From: an uncultured Gemmatimonadota bacterium
Lineage (GTDB): Bacteria > Gemmatimonadota > Gemmatimonadetes > Gemmatimonadales > Gemmatimonadaceae
Reading direction: 5' to 3'
Assembly: GCA_902826615.1 (NCBI GenBank)
Contig: CADEFN010000004.1
Span: forward strand, 124,001 to 188,000
Length of the DNA stretch: 64,000 bases
Shown here: piece after piece, positions 1 to 64,000 of the stretch
How the letters are laid out: each line of letters begins with the position of its first letter
Numbering within the stretch: the stretch's first letter is position 1
Translations under genes and position numbers: made by a program
The notes under the pieces: generated by a model
Databases searched by the model: none
What the model saw: the letters and a program-made list of their open reading frames with translations, nothing else
What the model was told of the DNA's origin: nothing

Positions 1-277
1 CCTGCGCCGAATACCGCACCGGAGTTCCAGCACGCTGGAGCGCACGTATCCACTCACGATCAGCCGCGTCCGGAATGGAATCGAGCTGAAGCTGAAGTGC
101 TGCGGGCTCAGTACGCGTGGCGGCTGCCAGAGCCGAAGGTAGCGAGCGAGCCCCCGCCTCCAGCACCGGTGCCACCACCGGCGCATCCAAACGCCACGCG
201 AGCACCCCGAGCAGGCCGAGCGCGGCGGCACGTAGCCCCCACTCGAGCCGAATGCGCGACTCAGTGGGTAAGGGCAT
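1..277 (-). CDS. Partial membrane-anchored protein of unknown function
   Basis: An open minus-strand frame starts with ATG at 277 and runs off the left edge of the window, so only about 92 N-terminal residues are visible. It overlaps the 3' end of the DUF4159 gene by 17 bases, as expected for the next gene of the same operon. After a short charged start (MPLPTESRIRLEWGLR) comes one hydrophobic segment (AAALGLLGVLAW), a likely membrane anchor, then an Ala/Pro-rich stretch and a charged helical region. I do not recognise the family. By position it is probably another subunit of the MoxR/DUF58/BatA-like membrane system upstream. Confidence 0.55.
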   Translation of the reverse strand, partial: MPLPTESRIRLEWGLRAAALGLLGVLAWRLDAPVVAPVLEAGARSLPSALAAATRTEPAALQLQLDSIPDAADREWIRALQRAGTPVRYSAQ

Positions 278-881
278 ATACCACCAGGTTGACAGCAAAG
301 CGCGTGTTGTCTACCGAATAAAAGCGCTTGTTGTCGGGGTGGAAGTTCCACTCCGAGCTGTAGTCCTTGTTGCTGTACAGGACGGAGAGTCGCTCACCGC
401 GGCTTGCGCCCATGAGATACGGGTGCAGGAGGTTGTCGCCCCACCCGTTGAGCTCGTGACTCGTATTGGGCGGGCCGTCCTCGAACACAAAGTGTGAACG
501 GTAGAGGGCATGGTTCTTCGGCAACTTCACCAGAGGACCAGCCACACGCTGCAACTCCTCGACGGCGGTTTTGTGAAACATGCCGTCGACATCATGATTG
601 TGGTCGTCCACAAAGAGCAGCCCTCCCCGCGCCAGATACGTCGAGAGGGTCTGGCGCTCGTCCGACGTGAAGCGCACCGGCAGATGTCCGGTGAGGAATA
701 CCAGGGGATAGCGAAACAACTCCGTCGATCCGAGTGGCACCACCCGCCCCACAGGTGCGACGGGAATCTCCGTGTAGCGCGCGATGGAGTCGATCACGTT
801 AGCGGGCACCAGCGGCGCGCTCTCCCAATCACCCGACTCGTACTGCGCGGTGACAAACACAAACTCGCTCATGCGGTTCAT
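261..881 (-). CDS. DUF4159 domain protein
   Basis: A protein of 206 residues. The ATG at 881 overlaps the upstream stop as ATGA, which decides the start. The sequence begins with a beta strand (FVFVTAQY) and later has a GGLLFVDDHNHDVDG loop and a PVRFTSDERQTLSTYLARGG segment, typical of DUF4159 proteins, which resemble a class I glutamine amidotransferase-like Rossmann fold without an obvious catalytic Cys. In many bacteria DUF4159 proteins are encoded beside MoxR ATPases, DUF58 proteins and BatA-like membrane proteins, as here. No enzymatic role is established. There is no signal peptide at this start. Confidence 0.8.
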   Translation of the reverse strand: MNRMSEFVFVTAQYESGDWESAPLVPANVIDSIARYTEIPVAPVGRVVPLGSTELFRYPLVFLTGHLPVRFTSDERQTLSTYLARGGLLFVDDHNHDVDGMFHKTAVEELQRVAGPLVKLPKNHALYRSHFVFEDGPPNTSHELNGWGDNLLHPYLMGASRGERLSVLYSNKDYSSEWNFHPDNKRFYSVDNTRFAVNLVVYALTH

Positions 882-2896
882 GGAATCACCCATGCCGCCA
901 CGGAGTCGGCCACCGGACGCTGGCCGCCAAGCGCCCTCCGCACGCGCATCACCTGCAGGGTGGCATCGCGTCCCTCCCGAAGGAGTGCAGCCAGCGAATC
1001 CAGGCCTGCGGCGGGGGCGGGATACTCCGCCAGAATACCAATACGAAGCAAGAGCACCGAGTCGGCTGCCGCTGCGGCCGACTCGAGCTGCAGGATCTGT
1101 CCGAGACGCTGCCACAGGACAGCACGATCGGCGGACCGCGGCGTTCGCGCCGGCATCAACGCATCCCGCCCTCGGTCCTTGCCCTGCAGTCTCACCTTCG
1201 CGAGATCGATCACCACACGCGGAGATGCACCGCGCAAATAGAGCCGCTCGGCCGCACGAGCCTTCTGAATCGCCGCCAGCGCGACGTACATGGGTGGCAG
1301 CGCGGCACGCGGCTCACCGGCATCGAGTGAGCGACCCGCCTCCCACATCGCATTGTACGCCTCGAGCAGCGGACGATTGATTGCCACAACGGGCGTCTCG
1401 TCATGTGCAAAGTCGAGCGGTTCACTCCGGCTGTCGGTGGCACGCTCGGCGGCCTTGAGGAGTTCCTCGGGCGTCAGGGCACGAGCGAGTGGCTCACTCT
1501 CCTGGTGACTATGCCCGTCGCCGTGGAAGTGTTCACCACCAGGATTGTCACCGAGACGAGAGAAGACGACATCACTCACCACCTTTCGCAGGCGGGCCTG
1601 GTCACGCGAGAGCCGGCCACTTTCGGCGAGGAGCTGGGGCTTGGTGAGACGAGCCACGCGCTTCACCAGCGCTTCGGTGAGATTGATGATCATGCGCTGG
1701 CTGAGCAACGCACTGTCAGCCCTGGCCGGCGGCGCGGCGTCAACGGCAACGGAGTCGTATTCCCCCAAGCGGGCAATGCGCACACTGCGTGTATCCGACG
1801 CACCACGGCCGGGACCGTGGACGGTGCTCCCATCTTCCGCCAGAGCCCGCACATGCATCACGTCACCAGGGAGGAGCTGCAGGCTTGCGAGGCTGAGTGA
1901 CGCCGACAAGGACGTGCTGGTCCGTCCACCTGTTGCGCCCCCCGGGAGGCGTGCGGTCCGGAAGGTGAACCGCTCCCCTTCGCCACTGGTGATGATGTAC
2001 TCGAACCATGCCTCGCGTACCCCGAAGTCATCAAGCGCAGTGGCGCGCAGGGCCAGCGTTCCCTCCGCCACACGCAGAACTGTATCGCTCGCCGGAAGAT
2101 CGATGGTCACGACAGGCGCTGAATCGCGCACGGGCTCCAGAATCAGCAGGCGCTGCTCCCTGCGGTGCCGCATGGCAATGACACGTGGCACCGTGTCCAT
2201 GGTGAGCGCAACACGCCACCGCCCGTCGTCGAGCCGCACGGGGATGGACGCACCTTCAGTGGACACGACCAGGTCGCGCAGGGAATCGACCACCGGCCCA
2301 TCGATGGACACCAGACTCCCTGCGAGCGCTCGCACCTGACGTGCGTCGCCGAGGTCGCGCACGGGGAGCTTTGCGTAGCCAGGGGCCGTGACTCGCACGC
2401 GGAGTGGCGTGAGCACCGCAGCTGGAGATGCGCTGAAGGGAAAGGAGGAGGCGCGCGTTCCGGATTGGGGGGCCGCGGGCAGGAGCAGACTCACCGCGCC
2501 TAACGCCAGCACGACTCCCGGCCATCGCAGCGCTCGCCGCACACCCTGCCAGGCGGCCGCATCCACCGGCACACGCGCCACCTGCTCGGCACACCACGCC
2601 GACGACGGTCCATCGTGCAGCGCAGAGACAAGAGCGTAACGCAACCCTGGCGCCCGTTCCTCGAGCCAGAGCGCGACCTGCTGCACAGAGAAGCCCTTGC
2701 CGAAGGCTCGCACCAGCACAACACCCATCACCACAACTGCGGTCAGCAGGCCGAGGACGGTGGCAAAGCCCAACCCTGCCGCACGAGACACCGCGAAGAC
2801 CGTGAGGCCAGCCCCTGTGGCAAGGAGCACAGCGTTCACAACAGCGACACCGGCGAGCCGGCGCTGCCAGGTGGTCACAGCGGCGATGGTGCTCAT
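878..2896 (-). CDS. Large membrane protein of MoxR/BatA-type operon (DUF4175-like)
   Basis: A protein of 672 residues. Two hydrophobic segments lie in the first 65 residues and a third near residues 125-145. A long soluble region follows, with beta-rich repeats (ITSGEGERFTF, DVMHVRALAEDGS) and then Arg/Ala/Leu-rich helices towards the C terminus. A short His-rich patch (GGEHFHGDGHSHQE) could bind metal. This layout resembles the DUF4175-type proteins found in MoxR-DUF58-BatA-like operons, although I cannot confirm the family. It overlaps the upstream BatA-like gene by ATGA at 2893-2896 and the DUF4159 gene by ATGA at 878-881, which suggests translational coupling. Confidence 0.65.
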   Translation of the reverse strand: MSTIAAVTTWQRRLAGVAVVNAVLLATGAGLTVFAVSRAAGLGFATVLGLLTAVVVMGVVLVRAFGKGFSVQQVALWLEERAPGLRYALVSALHDGPSSAWCAEQVARVPVDAAAWQGVRRALRWPGVVLALGAVSLLLPAAPQSGTRASSFPFSASPAAVLTPLRVRVTAPGYAKLPVRDLGDARQVRALAGSLVSIDGPVVDSLRDLVVSTEGASIPVRLDDGRWRVALTMDTVPRVIAMRHRREQRLLILEPVRDSAPVVTIDLPASDTVLRVAEGTLALRATALDDFGVREAWFEYIITSGEGERFTFRTARLPGGATGGRTSTSLSASLSLASLQLLPGDVMHVRALAEDGSTVHGPGRGASDTRSVRIARLGEYDSVAVDAAPPARADSALLSQRMIINLTEALVKRVARLTKPQLLAESGRLSRDQARLRKVVSDVVFSRLGDNPGGEHFHGDGHSHQESEPLARALTPEELLKAAERATDSRSEPLDFAHDETPVVAINRPLLEAYNAMWEAGRSLDAGEPRAALPPMYVALAAIQKARAAERLYLRGASPRVVIDLAKVRLQGKDRGRDALMPARTPRSADRAVLWQRLGQILQLESAAAAADSVLLLRIGILAEYPAPAAGLDSLAALLREGRDATLQVMRVRRALGGQRPVADSVAAWVIP

Positions 2897-4137
2897 GCGG
2901 CCTTCTCCAGCTGGCTCGCTCGCATCGGCACCGCAACGGTTCGTCGGCGTCGCCGAACCATCATCTCAGCCACCAGTGCCACGAGTGCGAGCAGAATGAG
3001 CGCGCGCGTGATCCACACGTTTGGCTGTGCTGCCGCCGGTAGTTTGCCGGTGACGCCATGGGTCCAGGACACCTGCTCGGTCGGCGTGAGGTCAGCGGCA
3101 TGGCATGGTACGAGGAGGGCGCGCAGCACCGCCGACACACCAGGTCTCAGCACAAAATCACCGCGCGACGGCAACCCCACACCAACGCGACGCACGCACC
3201 CTGCGCCCAGACTCGTCTGCGTCGCGGCGACTTCGCCATCACTCCATTGCAACAGCGGCGTTCCGGCAGGCACGGAGGCACGACCAAGTCGCCCGACCAT
3301 TGCCCGACCTCCTCCACTCAGCGCACCGAGTGTGGTGTCCTCTGCAATGGCCAGCCACTCAACGACTACACCGCCGGAGCGTGCGAAGGCGGTGTCGGCT
3401 GCAGTGAGCGTGTTGCGCGTAACTCGGACACCAGCGGTGGAGGCGGCTCCGGCAGCGCGCATGGCCGCGCCAACGACATCGTCTGTCGAGGGCAGAACCG
3501 TGTCCGGTCCAAGTGAGGCGCTGGTCGGGGTTGCGGCCGCAACTCTGCGCCAGCTGATGGACCCGGGCCACGCGCCGGCAATCGCGCCCAGGGCCACCGA
3601 CTGCGATTCCCTCACGGCTGGTGTGACCACGATGATCTCGACTTCGCCGCGACGCTCCGCCAGCGCGCGGGCGTGTCGCACAGCAAGCACCAACCCCGCC
3701 GTCAGTTCGCCGCGAACAGGCGCGAGCCTAACCCCGTCGGCCGATATCAGTCGAGCTGTGGAGTCAAACCCGACAAGACGTGTTTCAGCGGCACCCTGTT
3801 GTGCGACGCGCACCGAATCGCGCAGTTCAGCCACGTCGCTCACGGCGCGCGAGAGGTCAGCGACAATGACACGCGCCACTCCCGACGATGGTGTCGAGAC
3901 CACCGGCCCGGCTGCGGCGAGGCTGAGTGCCGCCAGTGCGAGCATACGCAGCGCCCAGACACCAGCATCTGATGGAGCCACCCGCCGCCAGCGTGCGTGT
4001 GGTGAACCGCCGGGAAGGAAGCGTGCCGTTGGCAGCACGCGGGGCTCCGGCACACGCCATGACAACACGTGCAGAGCAGTCACCACCGCCAAAGCGACCG
4101 CACCAATACCGAGAGCCAGCGGAAAGGCGAACGACAT
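2893..4137 (-). CDS. BatA-like N-terminal membrane domain protein
   Basis: A protein of 414 residues. It opens with the typical aerotolerance-protein/BatA N-terminal region: a hydrophobic helix (FPLALGIGAVALAVVTALHVLSW) followed by a short basic segment and a second helix (LRMLALAALSLAAAGPVV). The central part contains a von Willebrand-like strand (RVIVADLSRAVSD), but the DxSxS metal site is degenerate. A C-terminal helix (ITRALILLALVALVAEMMV) precedes a strongly basic tail (VRRRRR). It shares one base with the upstream DUF58 gene (TGATG). It probably forms a membrane complex with the DUF58 protein and is remodelled or chaperoned by the MoxR ATPase. Confidence 0.75.
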   Translation of the reverse strand: MSFAFPLALGIGAVALAVVTALHVLSWRVPEPRVLPTARFLPGGSPHARWRRVAPSDAGVWALRMLALAALSLAAAGPVVSTPSSGVARVIVADLSRAVSDVAELRDSVRVAQQGAAETRLVGFDSTARLISADGVRLAPVRGELTAGLVLAVRHARALAERRGEVEIIVVTPAVRESQSVALGAIAGAWPGSISWRRVAAATPTSASLGPDTVLPSTDDVVGAAMRAAGAASTAGVRVTRNTLTAADTAFARSGGVVVEWLAIAEDTTLGALSGGGRAMVGRLGRASVPAGTPLLQWSDGEVAATQTSLGAGCVRRVGVGLPSRGDFVLRPGVSAVLRALLVPCHAADLTPTEQVSWTHGVTGKLPAAAQPNVWITRALILLALVALVAEMMVRRRRRTVAVPMRASQLEKAA

Positions 4138-4985
4138 CAGCGGTCGCTGCGAACGACGCGCCGGACAACACTTGCCACATCGTCATCCGTCCGCATGAAG
4201 GTGTATGACGCCCCCGCCGAGCTCCAGCTGGCAGCACATGCCGAGAGCCAACTCGAGAGATTCTGTTGATAAGTGTCACGGGCCGCGTCATCGACAGGCC
4301 GCAATACCGTCGGTGCCTCGGGGTCGCGCACCAGTCCGTCGTCGCCGCGCAGTGTATGCTCCTCGGGAGACAGCAGATGTACCACCGTCACTTCCCCACC
4401 CGCCGCCAGGTGCGCGCGGCCCATCGCCAGGAGTGACTCGGCGTCACCCAGCAGATCGCTGACAATCACCACGCGCGACGTGTGGGGCACACCGGCAAGC
4501 AGCGGCGCCATCGGGCTCTCTCCGCGCGGATGCACCGCGGCGAGCAGTTCCTCCACGGCGTGCACCGCATCGCGACGTGTGGTGGGGGCAAGCTGCATGC
4601 TGGCTGCCTTTACCCCGACCGGATCGCCGGCTCGCTGCGCAATCGACGTCAGGGCGACCGCCATGGCGCAGGCACATTGCCATTTGTCATTCCCGGGCAG
4701 GGGAAAGGCCATCGACGCCGACGCATCGAGCAACACCCAGGTCTCGAGAACCGAGCGATCCTCCGACAGCCGGACAAAGGCTCGATCGCTGCGCGCCAGC
4801 AGCTTCCAGTCGAGGTCGCGCGGATCATCGCCTTGCCGGTAACGGCGATACTCCGTGAGTTCTGGTGCGCGACCACGTAACGCCGAGCGATGTGTACCGG
4901 TGCGTGTGCCCGCGGTGCGACGCTGGGCGGGCCAGGTCAGCGTGCGGACCGCATCGAGCAGTGTGCCGTACGCGGAGCGCTGCAT
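4137..4985 (-). CDS. DUF58 domain protein
   Basis: A protein of 282 residues from the ATG at 4985, 17 bases after the moxR stop. It carries the DUF58 hallmark (GRAPELTEYRRYRQGDDPRDLDWK, given here in part: residues around 45-70), followed by a von Willebrand factor A-like strand with a MIDAS-like motif (VLLDASASM). The MoxR-DUF58 pairing is one of the most common contexts of the family, and DUF58 proteins are thought to be MoxR clients or partners. The frame is open for a further 87 codons upstream, but those run through moxR and have out-of-frame character, so the downstream ATG is preferred. Confidence 0.85.
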   Translation of the reverse strand: MQRSAYGTLLDAVRTLTWPAQRRTAGTRTGTHRSALRGRAPELTEYRRYRQGDDPRDLDWKLLARSDRAFVRLSEDRSVLETWVLLDASASMAFPLPGNDKWQCACAMAVALTSIAQRAGDPVGVKAASMQLAPTTRRDAVHAVEELLAAVHPRGESPMAPLLAGVPHTSRVVIVSDLLGDAESLLAMGRAHLAAGGEVTVVHLLSPEEHTLRGDDGLVRDPEAPTVLRPVDDAARDTYQQNLSSWLSACAASWSSAGASYTFMRTDDDVASVVRRVVRSDR

Positions 4986-5002
4986 ACGACGGCTGGGTTG
5001 CG

Positions 5003-6028
5003 TTACAGCCGGATGCCGCTGGCCGGACGCGGCACATGCTGGAGGAGCGCCGCAATGATCTGCTCGGCTCCTGTGCCTTCCGCCTGCGCTGCAAAGTTTG
5101 TCAATATCCGATGACGCAGCACGGGGCGCGCTACGCGCTCGATATCGGCTGGCGTCACCGCCATCCGTGCGTCGAGCAGGGCATGGGCCTTGGCACCAAG
5201 GATGAGCGCCTGCCCTGCCCTGGGCCCCGCGCCCCAGCGAACACACCGCTCGACCAGCGCGACGTTGGTGCTCTCGGGACGCGACGCCCGGACCAGCGCC
5301 GCAGCGTAGGCCAGCACGGGCTCCGACGCCGCCACATCTCTCGTCAGGCGCTGCAGCGCCAGGGCCGCACGCGCATCGAGCACCGGGGCCAGCGTTACAT
5401 CGCTTCCACCGGTCGTCGCCCGGAGAATCGCGACTTCGTCATCGGCATCGGGATAACCCACGCGAATGTCGAAGAGAAAGCGATCGAGCTGTGCTTCAGG
5501 CAGGGGATATGTGCCTTCCTGCTCGATCGGGTTCTGTGTGGCGAGCACAAAGAAGGGTTCCGGCAGCGACATCGTTTCGCCGGCTGCCGTTACGCGGTGC
5601 TCCTGCATGGCCTCGAGCAACGCAGCCTGCGTACGTGGCGGTGCGCGGTTGATCTCGTCCGCGAGCAGGATGTTGGTGAAGACTGGGCCGCGAACAAAGC
5701 GAAAATGCCTGCCTCCCGCTCCGTCTTCTTCGAGGATTTCGGTGCCGGTGATGTCGCTTGGCACCAGATCCGGGGTGAACTGCACCCGGCGAAACTCGAG
5801 CGCCAGCGCGTCGGCCAGCGAGCGGATCATCAGCGTCTTTGCGAGCCCGGGCACACCGACAAGGAGCGCATGCCCACCCGCGAGCAACGACATCAGCAGC
5901 TCATCGATCGCCTCACGTTGCCCGACAATTCGGCGGCTGACTTCCGTTCGGAGACGTGCTGCCCCTTCCAGCAGTGATTCGACGCTCGCGGGAGACGCGC
6001 CGGCGCGAAGAGGTGTCGCGGTGCTCAG
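5003..6028 (-). CDS. MoxR family AAA+ ATPase
   Basis: A MoxR-type ATPase. Visible motifs are Walker A (GVPGLAKT), Walker B ([15 protein letters not shown]), sensor 1 ([12 protein letters not shown]) and the [11 protein letters not shown] arginine-finger region. The first ATG in frame is at 5893, but that would remove the conserved N-terminal helices; the same frame upstream reads sensibly ([12 protein letters not shown]...[14 protein letters not shown]). No ATG, GTG or TTG lies between 6028 and 5893. The best candidate start is CTG at 6028, which would overlap the previous stop as CTGA, the same 4-base overlap used elsewhere in this operon. That gives 341 residues. The CTG start is inference; the ATPase identity is clear. 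Confidence 0.85.
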
Positions 6029-6351
6029 CGGACAGGTCGGCGGCGACGGCCGGTGAGTACGAAGATCGACCCCGACTTGCCACCAGCTTCGGTCACCGAG
6101 GCGTTCTCATTCAGCACTTCCCATCCACCGATTTTCATCAGGAAGTCTTCAGCGTACGGAGCATCGGGCATCAGCACTTCGAGCGCGCGTTCCTTGAGTG
6201 TGTAGACCGGAGTGTCTGCAGGGAGATCCACGCGGAGTGTATCCCACACCTCGGGCACCTGCACGCGCACGGTGATCAGGGGCTCCGCACCGGTGCCAAG
6301 GCGCAGCACATCAGGACGCGAACGAAGTGCTGCAGTGAACGGCGTGCTCAT
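6025..6351 (-). CDS. Small conserved-looking protein of unknown function
   Basis: A protein of 108 residues, ATG at 6351 overlapping the preceding stop as ATGA. It is predicted cytoplasmic, with no signal peptide. The segment from [26 protein letters not shown] onwards (residues about 28-55) is beta-strand rich and ubiquitin-like in rhythm: strands, a helix ([10 protein letters not shown]), then a strand near [16 protein letters not shown] beta-grasp fold is only a guess. It sits just upstream of moxR and is probably co-transcribed and functionally linked. I do not recognise a named family. Confidence 0.6.
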
Positions 6352-6632
6352 GCGGCCTTGGCGGGCGGAAGGGTAGCAAAAAAGCGCGAGATCTGCGCGT
6401 CGAACATGTAGCTCGCTCCGCTGACCCGCGTGTTGGGGCCATCGGGCATCACGCCAATCACAATTTCCTCACCGCCCTGCCCGCGTAACGAGACGTGGAC
6501 GTCGCTCTCCTGCTCGACAAAGGCGGAGTAGATCGAGTTCCTCCGCGAGAAGAATTCGCGGGCCGCGCCAAGTACATCGGCGGGGCCGAGGGAGGTGGTG
6601 GTATCGAGGAGTGTGCGTCGCTGCGTGGACAT
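6348..6632 (-). CDS. Small protein of unknown function at head of MoxR operon
   Basis: A protein of 94 residues, ATG at 6632, coupled to the next gene through ATGA at 6348-6351. It has an N-terminal helix (ADVLGAAREFFSRR), then strands (SAFVEQESDVHVSLRG, EEIVIGVM) and a C-terminal helix (ISRFFATLPP). There are no Cys or His clusters, no signal peptide and no membrane segment. It appears to be the first gene of the moxR-DUF58-BatA-like operon, 14 bases downstream of the GAF sensor gene. Its function is unknown. Confidence 0.6.
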   Translation of the reverse strand: MSTQRRTLLDTTTSLGPADVLGAAREFFSRRNSIYSAFVEQESDVHVSLRGQGGEEIVIGVMPDGPNTRVSGASYMFDAQISRFFATLPPAKAA

Positions 6633-6646
6633 GCCGAAAAGTGGTG

Positions 6647-7987
6647 TCAGGGTTCGCTCGTGAGCGCCACCGGAAGGTAAACGAGCGGCAGGCGAACTGT
6701 CACAGTCGTCCCCTGACCCGGGGCCGAGGCCACCTCCAATTCCCCACCCAGCACCCTCGCCAGTTCGCGGGCCAGTCCCGCATGCGCGCCCGGAAGCGAC
6801 GCCGTGTCGGCGTCGTCGGCCGAGATCCAGTCGAAGAAGACCGCGATTTCTTCACGAGTCAGGTCGGCCCCCAGCACGGACGCCACCAGCACCAGCTGTA
6901 GTCCGTCGACCGCCACCTCGACCTGCACCGCCTCGCCGGCGGCCCGTTGCGCTGCCAGTATGACTGCCGTCGACAGCACCCGCGTCGCCTTGCGCTTGTC
7001 GGTCTGGAGCCAAACGTCCCCCACTTCGCTCAGCCAAATGATGGGCGACTCGACCCCCGCACCCCGCAAAACCACCTCAGCACCCTCAAGGAGATCTGCG
7101 GCCGTGAACCCCTCGGGAGCGACCACAACTTGCCCGGCCCTGATCGCCCCGAGCTCGACGACGTCGTCGACCTGAGTCGCAGCTCGCTCGAGTATCCGGA
7201 TGGCCTCGGCGACGGTTTGACGGACCCCCTCAGAAGCCTGGTCGGGCTTGATGGCCCCAAGGTCGCGAATCACCTGATGCAGAGGCTCATGCAGCTTTGC
7301 GGAGATCCCGGTGAGGAGGCGTGTCCGTTCACGCACCGAGCCGCTGCCACGCGCGACCTGCGTATCGAGATCCGCGCTGGCCTCAGCGAGGGCCGCGGTT
7401 GTGCGACGCAGGTCGTCGACCAGACGCACCTTTTCCGCGGTGGCCGCCATCTGCTCTGCCACCAGGCGCATGAGGTTCCGGCGTTCGGGAAGAGGAACAC
7501 CTTCTTCGGCGAAATAGAAGGTTACTGCTCCGAGGGTGCCCCGGGCATGCTGCAGCGGCAGAGCCACCAGCGACCGGAATCCGAGTTCCCGGGCGACCTC
7601 CGCCCAGTCTTCGAGGCCCTTATCCGTGCGAATATCCGGCACCTCGATGATTCGGCGTTCGGCCGCCGCTTCACCGCTCGGCCCGAAACCAAGCCGCACC
7701 CGCATTTCACCCAGCCAGGGGCGGTACTTCGCGGGCCAGTTGTGGGCGGCCGCAAGTTTCATCAGTTCGGACACCCCGTCCACGACGTAGACGGACGCAA
7801 AACTCGCCCCGACGAGGGGCGAGATCCGGTCGAGTGCAAACTGGAATACCTCCTCGGGACGGTCGGCGTTGAGGAGGGCGTGCAACATCTCACGAATGGC
7901 GGTGAGCTCGAGCTGCGCCGAATCGGGTGGCGGGGTGCGAGCAAAACGTTCGTGCGTGAGCACGCGCGAGCGCGGCCTGGAAGTCAT
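6647..7987 (-). CDS. GAF-domain sensor with degenerate histidine-kinase region
   Basis: A protein of 446 residues. Residues about 28-195 form a GAF domain, including a typical strand region (ALPLQHARGTLGAVTFYF). A coiled helical region follows, with a dimerisation-like helix (LLTGISAKLHEPLHQVIRDLG) that keeps a His but not the usual SHELRTPL box. A C-terminal GHKL-like region ends in LARVLGGELEVASAPGQGTTVTVRLP, which retains the G2 end of an ATPase domain while the N and G1 boxes are not recognisable. It is probably a signalling scaffold or weak kinase. No response regulator is adjacent. The start is ATG at 7987 with no strong Shine-Dalgarno sequence. Confidence 0.7.
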   Translation of the reverse strand: MTSRPRSRVLTHERFARTPPPDSAQLELTAIREMLHALLNADRPEEVFQFALDRISPLVGASFASVYVVDGVSELMKLAAAHNWPAKYRPWLGEMRVRLGFGPSGEAAAERRIIEVPDIRTDKGLEDWAEVARELGFRSLVALPLQHARGTLGAVTFYFAEEGVPLPERRNLMRLVAEQMAATAEKVRLVDDLRRTTAALAEASADLDTQVARGSGSVRERTRLLTGISAKLHEPLHQVIRDLGAIKPDQASEGVRQTVAEAIRILERAATQVDDVVELGAIRAGQVVVAPEGFTAADLLEGAEVVLRGAGVESPIIWLSEVGDVWLQTDKRKATRVLSTAVILAAQRAAGEAVQVEVAVDGLQLVLVASVLGADLTREEIAVFFDWISADDADTASLPGAHAGLARELARVLGGELEVASAPGQGTTVTVRLPLVYLPVALTSEP

Positions 7988-8027
7988 GCGGGGAAAGTAG
8001 GGGCAGAGCGACGTGTGGGGAACGCGT

Positions 8028-8714
8028 CTATTTTCGCGGACGTGAGGCGCGCACCTCCACGTTGTACATCAGCGCATGCTCCGGCATGGCGAGCATCGAC
8101 GCCACACACTCGGCGACATCCTCGGGCTTGAGCGCCCATCCAACGTTTGACCCACCCGGTGTGAGTTCGGTGGCCACTGAGCCCGGCATGACCGTCGATA
8201 CCTTCACGCCCTGGTCCCGCACCTCGAGCATGAGTGACTCGGAGAGACCGAGCATCGCATGTTTGGTGGCGGCGTAACAGCTCCCGCCGACAAAGGCGCT
8301 GCGCCCGGCGATCGAGGCAATGTTGATGACATGCCCGCGACCACGCGCCACCATGCCGGGGAGCACTGCGCGGGTCACGTGATAGACGGCGTTGAAGTTC
8401 ACGTCGACCATCGCATGCCACTCGTCAGGCGTGAGCTCCAGGAACGGCTTCTTGAACATCACACCGGCATTGTTGACCAGCACGTCGCAAGCCACGCCGT
8501 CGAGGGCGAGGGCCATCGCCTGGCGATCGCGCAGATCCACCTCGAGTCCGGTGAATCCTCCGCCGTGCGCCGCGACCTCGGCGCCTAACGTTTGCAAGTC
8601 GTTACGCGAGCGGGCCAGGCCGATGACGTGATGGGTGGGCGCAAGACGCACAGCAATCGCCCGTCCGATGCCCCTGGACGCGCCGGTGATCAGGACGGTG
8701 GGCAATGTGCTCAT
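8028..8714 (-). CDS. Short-chain dehydrogenase/reductase (SDR)
   Basis: A classical SDR of 228 residues. The NAD(P)-binding TGASRGIG motif is near residue 10, NNAG at about 85, the catalytic Ser lies in INIASIAGRSAF, and the YAATK motif gives the active-site Tyr and Lys. The substrate cannot be deduced. The R in LARSRND after beta-strand 2 hints at NADPH preference. It is a single gene between the GAF sensor and the M20 peptidase, on the same strand as both. Confidence 0.9.
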   Translation of the reverse strand: MSTLPTVLITGASRGIGRAIAVRLAPTHHVIGLARSRNDLQTLGAEVAAHGGGFTGLEVDLRDRQAMALALDGVACDVLVNNAGVMFKKPFLELTPDEWHAMVDVNFNAVYHVTRAVLPGMVARGRGHVINIASIAGRSAFVGGSCYAATKHAMLGLSESLMLEVRDQGVKVSTVMPGSVATELTPGGSNVGWALKPEDVAECVASMLAMPEHALMYNVEVRASRPRK

Positions 8715-8741
8715 GGCGGAAGTCTCAACTGGTTTGGGGAG

Positions 8742-10118
8742 TTATTCGGATGCCGACGGGAGGTGGGTGACGCGTTGCACGATACCCATCGTCAGCCACA
8801 ACCCGAAGCCTAACGCATCGACACTCAGGCGTTCGTCATGCCCGTGCATGCGATCCTCGTCATCCTGCGTCAGGGGAAAGGGAAGCACACCATAACAGGC
8901 GATCCCGGCGGCACGGAGGGTAGCCGAGTCGGTCGCGCCGGTGCTGAGGTATGGCACCGTGATCGCATCGGGTGCCAGCGCGGTGACTGCCTCACGGATG
9001 GACTGGAACATCGGTGCCGACGGCGAGGAGGCTGGCGCATCGAGGCCACTCGACTTCACGCGGAACTCCACGTTTTCGTCATCCACCACGGCGCGTAGTC
9101 GACCGAGAATCCCTTCAACCGGCTCACCGGGCATCAGCCGGATGTTGAGCGTCGCTGCGGCTTCGGTGGGAATCACATTCGACCGGATTCCTCCGCTGAT
9201 GAGGGTTGGAGAAATCCCATTGCGAAGCACCGCGCCGAACGATGGTACCATCTCCAACTGACTGGCTCCGCGCGCTTCCCGCGCCGGATCGCCACTGGCC
9301 ACGTCGGCCATGGCCTCTCGCAGCGACGCATCGGGCCAAACCGCCGAGAGCTGCCCAAAAAAGCCACGGGTCACGTCGAACAAGGCCAGCGCTTCCCGAT
9401 GGTCTGCGATGCGGACGAGCGCGCGTACGAGCCGGGTGACGGCATTCCCATCGTGCGGCACGGCGGCGTGCCCACCGGGTCCCCTCGCGGTGACTACCAC
9501 GTTGTGGGGCACTTTCTCGGCGCACTGCACCGCGGCGTACACCGTCCGCCCATCGATCACCCGCACGCGACCACCTTCATTGAGCGCAAGCTCCGCATCG
9601 ATGAGCTCGCCATGGTTGGCCATCACCCAGTCGATGCCCCAGTCCCCTCCAGCCTCCTCGTCGGACGTCGCGAGGAAGATGAGGTCTCGCTCGGGGAGCA
9701 CACCGGCTTCAGTCAGCGCCTGCATTTGCAAGGTGGCGTGCAGGTTGGTCACCAGCATGCCTTTGTCGTCTATGGACCCGCGTCCGTAAATGAACCCATC
9801 GACGATTTCGCCGCCAAACGGCTGGTAGCGCCACTTGTCCTTCTCCACCCCGACGACGTCCATGTGGGCCATGAGGAGGAGCGGGCGTTTCGTCCCGCGG
9901 CCTCGCACGCGGGCGACAACTGCCCCGCGCCCCGGTGCCGGCTCGAAGAGCTGCGACTCTACCCTATGCCGCAACAGCTTGTCGTGCAGGTAGCGGGCGA
10001 CGCCGAGTTCGTTGCCCGGCGGGTTCACCGACTCCAGACGAATGAGCGCCTGGAGATCCTGAACGGCATCCCAGAGAACGGACTCGCGGTCCGAATCAGA
10101 CAAACGAGAGAGAAACAT
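8742..10118 (-). CDS. M20 family metallopeptidase
   Basis: A protein of 458 residues from the ATG at 10118, which has a GGGGA element 8 bases upstream. An in-frame TTG at 10139 is a weaker alternative. Zinc-binding motifs of the M20/ArgE/DapE family are present: MAHMDVVGV (metal-binding His and Asp), DDKGML (bridging Asp), SDEEAGGD (catalytic Glu pair) and a late His in DRMHGHDERL. The dimerisation lid domain lies between residues about 200 and 330 (VVVTARGPGGHAAVPHDGNA). It probably acts as a cytoplasmic dipeptidase or carboxypeptidase-like hydrolase; the exact substrate is unknown. Confidence 0.9.
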   Translation of the reverse strand: MFLSRLSDSDRESVLWDAVQDLQALIRLESVNPPGNELGVARYLHDKLLRHRVESQLFEPAPGRGAVVARVRGRGTKRPLLLMAHMDVVGVEKDKWRYQPFGGEIVDGFIYGRGSIDDKGMLVTNLHATLQMQALTEAGVLPERDLIFLATSDEEAGGDWGIDWVMANHGELIDAELALNEGGRVRVIDGRTVYAAVQCAEKVPHNVVVTARGPGGHAAVPHDGNAVTRLVRALVRIADHREALALFDVTRGFFGQLSAVWPDASLREAMADVASGDPAREARGASQLEMVPSFGAVLRNGISPTLISGGIRSNVIPTEAAATLNIRLMPGEPVEGILGRLRAVVDDENVEFRVKSSGLDAPASSPSAPMFQSIREAVTALAPDAITVPYLSTGATDSATLRAAGIACYGVLPFPLTQDDEDRMHGHDERLSVDALGFGLWLTMGIVQRVTHLPSASE

Positions 10119-10284
10119 TGATGATATCCCCATTTCCAAAAGGACAAAGCATGCGCATATTAGCAGTTAGGTAGCGCTTCCTTTCATTAGTGTAAGCTTC
10201 ACCGGTCATCACCGCTCCGCGACGCACTCCGCCGGATCTGCTCGGCAGTGTAAAAGTAACCGGCTCATCTCCCCACCCGCGGCC

Positions 10285-12201
10285 ATGAAGCAACTCTCAG
10301 TCGAACGACTCGAAGGCATTTTCCTGGCTATCGCGGACGGCATCGTGATGCAGGATACCTCGGGTGCGATCGTAACCTGCAACCCGGCAGCGGAGCGTCT
10401 GCTGGGGCTCACGATGGACCAGATGATGGGCCGATCCTCACTCGACCCTCGGTGGCGTGCCGTTCGCGAGGGTGGGGCCGACCTGCCCGGAGACCAGCAC
10501 CCCGCGATGGTCACCCTGGCCAGTGGCGAGCCGGTGAGAGACTTCATCATGGGAATCGCACTGCCGGAAGGAGGCTCGCGTTGGCTCAGCGTCAGCACCG
10601 AACTCGTCAAGGAAGGAGCGAAGCTTGCAGGCGTCTTGTCCACCTTCTCCGACGTCTCGCTGTACGTCGAGGCGAGAGCAAGCGCATTCCGCCATCAGCG
10701 TCTCGTTGATGACATCCGGCTCATCCAGGTTGGGGTCATCGCCGGAGAAGCCTCGGAACGCACATGGAACAGCTTCCTTGCGCTCCTGCTCCGAGCCTCG
10801 GCTGCCCGATCGGCGATCCTGCTGAAGGCCGACGGGACGGCCTTTTATCCCCTGGCGGCCCTCACCCGCGACCCCGGTACCGAGGCCACGGCGCGGTTGC
10901 CAATCCCTCATCACGCCGTACATCCAGCGGGCGCACTTCTCGATCTGGTCAGTTCCCAGCGGCCCCGTGCAGCCGATGACCTGCTGCGCCAGACGTTCGG
11001 CATTGCTCCCGAACCGACTCCAGTTGCTGCCCTGCCTCTCGTCACCGGCGGGGTCGTCCACGGCGTCCTGATCCTGACCGATTACCCGGGGGGATCGCCC
11101 GCCGATCTCGCCCGGACGCTCGACCTGCAACTAGTCACTGGCGGACAACTCCTGGCCTCGGTCAGAGCCGAGCAGCAACGGCTGCGGGTCCTCGAGTCGA
11201 AACGACTGGACGAGGAACGCCTCCGACTGGTGCTCGACGCGACGGGCATTGGCCACTGGGACTGGAACCCCGAGAGTGATCATGCCGTCTTTGATGAACA
11301 GTGGTGCCGCCAAATTGGCTATGCATCGCACGAACTCCAGCCAAGTGGCAAGACCTGGGACGCCCTGCTCCATCCGGAGGACCGTGGGGTGGTGTTGCAG
11401 GCGCTGATTCCGCACCTTGCTGGCACCGAGCCCCAGTACCGCACCGAGTTTCGGATGCGTCACAAGGATGGTCACTGGGTGTGGATCATGGCCCTCGGTC
11501 TTGTGCTGGAACGCAATGCGAGCGGAAAGGCCACGCGCATGGTGGGCGTCCACCTCGACGTCACCCGCGAGAAGACGGCGGCCGACGAGCTCTCGCGGGC
11601 ACGCGACATCGCCGAACGGGCGAACCGCGCCAAGAGCGAGTTTCTCGCCGCCATGAGCCACGAGATCCGCACCCCGATGAATGGCGTGCTCGGAGTCGCA
11701 CACCTGCTCCTCGGAACCGGACTCAACGTGGAGCAGCGTGGGTTCGCGGAGACGATCAAACAATCGGGCGAGATTCTGCTGACCCTCATCGACGACATTC
11801 TCGACTTCTCCAAAATCGAGGCCGAGCGACTCGAGATAGAGGGGGTCCCGTTCGACCCACAGGTGACCGTGGCCGAAGTCGCGGACATGCTTGTCCATCG
11901 AGCCGAAGAAAAAGGGATCGACTTCATCGTCGATTGGGACTGCGTGCCGCCGGCTCGCGCCATTGGCGATCCCAAGCGGATCAGACAAGTGCTGATCAAC
12001 CTCGTCGGCAACGCGGTCAAGTTCACGGATGCGGGGACCGTCACCCTGCGGATCCGGACGCCGTCAGTCGACGTACTGCGATTCGAGGTCGCCGACACCG
12101 GTGCAGGGATCCCGGCGGAAATGCATGAAATGATCTTTGAGCGGTTCCGCCAGGCTGACGGGAGCACCACACGTCGTCACGGGGCACCGGATTGGGGCTG
12201 A
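10285..12201 (+). CDS. Hybrid histidine kinase, N-terminal part (frameshifted)
   Basis: This open frame of 638 codons holds the sensory and most of the kinase part of a hybrid histidine kinase. It has an N-terminal PAS domain (residues about 8-125), a GAF-like region (about 150-300), and a second PAS with PAC (about 310-430). The HisKA box [13 protein letters not shown] has the phospho-accepting His at residue 459. The ATPase domain has the N box ([16 protein letters not shown]) and G1 (ADTGAGIP). It breaks at the G2 box: the G run at 12181-12184 has four G's where five would restore [13 protein letters not shown] and join the downstream frame. The frame instead ends after 8 aberrant residues. 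There is no membrane segment, so sensing is probably cytoplasmic. Confidence 0.85.
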
Positions 12202-13187
12202 CCATCTCCCGACGTCTCGTCCGGGCGATGGGGGGTACCCTCATAGTGGAATCAGCCCTGGGCAAGGGAGCGCTCTTTCGGGTGGACCTGCCCACCTCCC
12301 TCGAGCCTAACGTGGAAGCCAGCGTCTCGCTGGACGAGCGTGAGGCGGTAATCCTCGTCCCGGAACGCAATCGCGCGTCGGTGCGGCACCTCCTGGAACA
12401 TGCTGGCGCACACGTGACCACCTGTACCACCAGTGACGACGCGCTACGCGCCGTACAGCGTCTCGCGGGCTCATCCGGCACACCACACCTGCTGGTCATC
12501 GACGCCGAGTCGGCGGAGATCGCTTCGGCCCTGGTGAAAACGACCACCAATGGTGATGCGGGCCGCCTGACGAGACCGGTGGTGCTGTCGACGTTCAGGG
12601 AATACGGCGACCTCGCCAATGCGTTGCGCGGCACGTCGGCCACCCTGCTTCGAAAACCCCTCGCACGCGTTCCCGCCATCTTGCGGGTCCTGTCCGAGTC
12701 GCTGGGGAGCAACGCCCCGTCGGCGATGTCGCAGGAGCCAGTGCTCTACGTCCCACGGCAGGACCCTACACTGCTGCTGCCGCGCTTCGAGGGGACGCGT
12801 GTCCTCCTGGCCGAGGACAACGAAGTGAACCAGCTGGTCGCCCTCACCATTCTTCAGAAGCTGGGGTGCGAGGTCGTGACGGCCAACGACGGGCGGCAGG
12901 CCGTGGACCGGTCAGCGGAGCAAACCTTCACCTGCATCTTTATGGACTGCGACATGCCCGAGCTCGACGGGTACGAAGCGACGCAGGCCATCCGCGCGCG
13001 CGAGGCCTCGACCCCCGGCGGACCGCATGTGCCCATCATCGCGCTCACCGCCAATGCCCTGGTCGGCGATCGCGACAAATGCCTTGCGGCCGGTATGGAT
13101 GACTACCTCGCCAAACCCATCATCCCCCGGGACATGGAGGGGGCCCTCGAACGCTGGACCCCCGGGATGTCCGTCCCCGGCAGCTAG
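12192..13187 (+). CDS. Hybrid histidine kinase, C-terminal part with receiver domains (frameshifted)
   Basis: This frame continues the kinase after the one-base deletion near 12184. It starts at the G2 box ([20 protein letters not shown]) and finishes the ATPase domain. A degenerate receiver-like domain follows ([22 protein letters not shown], no clear acceptor Asp), then a canonical receiver ([22 protein letters not shown] with the acceptor Asp after FM, and [16 protein letters not shown]). The apparent TTG start at 12192 is almost certainly not used; this is the 3' part of one gene spanning 10285-13187. Its stop overlaps the stop of the convergent glyS gene. Confidence 0.85.
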
Positions 13188-14527
13188 AGGACGCGGGCCG
13201 ACAGGTACTCCAGCACCCGGTCGGCCGCCACACGTTCCTGCGCCAGGGTATCGCGGTCACGCACGGTCAGGGTGCCATCACTCATCGTCTGCCCGTCAAT
13301 CGTGAGGCAGAACGGCGTGCCCACCTCATCCTGCCGCCGATAGCGGCGCCCGATCGCGCCACCTTCGTCGTAGAACACGGGGAACTTCGCGCGTAACTCC
13401 TTCGCAAGTTTGTCGGCAAACTCCGGCATGCCGTCCTTCTTGACCAGCGGGAAAATGCCGGCCTTCACCGGCGCAATCCGCGGATCAAGCTTGAGGACCA
13501 CCCGCCCCTCGCTCTCCCCGGGGACCTCCTCCTCGTGGTAGCCGTTGACCAGCACGGCCAGGGTGGTGCGGTCGGCTCCAACTGATGTCTCGACGACAAA
13601 CGGGATGTACCGCCGGTTCGACACCTGGTCGACATACTCCAGGCGCTTTGACGAGTACTCCTGGTGACGCCCCAGATCGAAGTCGCCGCGGTGATGCACC
13701 CCCTCGATCTCCTGAAAACCAAGGGTCCCGCCGAAATCGAACTGGATGTCGAACGCTGCCCGCGCGTAGTGCGCCAGCTCCTTGTCCGTGTGCTGATGGA
13801 AGAGCAGCCGGTCCTCCGAGAGCCCCAGCGACCGATGCCACGCCATGCGCTGCGCCTTCCAGTACTCGAGCCACTGCATGTGGTCCGACTCCGGATCGAT
13901 GAAGAACTGCATCTCCATCTGCTCGAACTCGCGCGTGCGGAAAATGAAATTCCCGGGCGTGATCTCGTTGCGGAACGCCTTCCCGATCTGGGCAATGCCA
14001 AAGGGCACCTTCTGGCGCGACGCCTGCTGCACGTTGAGAAAATTCACGTAGATGCCTTGCGCCGTCTCGGGACGCAGGTAGGCCACACTCGCCGTGTCTT
14101 CCATGGGCCCGATGTGCGTCTTGAACATCAGGTTGAAGAGACGCGGCTCGGTCAGCTGGCAGTCCCCATGTTCACCCGGGTGTTTGCTCGGCTTCCGCGG
14201 GCATTGCGCATCCTCGAGTTTGTCAGCACGGAAGCGTGCCTTGCACGCCTTGCAGTCCACCATCGGGTCGGTAAAGCCGGCCACGTGGCCCGACGCTTCC
14301 CACACCCGCGGATGCATCAGGATGGCGGCGTCGAGCCCCTCGATGTCGTCGCGGGCGCGGACCATGGCATGCCACCAGCGATCCTTCAGGTTCTTCTTGA
14401 GTTCAACACCCAGCGGACCATAGTCCCAGACCGAACCTGCGCCTCCGTAAATCTCGGAGGACTGGAAGATGAAGCCGCGTCGCTTGCACAGCGAAACGAG
14501 CTTTTCCATGACGTCGGGGTGTGGCAT
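13184..14527 (-). CDS. glyS: Glycyl-tRNA synthetase (class II, homodimeric type)
   Basis: A protein of 447 residues from the ATG at 14527; the frame is open upstream but only the part from [19 protein letters not shown] onward matches the family. It charges tRNA-Gly. Visible features are [22 protein letters not shown] at the N terminus, a zinc-type insertion with Cys pairs ([12 protein letters not shown]), class II motif 2 ([25 protein letters not shown]) and the C-terminal anticodon-binding domain ([33 protein letters not shown], cited in part). It is convergent with the hybrid kinase gene, with overlapping stops. Confidence 0.95.
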
Positions 14528-14592
14528 CTGGCGGCGGGGTAGACGGACGAAGTGGGCAACCAGTCCCAATGTAGCGAGGGTGCCCCTCCCGG

Positions 14593-15255
14593 TCAGCCGA
14601 CCGCTCCCAGATACCGATAGACGTCGCTCGCCGTGGCGAGCGGAACACCATGGCCGAGCGCGCGCCCCAGAAGCCCCGTGGCATTGGCCACCGCGAAGGA
14701 CACACCCGAGAGATTGCGCTCTGCCGGAACGCCGTCGATGGGCCGCGGCTGCGGAGATGCCACGACCAACAGGTGCCCTCCCCGCTCTGTTACACGCAGC
14801 CTCTCTCTCGGGCACTCCGGATCGGCGACCACCCCCACCACCCCCGCCAGGCCACCAGGAAGCCAGCTTGTCCCATCGGCCCCAGCCGCCGACACCACCA
14901 GGCTTCCCCTGGCAATCGCTTCGCCGACGGCATGCTCGAAAAGTGGCTGATGCGCGACGTTCGACGTGCCCACACTCAAATTGACGAGGTGGCAGTTGTT
15001 ACTCACTGCCGCGTCGATTCCGGCCGCAAGGAGCCGCGCCGTGGTGGCCAGCCCCTTCTCGAAGACACGCACCGCCCACAACTCGGCCTCTGGGGCCATC
15101 TCCAGAATCGCCGCCGCCACGGCCGTGCCGTGGCCCACCCGATCGGCCACGTCGGAGGCATCATCGCCTACCAGGGAGACACCATGCACGTCGCCCCCGA
15201 TGTGCGGGTGACCGAACGCGATTCCGGTATCCACCACTCCGATGCGGATCTTCAC
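14593..15255 (-). CDS. qhpE: Subtilisin-like leader protease QhpE
   Basis: A protein of 220 residues starting with GTG at 15255, overlapping the ABC exporter stop as GTGA. The subtilase catalytic triad is visible: Asp in GVVDTGIAFGHPH, His in GHGTAVAAAI, Ser in LSGVSFAVANATG. The oxyanion-hole Asn is not obvious. It has neither a signal peptide nor a propeptide, so it should work in the cytoplasm, as known for QhpE, which removes the leader of the crosslinked gamma subunit (QhpC) of quinohemoprotein amine dehydrogenase before export. Its place as the last gene of the operon supports this role. Confidence 0.85.
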   Translation of the reverse strand: MKIRIGVVDTGIAFGHPHIGGDVHGVSLVGDDASDVADRVGHGTAVAAAILEMAPEAELWAVRVFEKGLATTARLLAAGIDAAVSNNCHLVNLSVGTSNVAHQPLFEHAVGEAIARGSLVVSAAGADGTSWLPGGLAGVVGVVADPECPRERLRVTERGGHLLVVASPQPRPIDGVPAERNLSGVSFAVANATGLLGRALGHGVPLATASDVYRYLGAVG

Positions 15256-16916
15256 GATGGAGGCGGCTCCGCCACGCGCGCGTCGTGAATGGTGATGACC
15301 CGGTCAGCCCATGCGGCGACGTTGGGCCGATGTGTGATCAGAATAGTCGTCCGCGACCGCAGCCAGTCACGCATCGCCCCAAGCACCTGCGCCTCCGTTG
15401 CCGGATCGAGTGAACTCGTGGCCTCGTCGAGCACCAGAACGCGCGGGTTGGCCAGCACCGCCCGCGCGAGTGCCAGTCGTTGCCGTTCGCCGGACGACAT
15501 CGCGCGCCCACGTTCGCCCAGCGTGGTGGCCAGTCCCTGCGGTGACCGGCGGACCCCGTCCGCGAGCCCTGCCACGCTGAGCGCGTGCCAGAGAGCGTCC
15601 GCCGTGGCTGCCGGTGCGGCAATTCGCAGGTTGTCCTCCAGCGAGGCGTGAAAGACGAAGGGATCGGTGTCGACCGTGTGAACCAGTTGACGCACCTGAG
15701 CCAGCGGCCAGTCCCGCAGGTCGTGACCGTCGAGCAACACGGACCCTTCCTGCGGATCGGTGGCTCGCACCAGCAGGTCGGCGAGTGTGGATTTGCCGAC
15801 GCCGCTCGTGCCCATGATCGCCACACATTCACCCGCTGCGACGCGGAACGATACAGCGTCCAGCACGATTCCGCGATCAAACCGGTAACTGACGCCCCGC
15901 AGCTCAACATTTCCCTCCGGCGTCTCCACGGGTGCGGCCGAGACGCGATCCACCACTTCGATCGGCGAGTCGAGGATTTCATGCACGCGCCGCAGACTCA
16001 CCCGTGCCGAGGCCACGCTGGCGTACAGCCCCATGAGGCCCTGCACCGGAGCAAGGAGACGCACTTGATAGGCCGCAAAGGCGACGAGCGTGCCCATGCT
16101 GATGTCGCCCTGGATCACCCGCCAGCCGCCGAAGAGGAAGACGCCCGCGCTGCCCGTCGCGAGCAAAACGCCGGGGAGTCCACCTGACAGATATGTCAGC
16201 CGCCGCATCGACATCAGGGCATCGACAAACCCGGTGTTGCGCTTGCGGAACTCCTCTTCGGAGCGCGCCTGGGCATTGTGGGCGACGAGGGTGCGTACAC
16301 CCTGTAATGCTTCGATGAGATAACTCCCGACGCCGGCGCTGCGGTCGCGGACATCACTCACGGCGCCCTCGAGCCGCCGCCGGTACACCACCAGAGCCCA
16401 CAACGCCGGCGGGAGTGCCAGGAGGCACACAACAAAAAGCCTCGCGTCGAGCAGTGTGAGCATCACCACGCTCCCCACCAGATACACAACCTGCCCGATC
16501 CACGAGAGTGCCACCTCGGCGACCACACGCTGGATCTCCGCAATGTCGCTATTGAGGCGCGACGCGATCTGCCCGATCGGAGTGGCAGCGAAGTATCGCG
16601 GCGGCAACTGCTGCAGGTGACGGAACACCTCGAGGCGCATGCCGAAGAGGATATCGGCCGAAACGCGTGTGTAGCGCAGCCCACTCACCACATTGAGCAG
16701 GAGTGAGAGCAGCGTCATGACGACAAAGCCGCTCACCGTCCAGACCAGCGCCCGCATGTCGCGGCCGAGGAGCGCGCGATCGACGAGGAATTTGGTGAGG
16801 AAGGGCTGGGCCAGGGAGAGCCCGGTGGCGATGAGCGATAAGACCACCACCGGTGCCAGCCGCCACACATGCGGCCGGACATGGCCTAACGCGCGGCGGA
16901 GATCGGGTGACACCAT
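15252..16916 (-). CDS. qhpF: ABC transporter QhpF (fused permease-ATPase)
   Basis: A protein of 554 residues with six membrane helices in the first ~300 residues and a C-terminal ATPase domain: Walker A GTSGVGKST, signature MSSGERQRLALARA, Walker B VLVLDEATSSLD, and the switch His in LITHRPN. It has the single-chain, MsbA-like half-transporter architecture. In quinohemoprotein amine dehydrogenase operons QhpF is the exporter thought to carry the matured small gamma subunit to the periplasm. It sits between qhpB and qhpE; the qhpE start overlaps its stop. Confidence 0.85.
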   Translation of the reverse strand: MVSPDLRRALGHVRPHVWRLAPVVVLSLIATGLSLAQPFLTKFLVDRALLGRDMRALVWTVSGFVVMTLLSLLLNVVSGLRYTRVSADILFGMRLEVFRHLQQLPPRYFAATPIGQIASRLNSDIAEIQRVVAEVALSWIGQVVYLVGSVVMLTLLDARLFVVCLLALPPALWALVVYRRRLEGAVSDVRDRSAGVGSYLIEALQGVRTLVAHNAQARSEEEFRKRNTGFVDALMSMRRLTYLSGGLPGVLLATGSAGVFLFGGWRVIQGDISMGTLVAFAAYQVRLLAPVQGLMGLYASVASARVSLRRVHEILDSPIEVVDRVSAAPVETPEGNVELRGVSYRFDRGIVLDAVSFRVAAGECVAIMGTSGVGKSTLADLLVRATDPQEGSVLLDGHDLRDWPLAQVRQLVHTVDTDPFVFHASLEDNLRIAAPAATADALWHALSVAGLADGVRRSPQGLATTLGERGRAMSSGERQRLALARAVLANPRVLVLDEATSSLDPATEAQVLGAMRDWLRSRTTILITHRPNVAAWADRVITIHDARVAEPPPS

Positions 16917-16952
16917 CCGGCGAACGCGAGAAAGAACGCGGACCGTCCCGCG

Positions 16953-18047
16953 TTACTGCGGAACGACGATCACATCCGTCATATCGGCGCGGAACTCCAC
17001 AGTACGAATGAGCCGCAACGTTTCAGCATCGAAGATGTCGATGGTGGGGCCCGCTGTATGGATGTAGAGCTGCCGTCCATTGGTGCTCACCGTGAGCCCC
17101 ATCCGAGGACGCCCCTCGAATTCCACACGCTGCGCCAGGCGGCGGCCCGCCAGATCGTAGGCCCAGATCTGGTAGTTCCCCACCTGCTGCCGAAGCCCGA
17201 ATGCCCGCTGCCGGCCCGGGGCGAGCGCAAAGCCCACCGGCTCACTAGGCCCTAACGAGTAGAAATCGACCGAACGGGCGTCGAGGTTGACCCGCGCCAC
17301 ACCCATCAGGGTGCGCCGATTCACCGGGTCGGTCGAACGGAACATCCCGGTGAAGAACCCGGGCTCCTCGTACAAACTCTCCGGGAAACCGAAATTCCAC
17401 TGGCCCAGTCCGTCGTCAACCACCCGCTGCAGGTCAAAGCGATCGACCTGTTTGAGTGTCTGGGTGTCGTAGACCAGAATGTCTTCGGCGGTGAAGAAGT
17501 ACATCAGGTCGCCGTTCGGCGAAAAGATGATCTGCGCGAACTCCCGCTCCTGCCCCTCCGGCCACTTGATGGTGTCGGTCACCATCTTCTTCGCGAGGTC
17601 GTACTTGAGCAGCGTCGGCTTGCCGATCTCGAAGCGGTCGGACTTCTTCGTGGACGTCTTGACGAGGAGAATGGCGAAACGGTCTTTCGGGTCGACGTTG
17701 AAACCGGTCATGCGCACGCGCCGGACGTCATCGGAAAGCGTGAACTTCCCTGTCGCCTTGCGGGTGGTCAGGTCAAAGGTCTCGATCCATTCGAACGCCG
17801 GGTCGGTGGCATACACCTTCTTGCGATCGGCCGACAGAGTGAGCCCGATGGGAACGCCGATCGACACCGGCATCGAGTCCTTCACCGCCATGGATGCTTC
17901 GTCGATGATCAGGACTTTCTTGTCGTACGTGCCATAGTAGATGGTGCCGGAGCCGCCGTTAGGCGCCTGCGCGTGCAGTGGCGACATCAACGCCGCACAG
18001 ACCAGCGCCAAGGCGGCACCCGTGGTACGCGAGGAGAGAGGGCTCAT
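16953..18047 (-). CDS. qhpB: Quinohemoprotein amine dehydrogenase beta subunit
   Basis: A protein of 364 residues from the ATG at 18047, which overlaps the qhpC stop as ATGA. The N terminus is a Sec signal peptide (hydrophobic ALALVCAALMSPLHA, probable cleavage after HAQA). The rest is a beta-propeller built of repeated YVTN-like blades (GTIYYGTYDKKVLIID, KKVYATDPAFEWIETFDL, DLMYFFTAEDILVYD, RQLYIHTAGPTIDIFDAETL). In the known enzyme the seven-bladed beta subunit packs against the quinone-bearing gamma subunit and the diheme alpha subunit in the periplasm. Confidence 0.9.
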   Translation of the reverse strand: MSPLSSRTTGAALALVCAALMSPLHAQAPNGGSGTIYYGTYDKKVLIIDEASMAVKDSMPVSIGVPIGLTLSADRKKVYATDPAFEWIETFDLTTRKATGKFTLSDDVRRVRMTGFNVDPKDRFAILLVKTSTKKSDRFEIGKPTLLKYDLAKKMVTDTIKWPEGQEREFAQIIFSPNGDLMYFFTAEDILVYDTQTLKQVDRFDLQRVVDDGLGQWNFGFPESLYEEPGFFTGMFRSTDPVNRRTLMGVARVNLDARSVDFYSLGPSEPVGFALAPGRQRAFGLRQQVGNYQIWAYDLAGRRLAQRVEFEGRPRMGLTVSTNGRQLYIHTAGPTIDIFDAETLRLIRTVEFRADMTDVIVVPQ

Positions 18048-18409
18048 GGGAAGATCAGGTCGATCTTGCGCCAGTCCTGCTGCGCCGCCGCGCACTTGTT
18101 GGTCCAGTCCGGCGCATGGTTGAGCAGGTCGGGGACGTGGATGGGCCAGAAGCAGGTGACGTAACAGTCGTAGAGGTCGCGTTCCACCGGCTGGCAGAGA
18201 CCCGCCGTGGAGCCGGAGCTGTCCACCTCCCAGCCCGGAGCGAACACAAACGAGCAGCCTAACGGTACGTGGGGACCGTCCGGAACACGCGGGCCGGAGT
18301 TCCCCTGCAGGGCCACCACGTCCGGCTGATCGTGCACATCCGGCGTGGCCGGCGTATTCAGCTGGTCGATGGTGCGTGCCTTGCGATTGATGGCTTTCAG
18401 ATGTCGCAT
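18044..18409 (-). CDS. qhpC: Quinohemoprotein amine dehydrogenase gamma subunit precursor (CTQ-bearing)
   Basis: A protein of 121 residues from the ATG at 18409, with an AGGA element upstream. Residues 1 to about 45 are a leader without a hydrophobic core, to be removed by QhpE. The core has all positions known from the Paracoccus gamma subunit: Cys82 and Trp88 (spacing 6) for the cysteine tryptophylquinone, and Cys-to-acid thioether pairs Cys52-Glu61, Cys72-Asp78 and Cys86-Asp94, with the same spacings (9, 6, 8). Signature strings are PGWEVD, LCQPVERDLY and FWPIHVPD. A fifth Cys (106) is extra relative to the four crosslinked ones. QhpD installs the crosslinks, QhpG helps make the quinone, and QhpF exports it. 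Confidence 0.92.
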   Translation of the reverse strand: MRHLKAINRKARTIDQLNTPATPDVHDQPDVVALQGNSGPRVPDGPHVPLGCSFVFAPGWEVDSSGSTAGLCQPVERDLYDCYVTCFWPIHVPDLLNHAPDWTNKCAAAQQDWRKIDLIFP

Positions 18410-18422
18410 GGTGTCCTGGCGC

Positions 18423-19844
18423 TCAGGCGTCGAACTGACGGAGATATTCGGGACGCCGCGCAGCCAGCGTGGCGTAGACTTCCAGGCAGGTGGCACTCCA
18501 CCGCCTGATCCAGTCGCAGTAGTGCAGGTTGGGTTGTTCGGTGGAGCCGTACCGCGTGTGGGCCTCGTGGTAACACCCGCCGGCGCATAACGAGCGCGCC
18601 CAGCAGGTGCGGCAATCGGTCTTGTTGTCGATGTGGTGGCGCCGCAGATAGTCGTCCTGCCGGCTGTGATCGATCCCGCCCTGCACCGTGCCCAGTTTGT
18701 GCTCATCCGAACCGGCAAAGCGATGACACAACCCCACGTCACCGTCGGTCGCCACACCCAGCAGTCCGAGTCCTGCACCGCATGGGTAGGCCTTGGAGAA
18801 CCCCTTTTGGATATCCTCCAGCGTGTCGGGCACGTTGGAGAACCCATGATGTTTACCCTGCAACGACGTCTCGAGGTAATCCTGGGCCAGGCGCTGGAAT
18901 TGCCCGAGCATGTACTCGAACCCTTCATCGGGAATGGCGTAATCACGCTGCCATTTGGTCGTCACGGGGGCGAACCCGACTTCAAAGAAACCGATTTCGT
19001 GTTTGAGGTGCTGGTAGATCTGCGTGACCTCGAGGTTGTCGCGCGTCAGGGTCACTCGCGCCCCGATGGGGCGACGGCGATGCCGACGCAGGAGCTCCTT
19101 CACGCGGGGGATCACGCTGTCGTAGCTCCCCATCCCGTTGCTGAACACGCGGTTCATGTCCTGCTGTTCGCGCGCCCCATCAATGGAGACCGTCACACCA
19201 ATGTCGTTCTCGATCATCCAGTCGATGATCTCGTCGCGCAGCAGCGTGGCGTTGGTGGTCAGCGAGGCGTCGACGGTTTTTCCGGTTTCTGCGGCGCGCT
19301 GTTTGGCATAGGCCATGCTCGACTGCAGCACCTTGAAGTTCAGCAGCGTCTCGCCACCGAAGAAGGTGAGGTGCACATGCGGCGACGCCCCCGCCTCGGC
19401 AAACATGAAGTCCACCGACTGACGCGCGGTCTCCTCACTCATGTACCGCGGCTTGGTCTTCGCTTCGACGATCTTGTCTTCGCCGTATTCGTAGCAGTAC
19501 TTGCAGCTCAGGTTGCACTTGCTCGTCACGTTCATCACGAGCGTGGTGAGCGGAATGCGGCGCCTGGGGGTATCGGTGGTGGGCCGCACCGGAGGTGGTG
19601 CCGCCAGCGACCGGATGGCTTGCGCTCCAATCAGCTCCTGTACCGTTTCCTGCACCTCCAGCTCGGAGAACCGGCCCACCAGACGATCGGTCAGGGCCTG
19701 GGGCGAGAGATCGTCCGTGCCTAACGCGTCGAGGACCGCAATCGACGGGTCGTCCAGACGAAAGACCGCCGCCGAGGGGACGAGATAGACATGCCTCGCC
19801 CCATCGGCCTCGAAGGTGTGGAATTCACCACGTCGCAGCAGCAT
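18423..19844 (-). CDS. qhpD: Radical SAM/SPASM maturase QhpD
   Basis: A protein of 473 residues. It has the radical SAM Cx3Cx2C motif (SKCNLSCKYCYEYGED) near residue 108, a preceding N-terminal recognition-like domain (residues 1-90), and a C-terminal SPASM region with several Cys (YPCGAGLGLLGV, VGLCHRF, DCRTCWARSLCAGGC) for auxiliary 4Fe-4S clusters. In characterised systems QhpD forms the three intrapeptide Cys-to-Asp/Glu thioether bonds in QhpC. The gene sits directly between qhpA (one-base TGATG overlap) and its substrate gene qhpC. Confidence 0.92.
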   Translation of the reverse strand: MLLRRGEFHTFEADGARHVYLVPSAAVFRLDDPSIAVLDALGTDDLSPQALTDRLVGRFSELEVQETVQELIGAQAIRSLAAPPPVRPTTDTPRRRIPLTTLVMNVTSKCNLSCKYCYEYGEDKIVEAKTKPRYMSEETARQSVDFMFAEAGASPHVHLTFFGGETLLNFKVLQSSMAYAKQRAAETGKTVDASLTTNATLLRDEIIDWMIENDIGVTVSIDGAREQQDMNRVFSNGMGSYDSVIPRVKELLRRHRRRPIGARVTLTRDNLEVTQIYQHLKHEIGFFEVGFAPVTTKWQRDYAIPDEGFEYMLGQFQRLAQDYLETSLQGKHHGFSNVPDTLEDIQKGFSKAYPCGAGLGLLGVATDGDVGLCHRFAGSDEHKLGTVQGGIDHSRQDDYLRRHHIDNKTDCRTCWARSLCAGGCYHEAHTRYGSTEQPNLHYCDWIRRWSATCLEVYATLAARRPEYLRQFDA

Positions 19845-21547
19845 CAGGGGGCCGTTCGTGAGGGTTCCCAGCGCATGTACAGAGGCACGGTCACGATCAG
19901 CAGCGATCGTCCCTTGAGCGCCCGGGCGTTCGCACCTTCCGGTGTGTAGGTAGCCACCACCCAGACATCACCGATGTTGTTCCGGCTTCCCTTGCGGGCC
20001 GGGTTGGGCCCGTCGACGTTCGGCGTGAAGAACCCGCGCTGATCCAGCGCACCGACGTATTGGGTGTCGTCGTCCTTGAAGGTCACGCCATACTCTTCGA
20101 GACCCCAGCGCACCGGCACCGTCCCGACATTCAGGTCGTCATCCGTATCGGGCTTGCCATCGGCGCCATTCACGTAGCCCCACGCCTCGAACTGGGCAAA
20201 CATCTTCGGGACCCGTACCCCGCCAGCACGCGCCATGTTGGACTGCGGCGTCACTTTGATGCGGTCGATCCTGGAGTAGGCCACCACAGCATTCCGCAGC
20301 GACGCGCCACCGGCAAAGAGATCGCGCTGCCCCGTCCGCGCCGACGAGTCCACATTCACGCGCACCACCATTTCGTCAGGCGACGAGCGCACCACCCGCG
20401 TCACCGTGATGCCGGGTCCGAAGTCGACGCTGGCGGCGGTCGCGGCACGCGGCAGGTTGGCCCCGAACACTGTGACCTCGACATCACGCGAACCAGCGCG
20501 CAACCCCACGGGGCTGACGCCGGCAATCGCCGCACCGGGCGACACACGTGTCAGCTTCACGTCCATGCCGAATTCGTCGTAGCCGCCGCGGAACCAGCGC
20601 CCGCTCATTTCCTGCCAGCCCGGCTCCACCGACACTACCTCGCGCATGCTGCTGTCGGGTGGCATACCAGCTGGCGTTGAACGACCGCGCCACTGATGTC
20701 CGGTGTACACCACCGATCGCCCGTCCCGCGTCACCAGCGCCCCGCCCGATGCATAACGATAGGTCGCACGGCTGGTGAACTCGTCGTCCGTTCCGGGCAC
20801 CTTCGAGATCACCATCCGGCCGAAAAATGCGCCGCGTCCTGGTTCGTGCCCCGCCAGGCTCCATGCCCCTTCGAGTGGCGCGGGACGCATGGTCGCCGAC
20901 CAGGCCGTCCATTCCGGCGTGCGGAGCGGGAATGCCCTCGACAAGTGCCCGATTGCCTGATCCATCGGATGAGGCTGCGGTGCGCTGTCCGGCGCGGGAG
21001 GTGCCATCCGACGGAAGGCCTGAAAGTCAGACCCGGGATAGTACCCGCGGTGTGTCGCGATCAGCAGCTCCCACTCGCTTTTGGTACGCCGCTGCAGAAT
21101 CACGCGACCTAACGAATGACAGGCTCGGCAGGTGCGTTCGGTCTGCCCGTCGGCTGCATAGCGATACTCCACCAGCCGCCGCTCGGTCTCAAACCGGCCG
21201 GGCGCCACCTCGGCCGGCGCGAGGCCTTGCCGGTTGGCGAAGTACTTCACGATCGACCGCGCTTCCGCCGGATCGATCTTCACCGAGTTGAGGCTCGCCA
21301 TGCGGCGCACCGACGCTTCCCATCCCTCGGGCGTCTTGCGCAGGTACGACAACCGGGCCACCCGATTGGTCGAATCGGTTTTGTGGCATCCGCCGCACTT
21401 CCGAAGCACCAGGGGATCGGTGATTTCGAAGCCGGTGGTGTCCGGGCGCTGCGCGCGGGCCGGCGACGACATCAGGCCCGCGGACATGACGCCCGCCAGC
21501 ATCGTCAGGACGCATGAAGAAGCCATCGATTTCGTGATGACAGTCAT
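19844..21547 (-). CDS. qhpA: Quinohemoprotein amine dehydrogenase alpha subunit (diheme cytochrome c)
   Basis: A protein of 567 residues. An N-terminal Sec signal (VLTMLAGVMSAGLMSSPARA) is followed by two c-type heme sites, CGGCH and CRACH, about 100 residues apart, matching the diheme domain. The rest is beta-rich, including an IPT/TIG-like Ig segment (VSPVGLRAGSRDVEVTVFGANLPR), as in the multi-domain alpha subunit. It oxidises amines together with the beta and gamma subunits in the periplasm and passes electrons to a soluble carrier. The start ATG at 21547 has an AAAGGGTGA element just upstream. Confidence 0.92.
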   Translation of the reverse strand: MTVITKSMASSCVLTMLAGVMSAGLMSSPARAQRPDTTGFEITDPLVLRKCGGCHKTDSTNRVARLSYLRKTPEGWEASVRRMASLNSVKIDPAEARSIVKYFANRQGLAPAEVAPGRFETERRLVEYRYAADGQTERTCRACHSLGRVILQRRTKSEWELLIATHRGYYPGSDFQAFRRMAPPAPDSAPQPHPMDQAIGHLSRAFPLRTPEWTAWSATMRPAPLEGAWSLAGHEPGRGAFFGRMVISKVPGTDDEFTSRATYRYASGGALVTRDGRSVVYTGHQWRGRSTPAGMPPDSSMREVVSVEPGWQEMSGRWFRGGYDEFGMDVKLTRVSPGAAIAGVSPVGLRAGSRDVEVTVFGANLPRAATAASVDFGPGITVTRVVRSSPDEMVVRVNVDSSARTGQRDLFAGGASLRNAVVAYSRIDRIKVTPQSNMARAGGVRVPKMFAQFEAWGYVNGADGKPDTDDDLNVGTVPVRWGLEEYGVTFKDDDTQYVGALDQRGFFTPNVDGPNPARKGSRNNIGDVWVVATYTPEGANARALKGRSLLIVTVPLYMRWEPSRTAP

Positions 21548-21578
21548 TCACCCTTTGTACGGGCCAAATCGTTGCCTG

Positions 21579-23063
21579 TCAAGCGATTCGGAGCACTCCT
21601 CGCGCCACGAGTACGGAGAGGGCGCCCAGAAAATCGGGGAGGTCGGCAGGACCAGCCACTCCTACGTAGGTCGTGTACATCGCCCCGGCATCGTCTGCCT
21701 GTGGCGCCACCTCCAGCAGCGTCAGCAGGTCGATGTTTCTGAGGTAGCGCACGGGTCCCTCTGCCCCAGGCAACTCGAGGTGTGGCTCACTGACCACGAG
21801 ATTGCCACGGACCACCCCGCGCATGGTCACCCCGACTCCCGGCGCCCGGAGGAAGCGGCTGGACGGACGGGCGCGCAACTCGGTGAAGGCGGCAAGGACC
21901 TCGGGATCGTTCCTGAGGCGCGTCACCAGGTGATCCGGCGTCTCCTCGGTTTCGAGCGTTTGACGGGCTCCCCAGAACCCGGCCAGATGCCCCGCATCCG
22001 AGGACAAATCACGCAACGCTGCGGCAGCGGCATCGACGTACGCCCGTTCGCGTTCGCGAAAGAGCTGCAGGGCTGCGGACGCGTTGCCGGGCTTGGTCAG
22101 GCAGGTGTGCGCCACGACAGCGCCAAGCCAGGCCGAGGCCAAGGCTTTCTTGATGCCAAACGAAGAGAGCGGATCGATGAAACTTGCGGCGTCGCCCACC
22201 GCCAGCCAGGAGTCGCCCGCCGGATCGCCGGCAACGTACGGCGTCGCGTCGCACGCAAACACCTCACCGGCACGCTGCGCACCATCCGTCAGCGCACCTA
22301 ACGCGGGAAGACCCATCAGCAGTTCGAGATACCGTGCCGTCATCCCCGCCTGCCCATCAACAGGTGTCGATGATGGGTTGAGCATCACCGTCATGTAGCG
22401 CCGTGTCATGGACGAGGGCACCGACCACCCCCACCCCCATTCCGCGCTTTCCACCAGCGTGTGCGTCTCGTCAGGCAATGGCCACCCGTCGGGTCGGTCC
22501 CAGGCTGCCGCGAGTGCCACCGTTCGCAGCTCAGACGCCACGCTCTGCCGCTGGCGTCGTGCGAGAATCCCGCTCCGCCCTGTGGCGTCCACCACCCAGC
22601 GCGACGCGACCTCGTGCTCGCCATCGGCGTCTGCAATGCGCGTGAGCTGCCCCTCGCCTGCGTGAACGGCGCCGAGCGCGGTCGCCGGCCTCCAGAGGCG
22701 CACCCCCGCCGACACCGCTTCGTCCCGCAACAACTCGTCGAACGCACTCCGCAGCACCTGATACCCCGTCCGATTACCAGGAAAGGGCTCCATCTGACGG
22801 GCACGTCCTCCCCACCACACCGTGTTGCCCGTGGCGCGCACAAAGTCCGCCGCCTCAATCGCCCCGGCGGCTCCAACTACCTGAAGCAGGGGCAGGACAC
22901 TCGGCGGAATCGATTCAGCGAGCGACGGACGCGGTGGCTCGCGGTCCACCAGGATCACATCATGGCCCCAGGTCGCCAGTAATCGCGCCGCGGCAGCACC
23001 CGCGGGACCGCCTCCAAGCACAAGCACCTCACAGGCGCGCGGCGTCATGGCGCGCGGCAGCAT
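21579..23063 (-). CDS. qhpG: FAD-dependent monooxygenase QhpG
   Basis: About 494 residues from the ATG at 23063 (ATG at 23048 is equally possible). It has the Rossmann dinucleotide-binding motif VLVLGGGPAGAAAARLL and a GRSGILARR/VDATG segment typical of flavin monooxygenases and tryptophan-halogenase-like proteins; it also has GDAASFIDPLSSFGIKKAL, the FAD GD box. QhpG in other organisms hydroxylates the Trp of QhpC that becomes part of the quinone cofactor, and its place 31 bases upstream of qhpA supports that assignment. The C-terminal ~120 residues are a separate domain of unclear role. Confidence 0.85.
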   Translation of the reverse strand: MLPRAMTPRACEVLVLGGGPAGAAAARLLATWGHDVILVDREPPRPSLAESIPPSVLPLLQVVGAAGAIEAADFVRATGNTVWWGGRARQMEPFPGNRTGYQVLRSAFDELLRDEAVSAGVRLWRPATALGAVHAGEGQLTRIADADGEHEVASRWVVDATGRSGILARRQRQSVASELRTVALAAAWDRPDGWPLPDETHTLVESAEWGWGWSVPSSMTRRYMTVMLNPSSTPVDGQAGMTARYLELLMGLPALGALTDGAQRAGEVFACDATPYVAGDPAGDSWLAVGDAASFIDPLSSFGIKKALASAWLGAVVAHTCLTKPGNASAALQLFRERERAYVDAAAAALRDLSSDAGHLAGFWGARQTLETEETPDHLVTRLRNDPEVLAAFTELRARPSSRFLRAPGVGVTMRGVVRGNLVVSEPHLELPGAEGPVRYLRNIDLLTLLEVAPQADDAGAMYTTYVGVAGPADLPDFLGALSVLVARGVLRIA

Positions 23064-23178
23064 GGTGTACTGCGCGCGTGAGACAAGCGACGGACTGCCG
23101 CTATCGCACCCACTTGAAACGCCGCGTTCATGCAACGGATAGTTTACCCAGGAAATGACATTCGCGTGGCAGCTGCGG

Positions 23179-24141
23179 CTAACCGCGCGGCTGCAGCTCC
23201 CGACGCCAGGCTTCAAAGGCGCGCTGGTAGAAGGCGGGGCTGAACAGGGTCCACTCACCCGCCGACGCCGGGAGCGTGAAGGTCTTGGCCGCCTCGGCTG
23301 GCATCACGCCGGCTGACATGGCACGACGCGCCGCAGATTCTACCTCACCCAGCATGGCGATGTAGCGGGTAAGGTCGCTGTCGGTGGCCAGGGGCCCATG
23401 CCCCGGCACATAACGAGTCGACGCGGTCCCGCGGAGTGCCTTCACGCTTGCCGCCAGCGCCAGCGGTGAGGCATCGACAAAGTTGGGGAACATGGCATTC
23501 CACACCAGGTCGCCCCCGAACACCACCGAGGGATCGGCGAGCTCCACCGTCACATCACTCGCCGTATGACCAAGTCGCGGCACCAGTGTCACCATGCGCC
23601 CGCCGAGGTCGAGTCGCGTGGGGGTGGTCGGCGACAGCTCGACGATGTCCGCCAGCGCGGCGGTGCGTTCGGCGTCGGCCGGCAGGTTCTTCTGAAGAAT
23701 GAGAGCGCGGGTGGCCGTGGTGGCGTGGACCGCGAGTGCCCCCTGCCCTGCGTACCCCGCGATGCCATTCACATGGTCGCCATGATAGTGCGAGAGGACG
23801 ACATGTGTTGGCCAACGTCCGGTCAGTTCGCGTGCACGGCTGGCCAGCCATCGTGCGCCGGCGGGCGTCTGCAGCCCTTCGATGACCAGCACTCCCTGGC
23901 GTCCGGCAATGATCCCGCCATTGCTCACCGTGGTGTAGTCACCGCCTAACGGCGTTGAGATGAGTGCCCACACTCCCTCCCCCACCTGCTCCAGGCGACC
24001 GAACTTCTCCTGTGCTACCACCGAACCGGACGCGGGCGTTGCCCACAATCGACGGCTCAGCAAGGGCATCACCGTCGAGGCCAGGGCGAGATGACCGGCA
24101 CACGAGCTGCACTCTGCGAGAAATCGGCGCCGAGTTGTCAC
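23179..24141 (-). CDS. Tat-exported metallo-beta-lactamase-fold hydrolase
   Basis: A protein of 320 residues from the GTG at 24141, chosen because it gives a good twin-arginine signal (TTRRRFLAECSSCAGHLALAS). The metallo-beta-lactamase motif HYHGDH is intact, with GHTASDVTVEL, VFGGDLVW and YVPGHGPL as the later metal-binding positions. It lies 115 bases upstream of qhpG on the same strand. Metallo-beta-lactamase-fold proteins often accompany periplasmic quinoprotein systems, so a link to amine oxidation is plausible but not shown. An open frame continues upstream of the GTG but is not protein-like. Confidence 0.8.
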   Translation of the reverse strand: MTTRRRFLAECSSCAGHLALASTVMPLLSRRLWATPASGSVVAQEKFGRLEQVGEGVWALISTPLGGDYTTVSNGGIIAGRQGVLVIEGLQTPAGARWLASRARELTGRWPTHVVLSHYHGDHVNGIAGYAGQGALAVHATTATRALILQKNLPADAERTAALADIVELSPTTPTRLDLGGRMVTLVPRLGHTASDVTVELADPSVVFGGDLVWNAMFPNFVDASPLALAASVKALRGTASTRYVPGHGPLATDSDLTRYIAMLGEVESAARRAMSAGVMPAEAAKTFTLPASAGEWTLFSPAFYQRAFEAWRRELQPRG

Positions 24142-24298
24142 GAGGAGCGAATCCAGGGCAAGAGGGAGGCGGAAGGTTAAGCGGCATACCTGCTTCCGGA
24201 ACACCCGTTGGGCGCCCCGACCTATCGCCAACCCACCTGACCACCCACCTTGAAGAAGAGCTCGCCAGAAGTTCTTCTTGTCGTGCCCGCCCCTCAAA

Positions 24299-27256
24299 AT
24301 GAGCCGCCCCTTGCACTCGTCATCCTTCTCGACACGACCAGCGCTCTCTTCGCGTGGCCTTGGCCGCCTCGTTAGCTCGGTAGCCTTTATTGGCGCCCTC
24401 GCGGCCTGCGGGGGGAAAGACTCACCGGCACCGGTGTGTGCCGTGACCGCGGTGGCCGTCTCGCCAAGCACCGGATCGATCGCGGTCGGCGAGACCCTCA
24501 ACCTCAATGCATCGGTCACCCAGACGAACTGTACCGGGCTCACCACCAACTGGACCTCTTCGAACCCTGCCGTCGCCACGGTGTCGTCGACGGGTGCGGT
24601 GACGGGGGTGACCGCCGGTGGCCCCGTGCTGATCACGGCCCAGGCGGGCAGCGGGTCGGGGAGTGCGGCGATCGTCGTGACCCCGGCCGCCATCGCCAGC
24701 ATCGCGCTAACGCTGCCGAGCCCGATCGTCAACGAGGGGCAGAGCGCGCAGGTGACGGCAGCCGTTTCCGACGCGCGTGGCAACGCGCTGACGGGCCGAG
24801 CCTTGTCCTGGTCGTCGTCCAGCACAGGGATTGCCACTGTGGATGGCACCGGGCGGGTGACGGGCGTGAGCCCCGGTGGCGCGACGATCACGGCACGCGA
24901 TGCAAGCAACCCTAACGTGAGCGGCACGCTGGCGATCACGGTGCGGGCGGTGGTGCAGCGGGTGCAGGTCACCGCAGCGTCGCCCAACCTGGTGGTGGGA
25001 CAGACGGTCGCGTTGACAGCCACGATCACCAGTACGTCCAACCAGCCAATCACTGACCGCACGCCGACGTGGACATCGTCCAACGTGGCGGTGGCGACGG
25101 TCAACGCGACCGGTCAGGTGACCGGGGTAAGCGCCGGGACAACAACCATTCAGGCGACAAGTGACGGTGTGAGCGGAAGTGTGGCCCTGACCGTTGCCGT
25201 GCCAGTCGTCACGTCCATCACCTTGTCTGGTGTTCCTGCCACGGCTCCGATCGGGGCGCCGGTTGGCATCACGCCGCAGGTGCTCGATCAAAATGGAAAT
25301 TCCGTCGGGGCGAGCCTGGTGCAGTGGAGCACCTCGAATGCACGCGTGGCTATCGTGCCGCCGACGACTGCCTACACTCGCTGTGCAGCGCAAGACGCCC
25401 AGTGCACCTTTACGGGGACAAAGCTGGTGCGTTTCGGACTTGGGAACACCATTACTCATAAGGAAGTGACCGGTGGCACGGCCTGTTCGATCGCCGCGTT
25501 CGGATTCGATCCGGTCGCCGGCGCCGGCGGCTTTTTCTGCGATGTCGCAGACCTGCCCCAGACAGCTGGTGTGACAAACTTGCGCCCGCTCAGCGCCGGG
25601 CAGGTCACGATCACCGTGCGTTCGGTGAGTACTCCGTCGGTGAGCGCTTCGGCCACATTCACGGTCACCACCACGGGTGGTGTGGTGAGGAGTTGGGGTG
25701 CCTTATGCTCGGGATCATGCTCCACCACCACGCCGAACCCCCTCGTCGTCGGCGGCGGGATCAACATCTGGGCGGTGGCATTCGACAACGCGTTTTCTCC
25801 GAACGCGCTGGAAGTGCCGGCAACGGTGACGTCGAGCGATCCGGCGGTGCTGGCCGTGGTCGGCCCGGCAGGGGGCCGACGCGCAGACATCACGGCAGTG
25901 GGCCCCGGCACGGCGACGATCAGTTTCACTGCCGGTGGCGGCGTCACCGCGCCAGCCTTCAACTTCCCCTTCACCGTGACCGGCACCGCGGCGGCGGTGG
26001 CGAGTGTCTCGGTCGCACTCAACAGCAGCAGCATCGCGGTAGGGCAGACCACGCAGGCGACCGCCACCACACGTGACGCCGCGAATAATGTCCTCACGGG
26101 CCGCGCAATTGCGTGGACGTCGAGCAACACGGCCGTGGCGACAGTAAATGCTACCAGTGGTTTGGTGACGGCGGTCGGAGTCGGGACGGCCACCATCACC
26201 GCTACCTCTGAAGGCAAAATTGGCGCGGCCACAGTAAACGTGACGGCCGGGGTGTCTTCCGTGCGTCTGGCCTATGCCATGGTGGATGGCAACACCAGCA
26301 CGACCAATGCAGACTTCACCTTCAACGGCACCGGGGGCGCGGTCACGGTGGACCGCTTTGCTACTGGTGCCTGGACCGTCACTTTCGCCGGGATGGCACC
26401 TGCGGCAGGGCAGTCTGATATAACCCGCATCACCCCGAAGGACGGCGCGAACTGCACGGTGTCCTCCTCATTCAATTTGGGAAGCGAGAGGAGGGTCTCG
26501 GTGCGTTGTTTTGAGGCCCCTTTCTCAGTTGCCACGCCAACCAACAACGCGGGCTTCAGTGTAATGGTGGTGGGCAATGAGGTTTTTGGGGCGCGCTCCA
26601 GCTTCTTCTTTGCCCATCAGCCGAGCGTCGCCGGGCCCTATGCCCCACCGGCCGGCTTCTTCTACACCTCGGCTGGTTCTGCCATAGCACTCAGTCGCGT
26701 CGGGACGGGCGACTACCGGGCGCGAACCGGCGCCCTGCGAGCCACTCCCAGCTCCGCCGAGGTACCGTTGGTCGGCTACTTTGGGAGCGCGGCAAGTAGC
26801 TGCGAGAGCCAGGGCGTCGACGCCACCGGCAACACCAATGGGCTGGAAGAGATCCAGTGCATCGACCCTGTCACGGGCGCCCTGACGGACGCGACCTACA
26901 ACTCCATGATCTTCTCGCGAGGTCGCCCTGGCACTGCGTGGGGCTTCGCGTACTTCTCTCGGAATCAGGTCTTTGACATTTCCCCGTTCCAGGCGCAATC
27001 GACCCCAGGCACTGTGCCGTTTGTCTCTACACCCGCACCGGGACGGCAAGCCACATTCTCTGCCCTTCCCACAACAGGCCCACGACTCCTGCAGATCATG
27101 CCGAACTTCAACGGGGCGTTTGGCACAACACCACCCCGCTTCACGGTGTGCGGGTACGGTGCGCTGAACATCGCGGCGAAAACCTACGAGGTGATCTGTC
27201 GCGACCGCTTTGGCGTGGTTGTGCCGTCGGACTTCGTGATCGTGGTCGCGCAGTAA
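24299..27256 (+). CDS. BIG2 Ig-like repeat lipoprotein
   Basis: A protein of 985 residues from the ATG at 24299. The signal peptide ends in a lipobox (GALAAC), so it should be a surface or periplasmic lipoprotein. About five BIG2-type bacterial Ig-like domains follow, each with the recurrent pattern of a start like ITLSG/VSVAL, a WTSSNPAVATVS core and a GTATIT end. Between the third and last repeats lies an insertion with Cys pairs (TRCAAQDAQC, CSGSC) that may form disulphides. The last ~270 residues have no repeat and could be the functional or ligand-binding part. The family is usually involved in adhesion or cell-surface structure. Confidence 0.85.
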   Translation: MSRPLHSSSFSTRPALSSRGLGRLVSSVAFIGALAACGGKDSPAPVCAVTAVAVSPSTGSIAVGETLNLNASVTQTNCTGLTTNWTSSNPAVATVSSTGAVTGVTAGGPVLITAQAGSGSGSAAIVVTPAAIASIALTLPSPIVNEGQSAQVTAAVSDARGNALTGRALSWSSSSTGIATVDGTGRVTGVSPGGATITARDASNPNVSGTLAITVRAVVQRVQVTAASPNLVVGQTVALTATITSTSNQPITDRTPTWTSSNVAVATVNATGQVTGVSAGTTTIQATSDGVSGSVALTVAVPVVTSITLSGVPATAPIGAPVGITPQVLDQNGNSVGASLVQWSTSNARVAIVPPTTAYTRCAAQDAQCTFTGTKLVRFGLGNTITHKEVTGGTACSIAAFGFDPVAGAGGFFCDVADLPQTAGVTNLRPLSAGQVTITVRSVSTPSVSASATFTVTTTGGVVRSWGALCSGSCSTTTPNPLVVGGGINIWAVAFDNAFSPNALEVPATVTSSDPAVLAVVGPAGGRRADITAVGPGTATISFTAGGGVTAPAFNFPFTVTGTAAAVASVSVALNSSSIAVGQTTQATATTRDAANNVLTGRAIAWTSSNTAVATVNATSGLVTAVGVGTATITATSEGKIGAATVNVTAGVSSVRLAYAMVDGNTSTTNADFTFNGTGGAVTVDRFATGAWTVTFAGMAPAAGQSDITRITPKDGANCTVSSSFNLGSERRVSVRCFEAPFSVATPTNNAGFSVMVVGNEVFGARSSFFFAHQPSVAGPYAPPAGFFYTSAGSAIALSRVGTGDYRARTGALRATPSSAEVPLVGYFGSAASSCESQGVDATGNTNGLEEIQCIDPVTGALTDATYNSMIFSRGRPGTAWGFAYFSRNQVFDISPFQAQSTPGTVPFVSTPAPGRQATFSALPTTGPRLLQIMPNFNGAFGTTPPRFTVCGYGALNIAAKTYEVICRDRFGVVVPSDFVIVVAQ

Positions 27257-27283
27257 CTTCACGGTGGTGCGGGGACGTCCAAA

Positions 27284-27322
27284 CGAAAGGGCCGGTGCTG
27301 CACACGCAGTATCGGCCTTTCG
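27284..27322. terminator. Terminator-like hairpin between convergent genes
   Basis: Inverted repeat CGAAAGG(G)CCG ... CGGCCTTTCG between the stops of the BIG2 lipoprotein (+) and the YpdA-type reductase (-). The stem is about 10 base pairs with one bulged G. There is only a short T-rich tail, so it may act from both sides as a weak bidirectional terminator. Confidence 0.6.
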
Positions 27323-27324
27323 CG

Positions 27325-28359
27325 TTATCCCCCATCGAGGTCGCGGCTCACACCCGGCGTCACTGGAGCAGCCACTCCACGCAGCCGCGCCACGATCTTG
27401 TCCCCGTGATACCGCCCGTTTTCGATGAAGACCTGGTTGGCGTCAAAGCCCGCCGTCACCACCCCGACCATGAATACGCCCGGCACAACGGTCTCGAAGG
27501 TCTCGGGGTTGTGCGACGGTATGCCGGTGACCGGATCAATGGGCACTCCAAGCTCACGCAGCAGGTCAACACGCGGCGCGAATCCCGTGAGGAGGTACAC
27601 GTGGTCGGCTGCGATCGATGCACTCGACTGACCCGACGCGGTCTGCTCGGTGATGTGTACCTGCTCCGCGTCGATCGCCGACACACGCGCGTTCCAGCGA
27701 ACGGCGATACTCCCTTCGGCAATGCGGTTGGTGAGATCGGGGAGAATCCACGGCTTGATCTTCTTGTCGAACGTCGGACCGAAGTGAACAAGCGTCACCT
27801 GGGCTCCGCACCGCCAGAGGTCGAGCGCGGCCTCCGCCGCCGAATTGCCACCACCAACCACAACGACGCGCTGCTGGAAGGCATGATGTCCTTCCCCGTA
27901 GGCGTGATGGACATGCGCAAGCACTTCGCCAGGCACTCCGAGCAGGTTGGGCGAACCCCAGTACCCGGTCGCCACCACCACGGAGCCCGCCGAGGTTGTT
28001 CTCGGAGCACCACGCCGTTCGCTCTCCACCACAAAGGCTCCAGCACGCCCACTGACGCGCAGCACTTGTTCATACTGGCGCACGCGGATGCCGAAATGCG
28101 AAACCACGGCCCGGTAATAGGCCAGGGCATCCCGCCGGGACGGCTTCGCCTCTGCCGTGATGAACGGGATGCCACCTAACGACAACTTCTCCGCCGTGGA
28201 GAAGAAGGTGGCATACGTGGGGTACTGGGTGATGGCATTCACCACGCAGCCGGCGTCGATGACCAGCGTACGAAAGCCGGCCTGCTGCAGGGAGATCGCG
28301 GCGGCCAGCCCACAGGGCCCTGCCCCGATCACCACCACATGCTCGTCCGCACCAGCCAT
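27325..28359 (-). CDS. YpdA-family FAD/NAD(P)H disulfide reductase
   Basis: A protein of 344 residues. Two dinucleotide-binding motifs are seen: VVIGAGPCGLAAAISL at the N terminus (FAD) and VVVVGGGNSAAEAALDL near residue 170 (NAD(P)H). The pattern ITQYPTYATFFSTAEKLSLGGIPF and a lone Cys near residue 16 (GPCG) are typical of YpdA-type enzymes, which reduce bacillithiol disulfide in Bacillota. There is no redox CxxC as in thioredoxin reductase. It starts 3 bases after purA ends and is probably co-transcribed with it. The exact low-molecular-weight thiol used here is unknown. Confidence 0.8.
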   Translation of the reverse strand: MAGADEHVVVIGAGPCGLAAAISLQQAGFRTLVIDAGCVVNAITQYPTYATFFSTAEKLSLGGIPFITAEAKPSRRDALAYYRAVVSHFGIRVRQYEQVLRVSGRAGAFVVESERRGAPRTTSAGSVVVATGYWGSPNLLGVPGEVLAHVHHAYGEGHHAFQQRVVVVGGGNSAAEAALDLWRCGAQVTLVHFGPTFDKKIKPWILPDLTNRIAEGSIAVRWNARVSAIDAEQVHITEQTASGQSSASIAADHVYLLTGFAPRVDLLRELGVPIDPVTGIPSHNPETFETVVPGVFMVGVVTAGFDANQVFIENGRYHGDKIVARLRGVAAPVTPGVSRDLDGG

Positions 28360-28362
28360 GGG

Positions 28363-29655
28363 TCAGCCCTGCGGGGCGACGTCGATGATCTGATCGCGCC
28401 GGGTGCCTACACTCACATACCGGATGGGCGTGTCCACGAGGGACTCCAACCGGTCGAGATATGCGCGCGCCGCCCGCGGGAGATCGGCGATGGTGCGGGC
28501 GCTCTCGGTGGATTGCTGCCAACCGTCCATCCACTCGTACACGGGCGACAGCTGCTCGAGGGCGGTGATGTCGGCCGGGAACTCCTGCAACACGTCATCG
28601 CCCACCCGATACCCTGTGCACAGCGCCACGCGGTCGAGTGTGTCCAGCACATCGAGTTTGGTCACTGCCAGCCCGGTGAGGCCGTTCACCCGTGAGGCAT
28701 ACCGCACCACCACCGAGTCAAACCACCCGCAGCGGCGTGGGCGTCCGGTGGTCGCGCCATACTCATTGCCGAGCTTGCGAATGCGCTCACCCAGTTCGGT
28801 GTCCAGCTCGGTGGGAAGGGGCCCATTGCCCACGCGTGTGGTGTAGGCCTTCACGATGCCTAACGCGGCGTGAATGGCGGTGGGCGCCAGCCCGGCGCCG
28901 GTGGCCGCACCACCAACAGTGGTACTGCTCGACGTCACAAAGGGATAGGTGCCGTGGTCGACATCGAGCAGCGAACCCTGGGCGCCCTCCATCAGCACCG
29001 ACGCCCCGCTTTTCACGGCGCGATGCAGAAGCACCCCCAGATCGTCGGCCAGCGCCAGGAGACGCGGGGCCACGCGCTCGATCGCCGTCATCGTCTGTTC
29101 AACATCGGCCCGTTGCGCCGACCCGAACCGCTCGAGCCGCATGTTGGCCGTATCGCATCCGCGCTGCACCAGCTCGCGCAATCGTCCGGGATGCCGAAGG
29201 TCTACCACACGAATGCCGCGGCGTCCCGCCTTGTCTTCGTACGCCGGACCGATCCCGCGCCCCGTGGTGCCAATGGCCTTGCTCGCCTCACTCTCCTTGT
29301 CCACCAGCTTGTGATACGGCATCACCAGGTGCGCGCGGTCAGAGACGTACAGCCGTCCCTCCACGTCGATACCGTCCTTCACCAGCTCGTCGATTTCGGT
29401 GAACAGGGTCTCGGGATCGAGCACAACACCATTGCCGATCGCGCAGCGCACCCCGCCATGCAGAATGCCGCTCGGAATCTGGTGGAGCACAAAGGAGTCT
29501 TCGCCGATGTGTACGGTGTGACCCGCATTGGCTCCCCCCTGATAGCGCACCACCCAGTCGGCACGTTCGGCAAGCACGTCCACCAGTTTGCCCTTCCCCT
29601 CGTCGCCCCATTGTGCGCCGACAATCACCACGGTGCGGGTCTTCGTATCGAACAT
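28363..29655 (-). CDS. purA: Adenylosuccinate synthetase
   Basis: A protein of 430 residues, the usual length. It catalyses GTP-dependent conversion of IMP and aspartate to adenylosuccinate, the first committed step to AMP. Motifs: GAQWGDEGKGK P-loop, NAGHTV, TTGRGIGPAYEDK and GATTGRPRRCGWFD. It is followed closely by the YpdA-type gene. The upstream region carries the terminator of the next gene on the right, so purA probably has its own promoter in the 117-base gap. Confidence 0.97.
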   Translation of the reverse strand: MFDTKTRTVVIVGAQWGDEGKGKLVDVLAERADWVVRYQGGANAGHTVHIGEDSFVLHQIPSGILHGGVRCAIGNGVVLDPETLFTEIDELVKDGIDVEGRLYVSDRAHLVMPYHKLVDKESEASKAIGTTGRGIGPAYEDKAGRRGIRVVDLRHPGRLRELVQRGCDTANMRLERFGSAQRADVEQTMTAIERVAPRLLALADDLGVLLHRAVKSGASVLMEGAQGSLLDVDHGTYPFVTSSSTTVGGAATGAGLAPTAIHAALGIVKAYTTRVGNGPLPTELDTELGERIRKLGNEYGATTGRPRRCGWFDSVVVRYASRVNGLTGLAVTKLDVLDTLDRVALCTGYRVGDDVLQEFPADITALEQLSPVYEWMDGWQQSTESARTIADLPRAARAYLDRLESLVDTPIRYVSVGTRRDQIIDVAPQG

Positions 29656-29685
29656 TGCGGCGGCTCGTTAAGGCGGGCGGAAGAC

Positions 29686-29718
29686 AAAAAAAACCGCCCC
29701 GACCAGTCGGTCGGGGCG
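29686..29718 (-). terminator. Rho-independent terminator downstream of DUF1269 gene
   Basis: Perfect 10-bp stem CGCCCCGACC/GGTCGGGGCG with a 4-base loop; on the minus strand it is followed by a run of eight T's. It lies 55 bases after the stop of the DUF1269 protein and upstream of purA, so it ends that transcript and insulates purA. Confidence 0.92.
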
Positions 29719-29772
29719 TTGGTGAAAGCTAGGGATCAGAGGCGCATTTGTCAGGCCTCCACCGGACTCGGC

Positions 29773-30264
29773 TCAGGTGCCCGTCGGTCGCACTTGCGAC
29801 ATGGCCTGCGCCAGGTCGGCCTCCAGACCCGATCCGACCACCGTACCGCCAGCCTCGCCGACGATCCGTTCGGCGTGCGCGGTATCCGCTTCGTCGACGA
29901 GTGCGACCATCAGCGAGGTACCGACCGGGATGCCACTTCCCATCTGCTTGAGGAGCGCGTCAGGGAAACCGGCGTCAATGAAGTGGGCCGCGACGGCGCC
30001 GCCAATGGCGCCCATGATCGGTCCGATGCCGGGCAGAAGCAGAGCCGCGACAGCACCCACCGCGGCGCTTTTGCCGAGTCCCCAGTCCTGCGTTTCCGTG
30101 AACTCCACACGCCCGTCCACGAGGCGCTGGATCAGGGCAACGTTTCCGAGGCGGGCTCCGCCCCCTTTCAGGCGCTCCAGCCCGCCCTTGGCGCCTTCTG
30201 TGAGCGGGAATGATGCTACCAGGACTTTCTTGATGGAGGCAGGAGGCGTCGACGGTGCGGTCAT
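29773..30264 (-). CDS. DUF1269 family membrane-associated protein
   Basis: A protein of 163 residues. The middle has a Gly/Ala-rich hydrophobic region (AAVGAVAALLLPGIGPIMGAIGGAVAAHFID) that probably forms a helical hairpin in the membrane, flanked by soluble alpha/beta segments (KKVLVASFPLTEGAKGGLERL; SLMVALVDEADTAHAERIV). This arrangement is typical of DUF1269 proteins, whose function is unknown. It is transcribed alone, between terminators on both sides. Confidence 0.75.
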   Translation of the reverse strand: MTAPSTPPASIKKVLVASFPLTEGAKGGLERLKGGGARLGNVALIQRLVDGRVEFTETQDWGLGKSAAVGAVAALLLPGIGPIMGAIGGAVAAHFIDAGFPDALLKQMGSGIPVGTSLMVALVDEADTAHAERIVGEAGGTVVGSGLEADLAQAMSQVRPTGT

Positions 30265-30287
30265 GAGTCGTATGGGTGAAGAGTGCG

Positions 30288-30320
30288 AAAAAGCTAACGC
30301 GATTTCTCAAGGTCTCGCGT
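30288..30320 (-). terminator. Rho-independent terminator downstream of DUF456 gene
   Basis: On the minus strand the stem ACGCGA/TCGCGT with a 12-base loop is followed by TAGC and five T's. It lies 29 bases after the DUF456 stop and just upstream of the DUF1269 start at 30264. Confidence 0.7.
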
Positions 30321-30348
30321 CACGAGTCTGTTCCCGGCGAGGGGCGGC

Positions 30349-30849
30349 CTAGCTCTTCCAGGCGCTGAAGAGCAGGACGACGGCAACCGCGCAGCCCAGA
30401 CCCGTCTTGGCGGCGGCGGCCATGACCCGACCAATCAGCGCGCCAGTGGCGACCCGGGTTGCGGTGTCACGTGTGGCGTCCTGCCGGGTGTACTCGAGCA
30501 CCAGGGCGCCCACAAATGCCCCGGCGAAGGCCCCGATCACCGAGCCGATGATGGGCACGGGCACTCCGACAATGGCCCCGGCGATGCCACCCAGAATGGC
30601 GCCCCACCCCGCCCGGCGAGAGCCGCCGTATTTGGTGGTGTACTTGGCCGAGAGCGTGAACTCCAGCACTTCGGCCACCACCGCGAGTCCAAAGGCGATG
30701 CCGAGCGCCAGGCCACCGATCGCCATGCCGGGCACGAGCCAGTTCCAGGCGAAGGCCGCCACGATCATCACCCACAGCCCCGGCAAGCCGAGCGGCACGA
30801 GGAAGAGGGAGAGGAGAAGAACAGCCGCGAACGCGAGGAGTTGCAGCAT
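30349..30849 (-). CDS. DUF456 family membrane protein
   Basis: A protein of 166 residues with four to five membrane helices (LLAFAAVLLLSLFLVPLGLPGLWVM; AIGGLALGIAFGLAVVAEVLEF; Gly-rich GAILGGIAGAIVGVPVP; GSVIGAFAGAFVGALVLEY; a final VMAAAAKTGLGCAVAVVLL). The Gly-rich third helix and the KYGGSRRAGWGA loop are diagnostic of DUF456. The function is unknown. The ATG overlaps the M28 peptidase stop by one base (TGATG). Confidence 0.85.
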   Translation of the reverse strand: MLQLLAFAAVLLLSLFLVPLGLPGLWVMIVAAFAWNWLVPGMAIGGLALGIAFGLAVVAEVLEFTLSAKYTTKYGGSRRAGWGAILGGIAGAIVGVPVPIIGSVIGAFAGAFVGALVLEYTRQDATRDTATRVATGALIGRVMAAAAKTGLGCAVAVVLLFSAWKS

Positions 30850-31919
30850 CAGGTTAGTCGGTTCAGGAATCCGGTCAGTGCGCGAGCCAGCGCTTCCACA
30901 CTGCCGCCGGTGAGATGCCGTACGGAATCTGCGGGTCTGTGGATTCGGGCCAGGGTGCCGAGGTGCCCGCGACTGAGCGTGATCGCCTCCCAGCCGGCGT
31001 CAGCGAGGGCGACGCCGTCCGTCAGAAGACCGGGGATGATGGGCGAGAGCCGGGGTGTGAGCCCTTCGAGGCCGGCGGACACCGTGCGCGCCCAGAGTCG
31101 CGACGGGGCGCCATGGACCATGCAGCGCCACCCCCCGGACTCATCGAGGGTGTCGATGTTGATGGCACGCCCCGGGGCACGCCCACGCACCCACACGCGC
31201 GCCCCGGCAAGCCCCAGCTCTTCTCCGCTCATGAGCACGATGCCTAACGAAGCGCCATGCGGCAGTGTCTCTGCCACCCGCAGACAGGCGGCCACACCGG
31301 TGGCGTTGTCAGCCGCCCCGGGCGATTCGTTGCCAACCGTGGAAAAGGAGGCCACGGCGCCGGCAATCATGCCCACGAGTGGCACCGCAGGATGAATCCC
31401 TGCACTCAGGCAGCCGACGATGGTGACGAGCCAGGCAGCACCGGCCGTCACGAGCGCGCCGGCACGCACCAGTGTGGGAATCGGCTGTGACTTGGAATCG
31501 ATATGCGCCACCAGCCAGCACGCCGGGTTACCCCGCGTCGCGACGAGGTTGCAGCTCTCGACCCGGTGCGTGGGCCACCTGCGCACACCCTGGCGCGCCC
31601 CCGCATATCCGGCAACGGCCAGCAGCAGCCCCGTGATGAGTAATGACACTCCAACCATCCGAAGCTCCACCGTCCCGGCCAGCAGCAGCACAGCGGTGGT
31701 ACCCAGCGCGACCGTCATCACCCCGGCAACCGCAGGCACCATCCAGCGTCCCACAGCAGCGGAAAAGACAAACGGCTCCTCGGTAACCGAGAAGCCGTGC
31801 GAACGCAGAATGGTAGCACAGTAGTCCAGCGCGTCGCGCTCCGCCGCGCTGCCCGCAGGGCGCCCGGCCCCGGCCAGTGCGCGCAGATGCGCACGCGCTG
31901 GCCCCAACTCGTCAGGCAA
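30849..31919 (-). CDS. M28-family metallopeptidase with membrane helices
   Basis: A protein of 356 residues from a TTG at 31919, which overlaps the end of the upstream aldolase gene; an ATG further upstream would overlap it more. M28 zinc motifs: LVAHIDSKSQP (His-x-Asp), GAADNATGVAACL (bridging Asp), MSGEELGLAG (catalytic Glu), INIDTLDE and a late His in ARIHRPADS. Unusually, hydrophobic segments interrupt the N-terminal half (MVPAVAGVMTVALGTTAVLLLAG, VGVSLLITGLLLAVAGYAGA, and one near residue 190), so the catalytic domain appears membrane-anchored. The substrate is unknown. Confidence 0.75.
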   Translation of the reverse strand: MPDELGPARAHLRALAGAGRPAGSAAERDALDYCATILRSHGFSVTEEPFVFSAAVGRWMVPAVAGVMTVALGTTAVLLLAGTVELRMVGVSLLITGLLLAVAGYAGARQGVRRWPTHRVESCNLVATRGNPACWLVAHIDSKSQPIPTLVRAGALVTAGAAWLVTIVGCLSAGIHPAVPLVGMIAGAVASFSTVGNESPGAADNATGVAACLRVAETLPHGASLGIVLMSGEELGLAGARVWVRGRAPGRAINIDTLDESGGWRCMVHGAPSRLWARTVSAGLEGLTPRLSPIIPGLLTDGVALADAGWEAITLSRGHLGTLARIHRPADSVRHLTGGSVEALARALTGFLNRLT

Positions 31920-32811
31920 CGCCCGCCAGGCTCGCTTCGCGAAGGAGCCGCTCCACATCGTGCACATCCTGCGCCGACGCCGCGAGCAGCGGGAGCCGCA
32001 CCGGACCACCGCGCAGCCCCACCCGTTCCATCGCCACCTTCACGGCAGGAATCCCCATCCGACCCACAATCTCCATGGCCGACGGCGTGAGGCGCTTCTG
32101 TACTTCCTCGCTCCCGGCGGCATCACCGGCATCGTACCGGCGCAGCACATCAAGGGCGAGTTCGGCAGCAAAGAGCGCCACCGCCAGGATGCCCCCCGTT
32201 GCGCCTAACGCCAACGCCTGATGGAAGGTGCCGCCATGTCCGGTGATCACCGAGAACTCGGCATCCTGCGAGGCCAGATAGTTGGGAAGGTATGCCAGGT
32301 CGCCTGACGAGTCCTTCATCCCGATGACGTTGTCATGATCGGCCAGTCGTGCAACCAGCTCCCCATCGAGCCGGAAGTGCATGTACTTGGGAATGTTGTA
32401 CAGCAACACCGGCACCGGCGATTCGTCAGCGACCCGCTCGTAGTGCGCCTGAAGCGCGGGCGACGACATGGCGTTGCTGTAATAGTGCGGTGCCACCACC
32501 AGCACGGCGTCAGCGCCGCGTTCCGCCGCTTCGCGACAGCGGCGCACACAGGCTTTGGTCGACTCGGCACCGGTCCCGACGATCAGCCAGTGATTCGTCG
32601 ACGTCACACTCCGCGCCATCTCCACCAGGCGGAGCCGCTCGGACTCCTCGAGAAGCGCCGCCTCACCCGTTGATCCGGCGACGACCAGGCCGTCGAGGCC
32701 CGCCGCCAGATGAGCTCGCGCATTGAACCCGAACGCATCGAGGTCAAGCTCCCCACGGGCGTCGAAGGTGGTGATGACTGGTCCGAAAACTCCACGCAGC
32801 GACGGCTTCAC
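31912..32811 (-). CDS. DapA-family aldolase/lyase
   Basis: A protein of 299 residues starting with GTG at 32811. It belongs to the dihydrodipicolinate synthase/N-acetylneuraminate lyase superfamily of Schiff-base aldolases: GSTGEA carboxylate-binding loop, YNIPKY with the catalytic Tyr, and the Schiff-base Lys in VIGMKDSSGD. It could be 4-hydroxy-tetrahydrodipicolinate synthase or a 4-hydroxy-2-oxoglutarate aldolase-like enzyme. The neighbours (pilT and a peptidase) give no lysine-pathway context, so the exact substrate stays open. Confidence 0.85.
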   Translation of the reverse strand: MKPSLRGVFGPVITTFDARGELDLDAFGFNARAHLAAGLDGLVVAGSTGEAALLEESERLRLVEMARSVTSTNHWLIVGTGAESTKACVRRCREAAERGADAVLVVAPHYYSNAMSSPALQAHYERVADESPVPVLLYNIPKYMHFRLDGELVARLADHDNVIGMKDSSGDLAYLPNYLASQDAEFSVITGHGGTFHQALALGATGGILAVALFAAELALDVLRRYDAGDAAGSEEVQKRLTPSAMEIVGRMGIPAVKVAMERVGLRGGPVRLPLLAASAQDVHDVERLLREASLAGVA

Positions 32812-32829
32812 GGGGGCGCCCTCCAGGCG

Positions 32830-33957
32830 TCAGGTCAGGTCATGCGATCCGCCGCCAAAGGGGTCTGCAGGTACCGTGGCTTCGCGGCGATCAGATCGCC
32901 GAAACATACTCATTTGCAGCTCGAAGTCCGCAGGTCGTGTCGACGCCGCAAGCGCCGTTTCGAAAGTCACCACTTCCTGCGCCACGAGATCGGCCAGGTG
33001 CTGATCGAACGTCTGCATCCCGTACTGGTCGCGCCCGTCGGCCATGTAGTCGCGGATTTCTGACACCCGCTGATTCAGGATCAGGTCCGCAATCAGCGGC
33101 GTGTTGACCATGATCTCGCACGCCACCGCGCGGCCATTCCCACCCTTGCGTGGAAGGAGCCGCTGGGAAACGACTGCCGCGAGTGACTCGGACAGTCGGA
33201 TGCGGACGACGTCCTGCTCTTCAGGCGGAAACATGGCCACGATGCGCATGATCGTCGCCTGCGCGTCGGGCGTGTGAACCGTCGCCAGCAGAAGGTGGCC
33301 CGTCTCCGCCGCCTTCATCGCCGTATCAATTGTTTCGGTGTCCCGAAGCTCGCCCAGTACGATGACGTCAGGATCCTGCCGCAGCGCCGCCTTGAGCCCC
33401 ACCCGGAAATTTTCGGTATCCACCCCAATCTCGCGCTGGGTGATGGAACTCTTCAGGTCACGATGCAGGAATTCGATCGGCTCCTCGAGCGTCACGATGT
33501 GGCGTTCCAGGTTCGCATTGATGTGGCCCAGCATCGCCGCCAGGGTCGACGACTTTCCCGAGCCAGTCACGCCTGTCACCAGCACCATTCCGCGCTCTGT
33601 CATGGCAATGCGCTCGATGGTCGACGGAAGGCTGAGCTGCTCAATCGTCGGCACCCGGAACGGAATCACCCGCATCACGATCATGAAGCTCGACCGCTGG
33701 CGGAGGATGTTCACGCGGAATCGGCCGATGCCAGGAGCGCCCCAGGAGCAGTCGTAGTCCAGCAGTGAGTCGATTCGCTCCTTTACCTTCTCATTCGAGA
33801 TCAGCTTGAGCGCGATGGCACGCGTCTGCTCGGGCGTCAGCGCCTGCTTGGTCATGGCGACCAGCTTGCCGTCGATCCGGGCGCGAAACACGTCGCCCGC
33901 CTTGATGTGCAGGTCTGAAGCGCCGCGATCCACTGCGGCCTTGATGATCTTCTCCAT
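32830..33957 (-). CDS. pilT: PilT-type type IV pilus retraction ATPase
   Basis: A protein of 375 residues. It has the GspE/PilT architecture: an N-terminal PAS-like domain (ASDLHIKAGDVFRARIDGKL), Walker A (GVTGSGKSSTLAAML), the Asp box (ITLEEPIEFLH as read in VTLEEPIEFLH), a His box (LLATVHTPDAQATIMRIV) and Walker B (ALRQDPDVIVLGELRD). It powers pilus disassembly and twitching motility. No other pilus genes are in the window. The 18-base gap to the aldolase gene suggests the two are co-transcribed. Confidence 0.93.
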   Translation of the reverse strand: MEKIIKAAVDRGASDLHIKAGDVFRARIDGKLVAMTKQALTPEQTRAIALKLISNEKVKERIDSLLDYDCSWGAPGIGRFRVNILRQRSSFMIVMRVIPFRVPTIEQLSLPSTIERIAMTERGMVLVTGVTGSGKSSTLAAMLGHINANLERHIVTLEEPIEFLHRDLKSSITQREIGVDTENFRVGLKAALRQDPDVIVLGELRDTETIDTAMKAAETGHLLLATVHTPDAQATIMRIVAMFPPEEQDVVRIRLSESLAAVVSQRLLPRKGGNGRAVACEIMVNTPLIADLILNQRVSEIRDYMADGRDQYGMQTFDQHLADLVAQEVVTFETALAASTRPADFELQMSMFRRSDRREATVPADPFGGGSHDLT

Positions 33958-34064
33958 TGCGCTTCCCCGCGCGTTCTGCGCGCTCTAGCTGTTTCTGCGC
34001 CCGCGACCGCGTACCATCGCGGCGCTGCTACCCCACCAGACGATCCAGCACCCCCGCGGAGCAC

Positions 34065-34104
34065 GTTCCCGGAGCGGCCGGCGCCCAACCGGCCCACCCC
34101 GGGA
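34065..34104 (-). terminator. Strong hairpin downstream of trpS
   Basis: Nested inverted repeat: outer arms TTCCCGG/CCGGGAA and inner arms GGCCGG/CCGGCC with a 7-base loop. It starts 9 bases after the trpS stop at 34114. There is no clear T-run, so it may be a structural mRNA end rather than a classical intrinsic terminator. The remaining ~100 bases up to the pilT start hold nothing else I recognise. Confidence 0.45.
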
Positions 34105-34113
34105 AACGACCAC

Positions 34114-35088
34114 TCAATCGAAGCCCATCTTCTGCCGAACCTCAGCGATTGTGCGCTGCGCCACAGTCCTGGCCCTAGACGCCCCGTCCCCGAGGATTTC
34201 TGCCACCCGCTTGGGGGTCGCTTGAAGTGCCTCCGCCCGGGTGCGAATGGGGGTCAGAACCTCCTCCATCCCCTGGTGCAGCACTTTTTTGCAGTCGATA
34301 CACCCCCACCCTGCGGACCGGCATTGCGCGGCCACCTGCTCGACCGTATCGGGCGGGGTGAAGGCCTTGTGGAGCTGGAAGATGTTGCAGATGTCAGGAT
34401 TGCCGGGGTCGGTCTTCTTCACCCGGGCGGGGTCGGTCATGGCTGGACGGAGTTTGTCCCATATCGCAGCACTCGGCTCGAGGAGCGCCACGGTATTGCC
34501 GAGCGACTTTGACATCTTGGCCTGACCGTCCAGGCCCAGGATTCGACGGGTTGGGGTGAGCCGCGCCTGCGGTTCCGGGAAATAGCCCTCACCAAACCGC
34601 GCATTCCATTTGCGCGCGATTTCTCGTGAGAGTTCAAGGTGCTGGATCTGATCCTCACCAACCGGTACGGTGTCGGCGTGATACAGCAGGATGTCGGCGG
34701 CCTGGAGCACGGGGTAGTTGAGGATCCCAGCCGCCACACTCTCCATTCGAGCGGACTTGTCCTTGTATTGCGTCTGACGCTCCAGCTCACCGACCGGTGT
34801 GAGCGTCATGAAGAACCACGCCAGCTCCGTATGTTCACGCACATGCGACTGGACAAACAGCGTCGCCTTTTCCGGATCGATGCCGGCCGCGAGCAGGGAG
34901 AGCGCCATCCCGTGCGTGCGTTGTCTCAGCTCCTCCGGTTCGAAGGCCTGGGTGATGGCGTGATAGTCGACCACGCAGATGAATGTTTCCATCTCGTGCT
35001 GGAGATCGACCCAGTTTTTCACGGCGCCGAGGTAATTTCCGATGTGCAACTCACCCGACGGCTGGATCCCGCTGAATATTCGTGGCAT
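34114..35088 (-). CDS. trpS: Tryptophanyl-tRNA synthetase
   Basis: A protein of 324 residues from the ATG at 35088; the longer open frame upstream is not family-like. It is a class I synthetase: HIGH-like motif SGELHIGNYLGA and KMSKS motif in GLDGQAKMSKSLGN are both clear. PVGEDQIQHLELSREIA is the tRNA-Trp synthetase signature. It carries a Cys pair near the C terminus (GWGCIDCKKVL) reported in some TrpRS lineages. It is divergent from the inositol monophosphatase gene, with a 46-base shared promoter region. Confidence 0.96.
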   Translation of the reverse strand: MPRIFSGIQPSGELHIGNYLGAVKNWVDLQHEMETFICVVDYHAITQAFEPEELRQRTHGMALSLLAAGIDPEKATLFVQSHVREHTELAWFFMTLTPVGELERQTQYKDKSARMESVAAGILNYPVLQAADILLYHADTVPVGEDQIQHLELSREIARKWNARFGEGYFPEPQARLTPTRRILGLDGQAKMSKSLGNTVALLEPSAAIWDKLRPAMTDPARVKKTDPGNPDICNIFQLHKAFTPPDTVEQVAAQCRSAGWGCIDCKKVLHQGMEEVLTPIRTRAEALQATPKRVAEILGDGASRARTVAQRTIAEVRQKMGFD

Positions 35089-35134
35089 TCCGGCAACATA
35101 AGCCGACCCTCGCCAGCGCGGCAGCGCGGTGTCC

Positions 35135-35920
35135 ATGAGTGATTTACTCCTCCACGCGTGTCGCGAGGCGGCCGCGGAGGCCGCGGCCTACATCAGGGCC
35201 CGGGCGACCACGGTGCACCAGATCGACTGGCAGGTGAAGTCGCGCGCCGACTTCGTGAGTGAGGTCGACACCGCCGCCGAAGAGCTGATCACCAGGGCCC
35301 TGCTTCGCGCCTTCCCCGACGCCCAGGTGATGGGAGAGGAACTCGCTCCCTCCCTGACTCTCGGCGATGGCGTCACCTTCATTGTCGATCCACTCGACGG
35401 GACGACAAACTTCCTGCACGGCTACCCGCAGTACGGGGTGTCCATTGCGGCGGTGGCCGGGGGAGTACTCGAAGTGGGGGTGGTGCACGACGTCCCCAGG
35501 GACATCGTGTACGCGGCCCGGCGGGGTGGTGGTGCCTGGTGCGACGGAACGCGGATGCGGGTCTCGACAACAACCGAGCCCCTGCGTGCACTGATCGGCA
35601 CCGGATTTCCCTTCAAGGACCGGGAGCAGCTCGATCCGTATTTGCCCCAGTTTGTGCGTATGGCGTCCGCGACGTCGGGCCTCCGGCGCGCAGGAGCGGC
35701 GGCGCTTGACCTGGCCGACGTGGCCGCTGGGCGACTCGACGGATTCTGGGAACTGATGCTCGCACCGTGGGACATGGCCGCCGGGTTGCTGCTGGTTCGA
35801 GAAGCCGGGGGCCGCGCAACGGATTTCAGCGGGACGGAGGTCGGGCCCTCGCAGTCGGGGCTTGTGGCCTCCAACGGAGTGATGCATGACTGGATGCTGA
35901 GCCAGCTGACCACCCAATAG
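35135..35920 (+). CDS. Inositol monophosphatase family protein
   Basis: A protein of 261 residues from the ATG at 35135 (a GTG two codons earlier is possible). Metal-binding motifs of the family are complete: GEEL (first Glu pair), DPLDGTTNF (Asp residues for Mg2+), and WDMAAGLLLVREAGG near the C terminus. It hydrolyses a phosphate monoester such as inositol phosphate or a related sugar phosphate. It is followed after 14 bases by the formiminotransferase gene, so the two are probably an operon. Confidence 0.93.
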   Translation: MSDLLLHACREAAAEAAAYIRARATTVHQIDWQVKSRADFVSEVDTAAEELITRALLRAFPDAQVMGEELAPSLTLGDGVTFIVDPLDGTTNFLHGYPQYGVSIAAVAGGVLEVGVVHDVPRDIVYAARRGGGAWCDGTRMRVSTTTEPLRALIGTGFPFKDREQLDPYLPQFVRMASATSGLRRAGAAALDLADVAAGRLDGFWELMLAPWDMAAGLLLVREAGGRATDFSGTEVGPSQSGLVASNGVMHDWMLSQLTTQ

Positions 35921-35934
35921 ACACCTGTACACGC

Positions 35935-37455
35935 ATGAAACTCATCGAATGTGTTCCTAATTTCTCCGAAGGTCGTGACGCCAGCGTGATCGACGCCATT
36001 CGCGGCGCCATCGCCAGTGTAGAAGGAGTGGCGGTGCTCGATGTCTCGAGTGATCCGTCGCACCATCGCACCGTCATCACGTTTGTCGCGGGGATCGACG
36101 TGGTAGTCGAAGCAGCCTTTCGCGGAATGCGTGAGGCGGCCGCGCGCATCGACCTCGGCAAACATAAGGGCGAACACCCCCGCATCGGGGCGACCGATGT
36201 GGTCCCCTTCATTCCGCTCGACGGGGCCACCATGGACGACTGCATCGCCCTTGCGCGCGCGTTAGGCGCCCGGGTGGCGAGTGAGTTGGCGATTCCGGTT
36301 TACCTGTATGAACGGGCGGCCACACGCCCCGATCGCGAGAACCTGGCCGATGTGCGCCGAGGGGAGTTCGAGGGGCTGCGCACCGACATTGTGACCAACG
36401 CCAGCCGGCGCCCCGACTTCGGCGAACCACGGGTCCATCCCACCGCAGGTGCCACCGCCATCGGCGCGCGCCCCTTCCTCGTGGCCTACAACGTCTACCT
36501 CGGCGACAAAAGCAACCTGCCGGTGGCCAAGGAGGTCGCCAAGGCACTGCGTCACTCGTCAGGCGGATTGCGATACGTCAAGGGACTGGGGCTCGAAGTT
36601 GATGGCCAGGCGCAGGTGTCGATGAATCTCACCGACACCGAAAAGACCCCGCTCTACCGGGCCTTCGACATGGTCAAGATGGAGGCACAGGCCCACGGGG
36701 TGTCGCCCACCTGGAGCGAGGTGGTGGGACTGGTACCGGAGCGTGCCCTGTTTGAAACCGCGGCGCGGCATCTGCAGCTGCGTGGATTCACTCCCGAGTT
36801 GGTCCTGGAACGCAAGGTGCGCGCGGCGGTGAGTGGGGGCGAATCGCTGAGTGGGTTTGTGGCATCGGTGGCCGCGCCCACACCGGCCCCGGGCGGGGGA
36901 TCCGTCGCCGCCCATGTGGCGGCGTTAGGCGCAGCGCTCGCGCAGATGGTGGCCGGGCTCACGATCGGAAAGAAGAAATATGCCGGCGTCGAGGATGCCA
37001 TGAAGGAGATGGCACTCCAGGCCGCCGCGCTCGGCAACCAGCTCACCGCCCTGGTGGAGCGTGACGCGCGCGCCTATGACAGCGTGATGGCGGCCTATCG
37101 TCTTCCCAAGGAGAACGAGGAACAGCTCACCGCTCGTCAGGCAGCGGTGGACGCGGCCCTCCTCGATGCCGCGCGTGTCCCGCTGGAAACCGCACACGCC
37201 TGCGCTGGTGTCGCTCGCCTCGCTGCGCTCGCAGCCACCCAGGGCAACAGCAACGCGGTGTCAGACGCCGGTGTGGCCGCCCTGCTTGCTGAAGCGGCGT
37301 GCAAAGGCGCCGCCTATAACGTGCGCATCAACGTGGCGTCGTTGTCGGACAAGGGCGCCGGCGCGTCGCTGCTCGACGACCTGGCACAGGTACTGGCGGA
37401 CACCGTGCGGCTGGCCGGCGAAGCCACAGCGGCCGTGGAGAAGGCGATCGGCTAG
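35935..37455 (+). CDS. ftcD: Bifunctional glutamate formiminotransferase/cyclodeaminase
   Basis: A protein of 506 residues with two domains. Residues 1 to about 295 are the formiminotransferase (CVPNFSEGRD at the start, HHRTVITF, LGKHKGEHPRIGATDVVPF). Residues about 310-506 are the cyclodeaminase, starting FVASVAAPTPAPGGGSVAAH. In histidine degradation it transfers the formimino group from formiminoglutamate to tetrahydrofolate and then releases ammonia to give methenyl-tetrahydrofolate. A fused two-domain form is the rule in animals and occurs in some bacteria. No other hut genes are nearby. Confidence 0.93.
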   Translation: MKLIECVPNFSEGRDASVIDAIRGAIASVEGVAVLDVSSDPSHHRTVITFVAGIDVVVEAAFRGMREAAARIDLGKHKGEHPRIGATDVVPFIPLDGATMDDCIALARALGARVASELAIPVYLYERAATRPDRENLADVRRGEFEGLRTDIVTNASRRPDFGEPRVHPTAGATAIGARPFLVAYNVYLGDKSNLPVAKEVAKALRHSSGGLRYVKGLGLEVDGQAQVSMNLTDTEKTPLYRAFDMVKMEAQAHGVSPTWSEVVGLVPERALFETAARHLQLRGFTPELVLERKVRAAVSGGESLSGFVASVAAPTPAPGGGSVAAHVAALGAALAQMVAGLTIGKKKYAGVEDAMKEMALQAAALGNQLTALVERDARAYDSVMAAYRLPKENEEQLTARQAAVDAALLDAARVPLETAHACAGVARLAALAATQGNSNAVSDAGVAALLAEAACKGAAYNVRINVASLSDKGAGASLLDDLAQVLADTVRLAGEATAAVEKAIG

Positions 37456-37470
37456 GACGGGAGCAGAGAG

Positions 37471-37504
37471 ACGCGACACGTCGCCCGCGGCGGGCGTGTC
37501 GCGT
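37471..37504. terminator. Bidirectional terminator hairpin
   Basis: A perfect 10-bp inverted repeat (ACGCGACACG/CGTGTCGCGT) with a 14-base GC-rich loop lies exactly between the stops of the convergent ftcD and glycosyltransferase genes. There is no long T-run on either side. Confidence 0.6.
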
Positions 37505-39109
37505 TCAGTCGATCCGGTACAGCAACATCCCCTGACCGATCGCAGCAACGGGCGTGTAGGCATCCAGCCAATCGAAGGCCTCCGGGTGCATCTCCCACTG
37601 CCCGTTGCGCAGAGTGGCATCGCCGCGCGCGCGCAGCGTGGTGCTCACCGCGAACCACCCTTGCACCGGTGTGCCGCGCCGCCAGCGGGCTCGCACCGGC
37701 AAGCCATACATCTCCGGCACCGCACTGCCAAAATACGCGGTGGTCACACTGTCGATACCGCGCGTACGGAGGGTGTCACGCAGACGAAGCAGGTCCTGAC
37801 CCCAGTCGAGATCACTGTCCACGAGCACACGCTCCGGCTGACGCCCGGCCAGTTCACTGAAGTACGCCAACGGGTCCCGCACTGGCCAAACCGTCGACAG
37901 CAACCCAGCGATCGTACACAGGACGAGCATCCCGCGCCCCGCCGCAGAAGTGGCTCGCCGCCACGCCGCCGCGAAGGCCATGCCGCCGCACATCGCCAGC
38001 ACCAGAAAAACGGGGAGCACATGACGTGTGCCGATGTTGATCCGCGCCGGTATCGACACCGCAAGCACCGCCACGCAGGCGATGAGCGGGACGGCCAGCC
38101 GCCAGTCTCGCTCGCGTCGCAACCGCAGAACGGCGATCACCACACCGGCGAGCCCGAGCCCCAGCAACGTCAGCGGGGATTTCACAGCAATGCCCACAGG
38201 GAAAAACAATGCTCGGCCGTCCGCGTACGCTTCGCCCAGCAGATACGACGCGTGCCCGTACTCGTTATGCGACACGAGATCACGCAACCCCTGCACCAGT
38301 GTGGTCAGCGGCACGGGGACACCATGCCAGCGTCCCATCTGGAAACGATAGAGTGTCCACGCGGCCAGCGCCGCCACGCCGAACACCACGGGGAGCCCCT
38401 GCACGTGCGTCCGCGTCAGCAGGGCGGGACCGCGATCTCCCGCACGTGACAACCACCAGCGCACCACCAGTACCAGCACGACCGTCACGCCAAAAAACGC
38501 CACCGACGACAACTTGGCCGTCAGGGCAGCCATCCCCGCCAGGCCGAGCCAGGCGCTGCTGCGTGTGGTTGGGGTCTCGAGCCAGCGCGTGGCAGCGTAC
38601 AACAACGCCACAAAGGTGGCGGCCATCGCCATGTCCGTCGTCGCCACACCGGCATGCGCGAGCACAATCGGCGTGACGGAATACAAGGCGACCGCGATCA
38701 GCGCCTCAAACTCGCCGGCCAGCAGACGTGTCCAGCGCCACAACATGGCGGCAGCCAGCAGGAAAAACGGAATCACCCCGAGCCGGGCGAGGAAAAGCGT
38801 TTGCTCGGCGTTCTGTGCATGAATGATGGCCCGCCCTTCAGACCAGATGTCGGGCATCCCCTGGAAGCGGGCGCCGGCGAGCCAGGGGCCCAGCGCGACG
38901 GCGACGCGCGAGAGTGGCGGATGTTTGGGCTCCCACGTAAAGGTGCCCTTGTCCAGCAGCTCGATTCCCGCGGCGATATGCACCCCCTCATCGTAGGTCT
39001 CACTCAGCTGGACTGAGTTGGCGATGATCCGCGCCACGGACACCGCCACCAGGACAGCCGCCATCAGCCAGAGCCGCGGGGTTGCACCGGCGGACTTGAG
39101 GTGGGTCAT
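37505..39109 (-). CDS. GT-C family glycosyltransferase (ArnT/PMT-like membrane protein)
   Basis: A protein of 534 residues from the ATG at 39109. It has about ten membrane helices. The first periplasmic loop carries the acidic ETYDEGVHIAAG motif and EPKHPPLSR, typical of PMT/ArnT-like GT-C enzymes that move a sugar from a polyprenyl-phosphate carrier to an acceptor. The C-terminal ~130 residues are soluble and periplasmic (DLDWGQDLLRLRDTLRT). The acceptor is unknown. The 74 bases between it and map hold nothing I recognise. Confidence 0.8.
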   Translation of the reverse strand: MTHLKSAGATPRLWLMAAVLVAVSVARIIANSVQLSETYDEGVHIAAGIELLDKGTFTWEPKHPPLSRVAVALGPWLAGARFQGMPDIWSEGRAIIHAQNAEQTLFLARLGVIPFFLLAAAMLWRWTRLLAGEFEALIAVALYSVTPIVLAHAGVATTDMAMAATFVALLYAATRWLETPTTRSSAWLGLAGMAALTAKLSSVAFFGVTVVLVLVVRWWLSRAGDRGPALLTRTHVQGLPVVFGVAALAAWTLYRFQMGRWHGVPVPLTTLVQGLRDLVSHNEYGHASYLLGEAYADGRALFFPVGIAVKSPLTLLGLGLAGVVIAVLRLRRERDWRLAVPLIACVAVLAVSIPARINIGTRHVLPVFLVLAMCGGMAFAAAWRRATSAAGRGMLVLCTIAGLLSTVWPVRDPLAYFSELAGRQPERVLVDSDLDWGQDLLRLRDTLRTRGIDSVTTAYFGSAVPEMYGLPVRARWRRGTPVQGWFAVSTTLRARGDATLRNGQWEMHPEAFDWLDAYTPVAAIGQGMLLYRID

Positions 39110-39183
39110 GCGGTCAAGACGACTGAGACCGGTCCGGGGTCCCGGAGAGGCTGCACCGGAGCCGGGGCCCCGGTGGCCGGTGT

Positions 39184-39939
39184 TCAGGCTGCTCGAGTGA
39201 GGATGCGTGGCCCGGCGGGCGTCACCGCGATGGTGTGCTCGAAATGCGCCGAGCGCGACCCGTCCGCGGTGACAATGGTCCACTTGTCGGACAGGGTCCG
39301 GGTGGCGCTCCCCCCGATGTTCACCATCGGCTCAATCGCAATGGTGAGGCCGGGAAGCAGCTTGGGCCCCCGTTTGGGTTTCCCCTTGTTAGGCACCTGG
39401 GGGTCGCCATGCAACTTGCTGCCGACGTAGTGCCCAACGAGATCGTCCGCCACCGTGTAACCGGCAGGCCCCACCACGCCCCAGATCGCCGCGCCAATGT
39501 CACCGATGTGGTTGCCCACCAGTGCGGCAGCGATCCCGGCCTCCAGCGCGGCCTTCGTCGTGTCCATCAGACGCTGCATCTCGGCGCTGACCGTTCCCAC
39601 GCCGACGGTAATCGACGCATCGGTGAAATACCCCTCGAGCTTCACACCCACATCGAGCTTCACCAGATCGCCGTCGTGCAGGATCCGCTTGGCCGACGGG
39701 ATGCCGTGCACGATTTCCTCGTTCACGGAAATGCAGGCCGATCCGGGAAAGCCATACATCCCCTTGAACGCCGGCGTCGCGCCTTCGTGCGAGCGGATGA
39801 AGTGCTCCGTGGCGTCGTCCAGCTCCTTGGTGGAAATGCCGGGACGCACCAGCGTGCGGAGGTGCTCGTGAGTCAGCGCCAGGATATGCCCACCCCGCGC
39901 CATGATCTCGAGCTCGCGCTCCGACTTGAGGTGGGTCAC
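39184..39939 (-). CDS. map: Methionine aminopeptidase, type I
   Basis: A protein of 251 residues starting with GTG at 39939, overlapping the adk stop as GTGA. It removes the initiator Met from new proteins. Metal ligands are visible in LDVGVKLEGYFTDASIT (Asp), GHYVGSKLHGDP (His), TIAIEPMV (Glu) and SAHFEHTIAVT (His/Glu). The order secY-adk-map is the classic end of the spc ribosomal operon, though a terminator lies between secY and adk here. Confidence 0.95.
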   Translation of the reverse strand: MTHLKSERELEIMARGGHILALTHEHLRTLVRPGISTKELDDATEHFIRSHEGATPAFKGMYGFPGSACISVNEEIVHGIPSAKRILHDGDLVKLDVGVKLEGYFTDASITVGVGTVSAEMQRLMDTTKAALEAGIAAALVGNHIGDIGAAIWGVVGPAGYTVADDLVGHYVGSKLHGDPQVPNKGKPKRGPKLLPGLTIAIEPMVNIGGSATRTLSDKWTIVTADGSRSAHFEHTIAVTPAGPRILTRAA

Positions 39940-40583
39940 GTGCCTAACGCCTTGTGCACACGGGCGAGGACGTCGTCCAGCGAACCTACCGCGTCGATGG
40001 GCAGCACGTTTGCGCCCTGGGCACGATACCACGAAATCACCGGTGCGGTCTGCGCCTGGTACACCCGAAGGCGGTTCAGCACCGCTTCGGGTTCGTCGTC
40101 CTTGCGCCGCACCAGGGTGCCCTGTGGCTCGTGCCCATTCACCGCGCACTTCTCGCCCGGCTCTCGGCCAGTGAACGGCGTCTGGCATACGTCACACACC
40201 GTGCGCCCCGAAAGCCGCTTCACCAGTTCCTCGTCAGGCACCTCGAACAGCAGCACTCCCTTGAGGTCCTTCCCGATCTCCTTGAGCACCTTCGTAAGCC
40301 CTTCCGCCTGGGGGACCGTGCGCACGACACCGTCCAGAATCGCGCCCTTGGCCGCGGACGGCGCCGCCAGCGCCTCTTTCATGATGCCGAGGATGACGGA
40401 ATCGGGAACCAGATCACCCCGATCCATCGCGGCCTTTGCCTCAAGCCCGAGCGGTGTACCATCGCGCACGGCGGCGCGTAGCACGTCGCCCGTCGCGACC
40501 TTGGGGATGCCCAACTGCACGGCGAGTTTTTCGCCCTGGGTGCCTTTGCCCGCGCCTGGCGGGCCGAGGAGAACGAGGATCAT
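39936..40583 (-). CDS. adk: Adenylate kinase
   Basis: A protein of 215 residues. It interconverts ATP + AMP and 2 ADP. The P-loop GPPGAGKGTQ is at the N terminus, and the AMP-binding region reads ATGDVLRAAV. The LID carries Cys positions (TVCDVCQTPF and EKC) that suggest a structural zinc site as in Gram-positive-type long adenylate kinases, although the fourth ligand is less clear. map overlaps it by 4 bases. Confidence 0.96.
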   Translation of the reverse strand: MILVLLGPPGAGKGTQGEKLAVQLGIPKVATGDVLRAAVRDGTPLGLEAKAAMDRGDLVPDSVILGIMKEALAAPSAAKGAILDGVVRTVPQAEGLTKVLKEIGKDLKGVLLFEVPDEELVKRLSGRTVCDVCQTPFTGREPGEKCAVNGHEPQGTLVRRKDDEPEAVLNRLRVYQAQTAPVISWYRAQGANVLPIDAVGSLDDVLARVHKALGT

Positions 40584-40650
40584 CGCGTAAAACTAGAGGT
40601 GTCAGACGGGAACCGGCAAACCCGAGGACAATCCGGCCGGGTCCCGTCGC

Positions 40651-40692
40651 CAAAACAACGAGGCGCGAGCGACACGTTCGCGCTCACGCCTC
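40651..40692 (-). terminator. Terminator at the end of the spc operon, after secY
   Basis: On the minus strand a 12-bp stem (GAGGCGTGAGCG/CGCTCGCGCCTC with one G-T pair) and 9-base loop are followed by GTTGTTTTG. It starts 28 bases after the secY stop, so it should end or attenuate the ribosomal-protein transcript before adk-map. Confidence 0.8.
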
Positions 40693-40720
40693 CGTTCCAA
40701 TCCTAGCAAAAGCCGCGCGG

Positions 40721-42055
40721 CTAGAACCCGCCGGTAGCGCCCTGACGTCCGCGGAAGCGCACACGACCCTTCTTCATGAAGCCGTCGTACTTGCGGAGCA
40801 GCAGGTGCTGCTGCATCTGCGCCATCGTATCGAGCGCCACACCCACGACAATCAGCAACGAGGTGCCACCAAAGCGGAACGGCACGTTGATCCACTTGGC
40901 GATGATCACCGGAAAGAGGGCGATGGCGGTGAGGAACAACGCACCCGGCAACGTGATGCGGGTGACCACTTGCTCGATGTAGTCCGCCGTCTTCGCCCCA
41001 GGCTTCACGCCCGGGATGAAGCCACCCTGCTTCTTCAGGTTTTCCGCCAGGTCGATCGGATTGAAGATGATCGACGTGTAGAAGTACGTGAAGAAGAGGA
41101 TCAGGAGCGCCGAAATGATGAGGTACGGCCAGGTCCCTTCGGCGAAGATGTCGGCAATACGCTGCAGCTCGGGACGCCCTGAGAACTGCGCCAACGCGCC
41201 CGGCACCACAATCACCGACTGCGCAAACACGATCGGCATCACACCCGCCGAATTGATGCGGAGCGGAATGAAGTTCCGCGCCGCTTCACGCATGCGGCCG
41301 CGTGCCATGGTGCGTTGCGGGATCTGGATCAGCACGCGCCGTGCGGCCAGCGTGAGGGCCACAACACCGGCCACGACGCCAAGCATGACGACGGCGAGAA
41401 CCACGACCGAGAATGCACCAACCGCGCCGGTCGTCACGAAGTTGAACGTCTGGAAGATCGCGCCCCAGAACCGTTCGACGATCGAGAAGAAGATGATCAG
41501 CGAGGCGCCATTCCCGAGCCCTCGTTCCGTGATCTGCTCACCCAGCCACATCACGAAGATGGCGCCGGCGGTGAGGATCAGCGACATCTGCAACCGGAAA
41601 CCGAACCCGGGGTTGGCCACCGCGCCTTGCAGCGATTCGGTGAACAGGGCAAAGCCCCATGCCTGCACCAGCGCGAGGATCACGGTGAAGTACCGCGTCC
41701 ACTGCGTGATTTTCTTCCGGCCCTCTTCGTCCTTGTTCATCTTGTCGAGGGACGGAATCAGCACCGTCCCGATTTGCGCAAAGATCGACGCCGAGATGTA
41801 CGGCATGATACCAAGCGCAAAGACGGTGGCCCGGGAGAGGCCACCACCGACGAACAGGTCGTACAGACCCAGCAGGCCGTTGCCTTGCTGGTTCTGGAAG
41901 AAGTCCAGGAGTGCTACGGCATCGACGCCGGGCGCAGTGACATGCGACCCGACCCGGTACAGCAGCAGGCACCAGAACGTGAAGACGATCTTCTCCCACA
42001 GCTCCGGCGTATTGCGAATGTTCGCCAGCGCCTGGGCGGGATTGGACTGCGCCAT
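40721..42055 (-). CDS. secY: Protein translocase subunit SecY
   Basis: A protein of 444 residues with ten membrane helices; it forms the protein-conducting channel with SecE and SecG. Typical strings are VDAVALLDFF (plug region nearby), GIMPYISASIFAQIG and the cytoplasmic loop GQQ-equivalent region GEQITERGLGNGASLIIF. The C-terminal tail is basic (GFMKKGRVRFRGRQG). It is the last gene of the spc operon, directly after rplO with no gap. Confidence 0.97.
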   Translation of the reverse strand: MAQSNPAQALANIRNTPELWEKIVFTFWCLLLYRVGSHVTAPGVDAVALLDFFQNQQGNGLLGLYDLFVGGGLSRATVFALGIMPYISASIFAQIGTVLIPSLDKMNKDEEGRKKITQWTRYFTVILALVQAWGFALFTESLQGAVANPGFGFRLQMSLILTAGAIFVMWLGEQITERGLGNGASLIIFFSIVERFWGAIFQTFNFVTTGAVGAFSVVVLAVVMLGVVAGVVALTLAARRVLIQIPQRTMARGRMREAARNFIPLRINSAGVMPIVFAQSVIVVPGALAQFSGRPELQRIADIFAEGTWPYLIISALLILFFTYFYTSIIFNPIDLAENLKKQGGFIPGVKPGAKTADYIEQVVTRITLPGALFLTAIALFPVIIAKWINVPFRFGGTSLLIVVGVALDTMAQMQQHLLLRKYDGFMKKGRVRFRGRQGATGGF

Positions 42056-42523
42056 TTACTCCTCGATGCGGCCGCCGGCAGCGACGATCTTCTCACGAGC
42101 GGCGCCGCTGACCTTGAGACCGCGAATGGTGTACGCGGACGAGACTTCGCCATTGGCCAGCAACTTCACCGGCCCTGTGCGCAGCTTCACGAGCCCTGCC
42201 TTGGCAAGTGCCTCGGGGGAAATTTCGTTCCCCTCCACACGCGTCAAGTCGTCGAGCCCAATAATCTGGTAGCTGGTACGAAAGCGTGCGTTGTTGAAAC
42301 CGCGCTTCGGAATCCGGCGCGTGAGCGGCATCTGCCCGCCCTCGAAGCCCGGCTTGCCGCCGCCCGGTCCACCATGTCCCGCACGCGCCATGGAGCCCTT
42401 GTGCCCCTTGCCCGCCGTCTTGCCTGTGCCCGAGCCCGGACCGCGACCCAGACGCTTGCGATCGCGATGCGATCCCGGCGCTGCTTTGAGGTTGTGGAGC
42501 CCGATCTTTTCCTGGGTAGCCAC
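42056..42523 (-). CDS. rplO: 50S ribosomal protein L15
   Basis: A protein of 155 residues, of usual length. N-terminal LHNLKAAPGSHRDRKRLGRGPGSGTGKTAGKGHKG is the L15 signature (quoted in part), followed by a GFEGGQMPL motif and the C-terminal globular domain ending GAAREKIVAAGG. It is a late-assembly 23S rRNA-binding protein. It lies between rpmD and secY. Confidence 0.97.
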   Translation of the reverse strand: MATQEKIGLHNLKAAPGSHRDRKRLGRGPGSGTGKTAGKGHKGSMARAGHGGPGGGKPGFEGGQMPLTRRIPKRGFNNARFRTSYQIIGLDDLTRVEGNEISPEALAKAGLVKLRTGPVKLLANGEVSSAYTIRGLKVSGAAREKIVAAGGRIEE

Positions 42524-42528
42524 GTTTC

Positions 42529-42783
42529 TTACTCCTTGATCGGCGACACCTGAACCAGGTGCCGCACCTTCTTGAGCGCCCCGCGCAACTGCGGGGTGTC
42601 CTTCTGAATCACCGTGTCCTGATGGTGCCGCAGACCCAGCGACTCCAGCACCAGGCGCATTTTCCAGCTGTGCCCGATTCCGCTACGGACCTGTGTCACC
42701 TTCACCAGGCCGCCCGTCGGGGCTTCTTCCTTCGGGGTATGCTGTGGACCGCGGCTGCGGTGCCACACAAATGTTCTAGGCAT
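42529..42783 (-). CDS. rpmD: 50S ribosomal protein L30
   Basis: A protein of 84 residues. The L30 core starts at [11 protein letters not shown] (residue 27) and includes [13 protein letters not shown] and KKVRHLVQV. The ~26-residue N-terminal stretch before it ([20 protein letters not shown]...) is longer than in most bacteria, where L30 has about 60 residues. The ATG at 42783 overlaps the rpsE stop by 8 bases; no better internal start with a Shine-Dalgarno sequence was seen. Confidence 0.92.
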
Positions 42784-43534
42784 TGACGCCCTCCTTGGCC
42801 TTGTGCCTCGGCGTGTAGCGCAACGCGCTCACTTCGAGACCCCGCTCGCGGGCGATCTGCTCGACCGTCGTGAGCTGCTGCAGGCCATCAAAAGCCGCCC
42901 GCACCATGTTGTGCGGATTCGTGGAGCCTAACGACTTGGTGAGGATGTCGGAGATGCCGACGCACTCCATCACCGCGCGCACCGCACCACCAGCGATCAC
43001 ACCGGCACCTGGCGCAGCCGGCTTCATCAACACCTTGCCGGCGCCATGATGCCCAACGACTTCGTGCGGGATGGTGGCCCCGGTCAGCGGGATCTGCACC
43101 ATGCGCTTGCGCGCTCCTTCCACCGCCTTGCGGACGGCTTCAGAAACTTCGTTGGCCTTCCCCGTCGAGAACCCGACCTTCCCCTGGCCATCGCCGACGG
43201 CGACGAGCGCGTTGAAGGAGAAACGACGGCCACCCTTCACCACTTTGGCGACACGGTTGATGGCTACCACATTCTCAATGAGATCGGAGCCGCCTTCGCC
43301 ACGACCCTGAGGCTCGCCACCACGGCCACCACGGCCGCCGTCGCGTCCACCCCCGGGACCGCCGCCTTCACCGCGTCCACGGCCAGCACCGCCGCCGGGA
43401 CCGCCGCGACCACCGCCGCCCTGACCGCCGCGGCCACGACCGCCGCCGGGGCCACCGCGGCCGCCACCACCGCCACTGCGGGCGCTCCGCTGCTGCGGGA
43501 CGGCTTGCTGCTCACCTGTCTTGTTTTCGGCCAT
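42776..43534 (-). CDS. rpsE: 30S ribosomal protein S5 with Gly/Arg-rich N-terminal extension
   Basis: A protein of 252 residues from the ATG at 43534. The S5 core begins near residue 84 ([21 protein letters not shown]) and includes [13 protein letters not shown] and the C-terminal [11 protein letters not shown]. Before it lies a low-complexity extension, residues about 20-82, made almost only of Gly and Arg with Pro and Gln ([15 protein letters not shown] pattern), like a eukaryotic RGG box. Bacterial S5 normally has about 165 residues. S5 takes part in decoding fidelity; the extension would protrude from the 30S body and may bind RNA. Confidence 0.95.
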
Positions 43535-43535
43535 A

Positions 43536-43892
43536 TCAGAACTCCAGTCCGCCCTCGCGGGCGCCATCGGCCAGCGCCTTCACGCGGCCGTGATATCGGA
43601 AACCCGCGCGATCGAAGGTGACCTTCGAGATCCCCGCGGCCTTTGCCTTCTCGGCCAGAGACTTCCCGACGAGGGACGCCTTCTCTGTCTTCTTGCCGGA
43701 CATGCCGTTGTCGCCAACCGTCATGATGGTCTTGTGCGTCACATCGTCTACTAACTGCGCGTAGATGTGCTTGAGCGACCGGAACACGACCAGCCGCGGA
43801 CGCTCGCCCGTGCCGCTGACCTTCTTGCGGACACGAAGGTGCCGACGGTAGCGCTGTTCTTCGGCGGTCTTCGGAATCGGAATACGGCGCAT
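43536..43892 (-). CDS. rplR: 50S ribosomal protein L18
   Basis: A protein of 118 residues, of usual length. Basic N terminus ([21 protein letters not shown]) then [13 protein letters not shown] and the C-terminal [26 protein letters not shown], typical of L18, which binds 5S rRNA. The start ATG at 43892 overlaps the rplF stop by one base (TAATG-type junction). Confidence 0.97.
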
Positions 43893-44431
43893 TACTTGCC
43901 TCCTGCCTTGCCCGCCTTCCGGCGAACCACTTCGTTGCTGTAGCGCACGCCTTTGCCCTTGTAGGGTTCCGGCTTGCGGAGTTTGCGAATCTCGGAGGCC
44001 ACGCGGCCCACCGCTTCCTTGTCAGCGCCTTCGATAATCACCGTGGTCGGCTGCGGCGCGGTCAGCTTGACCCCGGCCGGCGCCTTCACCTCGATGGTGT
44101 GCGAGTAGCCTAACGACATCAGCAACCCGTAGGGCTTCACCTCGGCCTTGTAGCCGACGCCCGTGATCTCGAGCTGCTTGCTGTAGCCCTTCGTCACCCC
44201 TTCGACCATGTTGGCCATCAGGGTGCGCGACAACCCATGCAATGCCTTGTGCCGCGACTCATCCGAGGGCCGCGACACGGTGATCGTGTTGTCGGCCATC
44301 GCAATCAGCATGTCCGGGTGGAACACCCGGTTCAGTTCACCCTTCGGGCCCTTCACGCTCACGTGTGAGCCTTCGATCTTTACCGTCACGCCGCCGGGCA
44401 CACTCACCGGCCGCTTGCCAATTCGAGACAT
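43892..44431 (-). CDS. rplF: 50S ribosomal protein L6
   Basis: A protein of 179 residues. It begins [20 protein letters not shown] and ends [27 protein letters not shown] (quoted in part), both L6 signatures. It binds 23S rRNA near the factor-binding site. The gene is in the canonical order rpsH-rplF-rplR. Confidence 0.97.
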
Positions 44432-44443
44432 TGATCGCCCCCC

Positions 44444-44842
44444 TTACCAGACCAGGGCGAGTAATTCGCCCCCGGTGTGTGCCTTGCGGGCGTCGCCATC
44501 CGACATCACACCACGCGAGGTGCTCAGAATGGCCATCCCGAGTCCGTTGCGGACACGCGGAATGTCCGACGCCGGCACGTACTTGCGCAGGCCGGGGGTC
44601 GACACGCGCCGCATCTCGCGAATCACCGACTGGCCGCCGGCGTATTTCAGGATGACGCGTAGAACCGGATGCCCCTCGGCGCTCTCCACCAGGCGATAGT
44701 CCTGGATGTAGCTGTTCTCCTTGAGGATCCGGGCGATCTCGGACTTCATCTTCGAAGCCGGCATATCCACGCGACGATGCTTCGATCCGCAAGCATTGCG
44801 GATCCGCGTGAGCATATCGGCGATCGGGTCAGTCATGCTCAT
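44444..44842 (-). CDS. rpsH: 30S ribosomal protein S8
   Basis: A protein of 132 residues. N-terminal MTDPIADMLTRIRNA and C-terminal STSRGVMSDGDARK are S8 signatures. S8 is a primary 16S rRNA binder and, in E. coli, the translational repressor of the spc operon. Upstream lies a 129-base gap containing 9-bp tandem repeats. Confidence 0.97.
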   Translation of the reverse strand: MSMTDPIADMLTRIRNACGSKHRRVDMPASKMKSEIARILKENSYIQDYRLVESAEGHPVLRVILKYAGGQSVIREMRRVSTPGLRKYVPASDIPRVRNGLGMAILSTSRGVMSDGDARKAHTGGELLALVW

Positions 44843-44903
44843 TCGGTTTCTCTCTCTCCTCCCGTATCCTCTCGGACGCGAAGGAATTGGTGTACAGGGT
44901 GAA

Positions 44904-44967
44904 TCGTGCTGCTCGTGCTGTTCGTGCTTCCCGTGCTTCTCGTGCTTCCCGTGCTTCCCGTGCCTCT
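44904..44967. repeat. Degenerate 9-bp tandem repeats in the rpsN-rpsH gap
   Basis: On the minus strand about seven head-to-tail copies of a 9-base unit close to GAAGCACGG (variants GAGGCACGG, GAAGCACGA, ACAGCACGA, GCAGCACGA). They fill most of the gap between rpsN and rpsH. There is no open frame with protein character. The same unit recurs in other ribosomal-protein gaps of this window. Confidence 0.85.
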
Positions 44968-44971
44968 GCCC

Positions 44972-45277
44972 TTACCAGCTTGCCTTCCGTACCCCGGGGA
45001 TCAGCCCGTTGAGTGCCATCTCCCGGAACGCCATGCGCCCGAGACCAAAGAACCCTTCGAATCCGCGCGAACGCCCGGACATCGAGCAGCGGTTGCGATA
45101 CCGCGTGGCCGACGAATTCCGCGGCAGCTTGCGCAGCTTCGAATACGCCGCCTCGCGTGCCTCGTCGGTGGTCTTCGGGTTCTTCACGATCGCCAGAAGG
45201 GCTTTGCGCTTCTCACGGTATTTCGTGATCAGCACTTTGCGTTCGGCGTTCTTTACCAGCTTGCTCGTCTTGGCCAT
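44972..45277 (-). CDS. rpsN: 30S ribosomal protein S14
   Basis: A protein of 101 residues, the long zinc-free form: it lacks the CxxC pairs of the short S14. It begins [19 protein letters not shown] and contains [26 protein letters not shown], with the C-terminal [11 protein letters not shown]. It is a late-assembly 30S head protein, between rplE and rpsH as usual. Confidence 0.96.
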
Positions 45278-45288
45278 GTGGCGTCTCC

Positions 45289-45990
45289 CTACATCTGGAC
45301 CTGGATGGGACGGTCATCACCGCGGAACGGCATGCCCAACTCGCGCAGCAGCGCGAAGGCCTGATCGTCCTTGTTTGTCGTCGTGACAAACGTGATGTCC
45401 ATCCCGTGGATCTGCTCGATCATGTCGTAGTTGATCTCCGGAAAGATCATCTGCTCCTTGATCCCCATCGAGTAGTTCCCGCGCCCGTCAAACGACCGGG
45501 TGCCCAGCCCGCGGAAATCGCGAACACGCGGCAGCGCGGCGTTGATGAAGCGATCGAGGAACTCCCACATGATCTGTCCGCGCAGCGTGATCGCGGCACC
45601 AATCTCCTGCCCTTCGCGCAACCCGTAGTTGGCGATCGACTTCTTCGCCTTCTTGCGGACCGGGCGCTGACCCGTGACCAGCGCCAGTTCCTCGACCACC
45701 GAATCCAGCACCTTGGGCGTCTTGATTGCCTCGCCCATCCCCACGTTCAGCACGATCTTCTCGAGCTGGGGCACCTGGTGCGGGTTGCTCAGCTTGAACT
45801 GCGCCATCAGCCGGGCACGCACGGTGTTCTTGTAGTACTCACGGAGACGCGGCACCGGCACTGGCAGCGCAGCACCCGCGTGCGGCCCCTTGGGCAGCAT
45901 CGACTTGCGCTCGCCACTCTTGCCACCGCCGCTTTTGGCGGCGCCACCCTTGGGCGTGCCGCCCCCGGACTTCTTTTCCTTGGTTGCCAT
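45289..45990 (-). CDS. rplE: 50S ribosomal protein L5 with N-terminal extension
   Basis: A protein of 233 residues. The L5 core starts near residue 50 ([20 protein letters not shown]) and shows [27 protein letters not shown] and [15 protein letters not shown]. The preceding ~45 residues are rich in Lys, Gly and Ser ([20 protein letters not shown]), an extension absent from the usual ~180-residue L5. L5 binds 5S rRNA in the central protuberance. Confidence 0.95.
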
Positions 45991-46009
45991 GATTTAGCTC
46001 CGTCCTCGC

Positions 46010-46411
46010 CTAACGCTTGCGGGGAATCGGTTCCCCACTCTTCGCGCTGATGCGCTCCTTGGTTCCGTCTGCGTCGATGCGGTGTTTCACCCGCGTCGGC
46101 TTCCCGCCCTTCGGGTCCAGCAACATCACGTTGGAATGATGGATGGGCGCGGGCATCTCCACGATCGCGCTCTGTTCCTCCGCGCGACGAGCCTTCCGAT
46201 GCCGCTTCACCATCTTCACTCCTTCCACCGTGATCCGGCCCGTCTTGGTGAACACCCGGAGCACTTTCCCTTCCTTGCCTTCATCCTCGCCACGCATCAC
46301 CCGGACCACATCGCCCTTGGTGATGGGCATCTTCACCCGCTCGGCCTTGAAGGCATGACGGCCTGCGCCGAGGCGCTTGCCCTCGTTCTTGCGATACCTG
46401 AGCACTCGCAT
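46010..46411 (-). CDS. rplX: 50S ribosomal protein L24
   Basis: A protein of 133 residues from the ATG at 46411, which has GGAGGTG upstream overlapping the rplN end. The KOW-containing core begins MPITKGDVVRVMRGEDEGKEGKV at residue 28, so the basic first 27 residues (MRVLRYRKNEGKRLGAGRHA...) are an extension; an internal ATG at the MPITK position would give a normal L24. The stop codon lies inside a copy of the CGTTAGGC octamer. Confidence 0.92.
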   Translation of the reverse strand: MRVLRYRKNEGKRLGAGRHAFKAERVKMPITKGDVVRVMRGEDEGKEGKVLRVFTKTGRITVEGVKMVKRHRKARRAEEQSAIVEMPAPIHHSNVMLLDPKGGKPTRVKHRIDADGTKERISAKSGEPIPRKR

Positions 46412-46412
46412 G

Positions 46413-46781
46413 CTACAACACCTCCGGGGCCAGCGACACGATCTTCATGTACCGCTTGTCGCGCAGCTCACGCGCCACCGGACCGAAGATACGGGTGCCC
46501 ACCGGCTCGCCCGCGTCATTGATGATCACGACCGCATTCTCGTCGAAGCGGATATACGTCCCGTCTCTGCGACGGGTCTCCTTCACTGTCCGCACCACCA
46601 CCGCCTTGGCGACGGCGGACTTCTTCACCGTTCCGCTGGGGAGCGCATCCTTCACCGCAATGACCACCTTGTCACCAAGGCCGGCATAACGGCGGCGCGT
46701 GCCACCCAGCACGCGGATCACCAGGGCCTTCTTGGCTCCCGAGTTATCCGCGACGCGAACCATCGATTCCTGCTGGATCAT
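46413..46781 (-). CDS. rplN: 50S ribosomal protein L14
   Basis: A protein of 122 residues, the standard length, with the signature [20 protein letters not shown] at the N terminus and [16 protein letters not shown] at the C terminus. It is a conserved 23S rRNA binder at the subunit interface. Order rpsQ-rplN-rplX is canonical. Confidence 0.98.
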
Positions 46782-46793
46782 CGCTGTGCTCTC

Positions 46794-47084
46794 CTATTGG
46801 GCGCGGACGACGATCTCGACCACACGCCAGCGTTTGTCCTTCGACAGCGGGCGGGTTTCCATGATCCGCACCGTGTCGCCTCGCTTGGCGGTGTTCTCCT
46901 CATCGTGCGCTTTCACCTTCAGGGACCGCGTCACCATCTTCCCGTACACGGGATGCGGGACGCGCCGGTCGAGGCGCACGACCACCGTCTTCTGCATCTT
47001 GTCGCTCACGACGAGCCCGACGCGCACCTTCCGCGTCCCTCGCGAAGCCTGCTGCCCTTTGTTGGTCATTTCGGCCATGGTCAT
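46794..47084 (-). CDS. rpsQ: 30S ribosomal protein S17
   Basis: A protein of 96 residues. The S17 OB-fold is visible ([63 protein letters not shown] in part). About 15 extra residues precede the core, mostly Thr/Lys/Gln-rich. It is a primary 16S rRNA binder. Confidence 0.97.
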
Positions 47085-47090
47085 GACTCC

Positions 47091-47297
47091 TTAGCGCTTG
47101 GCCGCTGTGGCCAGCTGGCGCTCGCGCAGCACCGTCTGCATGCGCGCAATGTCGCGGCGAATCGCACGCCGGCGGAGGGGGTCCTCCAGCGGCTCCGTTG
47201 CCCCGCGGAAGCCCAGGCGGAAGCTCTCTTCTTCCAGCTCGGCAATCCGGGCACGCACGTCCGCGTCACTCATCTCGCGAATTTCTTCAGCTCGCAT
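47091..47297 (-). CDS. rpmC: 50S ribosomal protein L29
   Basis: A protein of 68 residues from the ATG at 47297, overlapping the rplP stop by 11 bases. The helical core is [18 protein letters not shown] and [20 protein letters not shown]. It sits near the peptide exit tunnel. An in-frame start eight codons earlier lies within rplP and is less likely. Confidence 0.95.
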
Positions 47298-47715
47298 CGG
47301 TGTGCGCCTCCTCGCGAACAACGAACTTGGTCTTCACGCCGAGCTTGGCCGCCGCCAGCGCCATCGCCTTCTTCGCGATTTCGGGCGTCACGCCTTCGAG
47401 CTCGAACATCACCCGGCCGGGTCGCACCACCGCGACCCACATTTCCGGTGAACCCTTGCCCTTACCCATGCGGGTTTCGGCAGGCTTCTTCGTGATCGGC
47501 TTATCCGGGAAGATGCGAATCCACACCTTCCCGCCACGCTTGATGTGACGGGTGAGCGCGACACGGGCCGCCTCGATCTGCCGACTGGTGACCCAGCCAG
47601 GCTCGAGCGCCTGCAGCCCGTAGTGCCCAAAGGACACCTCGGCGCCACGCGTGGCCAGACCCTTGGTCCGGCCTTTGAACATCTTGCGGAATTTGACTCG
47701 CTTGGGACTCAGCAT
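47287..47715 (-). CDS. rplP: 50S ribosomal protein L16
   Basis: A protein of 142 residues. It begins [19 protein letters not shown] and contains [19 protein letters not shown] and [12 protein letters not shown], all L16 signatures. L16 helps organise the A-site tRNA region of the 50S. Confidence 0.98.
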
Positions 47716-47808
47716 TCTCTATCTCACATAAGTCGGTAGTGGCACCGGCACGTCACAAGCGTCACTCGTCGCTCGCACTGCCATCTGCCCTCTGCCATCT
47801 GCCGTCTG
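47716..47808. repeat. Short direct repeats in the rpsC-rplP gap
   Basis: This 93-base gap holds two near-identical 14-base units on the plus strand (CTGCCATCTGCCCT and CTGCCATCTGCCGT, around 47778-47805), preceded by GTCACT/GTCGCT-like short repeats. The unit differs from the 9-bp GAAGCACGG family, but the kind of filling is alike. Confidence 0.55.
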
Positions 47809-48468
47809 TCAGGAACCTGTGCTGTACGTCTTGCCGCGGCGGTCTTCCACGACCTCGCCCCGGAAGATCCACACTTTCACTCCGATCGTGCCGAACGTCG
47901 TCTTGGCCGTCGACGTCGCGTAATCGATGTCGGCGCGCAGCGTGTGGAGAGGCACCCGCCCTTCGTGGTAGCCCTCGACCCGTGCGATTTCGGCACCGCC
48001 CAGGCGGCCACCGGCCTTCACCTTGATGCCTAACGCCCCCATCCGCATCGCGCTCTGCACCGCGCGCTTCATCGCCCGGCGGAACGAAATCCGCTGCGAG
48101 AGCTGATTGGCGATGTTGTCCGCCACCAGCTGCGAGTCCAGTTCGGGACGCTTGATCTCCTCGACATTCACGCCGACTTCCTTGCCCGACAGCCGCGCAA
48201 TTTCTTCGCGCAGTTTGTCCACCTCGGCGCCCTTCTTTCCGATCACGACACCGGGGCGACCCGTGTGGATCGTCACCACCACCTTCCCCGGCTTGCGCTC
48301 GATGTGCACGTCAGAGATCGCCGCGTGACCCAGACGGGTCTTGATGTACTTCCGCAGCATCGCGTCTTCCTTGAGCAGCTGCGGAAAATCGCGGTTGGCG
48401 AACCAGCGCGAACGCCACTGCTTCGTGATCCCGAGGCGGAACCCGATCGGATTGGTCTTCTGTCCCAT
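47809..48468 (-). CDS. rpsC: 30S ribosomal protein S3
   Basis: A protein of 219 residues from the ATG at 48468, which shares one base with the rplV stop. The N terminus is [18 protein letters not shown]. The KH domain is visible ([20 protein letters not shown]), as is the C-terminal [16 protein letters not shown]-like region ([19 protein letters not shown]). S3 forms part of the mRNA entry tunnel. Confidence 0.98.
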
Positions 48469-48878
48469 TAACGGCCTGCCTTTTCCGCCACTTCGATCTC
48501 GACGTGGCTGGTTCGTTTGAAGACTGGCGTCGCCCGGCCCATGGCCGCCGGCATCCACCGCTTGAGCTTCGGCCCTTCGTTGATGATCGCCGTCTTCACG
48601 TACAACGTGTCGACGTCGATGGATTCGTTGTTCGCCCGCGCCGCCTGTTCGGCGTTCGCCAGGGCGGACTCCAGCACCTTGGTGATTTCCACCGCCGCCT
48701 TCTTCTTGGAGAACTTCAGCAGCGAGAGCGCCTGGTTCACCGACACACCACGGATCTGATCCGCGACCAGCCGCATCTTGTATGGCGACTGACGCGTGGC
48801 CCGCTGCGTCGCGCTTGGCGGGGCGGCTTTGCGCTCCGCTTCATGGCGCTCCTTTTTCGCCCGGCTCTTCCGGCTCAT
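48468..48878 (-). CDS. rplV: 50S ribosomal protein L22
   Basis: A protein of 136 residues. The first ~25 residues are strongly basic ([18 protein letters not shown]). The core is [23 protein letters not shown] and [19 protein letters not shown], with the loop region [18 protein letters not shown] that lines the exit tunnel. Confidence 0.97.
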
Positions 48879-48881
48879 CGC

Positions 48882-49199
48882 TTACTTGCCTCCCTTGGCC
48901 GCCGGTGCCGATGGCGCCGGAGCCTTCTTGTCGGTCGGACGGTTGCCCGAGTGACCGCGGAACAACCGCGTCGGCGCAAACTCGCCCAGCTTGTGACCCA
49001 CCATGTTCTCCGTCACATACACGGGGATGAACTTGTTCCCGTTATGCACAGCGAAGGTGTGCCCCACGAAGTCGGGGAGCACCGTGCTCGCCCGCGACCA
49101 GGTCTTCATGACCTTCTTTTCGTTCCTGGAGTTCATCAGGAGCACCTTCTTCATCAGCGCTTCCTGTACGAACGGTCCTTTCTTGATACTGCGAGCCAT
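48882..49199 (-). CDS. rpsS: 30S ribosomal protein S19
   Basis: A protein of 105 residues. The core [19 protein letters not shown]...[20 protein letters not shown] and [21 protein letters not shown] identify S19. The C-terminal ~15 residues are an Ala/Pro/Lys tail longer than usual. It lies in the 30S head with S13. Confidence 0.97.
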
Positions 49200-49214
49200 A
49201 GGTTCCTATCTCGG

Positions 49215-49285
49215 TGGTCTCGTGCTCTCGATACGTGCCGTGCTTCTTCGTGCTTCTCGTGCCTCTCGTGCCTCTCGTGCCTCGG
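49215..49285. repeat. Degenerate 9-bp tandem repeats in the rplB-rpsS gap
   Basis: On the minus strand consecutive 9-base units GAGGCACGA (three copies), GAAGCACGA and AGAAGCACGG, then more diverged copies, fill most of the 89-base gap between rplB and rpsS. They belong to the same family as those in the rpsN-rpsH gap. Confidence 0.85.
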
Positions 49286-49288
49286 TAC

Positions 49289-50119
49289 TTACTGCGTTGC
49301 CTTGCCACGACGGCGGCCACGCACGATCAGCCTCTGCGACGGCTTCTTCTTGTTGCGAGTCTTCACGCCTTCCTTGTTGCCCCATTTGTCCACCACGTTG
49401 CGGCCGCCACGTGTGCGCCCACCATGCGGGTGATCCACCGGGTTCATCACTTCACCGCGGACCTTCGGACGGCGCCCCTTCCAGCGGGTCTTGCCGGCCT
49501 TGCCCCACGAAATCAGCTCGTGCTCCGAGTTCCCGACTTCGCCGATCGTCGCGAGGCAGCGCATGTGCACGCGCCGCATTTCCGTCGATCCCATGCGAAG
49601 GGTGACGTACTCCCCTTCCTTGGCCACCACCTCGGCCGACATCCCGGCCGACCGCGCGACCTGGCCGCCCTTGCCGGGCACCAGTTCCACGTTGTGGACA
49701 CTCGTGCCTAACGGCACCTCGCCCAGCGGCAGCGCGTTGCCGGTACGAATATCGGAGCCAGGCCCCGACACCACCGAGTCACCCACCGACAACCCCTTGG
49801 GGTGCAGGATGTAGCGCTTCTCGCCATCGGCGTACTCTACAAGCGCAATGCGCGCCGACCGGTTCGGATCGTATTCGATCTCGCGCACCGTGGCCACCAG
49901 ACCAAAACGGTTGCGCTTGAAGTCGATCACGCGATACATCCGCTTGTGACCGCCCCCGCGGCGCCGCATGGCGATGTGACCGTGGTTGTCGCGGCCACCG
50001 CTCTTCTTGAGCGGCTCCACCAGCGACTTCTCGGGCGTGGTACGCGTGATCTCCTTGAAATCGGAAACCGAGCGGAACCGCGTGCCCTTCGTGATCGGCT
50101 TGAACTGACGGATACCCAT
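49289..50119 (-). CDS. rplB: 50S ribosomal protein L2
   Basis: A protein of 276 residues. Signatures: [37 protein letters not shown], the PALGT-type loop ([19 protein letters not shown]), and the functionally critical His in [19 protein letters not shown]2 is needed for peptidyl transferase activity and subunit association. Confidence 0.98.
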
Positions 50120-50125
50120 GTGCGG

Positions 50126-50416
50126 CTAGCCCTCGAAGATTCCGATCTTGTCGCCTTCCTTCAGCGTCACGATCGCCTTTTTCCAGCTCGGCCTGAGGCC
50201 GGCGGTCTTCCCCATGTTCTTCCGCGGCTTGCCACGGGTGTTCATGGTCCAGACCCCGGTCACCTTCACCCCGAACAGGCGCTCGATTGCCTGTCGAATG
50301 GCCGGCTTGCTCGCGTCGCTCGCCACCTCGAAGACATACTCGCCGCGATCCTGATAGGACGCAGACGTCTTTTCGGTGACCACCGGACGCACGATGGTGC
50401 GGTGTAACGTCGCCAT
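50126..50416 (-). CDS. rplW: 50S ribosomal protein L23
   Basis: A protein of 96 residues. TIVRPVVTEKTSAS at the N terminus and KPAIRQAIERLFGVKVTGVWTMN are L23 signatures. It docks trigger factor and SRP at the exit tunnel. It sits 3 bases after rplD ends, in canonical S10-operon order. Confidence 0.97.
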   Translation of the reverse strand: MATLHRTIVRPVVTEKTSASYQDRGEYVFEVASDASKPAIRQAIERLFGVKVTGVWTMNTRGKPRKNMGKTAGLRPSWKKAIVTLKEGDKIGIFEG

Positions 50417-50419
50417 CGG

Positions 50420-51217
50420 TTAGTCCCCCTTCTTCTTGGCCGCGCGTTTCGCGGCCGGCTTCTTCTCGGTCGTGGCGGTCGCTGCCTTCTTCGCCGCCGT
50501 CTTCTTTGCTGCGGGTTTGGCTTCGGCCTTTGGCGCCGCAGCCTTCGCCTTCTTCACCGGCGCCGACGCCTTCTCGGCGATGGGCGCGAGTGTCTGGCCG
50601 ATGGCGCTTCCCTCGATCAGCACCGTGTCCGACCAGAGGATGTGGTAGGTGGACGCGTCCTTGAAGGGCATCACGTGCACCTTCGGAAGGTTGCGGCCGC
50701 TGAGGTGCACATTCGGCTTGTTGCCATCGGTAAGGACCAGCACCTTCTGGCTGTCCACACCCAGGCGCGCGAGCATGCCCAGCATCGTCTTGGTGCTCGG
50801 CGAGTCGTAGTTGAAGGCATCGATCACCGATACCGCCGCCTCACGCGCGCGTGCATTCAGCGCACTCTTGCGGGCCAGCTGCTTCACCTTCTTCGGCAGC
50901 GTCTGCTCGTAGTTGCGGTCGCCGTGCGGGCCGAACACCGTACCACCGCCGGGCCAATGCGGCGCGCGGGTGGAACCCTGACGCGCACGTCCAGTGCCCT
51001 TCTGCTTCCACGGCTTCTGGTTACCACCGATCACGAGACCGCGGGTCTTGGTCGAGGCCGTGCCCTGCCGCTGGTTGGCGAGATACGCCTTCACCGCGAG
51101 GTGCATGGCCGGCATGTTCACCGTGCCATCGAACGTCTCGCTGGGTAGCGCGACGCGCTCCCGGGCGGTGCCTAACGCGGTGTACGCCGCGGCGTCGAAA
51201 GATGTCTGCTCTGACAT
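50420..51217 (-). CDS. rplD: 50S ribosomal protein L4 with C-terminal Ala/Lys tail
   Basis: A protein of 265 residues. The L4 core has NQRQGTASTKTRGLVIGGNQKPWKQKGTGRARQG (quoted in part), GPHGDRNYEQTLPKK and a GRNLPKVHVMPFKDAS region. The last ~55 residues are an Ala/Lys-rich low-complexity tail (AKAAAPKAEAKPAAKKTAAKK) not found in the usual ~205-residue L4. In E. coli L4 represses the S10 operon. Confidence 0.96.
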   Translation of the reverse strand: MSEQTSFDAAAYTALGTARERVALPSETFDGTVNMPAMHLAVKAYLANQRQGTASTKTRGLVIGGNQKPWKQKGTGRARQGSTRAPHWPGGGTVFGPHGDRNYEQTLPKKVKQLARKSALNARAREAAVSVIDAFNYDSPSTKTMLGMLARLGVDSQKVLVLTDGNKPNVHLSGRNLPKVHVMPFKDASTYHILWSDTVLIEGSAIGQTLAPIAEKASAPVKKAKAAAPKAEAKPAAKKTAAKKAATATTEKKPAAKRAAKKKGD

Positions 51218-51220
51218 GGC

Positions 51221-51901
51221 TTACCCCTGCTTCCGCACAAGCACGACGCCATTGGCGGCTCCCGCCACCGCGCCGCGGATGTACAGCAAGTGACGCTCCG
51301 TATCGACCTTCTCGACGCGGAGATTGATTTGCGTGTGACGCGCCGAGCCGTAGTGCCCCGGCATGCGCTTGCCCTTGATGACGCGCGACGGATCCGTACC
51401 GGCGCCGATCGAACCGGGGCGACGATGTTTGGTGTTACCGTGGGTGTTGGGTCCGCCGCCGATGCCGAACCGCTTGACCACACCCTGGAACCCGCGGCCC
51501 TTGCTGGTGCCGGTGACCTTCACCAGTTCGCCCACCTGAAAGATCGACGCCTCGATCACGTCGCCAGCCTTGTACGTCGGCGCATTGGCCATGTCGTCAA
51601 GGCGGAACGCGCGCAGAATGCGTGGCGGTGCCTGCAGCCCGGCCTTGGCCGCGTGGCCGACCGATGACTTGCTGGCGCGCACACCCTTGGGCGTCTTGAT
51701 CTCTCCCTTCTTCGCCTCGCGGCGCATGCGAGTGGTGCCGTATCCGAGCTGCACGGCGGTGTAGCCAGGCTTGTCAGACTCGTTTGTCAGCACCTGCACT
51801 ACCGGGTTGGGCTTCAGCTCAACCACCGTGCAGGGAATCTGCTGCCCCTGTTCATTGAAGATCTGGGTCATGCCCAGCTTCTTCCCGATCATGCCTAACA
51901 T
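51221..51901 (-). CDS. rplC: 50S ribosomal protein L3
   Basis: A protein of 226 residues. GMIGKKLGMTQIFNEQGQ begins the protein; KGRGFQGVVKRFGIGGGPNTHGN is the L3 signature, with GMPGHYGSARHTQINLRVEKVD-like text after it. L3 helps form the peptidyl transferase centre and starts 50S assembly. The second and third codons are TTA GGC, the rare Leu-Gly dicodon noted elsewhere. Confidence 0.98.
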   Translation of the reverse strand: MLGMIGKKLGMTQIFNEQGQQIPCTVVELKPNPVVQVLTNESDKPGYTAVQLGYGTTRMRREAKKGEIKTPKGVRASKSSVGHAAKAGLQAPPRILRAFRLDDMANAPTYKAGDVIEASIFQVGELVKVTGTSKGRGFQGVVKRFGIGGGPNTHGNTKHRRPGSIGAGTDPSRVIKGKRMPGHYGSARHTQINLRVEKVDTERHLLYIRGAVAGAANGVVLVRKQG

Positions 51902-51979
51902 TCTGGTTCCTCTATCGTGAATGAAGTCGCGGCACCCATCGCAGGGCGATCGGGACTGCTGCCGTTGGACTGTGAGTAG

Positions 51980-52024
51980 CGACGCGGAGCACCCGTACTG
52001 CCCGTGCTCCTCGTGCCTCTCGCG
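51980..52024. repeat. Short GCACGAG-type repeats in the rpsJ-rplC gap
   Basis: The 123-base gap between rpsJ and rplC ends, next to rpsJ, with three to four diverged units (on the minus strand GAGGCACGAGGAGCACGGG and a further GCAGTACGGG) of the GAAGCACGG family. The remaining ~75 bases show nothing I recognise. Confidence 0.65.
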
Positions 52025-52333
52025 CTACTGAACCTTGATCTCCACGTCCACCCCGGCCGGCAGGTCGAGCTTTGTCAGCGCGTCCACCGTCTGGGCACGG
52101 GAATCAAGAATGTCGATCACCCGCTTGTGTGTCTTCAGCTCGAACTGCTCACGTGACTTCTTGTCCACGTGCGGCGAACGGAGCAGCGTCCAGCGGCGAG
52201 TCTTCGTGGGCAGCGGGATGGGACCGGAGACCTGCGCCCCTGTCTTTTCCGCCGTCCGGACGATGTCCGACGCCGCCTGGTCGATCACCGCGTGATCGAA
52301 GGCCTTCAACCGAATTCTGATTCTGCCAGCCAT
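52025..52333 (-). CDS. rpsJ: 30S ribosomal protein S10
   Basis: A protein of 102 residues. [50 protein letters not shown] (in part) and the C-terminal [14 protein letters not shown] are S10 signatures. S10 is also the transcription factor NusE. It is the first gene of the S10 cluster and follows tuf. Confidence 0.98.
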
Positions 52334-52438
52334 TTTACCTCAGAAGCACGAGAAGTACGTGAAGCATGAGAAGCACGGGAACCGAGATCGAGGGAAGGCC
52401 TGCCTCCCATGCATCCCGTACTTCCCGTGCTTCCGCCC
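52334..52438. repeat. Inverted arrays of GAAGCACGG-type repeats in the tuf-rpsJ gap
   Basis: The plus strand reads AGAAGCACGAGAAGTACGTG near 52342 and, ~75 bases later, the near-complement CCCGTACTTCCCGTGCTTCC. The 20-base arms match at 16 positions, so the gap can fold into a long imperfect hairpin built of the same 9-bp repeat family. It could pause or attenuate transcription between tuf and rpsJ. Confidence 0.75.
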
Positions 52439-53641
<1,203 letters not shown>

Positions 53642-53743
53642 TGCTGCGTTCCTGGTGAAGTGGCGTGTGGTCTGCTGACTCGACTGCGATCAGATGCTGC
53701 GTCGTGCGTGGTACAACATACGTGGTGCGTGCTGCGTGTCGCG
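53642..53743. repeat. GTGCGTG-type short repeats in the fusA-tuf gap
   Basis: The 102-base gap holds clustered near-repeats on the plus strand (CGTGCGTGGTAC, ATACGTGGTGCGTGCTGCGTG, around 53702-53742). They are a 6-7 base unit, not the 9-bp unit seen in other gaps, but give the same low-complexity filling. Confidence 0.55.
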
Positions 53744-55861
53744 TTATTTCGCCTTGCTGACAATCTCTTCGGCCTTGCTCTTCGGCACTTCCTCGTAGTG
53801 CGAGAATTCCATCGAGTACACCGCCCGGCCCTGGGTCATCGACCGCAGACGGGTGGAGTACCCGAACATCTCGCCTAACGGCACCGTGGAGGCAATCACC
53901 TGCGCCTCACCACGCTGCATCATCCCGCCGATCTTGCCGCGGCGCGACGACAGGTCGCCGAGGACGTCGCCCATGTACTGCTCGGGCGACACAACCTCGA
54001 CCTTCATCATGGGCTCGAGCAGGATGGGGCTGGCCTTGGCCGCGCCCTCCTTCACCGCCATTGAACCCGCAATCTTGAATGCCATTTCCGACGAGTCGAC
54101 GTCGTGGTACGAGCCGTACACCAGCTCGACCTTCACGTCCACCATCGGGTAGCCGGCCAGGACGCCGTTTTCCAGCGCTTCCTTGATCCCCTGCTCGACC
54201 GGCCCAATGTACTCACGCGGAATGACACCACCGACAATCTTGTCCTCGAACACGAAGCCATGGCCCTGTTCGCCCGGCATCACGTTGATGACCACGTGGC
54301 CGTACTGACCCTTACCGCCCGACTGGCGAATGAACTTCCCTTCGACCTTGTCGACGCGCTTCTTGATCGTTTCGCGATAGGCCACCTGCGGGCGACCCAC
54401 GTTGGCGTCGACCTTGAACTCGCGCATCATGCGGTCGACGATGATCTCGAGGTGTAACTCCCCCATCCCCGCGATGATCGTCTGACCCGTTTCGGTGTCC
54501 GTGTGCACCCGGAACGTCGGGTCTTCTTCTGCCAGCTTGTTGAGCGCAATCCCGAGCTTGTCCTGATCGGCCTTCGTCTTCGGCTCGATCGCGACCTCGA
54601 TGACCGGCATCGGGAACTTCATCGCCTCGAGGATGATCGGCTTCTCGTCGTCACACAGGGTGTCGCCGGTCCGCGTGTCCTTGAGCCCGATGGCGGCGGC
54701 GATGTCGCCCGCCCGCACTTCAGGAATCTCCTCGCGCTTGTTCGCATGCATCTGCAGCAGGCGGCCGATGCGCTCGCGCTTGTCCTTCGTCGAGTTGTAC
54801 ACGTGGCTGCCCGATGCGAGCACCCCGGAGTACACGCGGAAGAACGTCAGCTTTCCGACGAACGGATCGGTCGCGATCTTGAACGCCAGCGCCGCGAACG
54901 GCGCCTCGTCGCTCACCGCGCGCGTGTCAAACGTCTCGTCGTGGTGCGGCAGGTGGCCCTGGATGGCTTCGACGTCCACCGGTGCCGGCAGGAAGTCGAT
55001 CACCGCGTCGAGCAACGCCTGCACACCCTTGTTCTTGAAGGACGCACCGCACAGGATCGGCGTGAAACGCATCGTACACGTCGCCTTGCGGATCAGTCCG
55101 CGAATTTCATCGACGGAGAGCTCCTCGCCGGCCAGATAGCGCTCCATCAGCGCATCGTCATGCTCCACCACCGCTTCGATGAGCTCGTGACGAGCCTGCT
55201 CCACACGATCGCGGAATTCGTCACTCACGTCGCGGACGTCAAACGTCTTGCCTAACGTCTCGTTGTGGAAGATGTACTCCTTCCGCTCAACGATGTCGAT
55301 GTGTCCTGTGAACAGCTCGCCCGACCCGACCGGCAGCTGAACGGGGTATGCGCCCTTCGTCAGGCGATCCCGGATCATCTCGACGCATCGCTCAAAGTTC
55401 GCCCCAACGCGATCCATCTTGTTCGCGAAGATCATGCGCGGAACCTTGTACCGGTCCGCCTGGCGCCACACCGTCTCGGTCTGCGGCTCCACACCGGCCA
55501 CGGAATCCAGCAGGGCAACCGCGCCGTCCAGCACGCGCAGGGAGCGCTCCACCTCGACGGTGAAGTCCACGTGCCCGGGGGTGTCGATGATGTTGATGCG
55601 GTACTCCGGCCCCTCACCCTTGTCCTGGCTCGAGCCGTGGCGCTTCCAGAAACAGGTCGTCGCGGCCGACGTGATCGTGATGCCACGCTCCTGCTCCTGC
55701 TCCATCCAGTCCATCGTGGCAGCGCCATCGTGCACTTCGCCAATCTTGTGGCTCTTGCCCGTGTAGTACAGGATGCGCTCGGTCGTGGTCGTTTTCCCGG
55801 CATCAATGTGGGCCATGATGCCGATGTTGCGATAATGGTCGAGCGGCGTCGAGCGAGGCAT
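53744..55861 (-). CDS. fusA: Elongation factor G
   Basis: A protein of 705 residues. It drives ribosomal translocation. GTPase motifs: [15 protein letters not shown] (G1), [11 protein letters not shown] (G2), [17 protein letters not shown] (G3), [10 protein letters not shown] (G4). Domain IV and V strings are [16 protein letters not shown] and [15 protein letters not shown]. The next gene upstream should be rpsG, but here a lasso-peptide cluster intervenes. Confidence 0.99.
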
Positions 55862-56236
55862 ATCAGTCGTCTGTATCGTTAGGTCCCCACTTGCGCGGGG
55901 ATTCCATCAGCAAAAACGCGGGTGGACCTGCACCCCATACCTTGGGGCCGGTATCCATCCGCCACCGCCGGGTACACGCGCCGCTGCTGCACACGTGGGG
56001 ACCCATGGCGCGCCAGACCACCAGCGGCCTGACGTTGAGTTGTCCTGCGTCGCTTTTCGGGAGCCGGCTACCTCTGAGAGGACCGGGCGGTTAACCACAC
56101 CCCCACGAAATCCGTGGGCCCATAGGTGCCGACGCGCAGTTTCGTCGGCAATTCAGTCATTCCCCGCGGTCGGTTACGGGAGCCGAGGAATATCGAAGTG
56201 GCGGATGTTGAAGTCAATCCCCCACTTGGGACACTT
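55862..56236 (-). other. Structured intergenic region upstream of fusA
   Basis: No convincing coding sequence in these 375 bases. Read on the minus strand towards fusA, several hairpins can form: TGCCGACG/CGTCGGCA (8 bp, near 56127-56150), CCCACG/CGTGGG (56102-56118), CCCC/GGGG around 55933-55947, and, about 20 bases before the fusA start, a 7-bp stem TCCCCGC/GTGGGGA closed by a GCAA tetraloop (55884-55901). A copy of the CGTTAGGT octamer variant follows at 55877. It should hold the promoter and 5' leader of fusA now that the gene is separated from rpsG. I could not place a -35/-10 pair with confidence. Confidence 0.5.
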
Positions 56237-57460
56237 TCAAACGCCCGATCCAGCCCTCGTCACGCCACTCAGGTAACGCCCCCACTCTCCAAGATGGGCG
56301 AGCTGCCCGCGGAAGCGCGCCAGCTGGCTCAAAGGCTCCTGAGCTCCCGCGTGTACCAGGGGATCTTCGTCCCACGGGCGCCCCTCACCGACTTTTGCTG
56401 GCTCAAGGGCCAGGCTCCAGAGCAGCCGCCTCCACCTCTCCGATGGACAAGGCACAATTCGAGACACCACGTGCGCAGAAAGGTGGCGTTCGATCAGCCC
56501 TTCCAGCAGCGCCGTGCGCGGGCGCCGCAGGCCCCGCAGGAACGCCTCGGGAGCGTCGTGCCCCCCAGCAAGCAGATCCACCAGCCGGTAGCTCCAGAAC
56601 ACCGCCGACTGCGCCTGATACCGCCCTGCCACTGTAGCGACCGCGTCCCAGTCGACGCCGCCACGAGTCAGCGCGCGCAGATCGCGCGCAAGCCGCCAAA
56701 GCCCGAAGGACGCCAGGTGGGCCCACGCAAAGTGGACGGCGAGGTGCACAATCATGTGGGGAGCGTCCAGGACGTACACCTCTCCGTCCAGCCCACTCGC
56801 CCGCCGCCCGGCCTTGCGCGCTTCGTGGAACGAAAGCGCAAACGGATGCCCGCTCATGTTGAGGGCGGTGTGGATCTCGAGCTTGGCCCCGGTGCGTCGC
56901 TGATCGAAAAGGGGCGGCAGGTGGTGGTGGCTCAAATAGTGGTCTTTGGGAAAGGCCTGGGCATCCCAGGCCCAGCCATGCTCGATCGCGAGCTGCCACA
57001 GCCGCTCGGCATCATCGGGCGCCACCAGCAAGTCCAGATCGCCCATCGGGCGGTCCCCAAACGACGCATAGCTCGTCATGGCCAGACCAGCACCCTTGAG
57101 CATGACAACCGGCACGCCGTGCTCCTTGCAGAGCCGAAGCATTTCCAGAAGCCGCTCGCGCAGCATCAACCCTCGAAACTCGGAGACCGTGCTCACGCGA
57201 TCAAGTGCCACGGCGATCTCTGGAGAGGGTGCCGCACCCAGCGCACGCAAGCGACGCCAGCTCCAAGGGAGGCTGCGCTCCCATTCGGCCAGAATCAGCA
57301 GCTGCTCCCAGTCAAGCGGCCGCTGGAGCCGCGCACGAATGCGCGCATCCACTGCGTCCGGCCCGGCCGTCAGGAAAACGAGCTTGGCCTCATCTGGAAG
57401 GAGAGCGCCCTGCGAGGAATCGTCGGTCACGAGAGGTGATGACCGGTCAGGAGTGAGCAC
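56237..57460 (-). CDS. Nucleotidyltransferase-family protein of lasso cluster
   Basis: A protein of 407 residues, GTG start at 57460, 6 bases after the permease stop. The polymerase-beta-like nucleotidyltransferase pattern is visible: VVMLKGAG (residues about 118-125) and PMGDLDLLV with Asp141 and Asp143. It matches the large family of putative nucleotidyltransferases common in lasso clusters that also carry an HPr-kinase-like enzyme. By context it may add a nucleotide or otherwise extend the phosphorylated tail of the peptide, but no reaction is established here. It is the last gene of the lasso cluster, next to the fusA leader. Confidence 0.8.
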   Translation of the reverse strand: MLTPDRSSPLVTDDSSQGALLPDEAKLVFLTAGPDAVDARIRARLQRPLDWEQLLILAEWERSLPWSWRRLRALGAAPSPEIAVALDRVSTVSEFRGLMLRERLLEMLRLCKEHGVPVVMLKGAGLAMTSYASFGDRPMGDLDLLVAPDDAERLWQLAIEHGWAWDAQAFPKDHYLSHHHLPPLFDQRRTGAKLEIHTALNMSGHPFALSFHEARKAGRRASGLDGEVYVLDAPHMIVHLAVHFAWAHLASFGLWRLARDLRALTRGGVDWDAVATVAGRYQAQSAVFWSYRLVDLLAGGHDAPEAFLRGLRRPRTALLEGLIERHLSAHVVSRIVPCPSERWRRLLWSLALEPAKVGEGRPWDEDPLVHAGAQEPLSQLARFRGQLAHLGEWGRYLSGVTRAGSGV

Positions 57461-57466
57461 ATGTGG

Positions 57467-58273
57467 CTACGCGCGAGCAAGCGTACCAGTGACTCGGGCG
57501 CGCCGTAAGGCCGACCCAAACAACACCAATCCCAACCCACAAACCGTTACGGTCATGATCACCAGGATGCCCAGGTCCGATCCAGCTTCAGCAAAGCTCT
57601 TGCCGTCAAGAAGAATGCGGCGCAACGCGCGCAGACCATAGCTGGCCGGAACGAAATTGGAAAGCACCTGCAATCCACCGGGGATGACGGACGTGGGGTA
57701 AAACGCGCCGCCAAGGAGGGTTGTCCCCACCACAAATATCTGGCGCAGGGGACCCTCAGTACGGAAAGCAATAACCATGGCCGCGCCGCACAAACCGACG
57801 CCCCAGTGCAACACCATGATCAGCAGCAGGACAAACAACCCGGGGATAATCGCCGCGCCGGCGATGCGTGCCCCCAACGCCCAGCCGGCAATCATGACGA
57901 GGAGCGCGCGCAATAAGGCCCAGAGAATCTGATACGCCGAGAGCCCAATGAGCCATGTGAGCCAGGGCGTCCGTGTCAGGAGAAGTCCCTCGAGAAAGCC
58001 GCTCCCGATCCCGGCCTGTACCACACCCGGCAAAATGCTGATGCACGAACTCACCAGGGAAATGATCATGGTGCCGGTCAGCACGAAGGCAAAGTACTGC
58101 GTGCCTTCCTGCGCAATCCGCGGTGCCATCGTTCCCTGCAGTGCGTTGGCCACGAAGTACACCGGCACGACCGTAAACCCAAGCGCCAGCAGCGACAGCA
58201 CCGTCTGCGTGCGATACGTCGAGAAGGTCAGCCATTCGGCACGCAGGAGGGCCCCTACCGCTCGCCAGTTCAT
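57467..58273 (-). CDS. ABC transporter permease (ABC-2 type) of lasso cluster
   Basis: A protein of 268 residues with six predicted membrane helices (for example TVLSLLALGFTVVPVYFVANAL, GTMIISLVSSCISILPGVVQAGI, PGLFVLLLIMVLHWGVGLCGAAMVI, and a final LGILVIMTVTVCGLGLVLFGSAL). The fold and the FYPTSVIPGGLQVLSNFVPASYGL loop before the last helices are typical of ABC-2 drug or lipid exporters. It overlaps the ATPase stop by 4 bases. With the ATPase it probably exports the finished peptide or gives immunity, replacing the single-chain LasD-type exporter. Confidence 0.85.
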   Translation of the reverse strand: MNWRAVGALLRAEWLTFSTYRTQTVLSLLALGFTVVPVYFVANALQGTMAPRIAQEGTQYFAFVLTGTMIISLVSSCISILPGVVQAGIGSGFLEGLLLTRTPWLTWLIGLSAYQILWALLRALLVMIAGWALGARIAGAAIIPGLFVLLLIMVLHWGVGLCGAAMVIAFRTEGPLRQIFVVGTTLLGGAFYPTSVIPGGLQVLSNFVPASYGLRALRRILLDGKSFAEAGSDLGILVIMTVTVCGLGLVLFGSALRRARVTGTLARA

Positions 58274-59280
58274 GCGCGCACCTGCGTGACCCGCTCGAGC
58301 AGGTCCGCCAGGGAAGCCCGCTCGGCCGTGAACTCGGACACTTCCACGCCGGCACTAACCAATTTCTGCAGGACTTGTGCGCCGGACGTCGCACCACCGT
58401 CGAGAAAGACGTGAACGTCGCCCCACCCATCACCAGCGGGAGCGACCGGGCTTACGCGGCGCACAAAGGGCGAGTGCGTGAGCGAGGCAAACGCGGGATG
58501 CGACGGCTCACGCGTTCGCACGGTCACCCGTGGCTCGACATATCGTGCCGCGAGTTCGCGCGCCGGGCCCTCTGCCACGAGGACCCCGTGATGAAGGATG
58601 GCGACCCGGTCACACAGATCGAACGCCTCGTCCGCGTCGTGTGTCGCAAGGACAACTGCGGACTGCCGCTTCTTCGCCAGCTCTTCCCGCAGAAAGGTGC
58701 GAAAGGCGCGCGCCGAGATCGGGTCGAGACTGCGCGTGGGTTCGTCGAGAAGGAGCACCCGCGGCTGGGCCAGCAACGCTCGCGCAACAAACAGCCGCTG
58801 AATCATGCCTGACGAGTATTCCCCCACCATGCGATCGGCCGCGTCCGCGAGACCAACAACCTCGAGCACCGTCGCAATCTTGCCGTGCAGCTCTGACTCG
58901 GCAAGGCGGTTCAGTGTGCCAAAGAGCCGAAGATTCTCGCGGGCCGAGAGTCGCCAGAAGAGACCGCGTTCGGTGGCAAGGGAGATGGACACGAGATCAC
59001 GCACCGCCGTCGCCTCTCGTACCACGTCGTGGCCACCCACCTGGGCGCTGCCGCTGTCAGGAATCAGCAGCGTCGACAGCATCTTCATGAGCGTGGTCTT
59101 GCCGGCACCGTTCACACCGAGTAACCCGTAAAACTCGCCAGGGGCCACGCGGAAACTCACGCCGCGCACCACCTCGAGAGTCCTTGCCGGCGTTCCACGG
59201 AGCAGGTCCCGGAAACCCCGGAGCGGATGGAAATGCTTTTTGAGGTCGTCGACGACGACCAGCGCCGCCGTATCCGTCAC
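58270..59280 (-). CDS. ABC transporter ATP-binding protein of lasso cluster
   Basis: A protein of 336 residues. Walker [10 protein letters not shown] (residues 55-63), a degenerate signature ([17 protein letters not shown]), Walker [15 protein letters not shown] and the H-loop [11 protein letters not shown]. The DrrA/CcmA-like type pairs with ABC-2 permeases. The last ~100 residues form an additional domain. It starts at 59280, overlapping the kinase stop as ATGA, and its own stop overlaps the permease start, so the three genes are translationally coupled. Confidence 0.9.
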
Positions 59281-60218
59281 GGCACGCTACCAACGCCCGG
59301 CGGAGATGCATGCCAGCCTTTGAGCTGCTCGACTGCCGAGTCGAGCCTCCCCAGGTCTCGGCGAATACGCAGGCGGTACACCGGTACACGGGAAGCCACG
59401 TCGGCCATCTGATGAAAGTGCGCCGTCGCCTCGGGGCCTCGCAGTAGACTCCCCAGCTTGCTCTGCTCAATCAGCGCCATTGTCGCCAGGGGCGCGGGCA
59501 GCAACTCACGCTCTATTTCGGGGACGGAGGGGTCGGCCGGCGCCGGGGAGAGCAGATACGCAGCTGCAAAGCGCACCGAGGTCACTTCCTCTTCGAAGTG
59601 GGACGCGATCAGCTTGCGATCATCGGCCCCCTCATGCGCCCCTTCCAGCTCGATTGCCGTGGCTGAATCTCGCAGCAGCCGAATGCGCGTCACCCCAGGC
59701 CGCAGCCGTGGAGCCGCCCCACGAACAATCGGCAGAGTGTCGTCGGTCAGGACCCGAGCCCCCCCTCTGGCAAGCCCGGCAGCAATAGTCGATTTGCCGA
59801 ACCCCTTGGGCCCCATGAACGACACCCCTTCGCCACCGATGGACACCGCGCTCGCATGAAGACTGGGGACCCCCTGGAGGTGAAAGAGCATGGCCATGAC
59901 CCTTCCCAGCACATCAGCCCGCATACCCTCCCTCAGATGGTCATCTGCGCCGTCCGGGGCATACCAGACTATCTGACCACTGGCGGTGATATCGAAGCGC
60001 CCAGTGTCATCGTAGATGAGGGAGATCCCTTCTGCGGTCCGATATGACCGCACCTTCGTTTCGCCGAAGACGATGTCCTCGCCGACAAGCTCCAGCGGGC
60101 CAACTGGGGGCTCATGCCCCACCGCGAGGTTCCATTCATTTTCTTGATCGGACGCCTGCAGTTCCGTGAATGGGAAAGCGGACTCGAGGGTCCCGCCAAA
60201 TACTCGGTAGCTGTGCAC
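59277..60218 (-). CDS. HPr-kinase-like lasso peptide kinase
   Basis: A protein of 313 residues, GTG start at 60218. The C-terminal half is HPr kinase/phosphorylase-like: P-loop GPKGFGKST (residues 136-144) with DD at 159-160 (LTDDTLP) and HASAVSIGGEG before it. The N-terminal ~110 residues replace the HprK N domain. In paeninodin-type clusters such kinases phosphorylate the C-terminal Ser of the lasso precursor, and the precursor here ends in Ser. A 13-bp palindrome and a TATAGT box (60329-60334, minus strand) precede the gene, so it may have its own promoter. Confidence 0.85.
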   Translation of the reverse strand: MHSYRVFGGTLESAFPFTELQASDQENEWNLAVGHEPPVGPLELVGEDIVFGETKVRSYRTAEGISLIYDDTGRFDITASGQIVWYAPDGADDHLREGMRADVLGRVMAMLFHLQGVPSLHASAVSIGGEGVSFMGPKGFGKSTIAAGLARGGARVLTDDTLPIVRGAAPRLRPGVTRIRLLRDSATAIELEGAHEGADDRKLIASHFEEEVTSVRFAAAYLLSPAPADPSVPEIERELLPAPLATMALIEQSKLGSLLRGPEATAHFHQMADVASRVPVYRLRIRRDLGRLDSAVEQLKGWHASPPGVGSVP

Positions 60219-60269
60219 GGATTACCGGATAGCTGAGCCAGCGAAACATGTTTGATGCAGTCCCGCAAC

Positions 60270-60282
60270 GGTCACTGTGACC
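60270..60282. promoter_or_regulatory. Perfect palindrome upstream of kinase gene
   Basis: GGTCACTGTGACC, a perfect 6-bp inverted repeat around a central base, centred 58 bases upstream of the kinase start and 47 bases downstream of a TATAGT box. It has the form of a dimeric repressor or activator site, but the regulator is unknown. Confidence 0.45.
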
Positions 60283-60382
60283 TGTGGCGTACGCACGATG
60301 GTGACACGCCTCATACGAGTCTGCGCCCACTATAGTCACCCAAAGGGTTCTTGCAGTGAAGGGGTGGCCATGTCGCTTCCCG

Positions 60383-60418
60383 AAAAAGAAAAAGGGCGCA
60401 CCTTGTGAGGCGCGCCCT
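60383..60418 (-). terminator. Intrinsic terminator/attenuator after lasso precursor
   Basis: On the minus strand: stem AGGGCGC/GCGCCCT extended by inner CC/GG pairs, then TTTTTCTTTTT. It lies 34 bases after the precursor stop. Such hairpins often follow lasso precursor genes so that precursor mRNA exceeds that of the enzymes; here it sits between the precursor and the kinase-transporter genes. Confidence 0.9.
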
Positions 60419-60451
60419 CCAACTGTGACCCGGTTAAGGCGATAAACTGCC

Positions 60452-60616
60452 TTACGAGCGGACGATGCAGGCGCCCGGTCCCGTCGGACTCTTGGGATTC
60501 GGGTTGCACTGGATGTCGCCGATGCCCGGAAGTGAATCCATTCCAGGAACCGTCTTATCCGTAAGGGTCAGCTCTCGGAAACTGCCGAAACGCTGAAGTG
60601 TCGGTGCTTCGTACAT
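60452..60616 (-). CDS. Lasso peptide precursor
   Basis: A protein of 54 residues from the ATG at 60616 with an excellent Shine-Dalgarno (GGGAGGAAATACCG). The leader fits the canonical lasso pattern Y-x2-P-x-L-x3-G-x5-T: Tyr2, Pro5, Leu7, Gly11, Thr17. Taking Thr17 as the conserved -2 Thr, the core is residues 19-54: N-terminal Thr, with Asp27 exactly at core position 9 as ring acceptor. This is the only Thr choice giving an acidic residue at 8 or 9; another leads to Asp at position 7 from Lys21. The tail has Cys37 and Cys50, which may form a disulphide, is Pro/Gly/Asn-rich, and ends in Ser54, the likely phosphorylation site. At 36 residues the core is long for a lasso peptide. Confidence 0.85.
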   Translation of the reverse strand: MYEAPTLQRFGSFRELTLTDKTVPGMDSLPGIGDIQCNPNPKSPTGPGACIVRS

Positions 60617-60660
60617 CGGTATTTCCTCCCAGTAAAGTGTCCTTCCTCGCTTTAGAACCA

Positions 60661-60677
60661 AGCAACTCGCGTGCCAA
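60661..60677 (-). promoter_or_regulatory. Sigma-54 (RpoN) -24/-12 promoter of the lasso precursor
   Basis: The minus strand reads TTGGCACGCGAGTTGCT, a full match to the sigma-54 consensus TTGGCACG-N4-TTGCW, with GG and GC 12 bases apart. Transcription would start near 60650, giving a ~34-base leader before the precursor ATG. It lies in the 146-base gap between cyclase and precursor. Confidence 0.88.
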
Positions 60678-60723
60678 CCGCTCACGCCGCTTGCCCACTG
60701 TGTGAGCCGCAACGGAACTTAGA

Positions 60724-60743
60724 TGTGCGAATCCTCATGCACA
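60724..60743. promoter_or_regulatory. Candidate enhancer dyad upstream of the sigma-54 promoter
   Basis: Inverted repeat TGTGC-N10-GCACA about 60 bases upstream of the -24/-12 element. Sigma-54 promoters need an upstream activator site, and this is the only clear dyad in the gap, but it is closer than most known enhancers. Confidence 0.35.
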
Positions 60744-60762
60744 ATCGGATTTTCTATATGGA

Positions 60763-62658
60763 TCAGTAAGGGAATTGGCGTAGCCACTCCTCGCATGTCA
60801 GCGCGAGATAGAGCTGGACGTACTGGAGGTGATCCATCGTGGTCAGGTTGTCGAGGTATCGGAGCATGAGGGGTACGTCGACGAGGCCCATTTGGCTAAG
60901 CCGCCAGGCCGAAGCAGGCCCCAGGGCCGTGGCCAGGGCCGGGGCCTCGACTCGCATCGAGCGCTGGAACTCACCCCCTGGCGTTCCAGTCTTGGAGGGC
61001 CTGGGCGCGATGACCCAGTCGGGCAGTACGCCCCGCATGGCCTCCCTCAGGAGCGGTTTGGGCTGCCCCGCGATTCCGCGCTCTGAGACGGGTCTCGAGG
61101 CCGCGAACTCAACAATACGACGGTCAAGCAAGGGGGACCGGAGCTCGACGCCTTCATCCAGGGCCATACCGGTTGCCCAGCTGATGGCGCGAGGGAAATA
61201 GGGAGTCTCCACGTACCAACGGGACTCATACGCTGACGGGCTTTCGAGGAATCTTCTTGGTGGCTCGCGGCGAAGCCGTCTTCGGACCAACGGATCCTCC
61301 CGCCATCGGGACTGGATCCAGGGCGCCTGGGTCTGCCAAGTGGCGTCCTCGTCTGAACGACCCCTGGCTCTCGACTGCCAGTATCGAACGCGCTCCGGCA
61401 GCCAGGGCAGCAGCCCCAGCCTCACGATTGTGCGGAACCCTGAGTCGCCGTAACCCTGGAGCTCGCGCACGAGTTCGGTGATCCGACCTCTCACCAGGTA
61501 ATCCGCCAGGTACGACTTGGAGATGCCAAACAACTGGTCGCCCCCGTAGCCATCCAGCGCCATTCCAGCGCCAAGGTGCCGAGCCTTCCTCGCCATAGTT
61601 CGGTTCTTGGCTTCGAAGGTGTGGGCATAGGGGTCGTCGCGGTGGGCCGCCCACCCCTTGATGTCGCCAAAGAGACCAAGGGTGGCACTCGGAATCCAAT
61701 TGACGTCCAGGGAAAACCGGTCGGAGATGGCCTGCACAAAATGATCTTCCCGCCCCATATCCCCTTCGGGGTACGAGACGGTGATTGGGGCAATCTTCCT
61801 GGGTGTTGCCGCTCCCCTCTCCATGGCGAGACATGCGCCCGCCAGAACTGCGGGTGAATCCGCTCCACCGCTCAGCCAGATCGCTACCGGGTCCCCCGAG
61901 AGCCTTACGGCAGTTGCCTGTACGATCAGCTCCCTGAGTTCTTCGCCCCCCGCCTTGAGATTGGGGGCACCAGAGACTCGAAAGGCCGGGGGGTGCCAGA
62001 CGCCTCGCGGCTGGAGGCCATGGCGCGGCTGCCAAACAAGCGTCGTCGCCGCCGGGACGGGAAAAACACCGACAAATCCGGTTGCCAGACTTCCGCCGAG
62101 GAGGCCGCTCAGGGCCGAGACCACGGCGGGCAGATTCAGCTGCGCGTTTACTCTGGGATGCGCCGCCACGCTGCGGGCCGCCGAGGCCACAACAATTGAG
62201 GCGCCGGCAACAGCATAGTGTAGAGGGCGCCTGCCGAGATGGTCGCGACCCAGGATCAGCCGCTCCTTGCCGGGATCCCAACACGCGAATGCGAAGTCGC
62301 CCTCGAGGTGCTGGATGCAGTCAGCGCCCCACACGGCGCATGCCTGAACCACAAGGCCACGGTCTGTGACCGCCGTCGAGGCCACGCCTGCTGCGGAGAG
62401 TTTGCGCCTCAGGTCCGCCTGGTAGTAGAGGCACCCATCGAGTGCCACGATCACCCCGTTACTGCGCTCCAGCGGCTGCGTCGCACCAAAAACGGCGGGT
62501 TCCCAATCGGTCATCGCCCCCGCCAGAGCGCACCCTGGTGCCGCCTCGGTACTGACGGTTCCCCCCCGCGAACGATATCCGCTCGAAAGAAGCGCGGACG
62601 CCTGCGCCCGAAGTTCGCCCTCTGGCTCCGGACCGGCGACGACCCCGATCGCCGTCAT
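60763..62658 (-). CDS. Lasso cyclase (asparagine synthetase-like, C protein)
   Basis: A protein of 631 residues from the ATG at 62658, which overlaps the B2 stop as ATGA. It has a class II amidotransferase-like N-terminal domain without the catalytic Cys2 (starts MTAIGVV), then a synthetase domain with the ATP-pyrophosphatase loop SGGADS at 263-268 and DGYGGDQLFG. In lasso biosynthesis it adenylates the ring Asp/Glu side chain and drives attack by the core N terminus. The C terminus (YVQLYLALTCEEWLRQF) is usual. It is followed by the precursor gene rather than preceded by it. Confidence 0.93.
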   Translation of the reverse strand: MTAIGVVAGPEPEGELRAQASALLSSGYRSRGGTVSTEAAPGCALAGAMTDWEPAVFGATQPLERSNGVIVALDGCLYYQADLRRKLSAAGVASTAVTDRGLVVQACAVWGADCIQHLEGDFAFACWDPGKERLILGRDHLGRRPLHYAVAGASIVVASAARSVAAHPRVNAQLNLPAVVSALSGLLGGSLATGFVGVFPVPAATTLVWQPRHGLQPRGVWHPPAFRVSGAPNLKAGGEELRELIVQATAVRLSGDPVAIWLSGGADSPAVLAGACLAMERGAATPRKIAPITVSYPEGDMGREDHFVQAISDRFSLDVNWIPSATLGLFGDIKGWAAHRDDPYAHTFEAKNRTMARKARHLGAGMALDGYGGDQLFGISKSYLADYLVRGRITELVRELQGYGDSGFRTIVRLGLLPWLPERVRYWQSRARGRSDEDATWQTQAPWIQSRWREDPLVRRRLRREPPRRFLESPSAYESRWYVETPYFPRAISWATGMALDEGVELRSPLLDRRIVEFAASRPVSERGIAGQPKPLLREAMRGVLPDWVIAPRPSKTGTPGGEFQRSMRVEAPALATALGPASAWRLSQMGLVDVPLMLRYLDNLTTMDHLQYVQLYLALTCEEWLRQFPY

Positions 62659-63101
62659 CGCAGGTCGGAGAGCTTGACTGGAATAGCCTGGTAGCCGGAG
62701 ACGTGGGCTTCGTCGTCCCCAAGGATTTCTCCGCAGAGTTCCACCCAGGCGTGTGCGGCAAACTTTCCGTCCTGCCGCGCCACACCAACACGCACGGCCG
62801 CTCCCTTCACTCCTTCGGCTTCTAGACGTTGGGTGATTGCCATGGCGCGTACCAGGCACGTTGGGCGAAAGACACCCCTTCGCGATGCCCTCATGACACC
62901 CTGCGCAATCAGTCTTGCTCTGCGCCGGTCGTCGGGCTCGAGCGAAGTGACGGCGTCGGCGCTTCCGGGATCAACCAGCCCTCCAACCGGAACAGACCTC
63001 AGGCTCTTTTGCGCCCTCAAGAGCGCCAGCTGGCCAAGAGCGATGGCCTTGAGCTCCGTGAATGAGGCGCGCCGGAGACTACGGAGTGCGTCCAGCATCC
63101 G
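62655..63101 (-). CDS. Lasso leader peptidase (transglutaminase-like B2 protein)
   Basis: About 148 residues from the ATG at 63101; an in-frame ATG at 63122 is an alternative and both overlap the B1 gene. Catalytic triad of the transglutaminase-like family: Cys81 (FRPTCLVRA), His116 (AAHAWVEL) and Asp128 (LGDD), with the His-to-Asp spacing of 12 as in McjB. It cleaves the leader after the conserved Thr-x pair, aided by B1. Its stop overlaps the cyclase start. Confidence 0.9.
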   Translation of the reverse strand, partial: RMLDALRSLRRASFTELKAIALGQLALLRAQKSLRSVPVGGLVDPGSADAVTSLEPDDRRRARLIAQGVMRASRRGVFRPTCLVRAMAITQRLEAEGVKGAAVRVGVARQDGKFAAHAWVELCGEILGDDEAHVSGYQAIPVKLSDLR

Positions 63102-63402
63102 GTGCCGAGGCCGACCCGCCATCGGCCGCGACGACAAGTCCACTCGCGAGTAAATCGCGGAGGAAGTTGCGCACGTCCTTCGCCAGGACCTCAGGCGCCA
63201 CATCCTTGAAGCGATCCGAAAGCTTGCGGCAGAGCCCCTCCACGGTATCCGCCGTGGGTAAGGCTTCCCAAATGATGGTCCCGACCGGATTCAGGCCGAA
63301 GTAGACCTCGGAGTCACTCGAAAACAACACGCCCCCGTCGGCCATCGCACGGAAGATGGCCGTTGGTGAAGGGCGCGGGAGGGGGGTCTCCGGAGTGGTC
63401 AC
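63079..63402 (-). CDS. PqqD-like leader-binding protein (lasso B1/RRE)
   Basis: A protein of 107 residues, GTG start at 63402. The PqqD/RiPP recognition fold is visible: DGGVLFSSDSEVYFGLNPVGTIIWEAL (residues about 22-48, quoted in part) and LCRKLSDRF...LAKDVRNFLRDLLASGLV. It binds the Tyr/Pro/Leu/Gly leader pattern and brings the precursor to B2. It is the first gene of the lasso cluster, 175 bases downstream of rpsG. Confidence 0.9.
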   Translation of the reverse strand: MTTPETPLPRPSPTAIFRAMADGGVLFSSDSEVYFGLNPVGTIIWEALPTADTVEGLCRKLSDRFKDVAPEVLAKDVRNFLRDLLASGLVVAADGGSASAPDAGRTP

Positions 63403-63577
63403 TTGAGGGATGAGACTAACGCTTCAAAGGAGCGTTTGCGAGAGCGGGAGGAATTATTGAACGCAACATCCTCATGTCGCCTCGGACGCCGGGCTTTCTT
63501 TGGACGGCCCAGCGTTGCCTCCGTCACGACAACGGCCAGCTCCGGGTGACACGCGGAGCTGGCTGGAACAACGACCG
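63403..63577 (-). other. Junction between rpsG and the lasso cluster
   Basis: This 175-base gap holds a strong hairpin right after rpsG (CCAGCTCCG/CGGAGCTGG, 63536-63562) and a second, AACGCT/AGCGTT, just before the B1 start (63419-63437). The first has no T-run. No clear sigma-70 or sigma-54 promoter is evident, so the B1-B2-cyclase genes may depend on read-through from the ribosomal genes. Confidence 0.5.
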
Positions 63578-64000
63578 CTACCAGCGATAGTGCGCGAAGG
63601 CCTTGTTGGCTTCAGCCATGCGGTGCGTGTCTTCCTTCTTCTTGATGGCATTGCCCTCACCCTTCGAGGCAGAGATCACCTCGGCGGCGAGTTTTTCGGC
63701 CATGGACTTCTCGTTCCGATCGCGGGAGTACGAGAGGAGCCAGCGCATGGCGAGTGCGGTCCGGCGTTCCGGGCGAACTTCGACGGGCACCTGGTAGGTT
63801 GCACCACCAACGCGCCGCGACTTGACCTCGATCACCGGCTTGAGGTTCGCCAGGGCCTGCTTGAAAATGTTCACGCCCGGCTGGGCGGTCCGTGACTCGA
63901 CGAGATCCATGGCGCCGTAGAAGATGCGTTCGGCGGTGGACTTCTTTCCCTGGAACATCAGGGAGTTGATGAACTTGGAAACAGTCTGGCTGTCATAGCG
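63578..64000 (-). CDS. rpsG: 30S ribosomal protein S7 (5' end outside window)
   Basis: About 140 C-terminal residues are visible; the frame continues past the window edge ([21 protein letters not shown], in part, is encoded at the edge), so about 15 N-terminal residues are missing. Signatures: [11 protein letters not shown]-like segment ([20 protein letters not shown]) and [14 protein letters not shown], ending KAFAHYRW. S7 binds the 16S 3' domain. In nearly all bacteria fusA follows directly; here a lasso cluster intervenes. Confidence 0.97.

Follow-up and report, generated by a model that had tools for sequence, protein, structure and literature searches.

A probable insertion hotspot between rpsG and fusA in Gemmatimonadaceae, occupied repeatedly by putative pseudomycoidin-type lasso peptide clusters

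The gene order rpsL-rpsG-fusA-tuf is among the most conserved in bacteria. In the 64,000 nucleotides analysed here (the window), from an uncultured member of the Gemmatimonadaceae, rpsG and fusA are 7.7 kb apart rather than adjacent as in an intact str operon, and the space between them holds a lasso peptide cluster. Did this cluster break the operon, does it exploit the transcription of its ribosomal neighbours, or did it settle in a place that was already open?

The lasso cluster of the window

Eight lasso-cluster genes, all on the minus strand like the operon, fill the interval from the end of rpsG (63578) to the start of fusA (55861). They form a complete set: RRE, B2, C, A, HprK-like kinase, ABC ATPase, permease and nucleotidyltransferase (Table 1). 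Coordinates and profile matches agree on this point with the preliminary description, which had reported eight lasso-type genes in one direction. The RRE protein matches the lasso-specific RRE models (lasso_PqqD) under their cut-off. The C protein lies well over the cut-offs of both PF00733 and PF13537, and it matches NF033535 with an E of 1e-48, under the strict cut-off of that model; alignment shows a conserved SGGxDS motif and no N-terminal Cys.

Table 1. Features of the rpsG-fusA interval and its borders (window positions).
Feature	Coordinates	Strand	Evidence
rpsG (ribosomal protein S7), truncated by window end	63578..64000	-	Pfam Ribosomal_S7 2.6e-54
GC-rich hairpin directly 3' of rpsG, CCAGCTCCG...CGGAGCTGG, without T-run	63536..63562	-	sequence
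RRE / B1, PqqD-like leader-binding protein	63079..63402	-	Pfam PqqD PF05402 2.9e-16
B2 leader peptidase, transglutaminase-like	62655..63099	-	NF033537 lasso_biosyn_B2 58.8 bits, cut-off 33
C, lasso macrolactam cyclase, asparagine-synthase-like	60763..62658	-	PF00733 Asn_synthase 1.4e-29; GATase_7 4e-23
sigma-54 (-24/-12) promoter TGGCACGCGAGTTGCT, upstream of A	60661..60676	-	12/12 match
A, precursor peptide MYEAPTLQRFGSFRELTLTDKTVPGMDSLPGIGDIQCNPNPKSPTGPGACIVRS	60452..60616	-	NF033521 lasso leader, above cut-off
intrinsic terminator 3' of precursor gene	60391..60420	-	13 bp stem + T-run
HprK-like kinase	59277..60218	-	PF07475 3.8e-5, TIGR04352 1.7e-6, both under curated cut-offs
ABC exporter ATPase, DrrA-like	58270..59280	-	PF00005 7e-29; TIGR01188 1.5e-65
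ABC-2 permease	57467..58273	-	PF01061 7.8e-10
NTP_transf_5 nucleotidyltransferase-like protein	56237..57460	-	PF14907 2.8e-36
fusA-unit promoter, sigma-70-type, TTGACT-17-GATATT	56189..56217	-	sequence
fusA leader RNA: covarying hairpin + terminator-like stem + U-tract	55911..56014	-	model R1 E=1.3e-14
fusA (EF-G), heads fusA-tuf-rpsJ-rplC-rplD unit	53744..55861	-	TIGR00484 1149 bits

The precursor has the leader motif YxxPxLxxxG and the Thr near the leader end that mark a lasso precursor, and its C-terminus reads ..CIVRS. Relatives' precursors, compared by eye, keep a leader of the form YxxPxLxRFGxFRELT. From these gene products we infer the following pathway. The leader would be bound by the RRE and then cut by B2, after which C would close the ring between the freed N-terminus and the side chain of an Asp. 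By the penultimate-Thr (Thr-2) rule the acidic acceptor is probably Asp9 here, if the leader ends with LTL and the core begins at the following T; it is Asp8 in most relatives. The other precursors of g1 and g12 misfit this rule in its simple form, and that of g17 has no acidic acceptor at core positions 7-9; since g17 also lacks a cyclase, its product would be a linear peptide. The C-terminal Ser would be decorated by the kinase and the nucleotidyltransferase, which are candidates for a C-terminal Ser kinase and a PsmN-like tailoring enzyme, respectively, and a DrrAB-like ABC pair would export the product. Transcription of the precursor gene would start from its own sigma-54 promoter: a promoter of this type was present at the same position in all five clade-A genomes examined, and rpoN was found in this genome.

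This gene content resembles that of the pseudomycoidin and paeninodin clusters of Bacillota (psm and pade), which comprise A, C, split B1/B2 and a tailoring kinase, with a C-terminal Ser on the precursor; the pseudomycoidin cluster adds a nucleotidyltransferase-like N protein (PMC9266682). The cluster of the window likewise has A, C, split B1/B2 and a precursor ending in Ser, together with a candidate kinase and, as in psm only, an N-like gene. The likeness is one of gene content, whereas the phylum, the DrrAB-type two-part exporter and the rpsG-fusA location differ. The kinase scores under the curated HprK cut-offs; the NTP_transf_5 domain was found. When C was compared with the named genome collection, only distant cyclases from Sphingomonas and Planctomycetia were retrieved, 28-29% identical.

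Could the arrangement be an artefact, unrelated contigs having been fused during assembly or binning? The genome is a draft of 98 contigs, but the window's contig measures 584 kb, and the same junctions recur in independent genomes on large contigs (G154 and G079, for example). We excluded such an error, and its probability is next to nil.

A gap open across the family

The rpsG-fusA gap has a median of 5634 bp in Gemmatimonadaceae, with 71 of 88 genomes exceeding 1 kb, versus a median of 199 bp in the rest of the phylum, where 3 of 81 genomes exceed that length. Other junctions served as controls: rpsL-rpsG is tight in 40/40 genomes, fusA-tuf measures 35-118 bp in 28/28, and the only other open boundary among those checked is rpoC-rpsL. 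A whole family has thus split a conserved gene order at one exact junction and made the gap a cargo site, while the adjacent junctions stay tight.

What fills the gap varies. The 65 intervals longer than 1.5 kb sort into 21 cargo groups without gene families in common, exopolysaccharide and TonB-receptor genes being among them. Reading these gaps finds natural-product and surface-polysaccharide clusters in a rarely cultured phylum. Orientation of the non-lasso cargo is co-directional with the operon in 21 cases, opposite in 11 and mixed in 23.

The preliminary description held that the cluster splits the str operon. It does lie inside it. Across Gemmatimonadaceae, though, relatives have their rpsG and fusA separated by unrelated sequence, the very observation that the description had named as contradicting its view, so the cluster occupies an already open gap and did not break an intact operon. 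A single insertion into an intact operon is ruled out on the same grounds, the family-wide gap and its unrelated cargo.

Integration hotspots and genomic islands likewise receive many unrelated cargo sets at one locus. The present site differs in being anchored in a housekeeping operon, and the edges of this copy carry no integrase, transposase or repeats. As had been noted before, neither a transposase, nor an integrase, nor edge direct repeats could be seen in this rpsG-fusA interval, either by profile searches or in the sequence. By these marks the interval is not a mobile element or genomic island, and delivery by a mobile element was rejected for this copy. Compared with its own genome by BLAST, the interval yielded nothing beyond short partial matches within the ABC ATPase gene.

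Insulation of the gap and the fusA leader RNA

Both flanks of the gap look insulated. Of the 88 genomes, at least 44 have an intrinsic terminator 3' of rpsG, versus 4 in shuffles, and a TTGAC[AT]-type promoter precedes the fusA leader in many relatives, with a score of at least 10 in 15% versus 0.15% of shuffles; the shuffles used here, and those used for the sigma-54 promoter, preserve base composition only. In half of the 88 genomes, this one included, the search found no terminator after rpsG. Read-through from rpsG is therefore possible in this genome, where the hairpin that follows the gene is a weak terminator at best.

Downstream of the fusA promoter lies a leader RNA whose pattern was detected in 87 of the 88 intervals and is visible by eye in the remaining one. 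It occurs in Gemmatirosa, where the gap is short, and 10 genomes of the sister family show it weakly at the corresponding position; in this genome model R1 finds a single copy. Two-sided changes affect 15 of its 28 pairs, and covariation reaches 0.272, versus 0.144 when shuffled and at most 0.096 when slid. Folding of the single sequence was not more stable than that of shuffles (z 0.20), so the case for the structure rests on covariation. Rfam 15 covariance models run on 14 kb at a permissive threshold left the leader unmatched and gave a lone chance-level match elsewhere (E 0.69). A T-box, considered for its UGG..ACC stretch, was dropped as it had no Rfam match. The leader, a candidate regulatory RNA thereby exposed ahead of fusA, appears attenuator-like and may act as an attenuation switch. 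A streptococcal element before fusA is likewise an attenuator candidate at this junction. The two were compared by place and type; the leader described here has no Rfam match and has its own covarying architecture.

The four str genes of the window keep their order and direction, but the operon is split by 7.7 kb, at a gap open family-wide, and behaves as two units. In Gemmatimonadaceae these would be rpsL-rpsG, which frequently ends in a terminator, and fusA-tuf-S10..., with its own promoter and structured leader. Foreign DNA could settle between them without interrupting the transcription of essential genes, because the space appears insulated. We consider it probable that the junction is an insulated insertion hotspot, which would have gained a wide range of unrelated gene sets and, on several independent occasions, lasso clusters of the pseudomycoidin/paeninodin type. 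Insulation may be the cause of the hotspot: terminator, promoter and leader RNA appear to permit insertion, and rules of operon cohesion become testable at this site.

The preliminary description had also suggested that the cluster may exploit the transcription of the ribosomal operon. In a fuller form of this view, the cluster would be parked where read-through from rpsG gives it growth-rate-coupled expression. Every lasso cluster at the site is co-directional with the operon, as is a complete lasso cluster directly upstream of rpsL in the sister family, and the hairpin after rpsG lacks a T-run here. But the terminators after rpsG extend to the lasso carriers G016, G083, G107 and G157, the precursor gene of the window has a sigma-54-type promoter and a terminator of its own, a separate promoter and leader serve fusA, and much other cargo points the opposite way. 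Exploitation of the operon is thus unsupported as a general driver, and quite unlikely as an explanation of the site. The shared direction of the site's clusters fits transcriptional coupling, selection against head-on orientation, or chance, for which the odds over 5 events are about 1 in 32.

Recurrence and origin of the clusters at the site

Whether the arrangement was lineage-wide or a single event had been left as a question. It is lineage-wide: lasso clusters lie between rpsG and fusA in 18 genomes belonging to 8 genera of Gemmatimonadaceae. In a cluster tree of 35 rows (LG+G4, partial rows included), the label "str" takes 6 changes, at least 5 of them forced by supported branches. Deep nodes of the tree are weak; what it firmly shows is that g17 stands apart and that clade A holds together. 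The clusters of the site are non-monophyletic, which requires several independent arrivals or replacements.

Might one ancient lasso insertion at the base of the family have split the operon, vertical inheritance and later loss or replacement in most genera leaving the gap to other genes? The clusters of g22/g5/g20 and of g1/g12/g14/g34, all at the same place, group much like the species tree. Cluster identity tracks species identity (rho 0.54, with G158 and g17 left out), and G082 retains only an RRE remnant at the site. However, clusters located elsewhere in genomes of the phylum fall among those of the site, forcing the changes just mentioned, the clusters of g17 and of G158 represent distinct lineages, and promoter and leader are already present in genera with a short gap. 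An ancient insertion is therefore unlikely, and repeated arrival in an insulated gap remains our preferred reading.

A functional pairing has also been weighed, in which the product would act on translation or transcription (ribosome, translation factor or RNA polymerase) and a resistant allele of its target would be transferred along with the cluster through linkage to rpoBC/rpsL/rpsG/fusA/tuf. One class of RiPP did arrive repeatedly beside translation genes, in two families. The same site, though, accepts exopolysaccharide, TonB-receptor and other cargo, and core sequences vary widely among carriers; we regard this pairing as very improbable. A broader proposal is doubtful too: that more than neutral docking brings lasso clusters independently to junctions of translation genes (rpsG-fusA, and upstream of rpsL in the sister family, always co-directional), selection favouring either expression coupled to growth or proximity to a resistant ribosomal, elongation factor or RNA polymerase target, and that the junction itself is under the control of a novel type of attenuator RNA before fusA.

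Cargo of the rpsG-fusA interval

The lasso cluster that the preliminary description had placed between rpsG and fusA was confirmed: eight co-directional genes, all on the minus strand, fill the interval, for the leader-binding protein (RRE, or B1), the leader peptidase B2, the macrolactam cyclase C, the precursor peptide A, an HprK-like kinase, an ABC ATPase, an ABC-2 permease and an NTP_transf_5 protein (N). The precursor sequence is MYEAPTLQRFGSFRELTLTDKTVPGMDSLPGIGDIQCNPNPKSPTGPGACIVRS; its leader shows the standard lasso motif, and its last residue is Ser. SGGxDS is present in the cyclase, and the N-terminal Cys found in asparagine synthases that use glutamine is absent. The cluster itself is of a known kind. 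A search for mobile genes and flanking repeats at this cluster found none, which upholds the earlier remark that its edges bear no visible transposase, integrase or direct repeats. A second, distant lasso B2 locus lies on another contig of the same genome.

Coordinates of features in the window and of related loci
Feature	Location	Position	Strand	Basis or remark
rpsG, end	window	63578	minus	
fusA, start	window	55861	minus	
fusA leader RNA	window	55911-56014	minus	RNA model match, the sole one in the window's genome
Predicted fusA promoter, TTGACT-17-GATATT	window	56217-56189	minus	sequence pattern
Second lasso B2 locus	G000 (window's genome), C12 (L252)	30082-30438		
Lasso cluster upstream of rpsL-rpsG	G220 (sister family), L276	7354-16118		complete, co-directional
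Second related lasso cluster	G101, L282	173-10692		neighbouring genes read by eye

Both genes were located in 179 genomes of the family Gemmatimonadaceae, 88 of which had them on one contig and in one direction. Across these 88 the median gap was 5.6 kb, with extremes of 334 bp and 41 kb, whereas the median in the other families of the phylum (81 genomes) was 199 bp, with only 3 gaps above 1 kb. The possibility of a single event, raised earlier, does not hold, as the gap exceeds 1 kb in 71 of the 88 genomes and lasso clusters occupy it in 18, from 8 genera (g1, 4 genomes; g5, 2; g12; g14; g17, 2; g20, 3; g22, 2; g34, 3), some of these 18 contigs extending to rpsG only or to fusA only. Other genera carry sugar epimerase, glycosyltransferase and PEP-CTERM genes (Gemmatimonas, g9), TonB receptors (g7), MacB-type permeases (g3) or an exosortase (g19). 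Intervals longer than 1.5 kb (n=65) fell into 21 groups, a count that is approximate because genes were called by a simple frame-composition method; the groups have no gene family in common, and cargo orientation is mixed.

The rpsL-rpsG junction was tight in 40/40 genomes, two of them outgroups, and fusA-tuf spacing was 35-118 bp in 28/28 family genomes. Since the gap is open while these neighbouring junctions are tight, rpsL-rpsG and fusA-tuf-S10 act as separate units. The rpoC-rpsL boundary is likewise open in the family, at a variable 0.1-8.2 kb (L192-L229); the window's genome has a 483-aa ORF there, for example, and G043 a kinase-like gene. In one member, G110 (L293), an inversion at the rpsG-fusA junction has left fusA about 13 kb from rpsL-rpsG, on opposite strands.

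Probable repeated arrival of lasso clusters

On a species tree built from rpoB, rpoC, rpsL, rpsG and fusA, lasso carriers occupy three places. The cluster tree has one clade of g1, g12, g14 and g34 and another of g5 and g20, with g22 nearby, both broadly matching the species; the G158 and g17 clusters form separate lineages. When relatives from elsewhere in the phylum were added, the clusters of this site were not one clade, and the site label required 6 changes, at least 5 of them forced by supported branches. The trees thus point to several arrivals at rpsG-fusA. We claim no exact number, because three changes could equal one gain and two losses, and the deep nodes of the cluster tree are weak. 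The G220 cluster, directly upstream of rpsL-rpsG, is a separate, independent insertion beside the same operon.

Some loci depart from the single-cluster arrangement. One interval, in G083 (L113), holds two clusters in tandem, with C, A, RRE and kinase each in duplicate but a single B2. In G157 (L151/L287) and G159 (L270/L288), rpsG-fusA holds only RRE, B2, ABC, permease and N, and the A, C and kinase trio lies at another locus, as if the cluster were divided over two loci. The second cluster of G101 lies beside, and divergent from, genes that by eye resemble murC, ftsQ, ftsA and ftsZ.

Transcription signals and the fusA leader RNA

Of the 88 genomes, 44 have an intrinsic terminator after rpsG, where shuffled sequences gave 4, and a promoter, TTGAC[AT]-16/17-TAnnTT, recurs before fusA in long- and short-gap genomes alike; fusA-side promoter scores of at least 10 were reached in 15%, against 0.15% of shuffles. 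The gap is a family-specific hotspot for insertions within the split str operon; it is apparently insulated, which may be why it tolerates cargo.

Within the cluster, a predicted -24/-12 promoter, TGGCACGCGAGTTGCT, a perfect match, lies upstream of gene A, and the same position is occupied in 5/5 genomes examined from clade A of the cluster tree. Such promoters score at least 10 in 7 of 38 precursors, against 1.1% of shuffles, and rpoN was found in the window's genome. With a strong terminator 3' of the gene as well, this argues that the precursor would have expression signals of its own. In the window's genome, read-through may still reach the RRE-B2-C genes upstream of it. The earlier interpretation, an insertion that may exploit ribosomal-operon transcription, is partly supported.

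A conserved leader RNA occupies the stretch from the fusA promoter to fusA; a pattern search detected it in 87 of 88 intervals, and it was recognised by eye in the 88th. A hairpin with seven covarying pairs is followed by a terminator-like stem and U's; 15 of 28 pairs show two-sided changes, 95.8% of cells pair, and covariation is 0.272 versus 0.144 when shuffled. Single-sequence folding stability was not unusual, and Rfam gave no match. Model matches lie in front of fusA family-wide (L296-L325), as a rule one copy per genome, although in G175 another copy lies at a distance of 40 kb. Ten sister-family genomes show weaker matches at this junction too, so the leader seems to be older than the opened gap. 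From the sequences we infer that it may switch between the terminator and a ACCCGGCG/CGCCYGGU antiterminator. An attenuator has been proposed at the same fusA-side junction in streptococci (PMC2965389). The recurrent home of lasso clusters at this hotspot, together with the undescribed leader RNA downstream, is the new part; no paper on the hotspot was found among open-licence literature.

Predicted product and the g17 variant

In lasso pathways the RRE binds the leader, B2 cuts it and C closes the ring. In the window's cluster, the leader would likely be bound by RRE and cut by B2, C would probably close the ring, the kinase and N likely modify the C-terminal Ser, and the ABC pair likely export the product. 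Such Ser tailoring by a kinase and a nucleotidyltransferase has its precedent in the pseudomycoidin/paeninodin systems (PMC9266682). The candidate ring acceptor is, with uncertainty, Asp9 by the Thr-2 rule, and Asp8 in most relatives.

The g17 clusters have no cyclase gene in three genomes (G091, L116; G090, L261; G089, L262, a contig fragment that includes neither rpsG nor fusA), and cyclase tblastn on these stretches gave nothing significant. Their precursors have no acidic residue at positions 7-9. A product other than a macrolactam would need neither cyclase nor acceptor, which fits their joint absence, and the g17 cluster is apparently a natural cyclase-less relative of lasso clusters.

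Follow-up and report, generated by a model that had tools for sequence, protein, structure and literature searches.

The lasso cluster and its precursor gene

The DNA analysed here (the window, 64,000 nt) carries, between rpsG and fusA, a set of genes that runs along the minus strand in the order rpsG, B1, B2, C, A, terminator, kinase, ABC ATPase, ABC-2 permease, NTP_transf_5 and fusA (Table 1). Judged by profile matches and conserved residues, the lasso enzyme set of this cluster is complete. The best NCBIfam model for the cyclase is the lasso isopeptide cyclase NF033535, with a score far under the 525-bit cut-off of that model, and its SGGxDS motif is invariant in the alignment of homologues. 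Aligned in the same way, Cys84 and His119 of B2 are invariant and Asp131 is nearly so.

Table 1. Features of the lasso cluster and its borders in the window, with two cyclase-less loci of other genomes (last line)
Feature	Position	Strand	Evidence
rpsG (S7), upstream border, continues past the window end	63578..64000	-	TIGR01029, 205.7 bits
B1, PqqD-like RRE protein	63079..63402	-	PF05402, E 2.9e-16; lasso PqqD models
B2 leader peptidase	62655..63107	-	NF033537, 60.6 bits (cut-off 33)
C, macrolactam cyclase, asparagine-synthetase-like	60763..62661	-	NF033535, E 6.4e-49; PF00733
Shine-Dalgarno GGAGG	60625..60629	-	8 nt 5' of the gene A ATG; read from sequence
A, lasso precursor gene, 54 aa + stop	60452..60616	-	NF033521, 29 bits, E 6.9e-7; homologues
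Leader, residues 1-18, YxxPxLxxxGxxxxxTx	60563..60616	-	homologue alignment; NF033521
Likeliest core T19-S54, 36 aa; alternative starts D20, K21	60455..60562	-	Thr(-2) rule
Asp27, probable ring-closing acid	60536..60538	-	aligned acid in 11 of 12 aligned homologues
Cys37	60506..60508	-	conserved Cys pair; at least two core Cys in 43/44
Cys50	60467..60469	-	conserved Cys pair; alignment
Ser54, probable phosphorylation site	60455..60457	-	35/44 cores end in Ser; adjacent kinase
Intrinsic terminator, 13-bp stem, T-rich tail	60391..60420	-	directly 3' of A; fold z -4.9
HprK/PEPCK-fold peptide kinase	59277..60218	-	profiles; AlphaFold; Foldseek
ABC exporter ATPase, DrrA-like	58270..59280	-	profile matches
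ABC-2 type permease	57467..58273	-	profile matches
NTP_transf_5 family protein, PsmN-like	56237..57460	-	PF14907, E 2.8e-36; alignment
Promoter-like TTGACT-17-GATATT, upstream of fusA	56189..56217	-	promoter-pattern match
fusA (EF-G), downstream border	53744..55861	-	TIGR00484, 1149 bits
Cyclase-less lasso-derived clusters (G007, G135)	L029 2690-7560; L071 642-5690		B1, B2, kinase, ABC, NTP; precursors YERPRLERYGTFR...

The AlphaFold model of the kinase has a mean pLDDT of 89 and matches PEPCK and HprK structures in Foldseek, while its sequence resembles HprK models weakly. Nine homologues share His121, Lys142, Asp159 and Asp160 without exception, and a His-Lys-Asp-Asp motif has been reported for lasso kinases (PMC9266682). 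A search for a phage origin of the kinase gave no match. The label PsmN-like, as used here for the PF14907 protein, presumes that PsmN is itself a member of that Pfam family. Elsewhere in the same genome (G000, contig C12, L019 9818-16378) lies a second, unrelated lasso-type locus with a B2, a cyclase (25% identical), a PqqD-like RRE, an ADOP permease and a HExxH-type peptide beta-hydroxylase.

Gene A encodes MYEAPTLQRFGSFRELTLTDKTVPGMDSLPGIGDIQCNPNPKSPTGPGACIVRS, read from an ATG at 60616-60614 to a TAA at 60454-60452. The initial annotation described it as a lasso precursor with Y-P-L-G-T leader spacing, and this is borne out: Y2, P5, L7 and T17 stand as it had them, and the leader model lasso_leader_L3 (NF033521, NCBIfam) matches residues 2-18 at 29 bits, over a cut-off of 19 (E 6.9e-7). 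With a core start at T19, these residues become Y(-17), P(-14), L(-12) and T(-2) in published numbering (PMC10368454). The gene is short, and the G+C-rich DNA around it has many other frames that are spurious, as might be expected of a chance reading frame that mimics a lasso leader. We nevertheless regard that explanation as refuted and give it almost no credence, because the precursor is conserved across genera, with homologues at the same place in homologous clusters. The leader model, the GGAGG, the full enzyme set on both sides and homologues in dozens of genomes together place the precursor beyond chance. The terminator is a strong one, with a G+C-rich stem that starts 31 nt past the stop codon. 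No known RNA elements were found near gene A, and comparison of the precursor with solved structures gave no significant match.

Location in the str region

The translation genes that border the cluster do not figure in the initial annotation. Lasso genes occupy the rpsG/fusA junction in at least 21 genomes of nine genera. Both flanks were seen around them in G000 (the window's genome), G002, G007, G009, G015, G030, G035, G135, G147 and G183, and a single flank in G001, G003, G004, G025, G032, G071, G072, G073, G139, G141 and G146; in genus g22 (G025, G139, G141) the cluster begins about 3 kb past rpsG, with fusA unseen. In G059, from another taxonomic family, a lasso cluster lies upstream of rpsL. 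The str-site label is clustered on both the kinase tree (five changes against a shuffled mean of 15) and the EF-G tree (four against 12), these being quick trees with SH-aLRT support only, yet it is not of single origin. The gap between rpsG and fusA itself varies in its genes and in its length, from 335-700 nt in some relatives to more than 11 kb in others.

Could the position be functional, whether through growth-coupled expression with the ribosomal proteins or because the peptide acts on the ribosome, as lariocidin does? Either would be compatible with a lasso product, and the recurrence of the site speaks for it, as does the arrangement of the genes, which are co-directional with rpsG in all str-site cases checked and begin 168-392 nt downstream of it in several genomes. 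Against this, GC-rich hairpins follow rpsG in most of the lasso carriers tested, and 23 of 48 genomes have a sigma-70-like promoter ahead of fusA (mean 0.34 in base-shuffled controls), although, the window aside, only seven of 16 lasso carriers show such a site. In other genomes the same gap holds unrelated genes, and about half of the homologous clusters sit elsewhere. A functional location is therefore improbable on balance, and a translation role for the peptide is not indicated. The hairpins, the promoter-like site and the unrelated cargo also led us to set aside co-transcription with the ribosomal genes as the main reason for the location. The simplest reading is that in this family the str operon is split at rpsG/fusA into two transcription units, with a junction permissive to insertion; we propose that the cluster lies where it does because this split leaves an insertion-tolerant gap. 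Insertion by a mobile element was rejected, no direct repeats having been found within either flank region, each searched by itself.

In G009 the stretch between rpsG and fusA (L050 3123-13899) holds a stack of cyclases, RREs and kinases, two of each; the two precursors there, read on L031 of the same contig, differ from each other. Several genomes carry another interruption of the str region, an uncharacterised gene of ~480 aa between rpoC and rpsL (L018 8549-10000, upstream of the window end).

The precursor family and its core

A search of 60 relatives found homologues of the precursor in ten genomes, counting that of the window. A scan of a wider collection with a kinase alignment of five closer rows returned 18 loci, all titled Gemmatimonadota or members thereof. 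Within the host's taxonomic family the kinase was matched in 65 of 179 genomes, about 40 of these matches being strong, and the taxonomic order beyond the family adds a few more. From the loci, 44 distinct precursors were extracted, all from Gemmatimonadota, and the order supplied two more. They were gathered with a regular expression that demands the leader, so that conservation of the leader is not independent evidence, whereas the core traits are; the expression was run on all loci, a few of its rows deriving from clusters more remote than that of the window. Genes for g1-type precursors also occur at L023 8801-8965, L009 1400-1561 and L025 5139-5300 (G002, G003), in stretches without detected lasso enzymes.

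Counted by the Thr(-2) rule, the predicted cores of these 44 precursors are 29-44 aa long (median 37-38). At least two core cysteines are found in 43 of them, where the chance of two or more in 37 aa is ~4% per precursor, although shared ancestry means that the 43 of 44 are not 44 independent tests. The long core, the Cys pair and the terminal Ser (35 of 44) are common across the homologues and are thus traits of the family. All three, as noted in the initial annotation, are supported for the window precursor, with its core of 36 residues, its two tail cysteines (Cys37 and Cys50) and a Ser54 that the kinase of the cluster could phosphorylate; the epithet 'atypical' falls away, since by the same counts such a core is the family norm. 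Both window cysteines lie in the tail, and their pairing makes a Cys37-Cys50 bond probable; a single tail-tail disulphide is the mark of class IV lasso peptides. No oxidoreductase gene is present in the window cluster; such an enzyme has been reviewed as dispensable for the known lasso disulphides. A terminal phosphate on Ser54 is likewise probable, with the target of the kinase somewhat uncertain because the lasso kinase BsfK phosphorylates Ser3 and not the C-terminus (PMC10368454).

The position of the core start is less straightforward. Asp27 is ring position 9 if the core begins at T19, as the initial annotation had proposed, and this canonical reading fits the window precursor best. An Asp or Glu at core position 7-9 is found in 32 of the 44 homologues (29 have Asp at position 8 and three, the window precursor among them, have it at 9), but not in seven sisters. 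These seven (L005, L006, L007, L008, L009, L014 and L015) belong to gene A's own subclade of eight (g12 and g1, the latter being the genus of the window's genome), and they break the Thr(-2) rule. The nearest sisters retain the leader and T17, followed by a block K(R/T)xxGDDxIPxIGxDC...C(I/L)RS, with a spacer between T17 and the block that is 2-6 residues longer than in the window precursor; Thr(-2) counting then puts their ring Asp at 10-15. Lasso rings have been described with 7-9 residues (PMC12427821), so either the cut site shifts in the sisters or their rings are bigger. Because the spacing varies in the nearest relatives, T19 is a first choice that we infer: the fit to the rule holds for the window itself, and the spacing does not hold across its subclade.

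Proposed pathway and alternatives

The lasso reading of the precursor and its cluster is well supported by gene content and conserved residues. With reasonable but by no means full confidence, we take the product of gene A to be processed into a phosphorylated lasso peptide that has a very long tail and a tail disulphide, the gene set and conserved residues being observed in the DNA and each chemical step modelled on homologues. B1 would bind the YxxPxL leader; the kinase would phosphorylate the C-terminal Ser54, to whose phosphate the PsmN-like protein may add a sugar or nucleotide. B2 would cleave after residue 18, and C would activate Asp27 and link it to the new N-terminus, T19, giving a ring of nine around the threaded tail. 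Oxidation of Cys37 and Cys50 would produce the tail-tail disulphide of a class IV topology, and the two-gene ABC exporter would release the peptide.

A cut by B2 one or two residues further on would instead give a core starting at D20 (ring of eight) or K21 (ring of seven, with T19 at -2). Here the sisters are the main argument: their spacer separates the leader from a conserved block KxxxGxD, the second Asp of their GDDxIPxIG lies farther from T17 than does its window counterpart, counting from T17 would demand rings outside the described range, and K21 and D27 of the window precursor fall opposite the conserved K and the second D in the sister block. The rest of the family argues the other way, since Thr(-2) followed by Asp8 fits 29 of the 44 precursors and the window precursor itself obeys the rule with a ring of nine; moreover, rings of seven are rare (huascopeptin, PMC12427821). 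We consider a shifted start rather unlikely, though worth bearing in mind. For the subclade as a whole it is possible, and we suggest it tentatively, that fixed leader-to-ring spacing has been lost, with B2 cutting a non-Thr site at a movable distance or the cyclase making rings of more than nine residues, and with the window peptide as an intermediate.

The product might also be a linear, leader-cleaved phosphopeptide, akin to the Linear Polyphosphorylated Peptides (LPP) of Bacillota, whose clusters share the RRE, the HprK-like kinase, the NTP transferase and a YxxPx leader (PMC13381572). Some cousins do lack the cyclase: in G007 and G135 (genus g4; L029 and L071) genes for B1, B2, A, kinase, ABC and NTP are present, but the search for an orthologous cyclase gave at best partial matches of about 140 bits, against >550 bits for true orthologues elsewhere in the same search, and neither Asp nor Glu occurs within the first 18 core residues of their precursors. 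Their products are possibly linear phosphopeptides. The window, in contrast, has both cyclase and ring Asp, and the joint absence of the two in g4 supports a ring-closing role for the aligned Asp, as a correlation and not a proof, since it concerns one lineage whose genomes are 89% (G135) and 95% (G007) complete. The window also has a lasso-type B2, and the cluster proteins that were scanned include no signal peptidase of the archaeal type. A linear product is therefore very improbable here, and the lasso reading is retained.

In G032 a str-site precursor likewise has no ring acid and its local cluster no C; that this genome is cyclase-less throughout was rejected, as a cyclase lies on another contig. 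Its L068 and L066 form a split cluster, as do L080 (G030, C30) and L062 (G030, C76): the rpsG-fusA site holds B1, B2, ABC and NTP genes, with cyclase and kinase on the other contig, which suggests that the enzymes are shared in trans.

Among the closest known systems are paeninodin and pseudomycoidin, where an HprK-like kinase phosphorylates the C-terminal Ser and, through the nucleotidyltransferase-like PsmN, a hexose is added (PMC9266682). The window cluster shares the kinase and a C-terminal Ser, here a predicted acceptor, and has a PF14907 member where pseudomycoidin has PsmN; it differs in its much longer predicted core, its Cys pair, its separate ABC-2 exporter, a kinase only weakly similar in sequence to HprK models and its host phylum. 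Pandonodin (class IV; 33 aa in total), which a 2026 review names as the longest-tailed lasso peptide (PMC13352647), resembles it in its very long core and tail-tail disulphide, which is predicted here; the window core has 36 aa (29-44 in the family), and phosphorylation genes accompany it, where the review's passages on pandonodin mention no kinase. Like the window cluster, Bradymonadales BsfA has a kinase, a YxxPxL leader and an N gene, but with Ile(-2) and Ser3 phosphorylation in place of Thr(-2) and a C-terminal Ser (PMC10368454). LPP clusters have no cyclase and an archaeal-type signal peptidase where the window has cyclase and B2; the cyclase-less cousins stand closer to them.

No description of this lasso family was found in the open-access literature, to which the search was confined. 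The soil phylum Gemmatimonadota thus holds a large, apparently undescribed lasso family, long-cored, Cys-paired and probably phosphorylated. What is new, as far as gene content can tell, is that a single long-cored family unites known traits (the kinase, the PsmN-like protein and a class IV-like Cys pair), together with the spacer anomaly of the subclade. The family's predicted cores reach 44 aa, against 33 aa for the longest-tailed characterised example quoted. The sisters with a movable spacer offer a natural series for asking what sets the cleavage site of lasso precursors and the size of the ring. The cyclase-less cousins, whose precursors have no ring acid, suggest a route by which such a pathway may degenerate into one for linear phosphopeptides.

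Follow-up and report, generated by a model that had tools for sequence, protein, structure and literature searches.

The lasso precursor gene of this stretch lies downstream of a sequence that is very likely a genuine sigma-54 promoter, and sites of the same kind precede lasso precursors across the class. The element itself, its conservation, its spacing-specific enrichment across the class, a genomic RpoN, genomic enhancer-binding proteins (bEBPs), and a terminator after the precursor gene are established here. No transcript or protein data are available, and the activity of the promoter is inferred. The sigma-54 site is likely a trait that lasso precursors have lineage-wide, and this is the interesting part. 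The window referred to below is the whole 64-kb stretch analysed (C4:124001-188000). Its relevant features are collected in Table 1.

The window contains a cluster complete for a lasso peptide, composed of a precursor (A), B1, B2, and C. The genes are shown, while a threaded macrolactam product is inferred. On the same strand, the order is B1, B2, C, A, HPr-kinase-like, ABC ATPase, permease, and nucleotidyltransferase-like. The precursor leader scores 28.9 bits against NF033521 (cut-off 19) and meets the pattern YxxPxLxxxGxxxxLT. M1, Y2, P5, G11, R14, L16, and T17 are invariant among the aligned precursors. The core can be assigned only by reading. If Thr17 is placed at position -2, the arrangement in most homologues (where Asp8 would close the ring), the core possibly starts at Thr19 with Asp9 closing the ring; this rule does not clearly fit the rest of the genus. 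PADLOC models gave no match for the three cluster proteins tried.

Table 1. Features of the lasso precursor region, in window coordinates.
Feature	Position	Strand	Basis
Putative sigma-54 -24/-12 promoter element, TTGGCACG-N4-TTGCT	60661..60677	-	13/13 match, genome-unique, kept in 6/7 close precursors
Predicted transcription start, ~60650	60649..60651	-	Fixed distance from -12; inferred, unmeasured
Ribosome-binding site, GGGAGG	60625..60630	-	Sequence
Lasso precursor gene A, 54 aa	60452..60616	-	NF033521 leader above cut-off; homologues in family and class
Intrinsic terminator after A	60391..60420	-	13-bp stem and U-rich tail
Sigma-70-like site before B1	63453..63480	-	Consensus scan only, 9/12
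Leader-binding protein B1 (PqqD-like; RRE)	63079..63402	-	PF05402 above cut-off
Protease B2, start codon uncertain	62655..63122	-	NF033537 above cut-off; PF13471
Cyclase C (asparagine-synthetase-like), immediately 5' of A	60763..62658	-	PF00733, PF13537; NF033535 below cut-off
HPr-kinase-like protein	59277..60218	-	Weak PF07475 and TIGR04352, both below cut-off
ABC transporter ATPase	58270..59280	-	PF00005
ABC transporter permease	57467..58273	-	PF01061
Nucleotidyltransferase-like protein (NTP_transf_5)	56237..57460	-	PF14907

The maturation genes B1, B2, and C sit within the str operon, between rpsG and fusA. This nesting of a lasso cluster between rpsG and fusA (53744-64000 of the window) is common to several genera of the family (loci L062, L064, L071, L074, L076, L186, and L193). 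In the neighboring families f2 and f3, rpsG and fusA are adjacent, with a gap of 139-332 bp. The junction is open in the source family, where other genes are inserted as well, and it resembles an insertion hotspot.

Read on the minus strand, positions 60677-60661 are TTGGCACGCGAGTTGCT, that is, TTGGCACG-CGAG-TTGCT. This sequence matches 13 out of 13 specified positions of YTGGCACG-N4-TTGCW with GG-N10-GC spacing, and is located 61 nucleotides upstream of the precursor ATG (60616). The inferred start near 60650 would give a 5' UTR of approximately 34 nucleotides. An exact search of the 5.9 Mb genome gives a single occurrence of TTGGCACGCGAGTTGCT and none of its reversed control, with about 0.2 occurrences expected from base count alone. 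Among random 150-nucleotide segments of comparable DNA, 0.03% contain a site of at least 12/13, and 0 of 14,400 contain a 13/13 site. The looser pattern TGGCNNGN4TTGCW matches the genome 10 times, versus 33 times for the reversed pattern. The other strict sigma-54-like sites of the genome are mostly intragenic, and therefore no regulon could be read from them as a control. A preliminary description of this DNA had claimed a full match to the -24/-12 consensus, and the right distance from a strong ribosome-binding site; both claims held.

Homologous precursors were retrieved from the family, and seven with enough upstream sequence, from the source genus and the genus of G015, were compared. With the cyclase as query only four distant loci were recovered, and the comparison was made from genome searches instead. 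Six of the seven close precursors have a site, with TGGC-N7-TTGC at -51 to -61: TTGGCACGCGAGTTGCT in the window (-61), TTGGCAAGGAAGTTGCT in G001 (-55), GTGGCCCGCGACTTGCA and TTGGCCTGGGAATTGCG before the orphan and cluster precursors of G002 (both -57), CTGGCCCGGGTCTTGCC in G003 (-59), and GTGGCCCAGGAGTTGCT in G015 (-51). When the six are aligned, TGGC-N7-TTGC is the only clear conserved block upstream of the ribosome-binding site, and the flanks have diverged. At random positions of the same loci, a site of at least 10/13 in the -51 to -61 band arises in 0.19% of cases. The seventh precursor (G003:C704, source genus) has no site of at least 10/13.

The orphan precursor of G002 (contig C2, L063 ~9902-10066) has the element and no cluster around it. 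Orphan precursors without maturation genes on nearby DNA were seen in L063, in L069 (5139-5300), and on contigs of G044 and G041 (L133, L135, and L137). Several orphans have sigma-54-like sites. Those of G044 and G041 are short (~35 aa) and have a C-terminal YHRS.

A profile (A1) built from the close precursors matched 44 of the 179 family genomes and 51 of the 394 class genomes sampled. After removal of near-duplicates, 77 precursors, each with 200 nucleotides of upstream sequence, formed the scoring set. Sites of at least 10/13 are present before 27 of the 77, versus a mean of 2.8 in dinucleotide shuffles (maximum 8 in 200). The same upstream sequences give two sites on the opposite strand and one when reversed. 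Excluding the source genus and G015 leaves 21 of 70 precursors with a site, where 2.1 are expected. The enrichment is specific to the spacer, since N4 gives 27 sites, as against 1 to 5 for each of the other spacers between N0 and N8. It is also specific to position. There are 27 sites in the first 200 nucleotides upstream, then 7, then 1 farther up, and 1 within and beyond the gene. When all trinucleotide pairs were searched without bias, GGC-N7-TTG ranked first and GGC-N8-TGC second, both of which are the -24/-12 pair.

Sites of at least 10/13 were found in 15 of 32 genera, over four families, and about half of the sampled genera have none. One of the 15 genera (g4) is to be discounted, as its matches (G007 and G121, at ~-166) lie within the B2 coding sequence. 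Most qualifying sites are not in a coding-looking frame by a crude test, and some of the class-wide sites may be chance or coding matches. Sites at -84 to -99 precede all six precursors of genus g45, some of these sites falling under the 10/13 threshold, so the true share of precursors with a site is possibly above 27/77. Relatedness was only partly removed by dereplication, and therefore 27/77 and the related counts are not independent trials.

The other genes of the cluster were scored at the same loci. None of 64 upstream sequences of B1, B2, C, ABC, and permease genes contains a site of at least 10/13, while such sites precede 3 of 18 HPr-kinase-like genes and 2 of 12 nucleotidyltransferase-like genes. 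In the window, no 10/13 site was found upstream of B1, B2, C, or the HPr-kinase-like, ABC, and permease genes. A 10/13 sigma-54-like site, ACGGCAAGAGCTTTGCT (57590-57606), is located inside the permease gene, 146 nucleotides before the nucleotidyltransferase-like gene, and a 10/13 site of G001 has almost the same offset (-143). The ACGGCAAGAGCTTTGCT match probably reflects coding constraint.

The genome encodes one RpoN (PF04552 at C7:53961-54437) with an intact RpoN box, ARRTVAKYR. Across precursor-bearing genomes, rpoN is present in 51 of 54, and in 37 of 37 that are nearly complete and clean. Thirteen strong bEBP domains (PF00158) were identified in the genome, none of them within the window. 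No bEBP gene was found beside lasso clusters in the flanks examined, and searches for dyads and inverted repeats as a shared activator-binding site returned nothing above shuffles. The activator therefore probably acts in trans; its identity and signal are undetermined. An AT-rich stretch, TGTTTATTAA, is common to G303 and G230 (L107 and L108; genus g90) approximately 25 nucleotides before the -24 element. It could be a site for a bending protein or an activator.

Hairpins like the one after A (60420-60391) also occur downstream of the precursor in several relatives. A scan of 56-64 kb for sigma-70-like sites returned only two, before B1 and before fusA, which are consensus matches only; none was found before A. 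From the terminator after A, a short, monocistronic precursor mRNA is inferred, and separate expression of the enzymes is the simplest and likely reading, although both rest on sequence alone. In precursor-first clusters (for example, G230, G303, and G430), the same type of site could possibly drive the whole cluster.

Three other explanations were considered, and all appear very unlikely. In the first, a housekeeping sigma-70-type promoter, such as TTGGCA-N17-TAAAGC overlapping the element, drives the precursor and the likeness to sigma-54 is incidental. TTGGCA matches five of six positions of the -35 hexamer, TAAAGC follows 17 nucleotides on, and a dual promoter cannot be excluded. However, the conserved positions are the GG and GC at sigma-54 spacing, and the spacer-specific enrichment across the class also speaks against this reading. 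TTGGCA-N17-TAAAGC was rejected because the TAAAGC region is unconserved and the sigma-70 scan reported nothing there. In the second, read-through from rpsG-B1-B2-C mainly transcribes the precursor, and the element is minor or vestigial. A follows C on the same strand, and the interval between the two contains no terminator-like site. Against this, the element is maintained amid diverging flanks, and it precedes the G002 orphan, where the lack of a surrounding cluster means that read-through from a lasso operon cannot explain it. The third, rated lowest, is that RpoN binds here but is not activated, and instead blocks or represses read-through into the precursor. Closed complexes of sigma-54 are stable in the absence of an activator, and no activator site was found, but activation is the better fit to an element that lies just upstream of a strong ribosome-binding site and of a gene bounded by a terminator, and that also precedes orphans.

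The preferred reading, a sigma-54 promoter, agrees with known promoters of this type. Like those of glnA, nif, and flagellar genes, it has the -24/-12 sequence, GG-N10-GC spacing, and a short (here predicted) 5' UTR, in a genome with RpoN and bEBPs. It differs in that the target is a lasso precursor, no bEBP is linked, and no activator site was identified. Predicted sigma-54 promoters have been described in PKS/NRPS clusters, and one of them, the oxytetracycline oxyB promoter, has been assayed in E. coli (PMC3665592). Those cases share the location of a sigma-54 promoter within a natural-product cluster. They do not include lasso peptides. In the present case, the gene behind the promoter is the precursor gene itself, and conservation extends over many genera, as checked with spacer and strand controls. 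Like the clusters of microcin J25 (mcjABCD) and capistruin (capABCD), this one has a precursor, protease, cyclase, and exporter. Unlike in those, B is split into B1 and B2, the precursor follows C, and there are additional genes for HPr-kinase-like and nucleotidyltransferase-like proteins.

Control of lasso biosynthetic gene expression has been reviewed as poorly understood. The same review ties expression of the microcin J25/capistruin type to iron or nutrient state and ScmR and does not mention sigma-54 (PMC6963729). The main text of a 2025 cross-phylum regulon study does not include lasso peptides or RiPPs (PMC12316311). In the open-access literature searched (subscription literature was outside the scope), there was no report of sigma-54/RpoN control of a lasso peptide, and papers naming sigma-54/RpoN with a lasso peptide or RiPP were incidental co-mentions only. 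The promoter type and the cluster type are both known; their combination was not found described in that literature.

The remaining claims of the preliminary description can now be judged. It had stated that the other cluster genes do not share this promoter, which held, the sole 10/13 match upstream of those genes in the window (before the NTP_transf_5 gene) being intragenic in the permease. It had also placed the activator ATPase outside the window (0 of the 13 bEBP domains are there) and called RpoN control of a lasso precursor apparently undescribed, which held within the open-access literature searched. The search it proposed, for the same element before related lasso precursors, was strongly positive, both in close precursors and class-wide. 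The observation is confirmed, with a stronger case than was then known, and every checkable part of the reading held. Expression, meaning 5'-end mapping and rpoN dependence, is inferred only.

In the proposed mechanism, the element at 60677-60661 would be a functional sigma-54 (RpoN) promoter that serves only the lasso precursor. RNA polymerase with RpoN would be parked there as a closed complex, to be opened by an enhancer-binding ATPase whose gene lies elsewhere. Activation would then give a short mRNA (~60650 to 60385) that carries the precursor alone and stops at the intrinsic terminator. The B1, B2, and C genes, which follow rpsG in the str operon and have their own sigma-70-like site, would be expressed independently of the precursor, and precursor supply would therefore be the gated step, apart from the enzymes. 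This explanation as a whole, sigma-54 and a trans-acting activator gating precursor supply, is very likely correct, with the driving of transcription, the start site, and the separate enzyme expression being inferred.

Because a sigma-54 promoter is strictly activator-dependent, the cluster is predicted to stay silent under laboratory conditions as long as the right enhancer-binding protein is inactive. Finding or activating that protein, or swapping the promoter, offers a practical handle to wake the cluster, and the question of which signal calls for the lasso peptide narrows to 13 candidate activators in one genome. A bolder reading is that the lasso precursors of the class, including orphans, are a sigma-54 regulon, switched on by a single enhancer-binding protein, or a small number of them, acting in trans and sensing a signal. 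The maturation enzymes would have a supply of their own, which in one family comes from within the ribosomal str operon. This reading is slightly more likely to prove wrong than right. If it is true, the lasso peptide would be a signal-gated secreted product. The finding adds a secreted peptide to the idea of sigma-54 controlling the cell exterior (PMC3162934).
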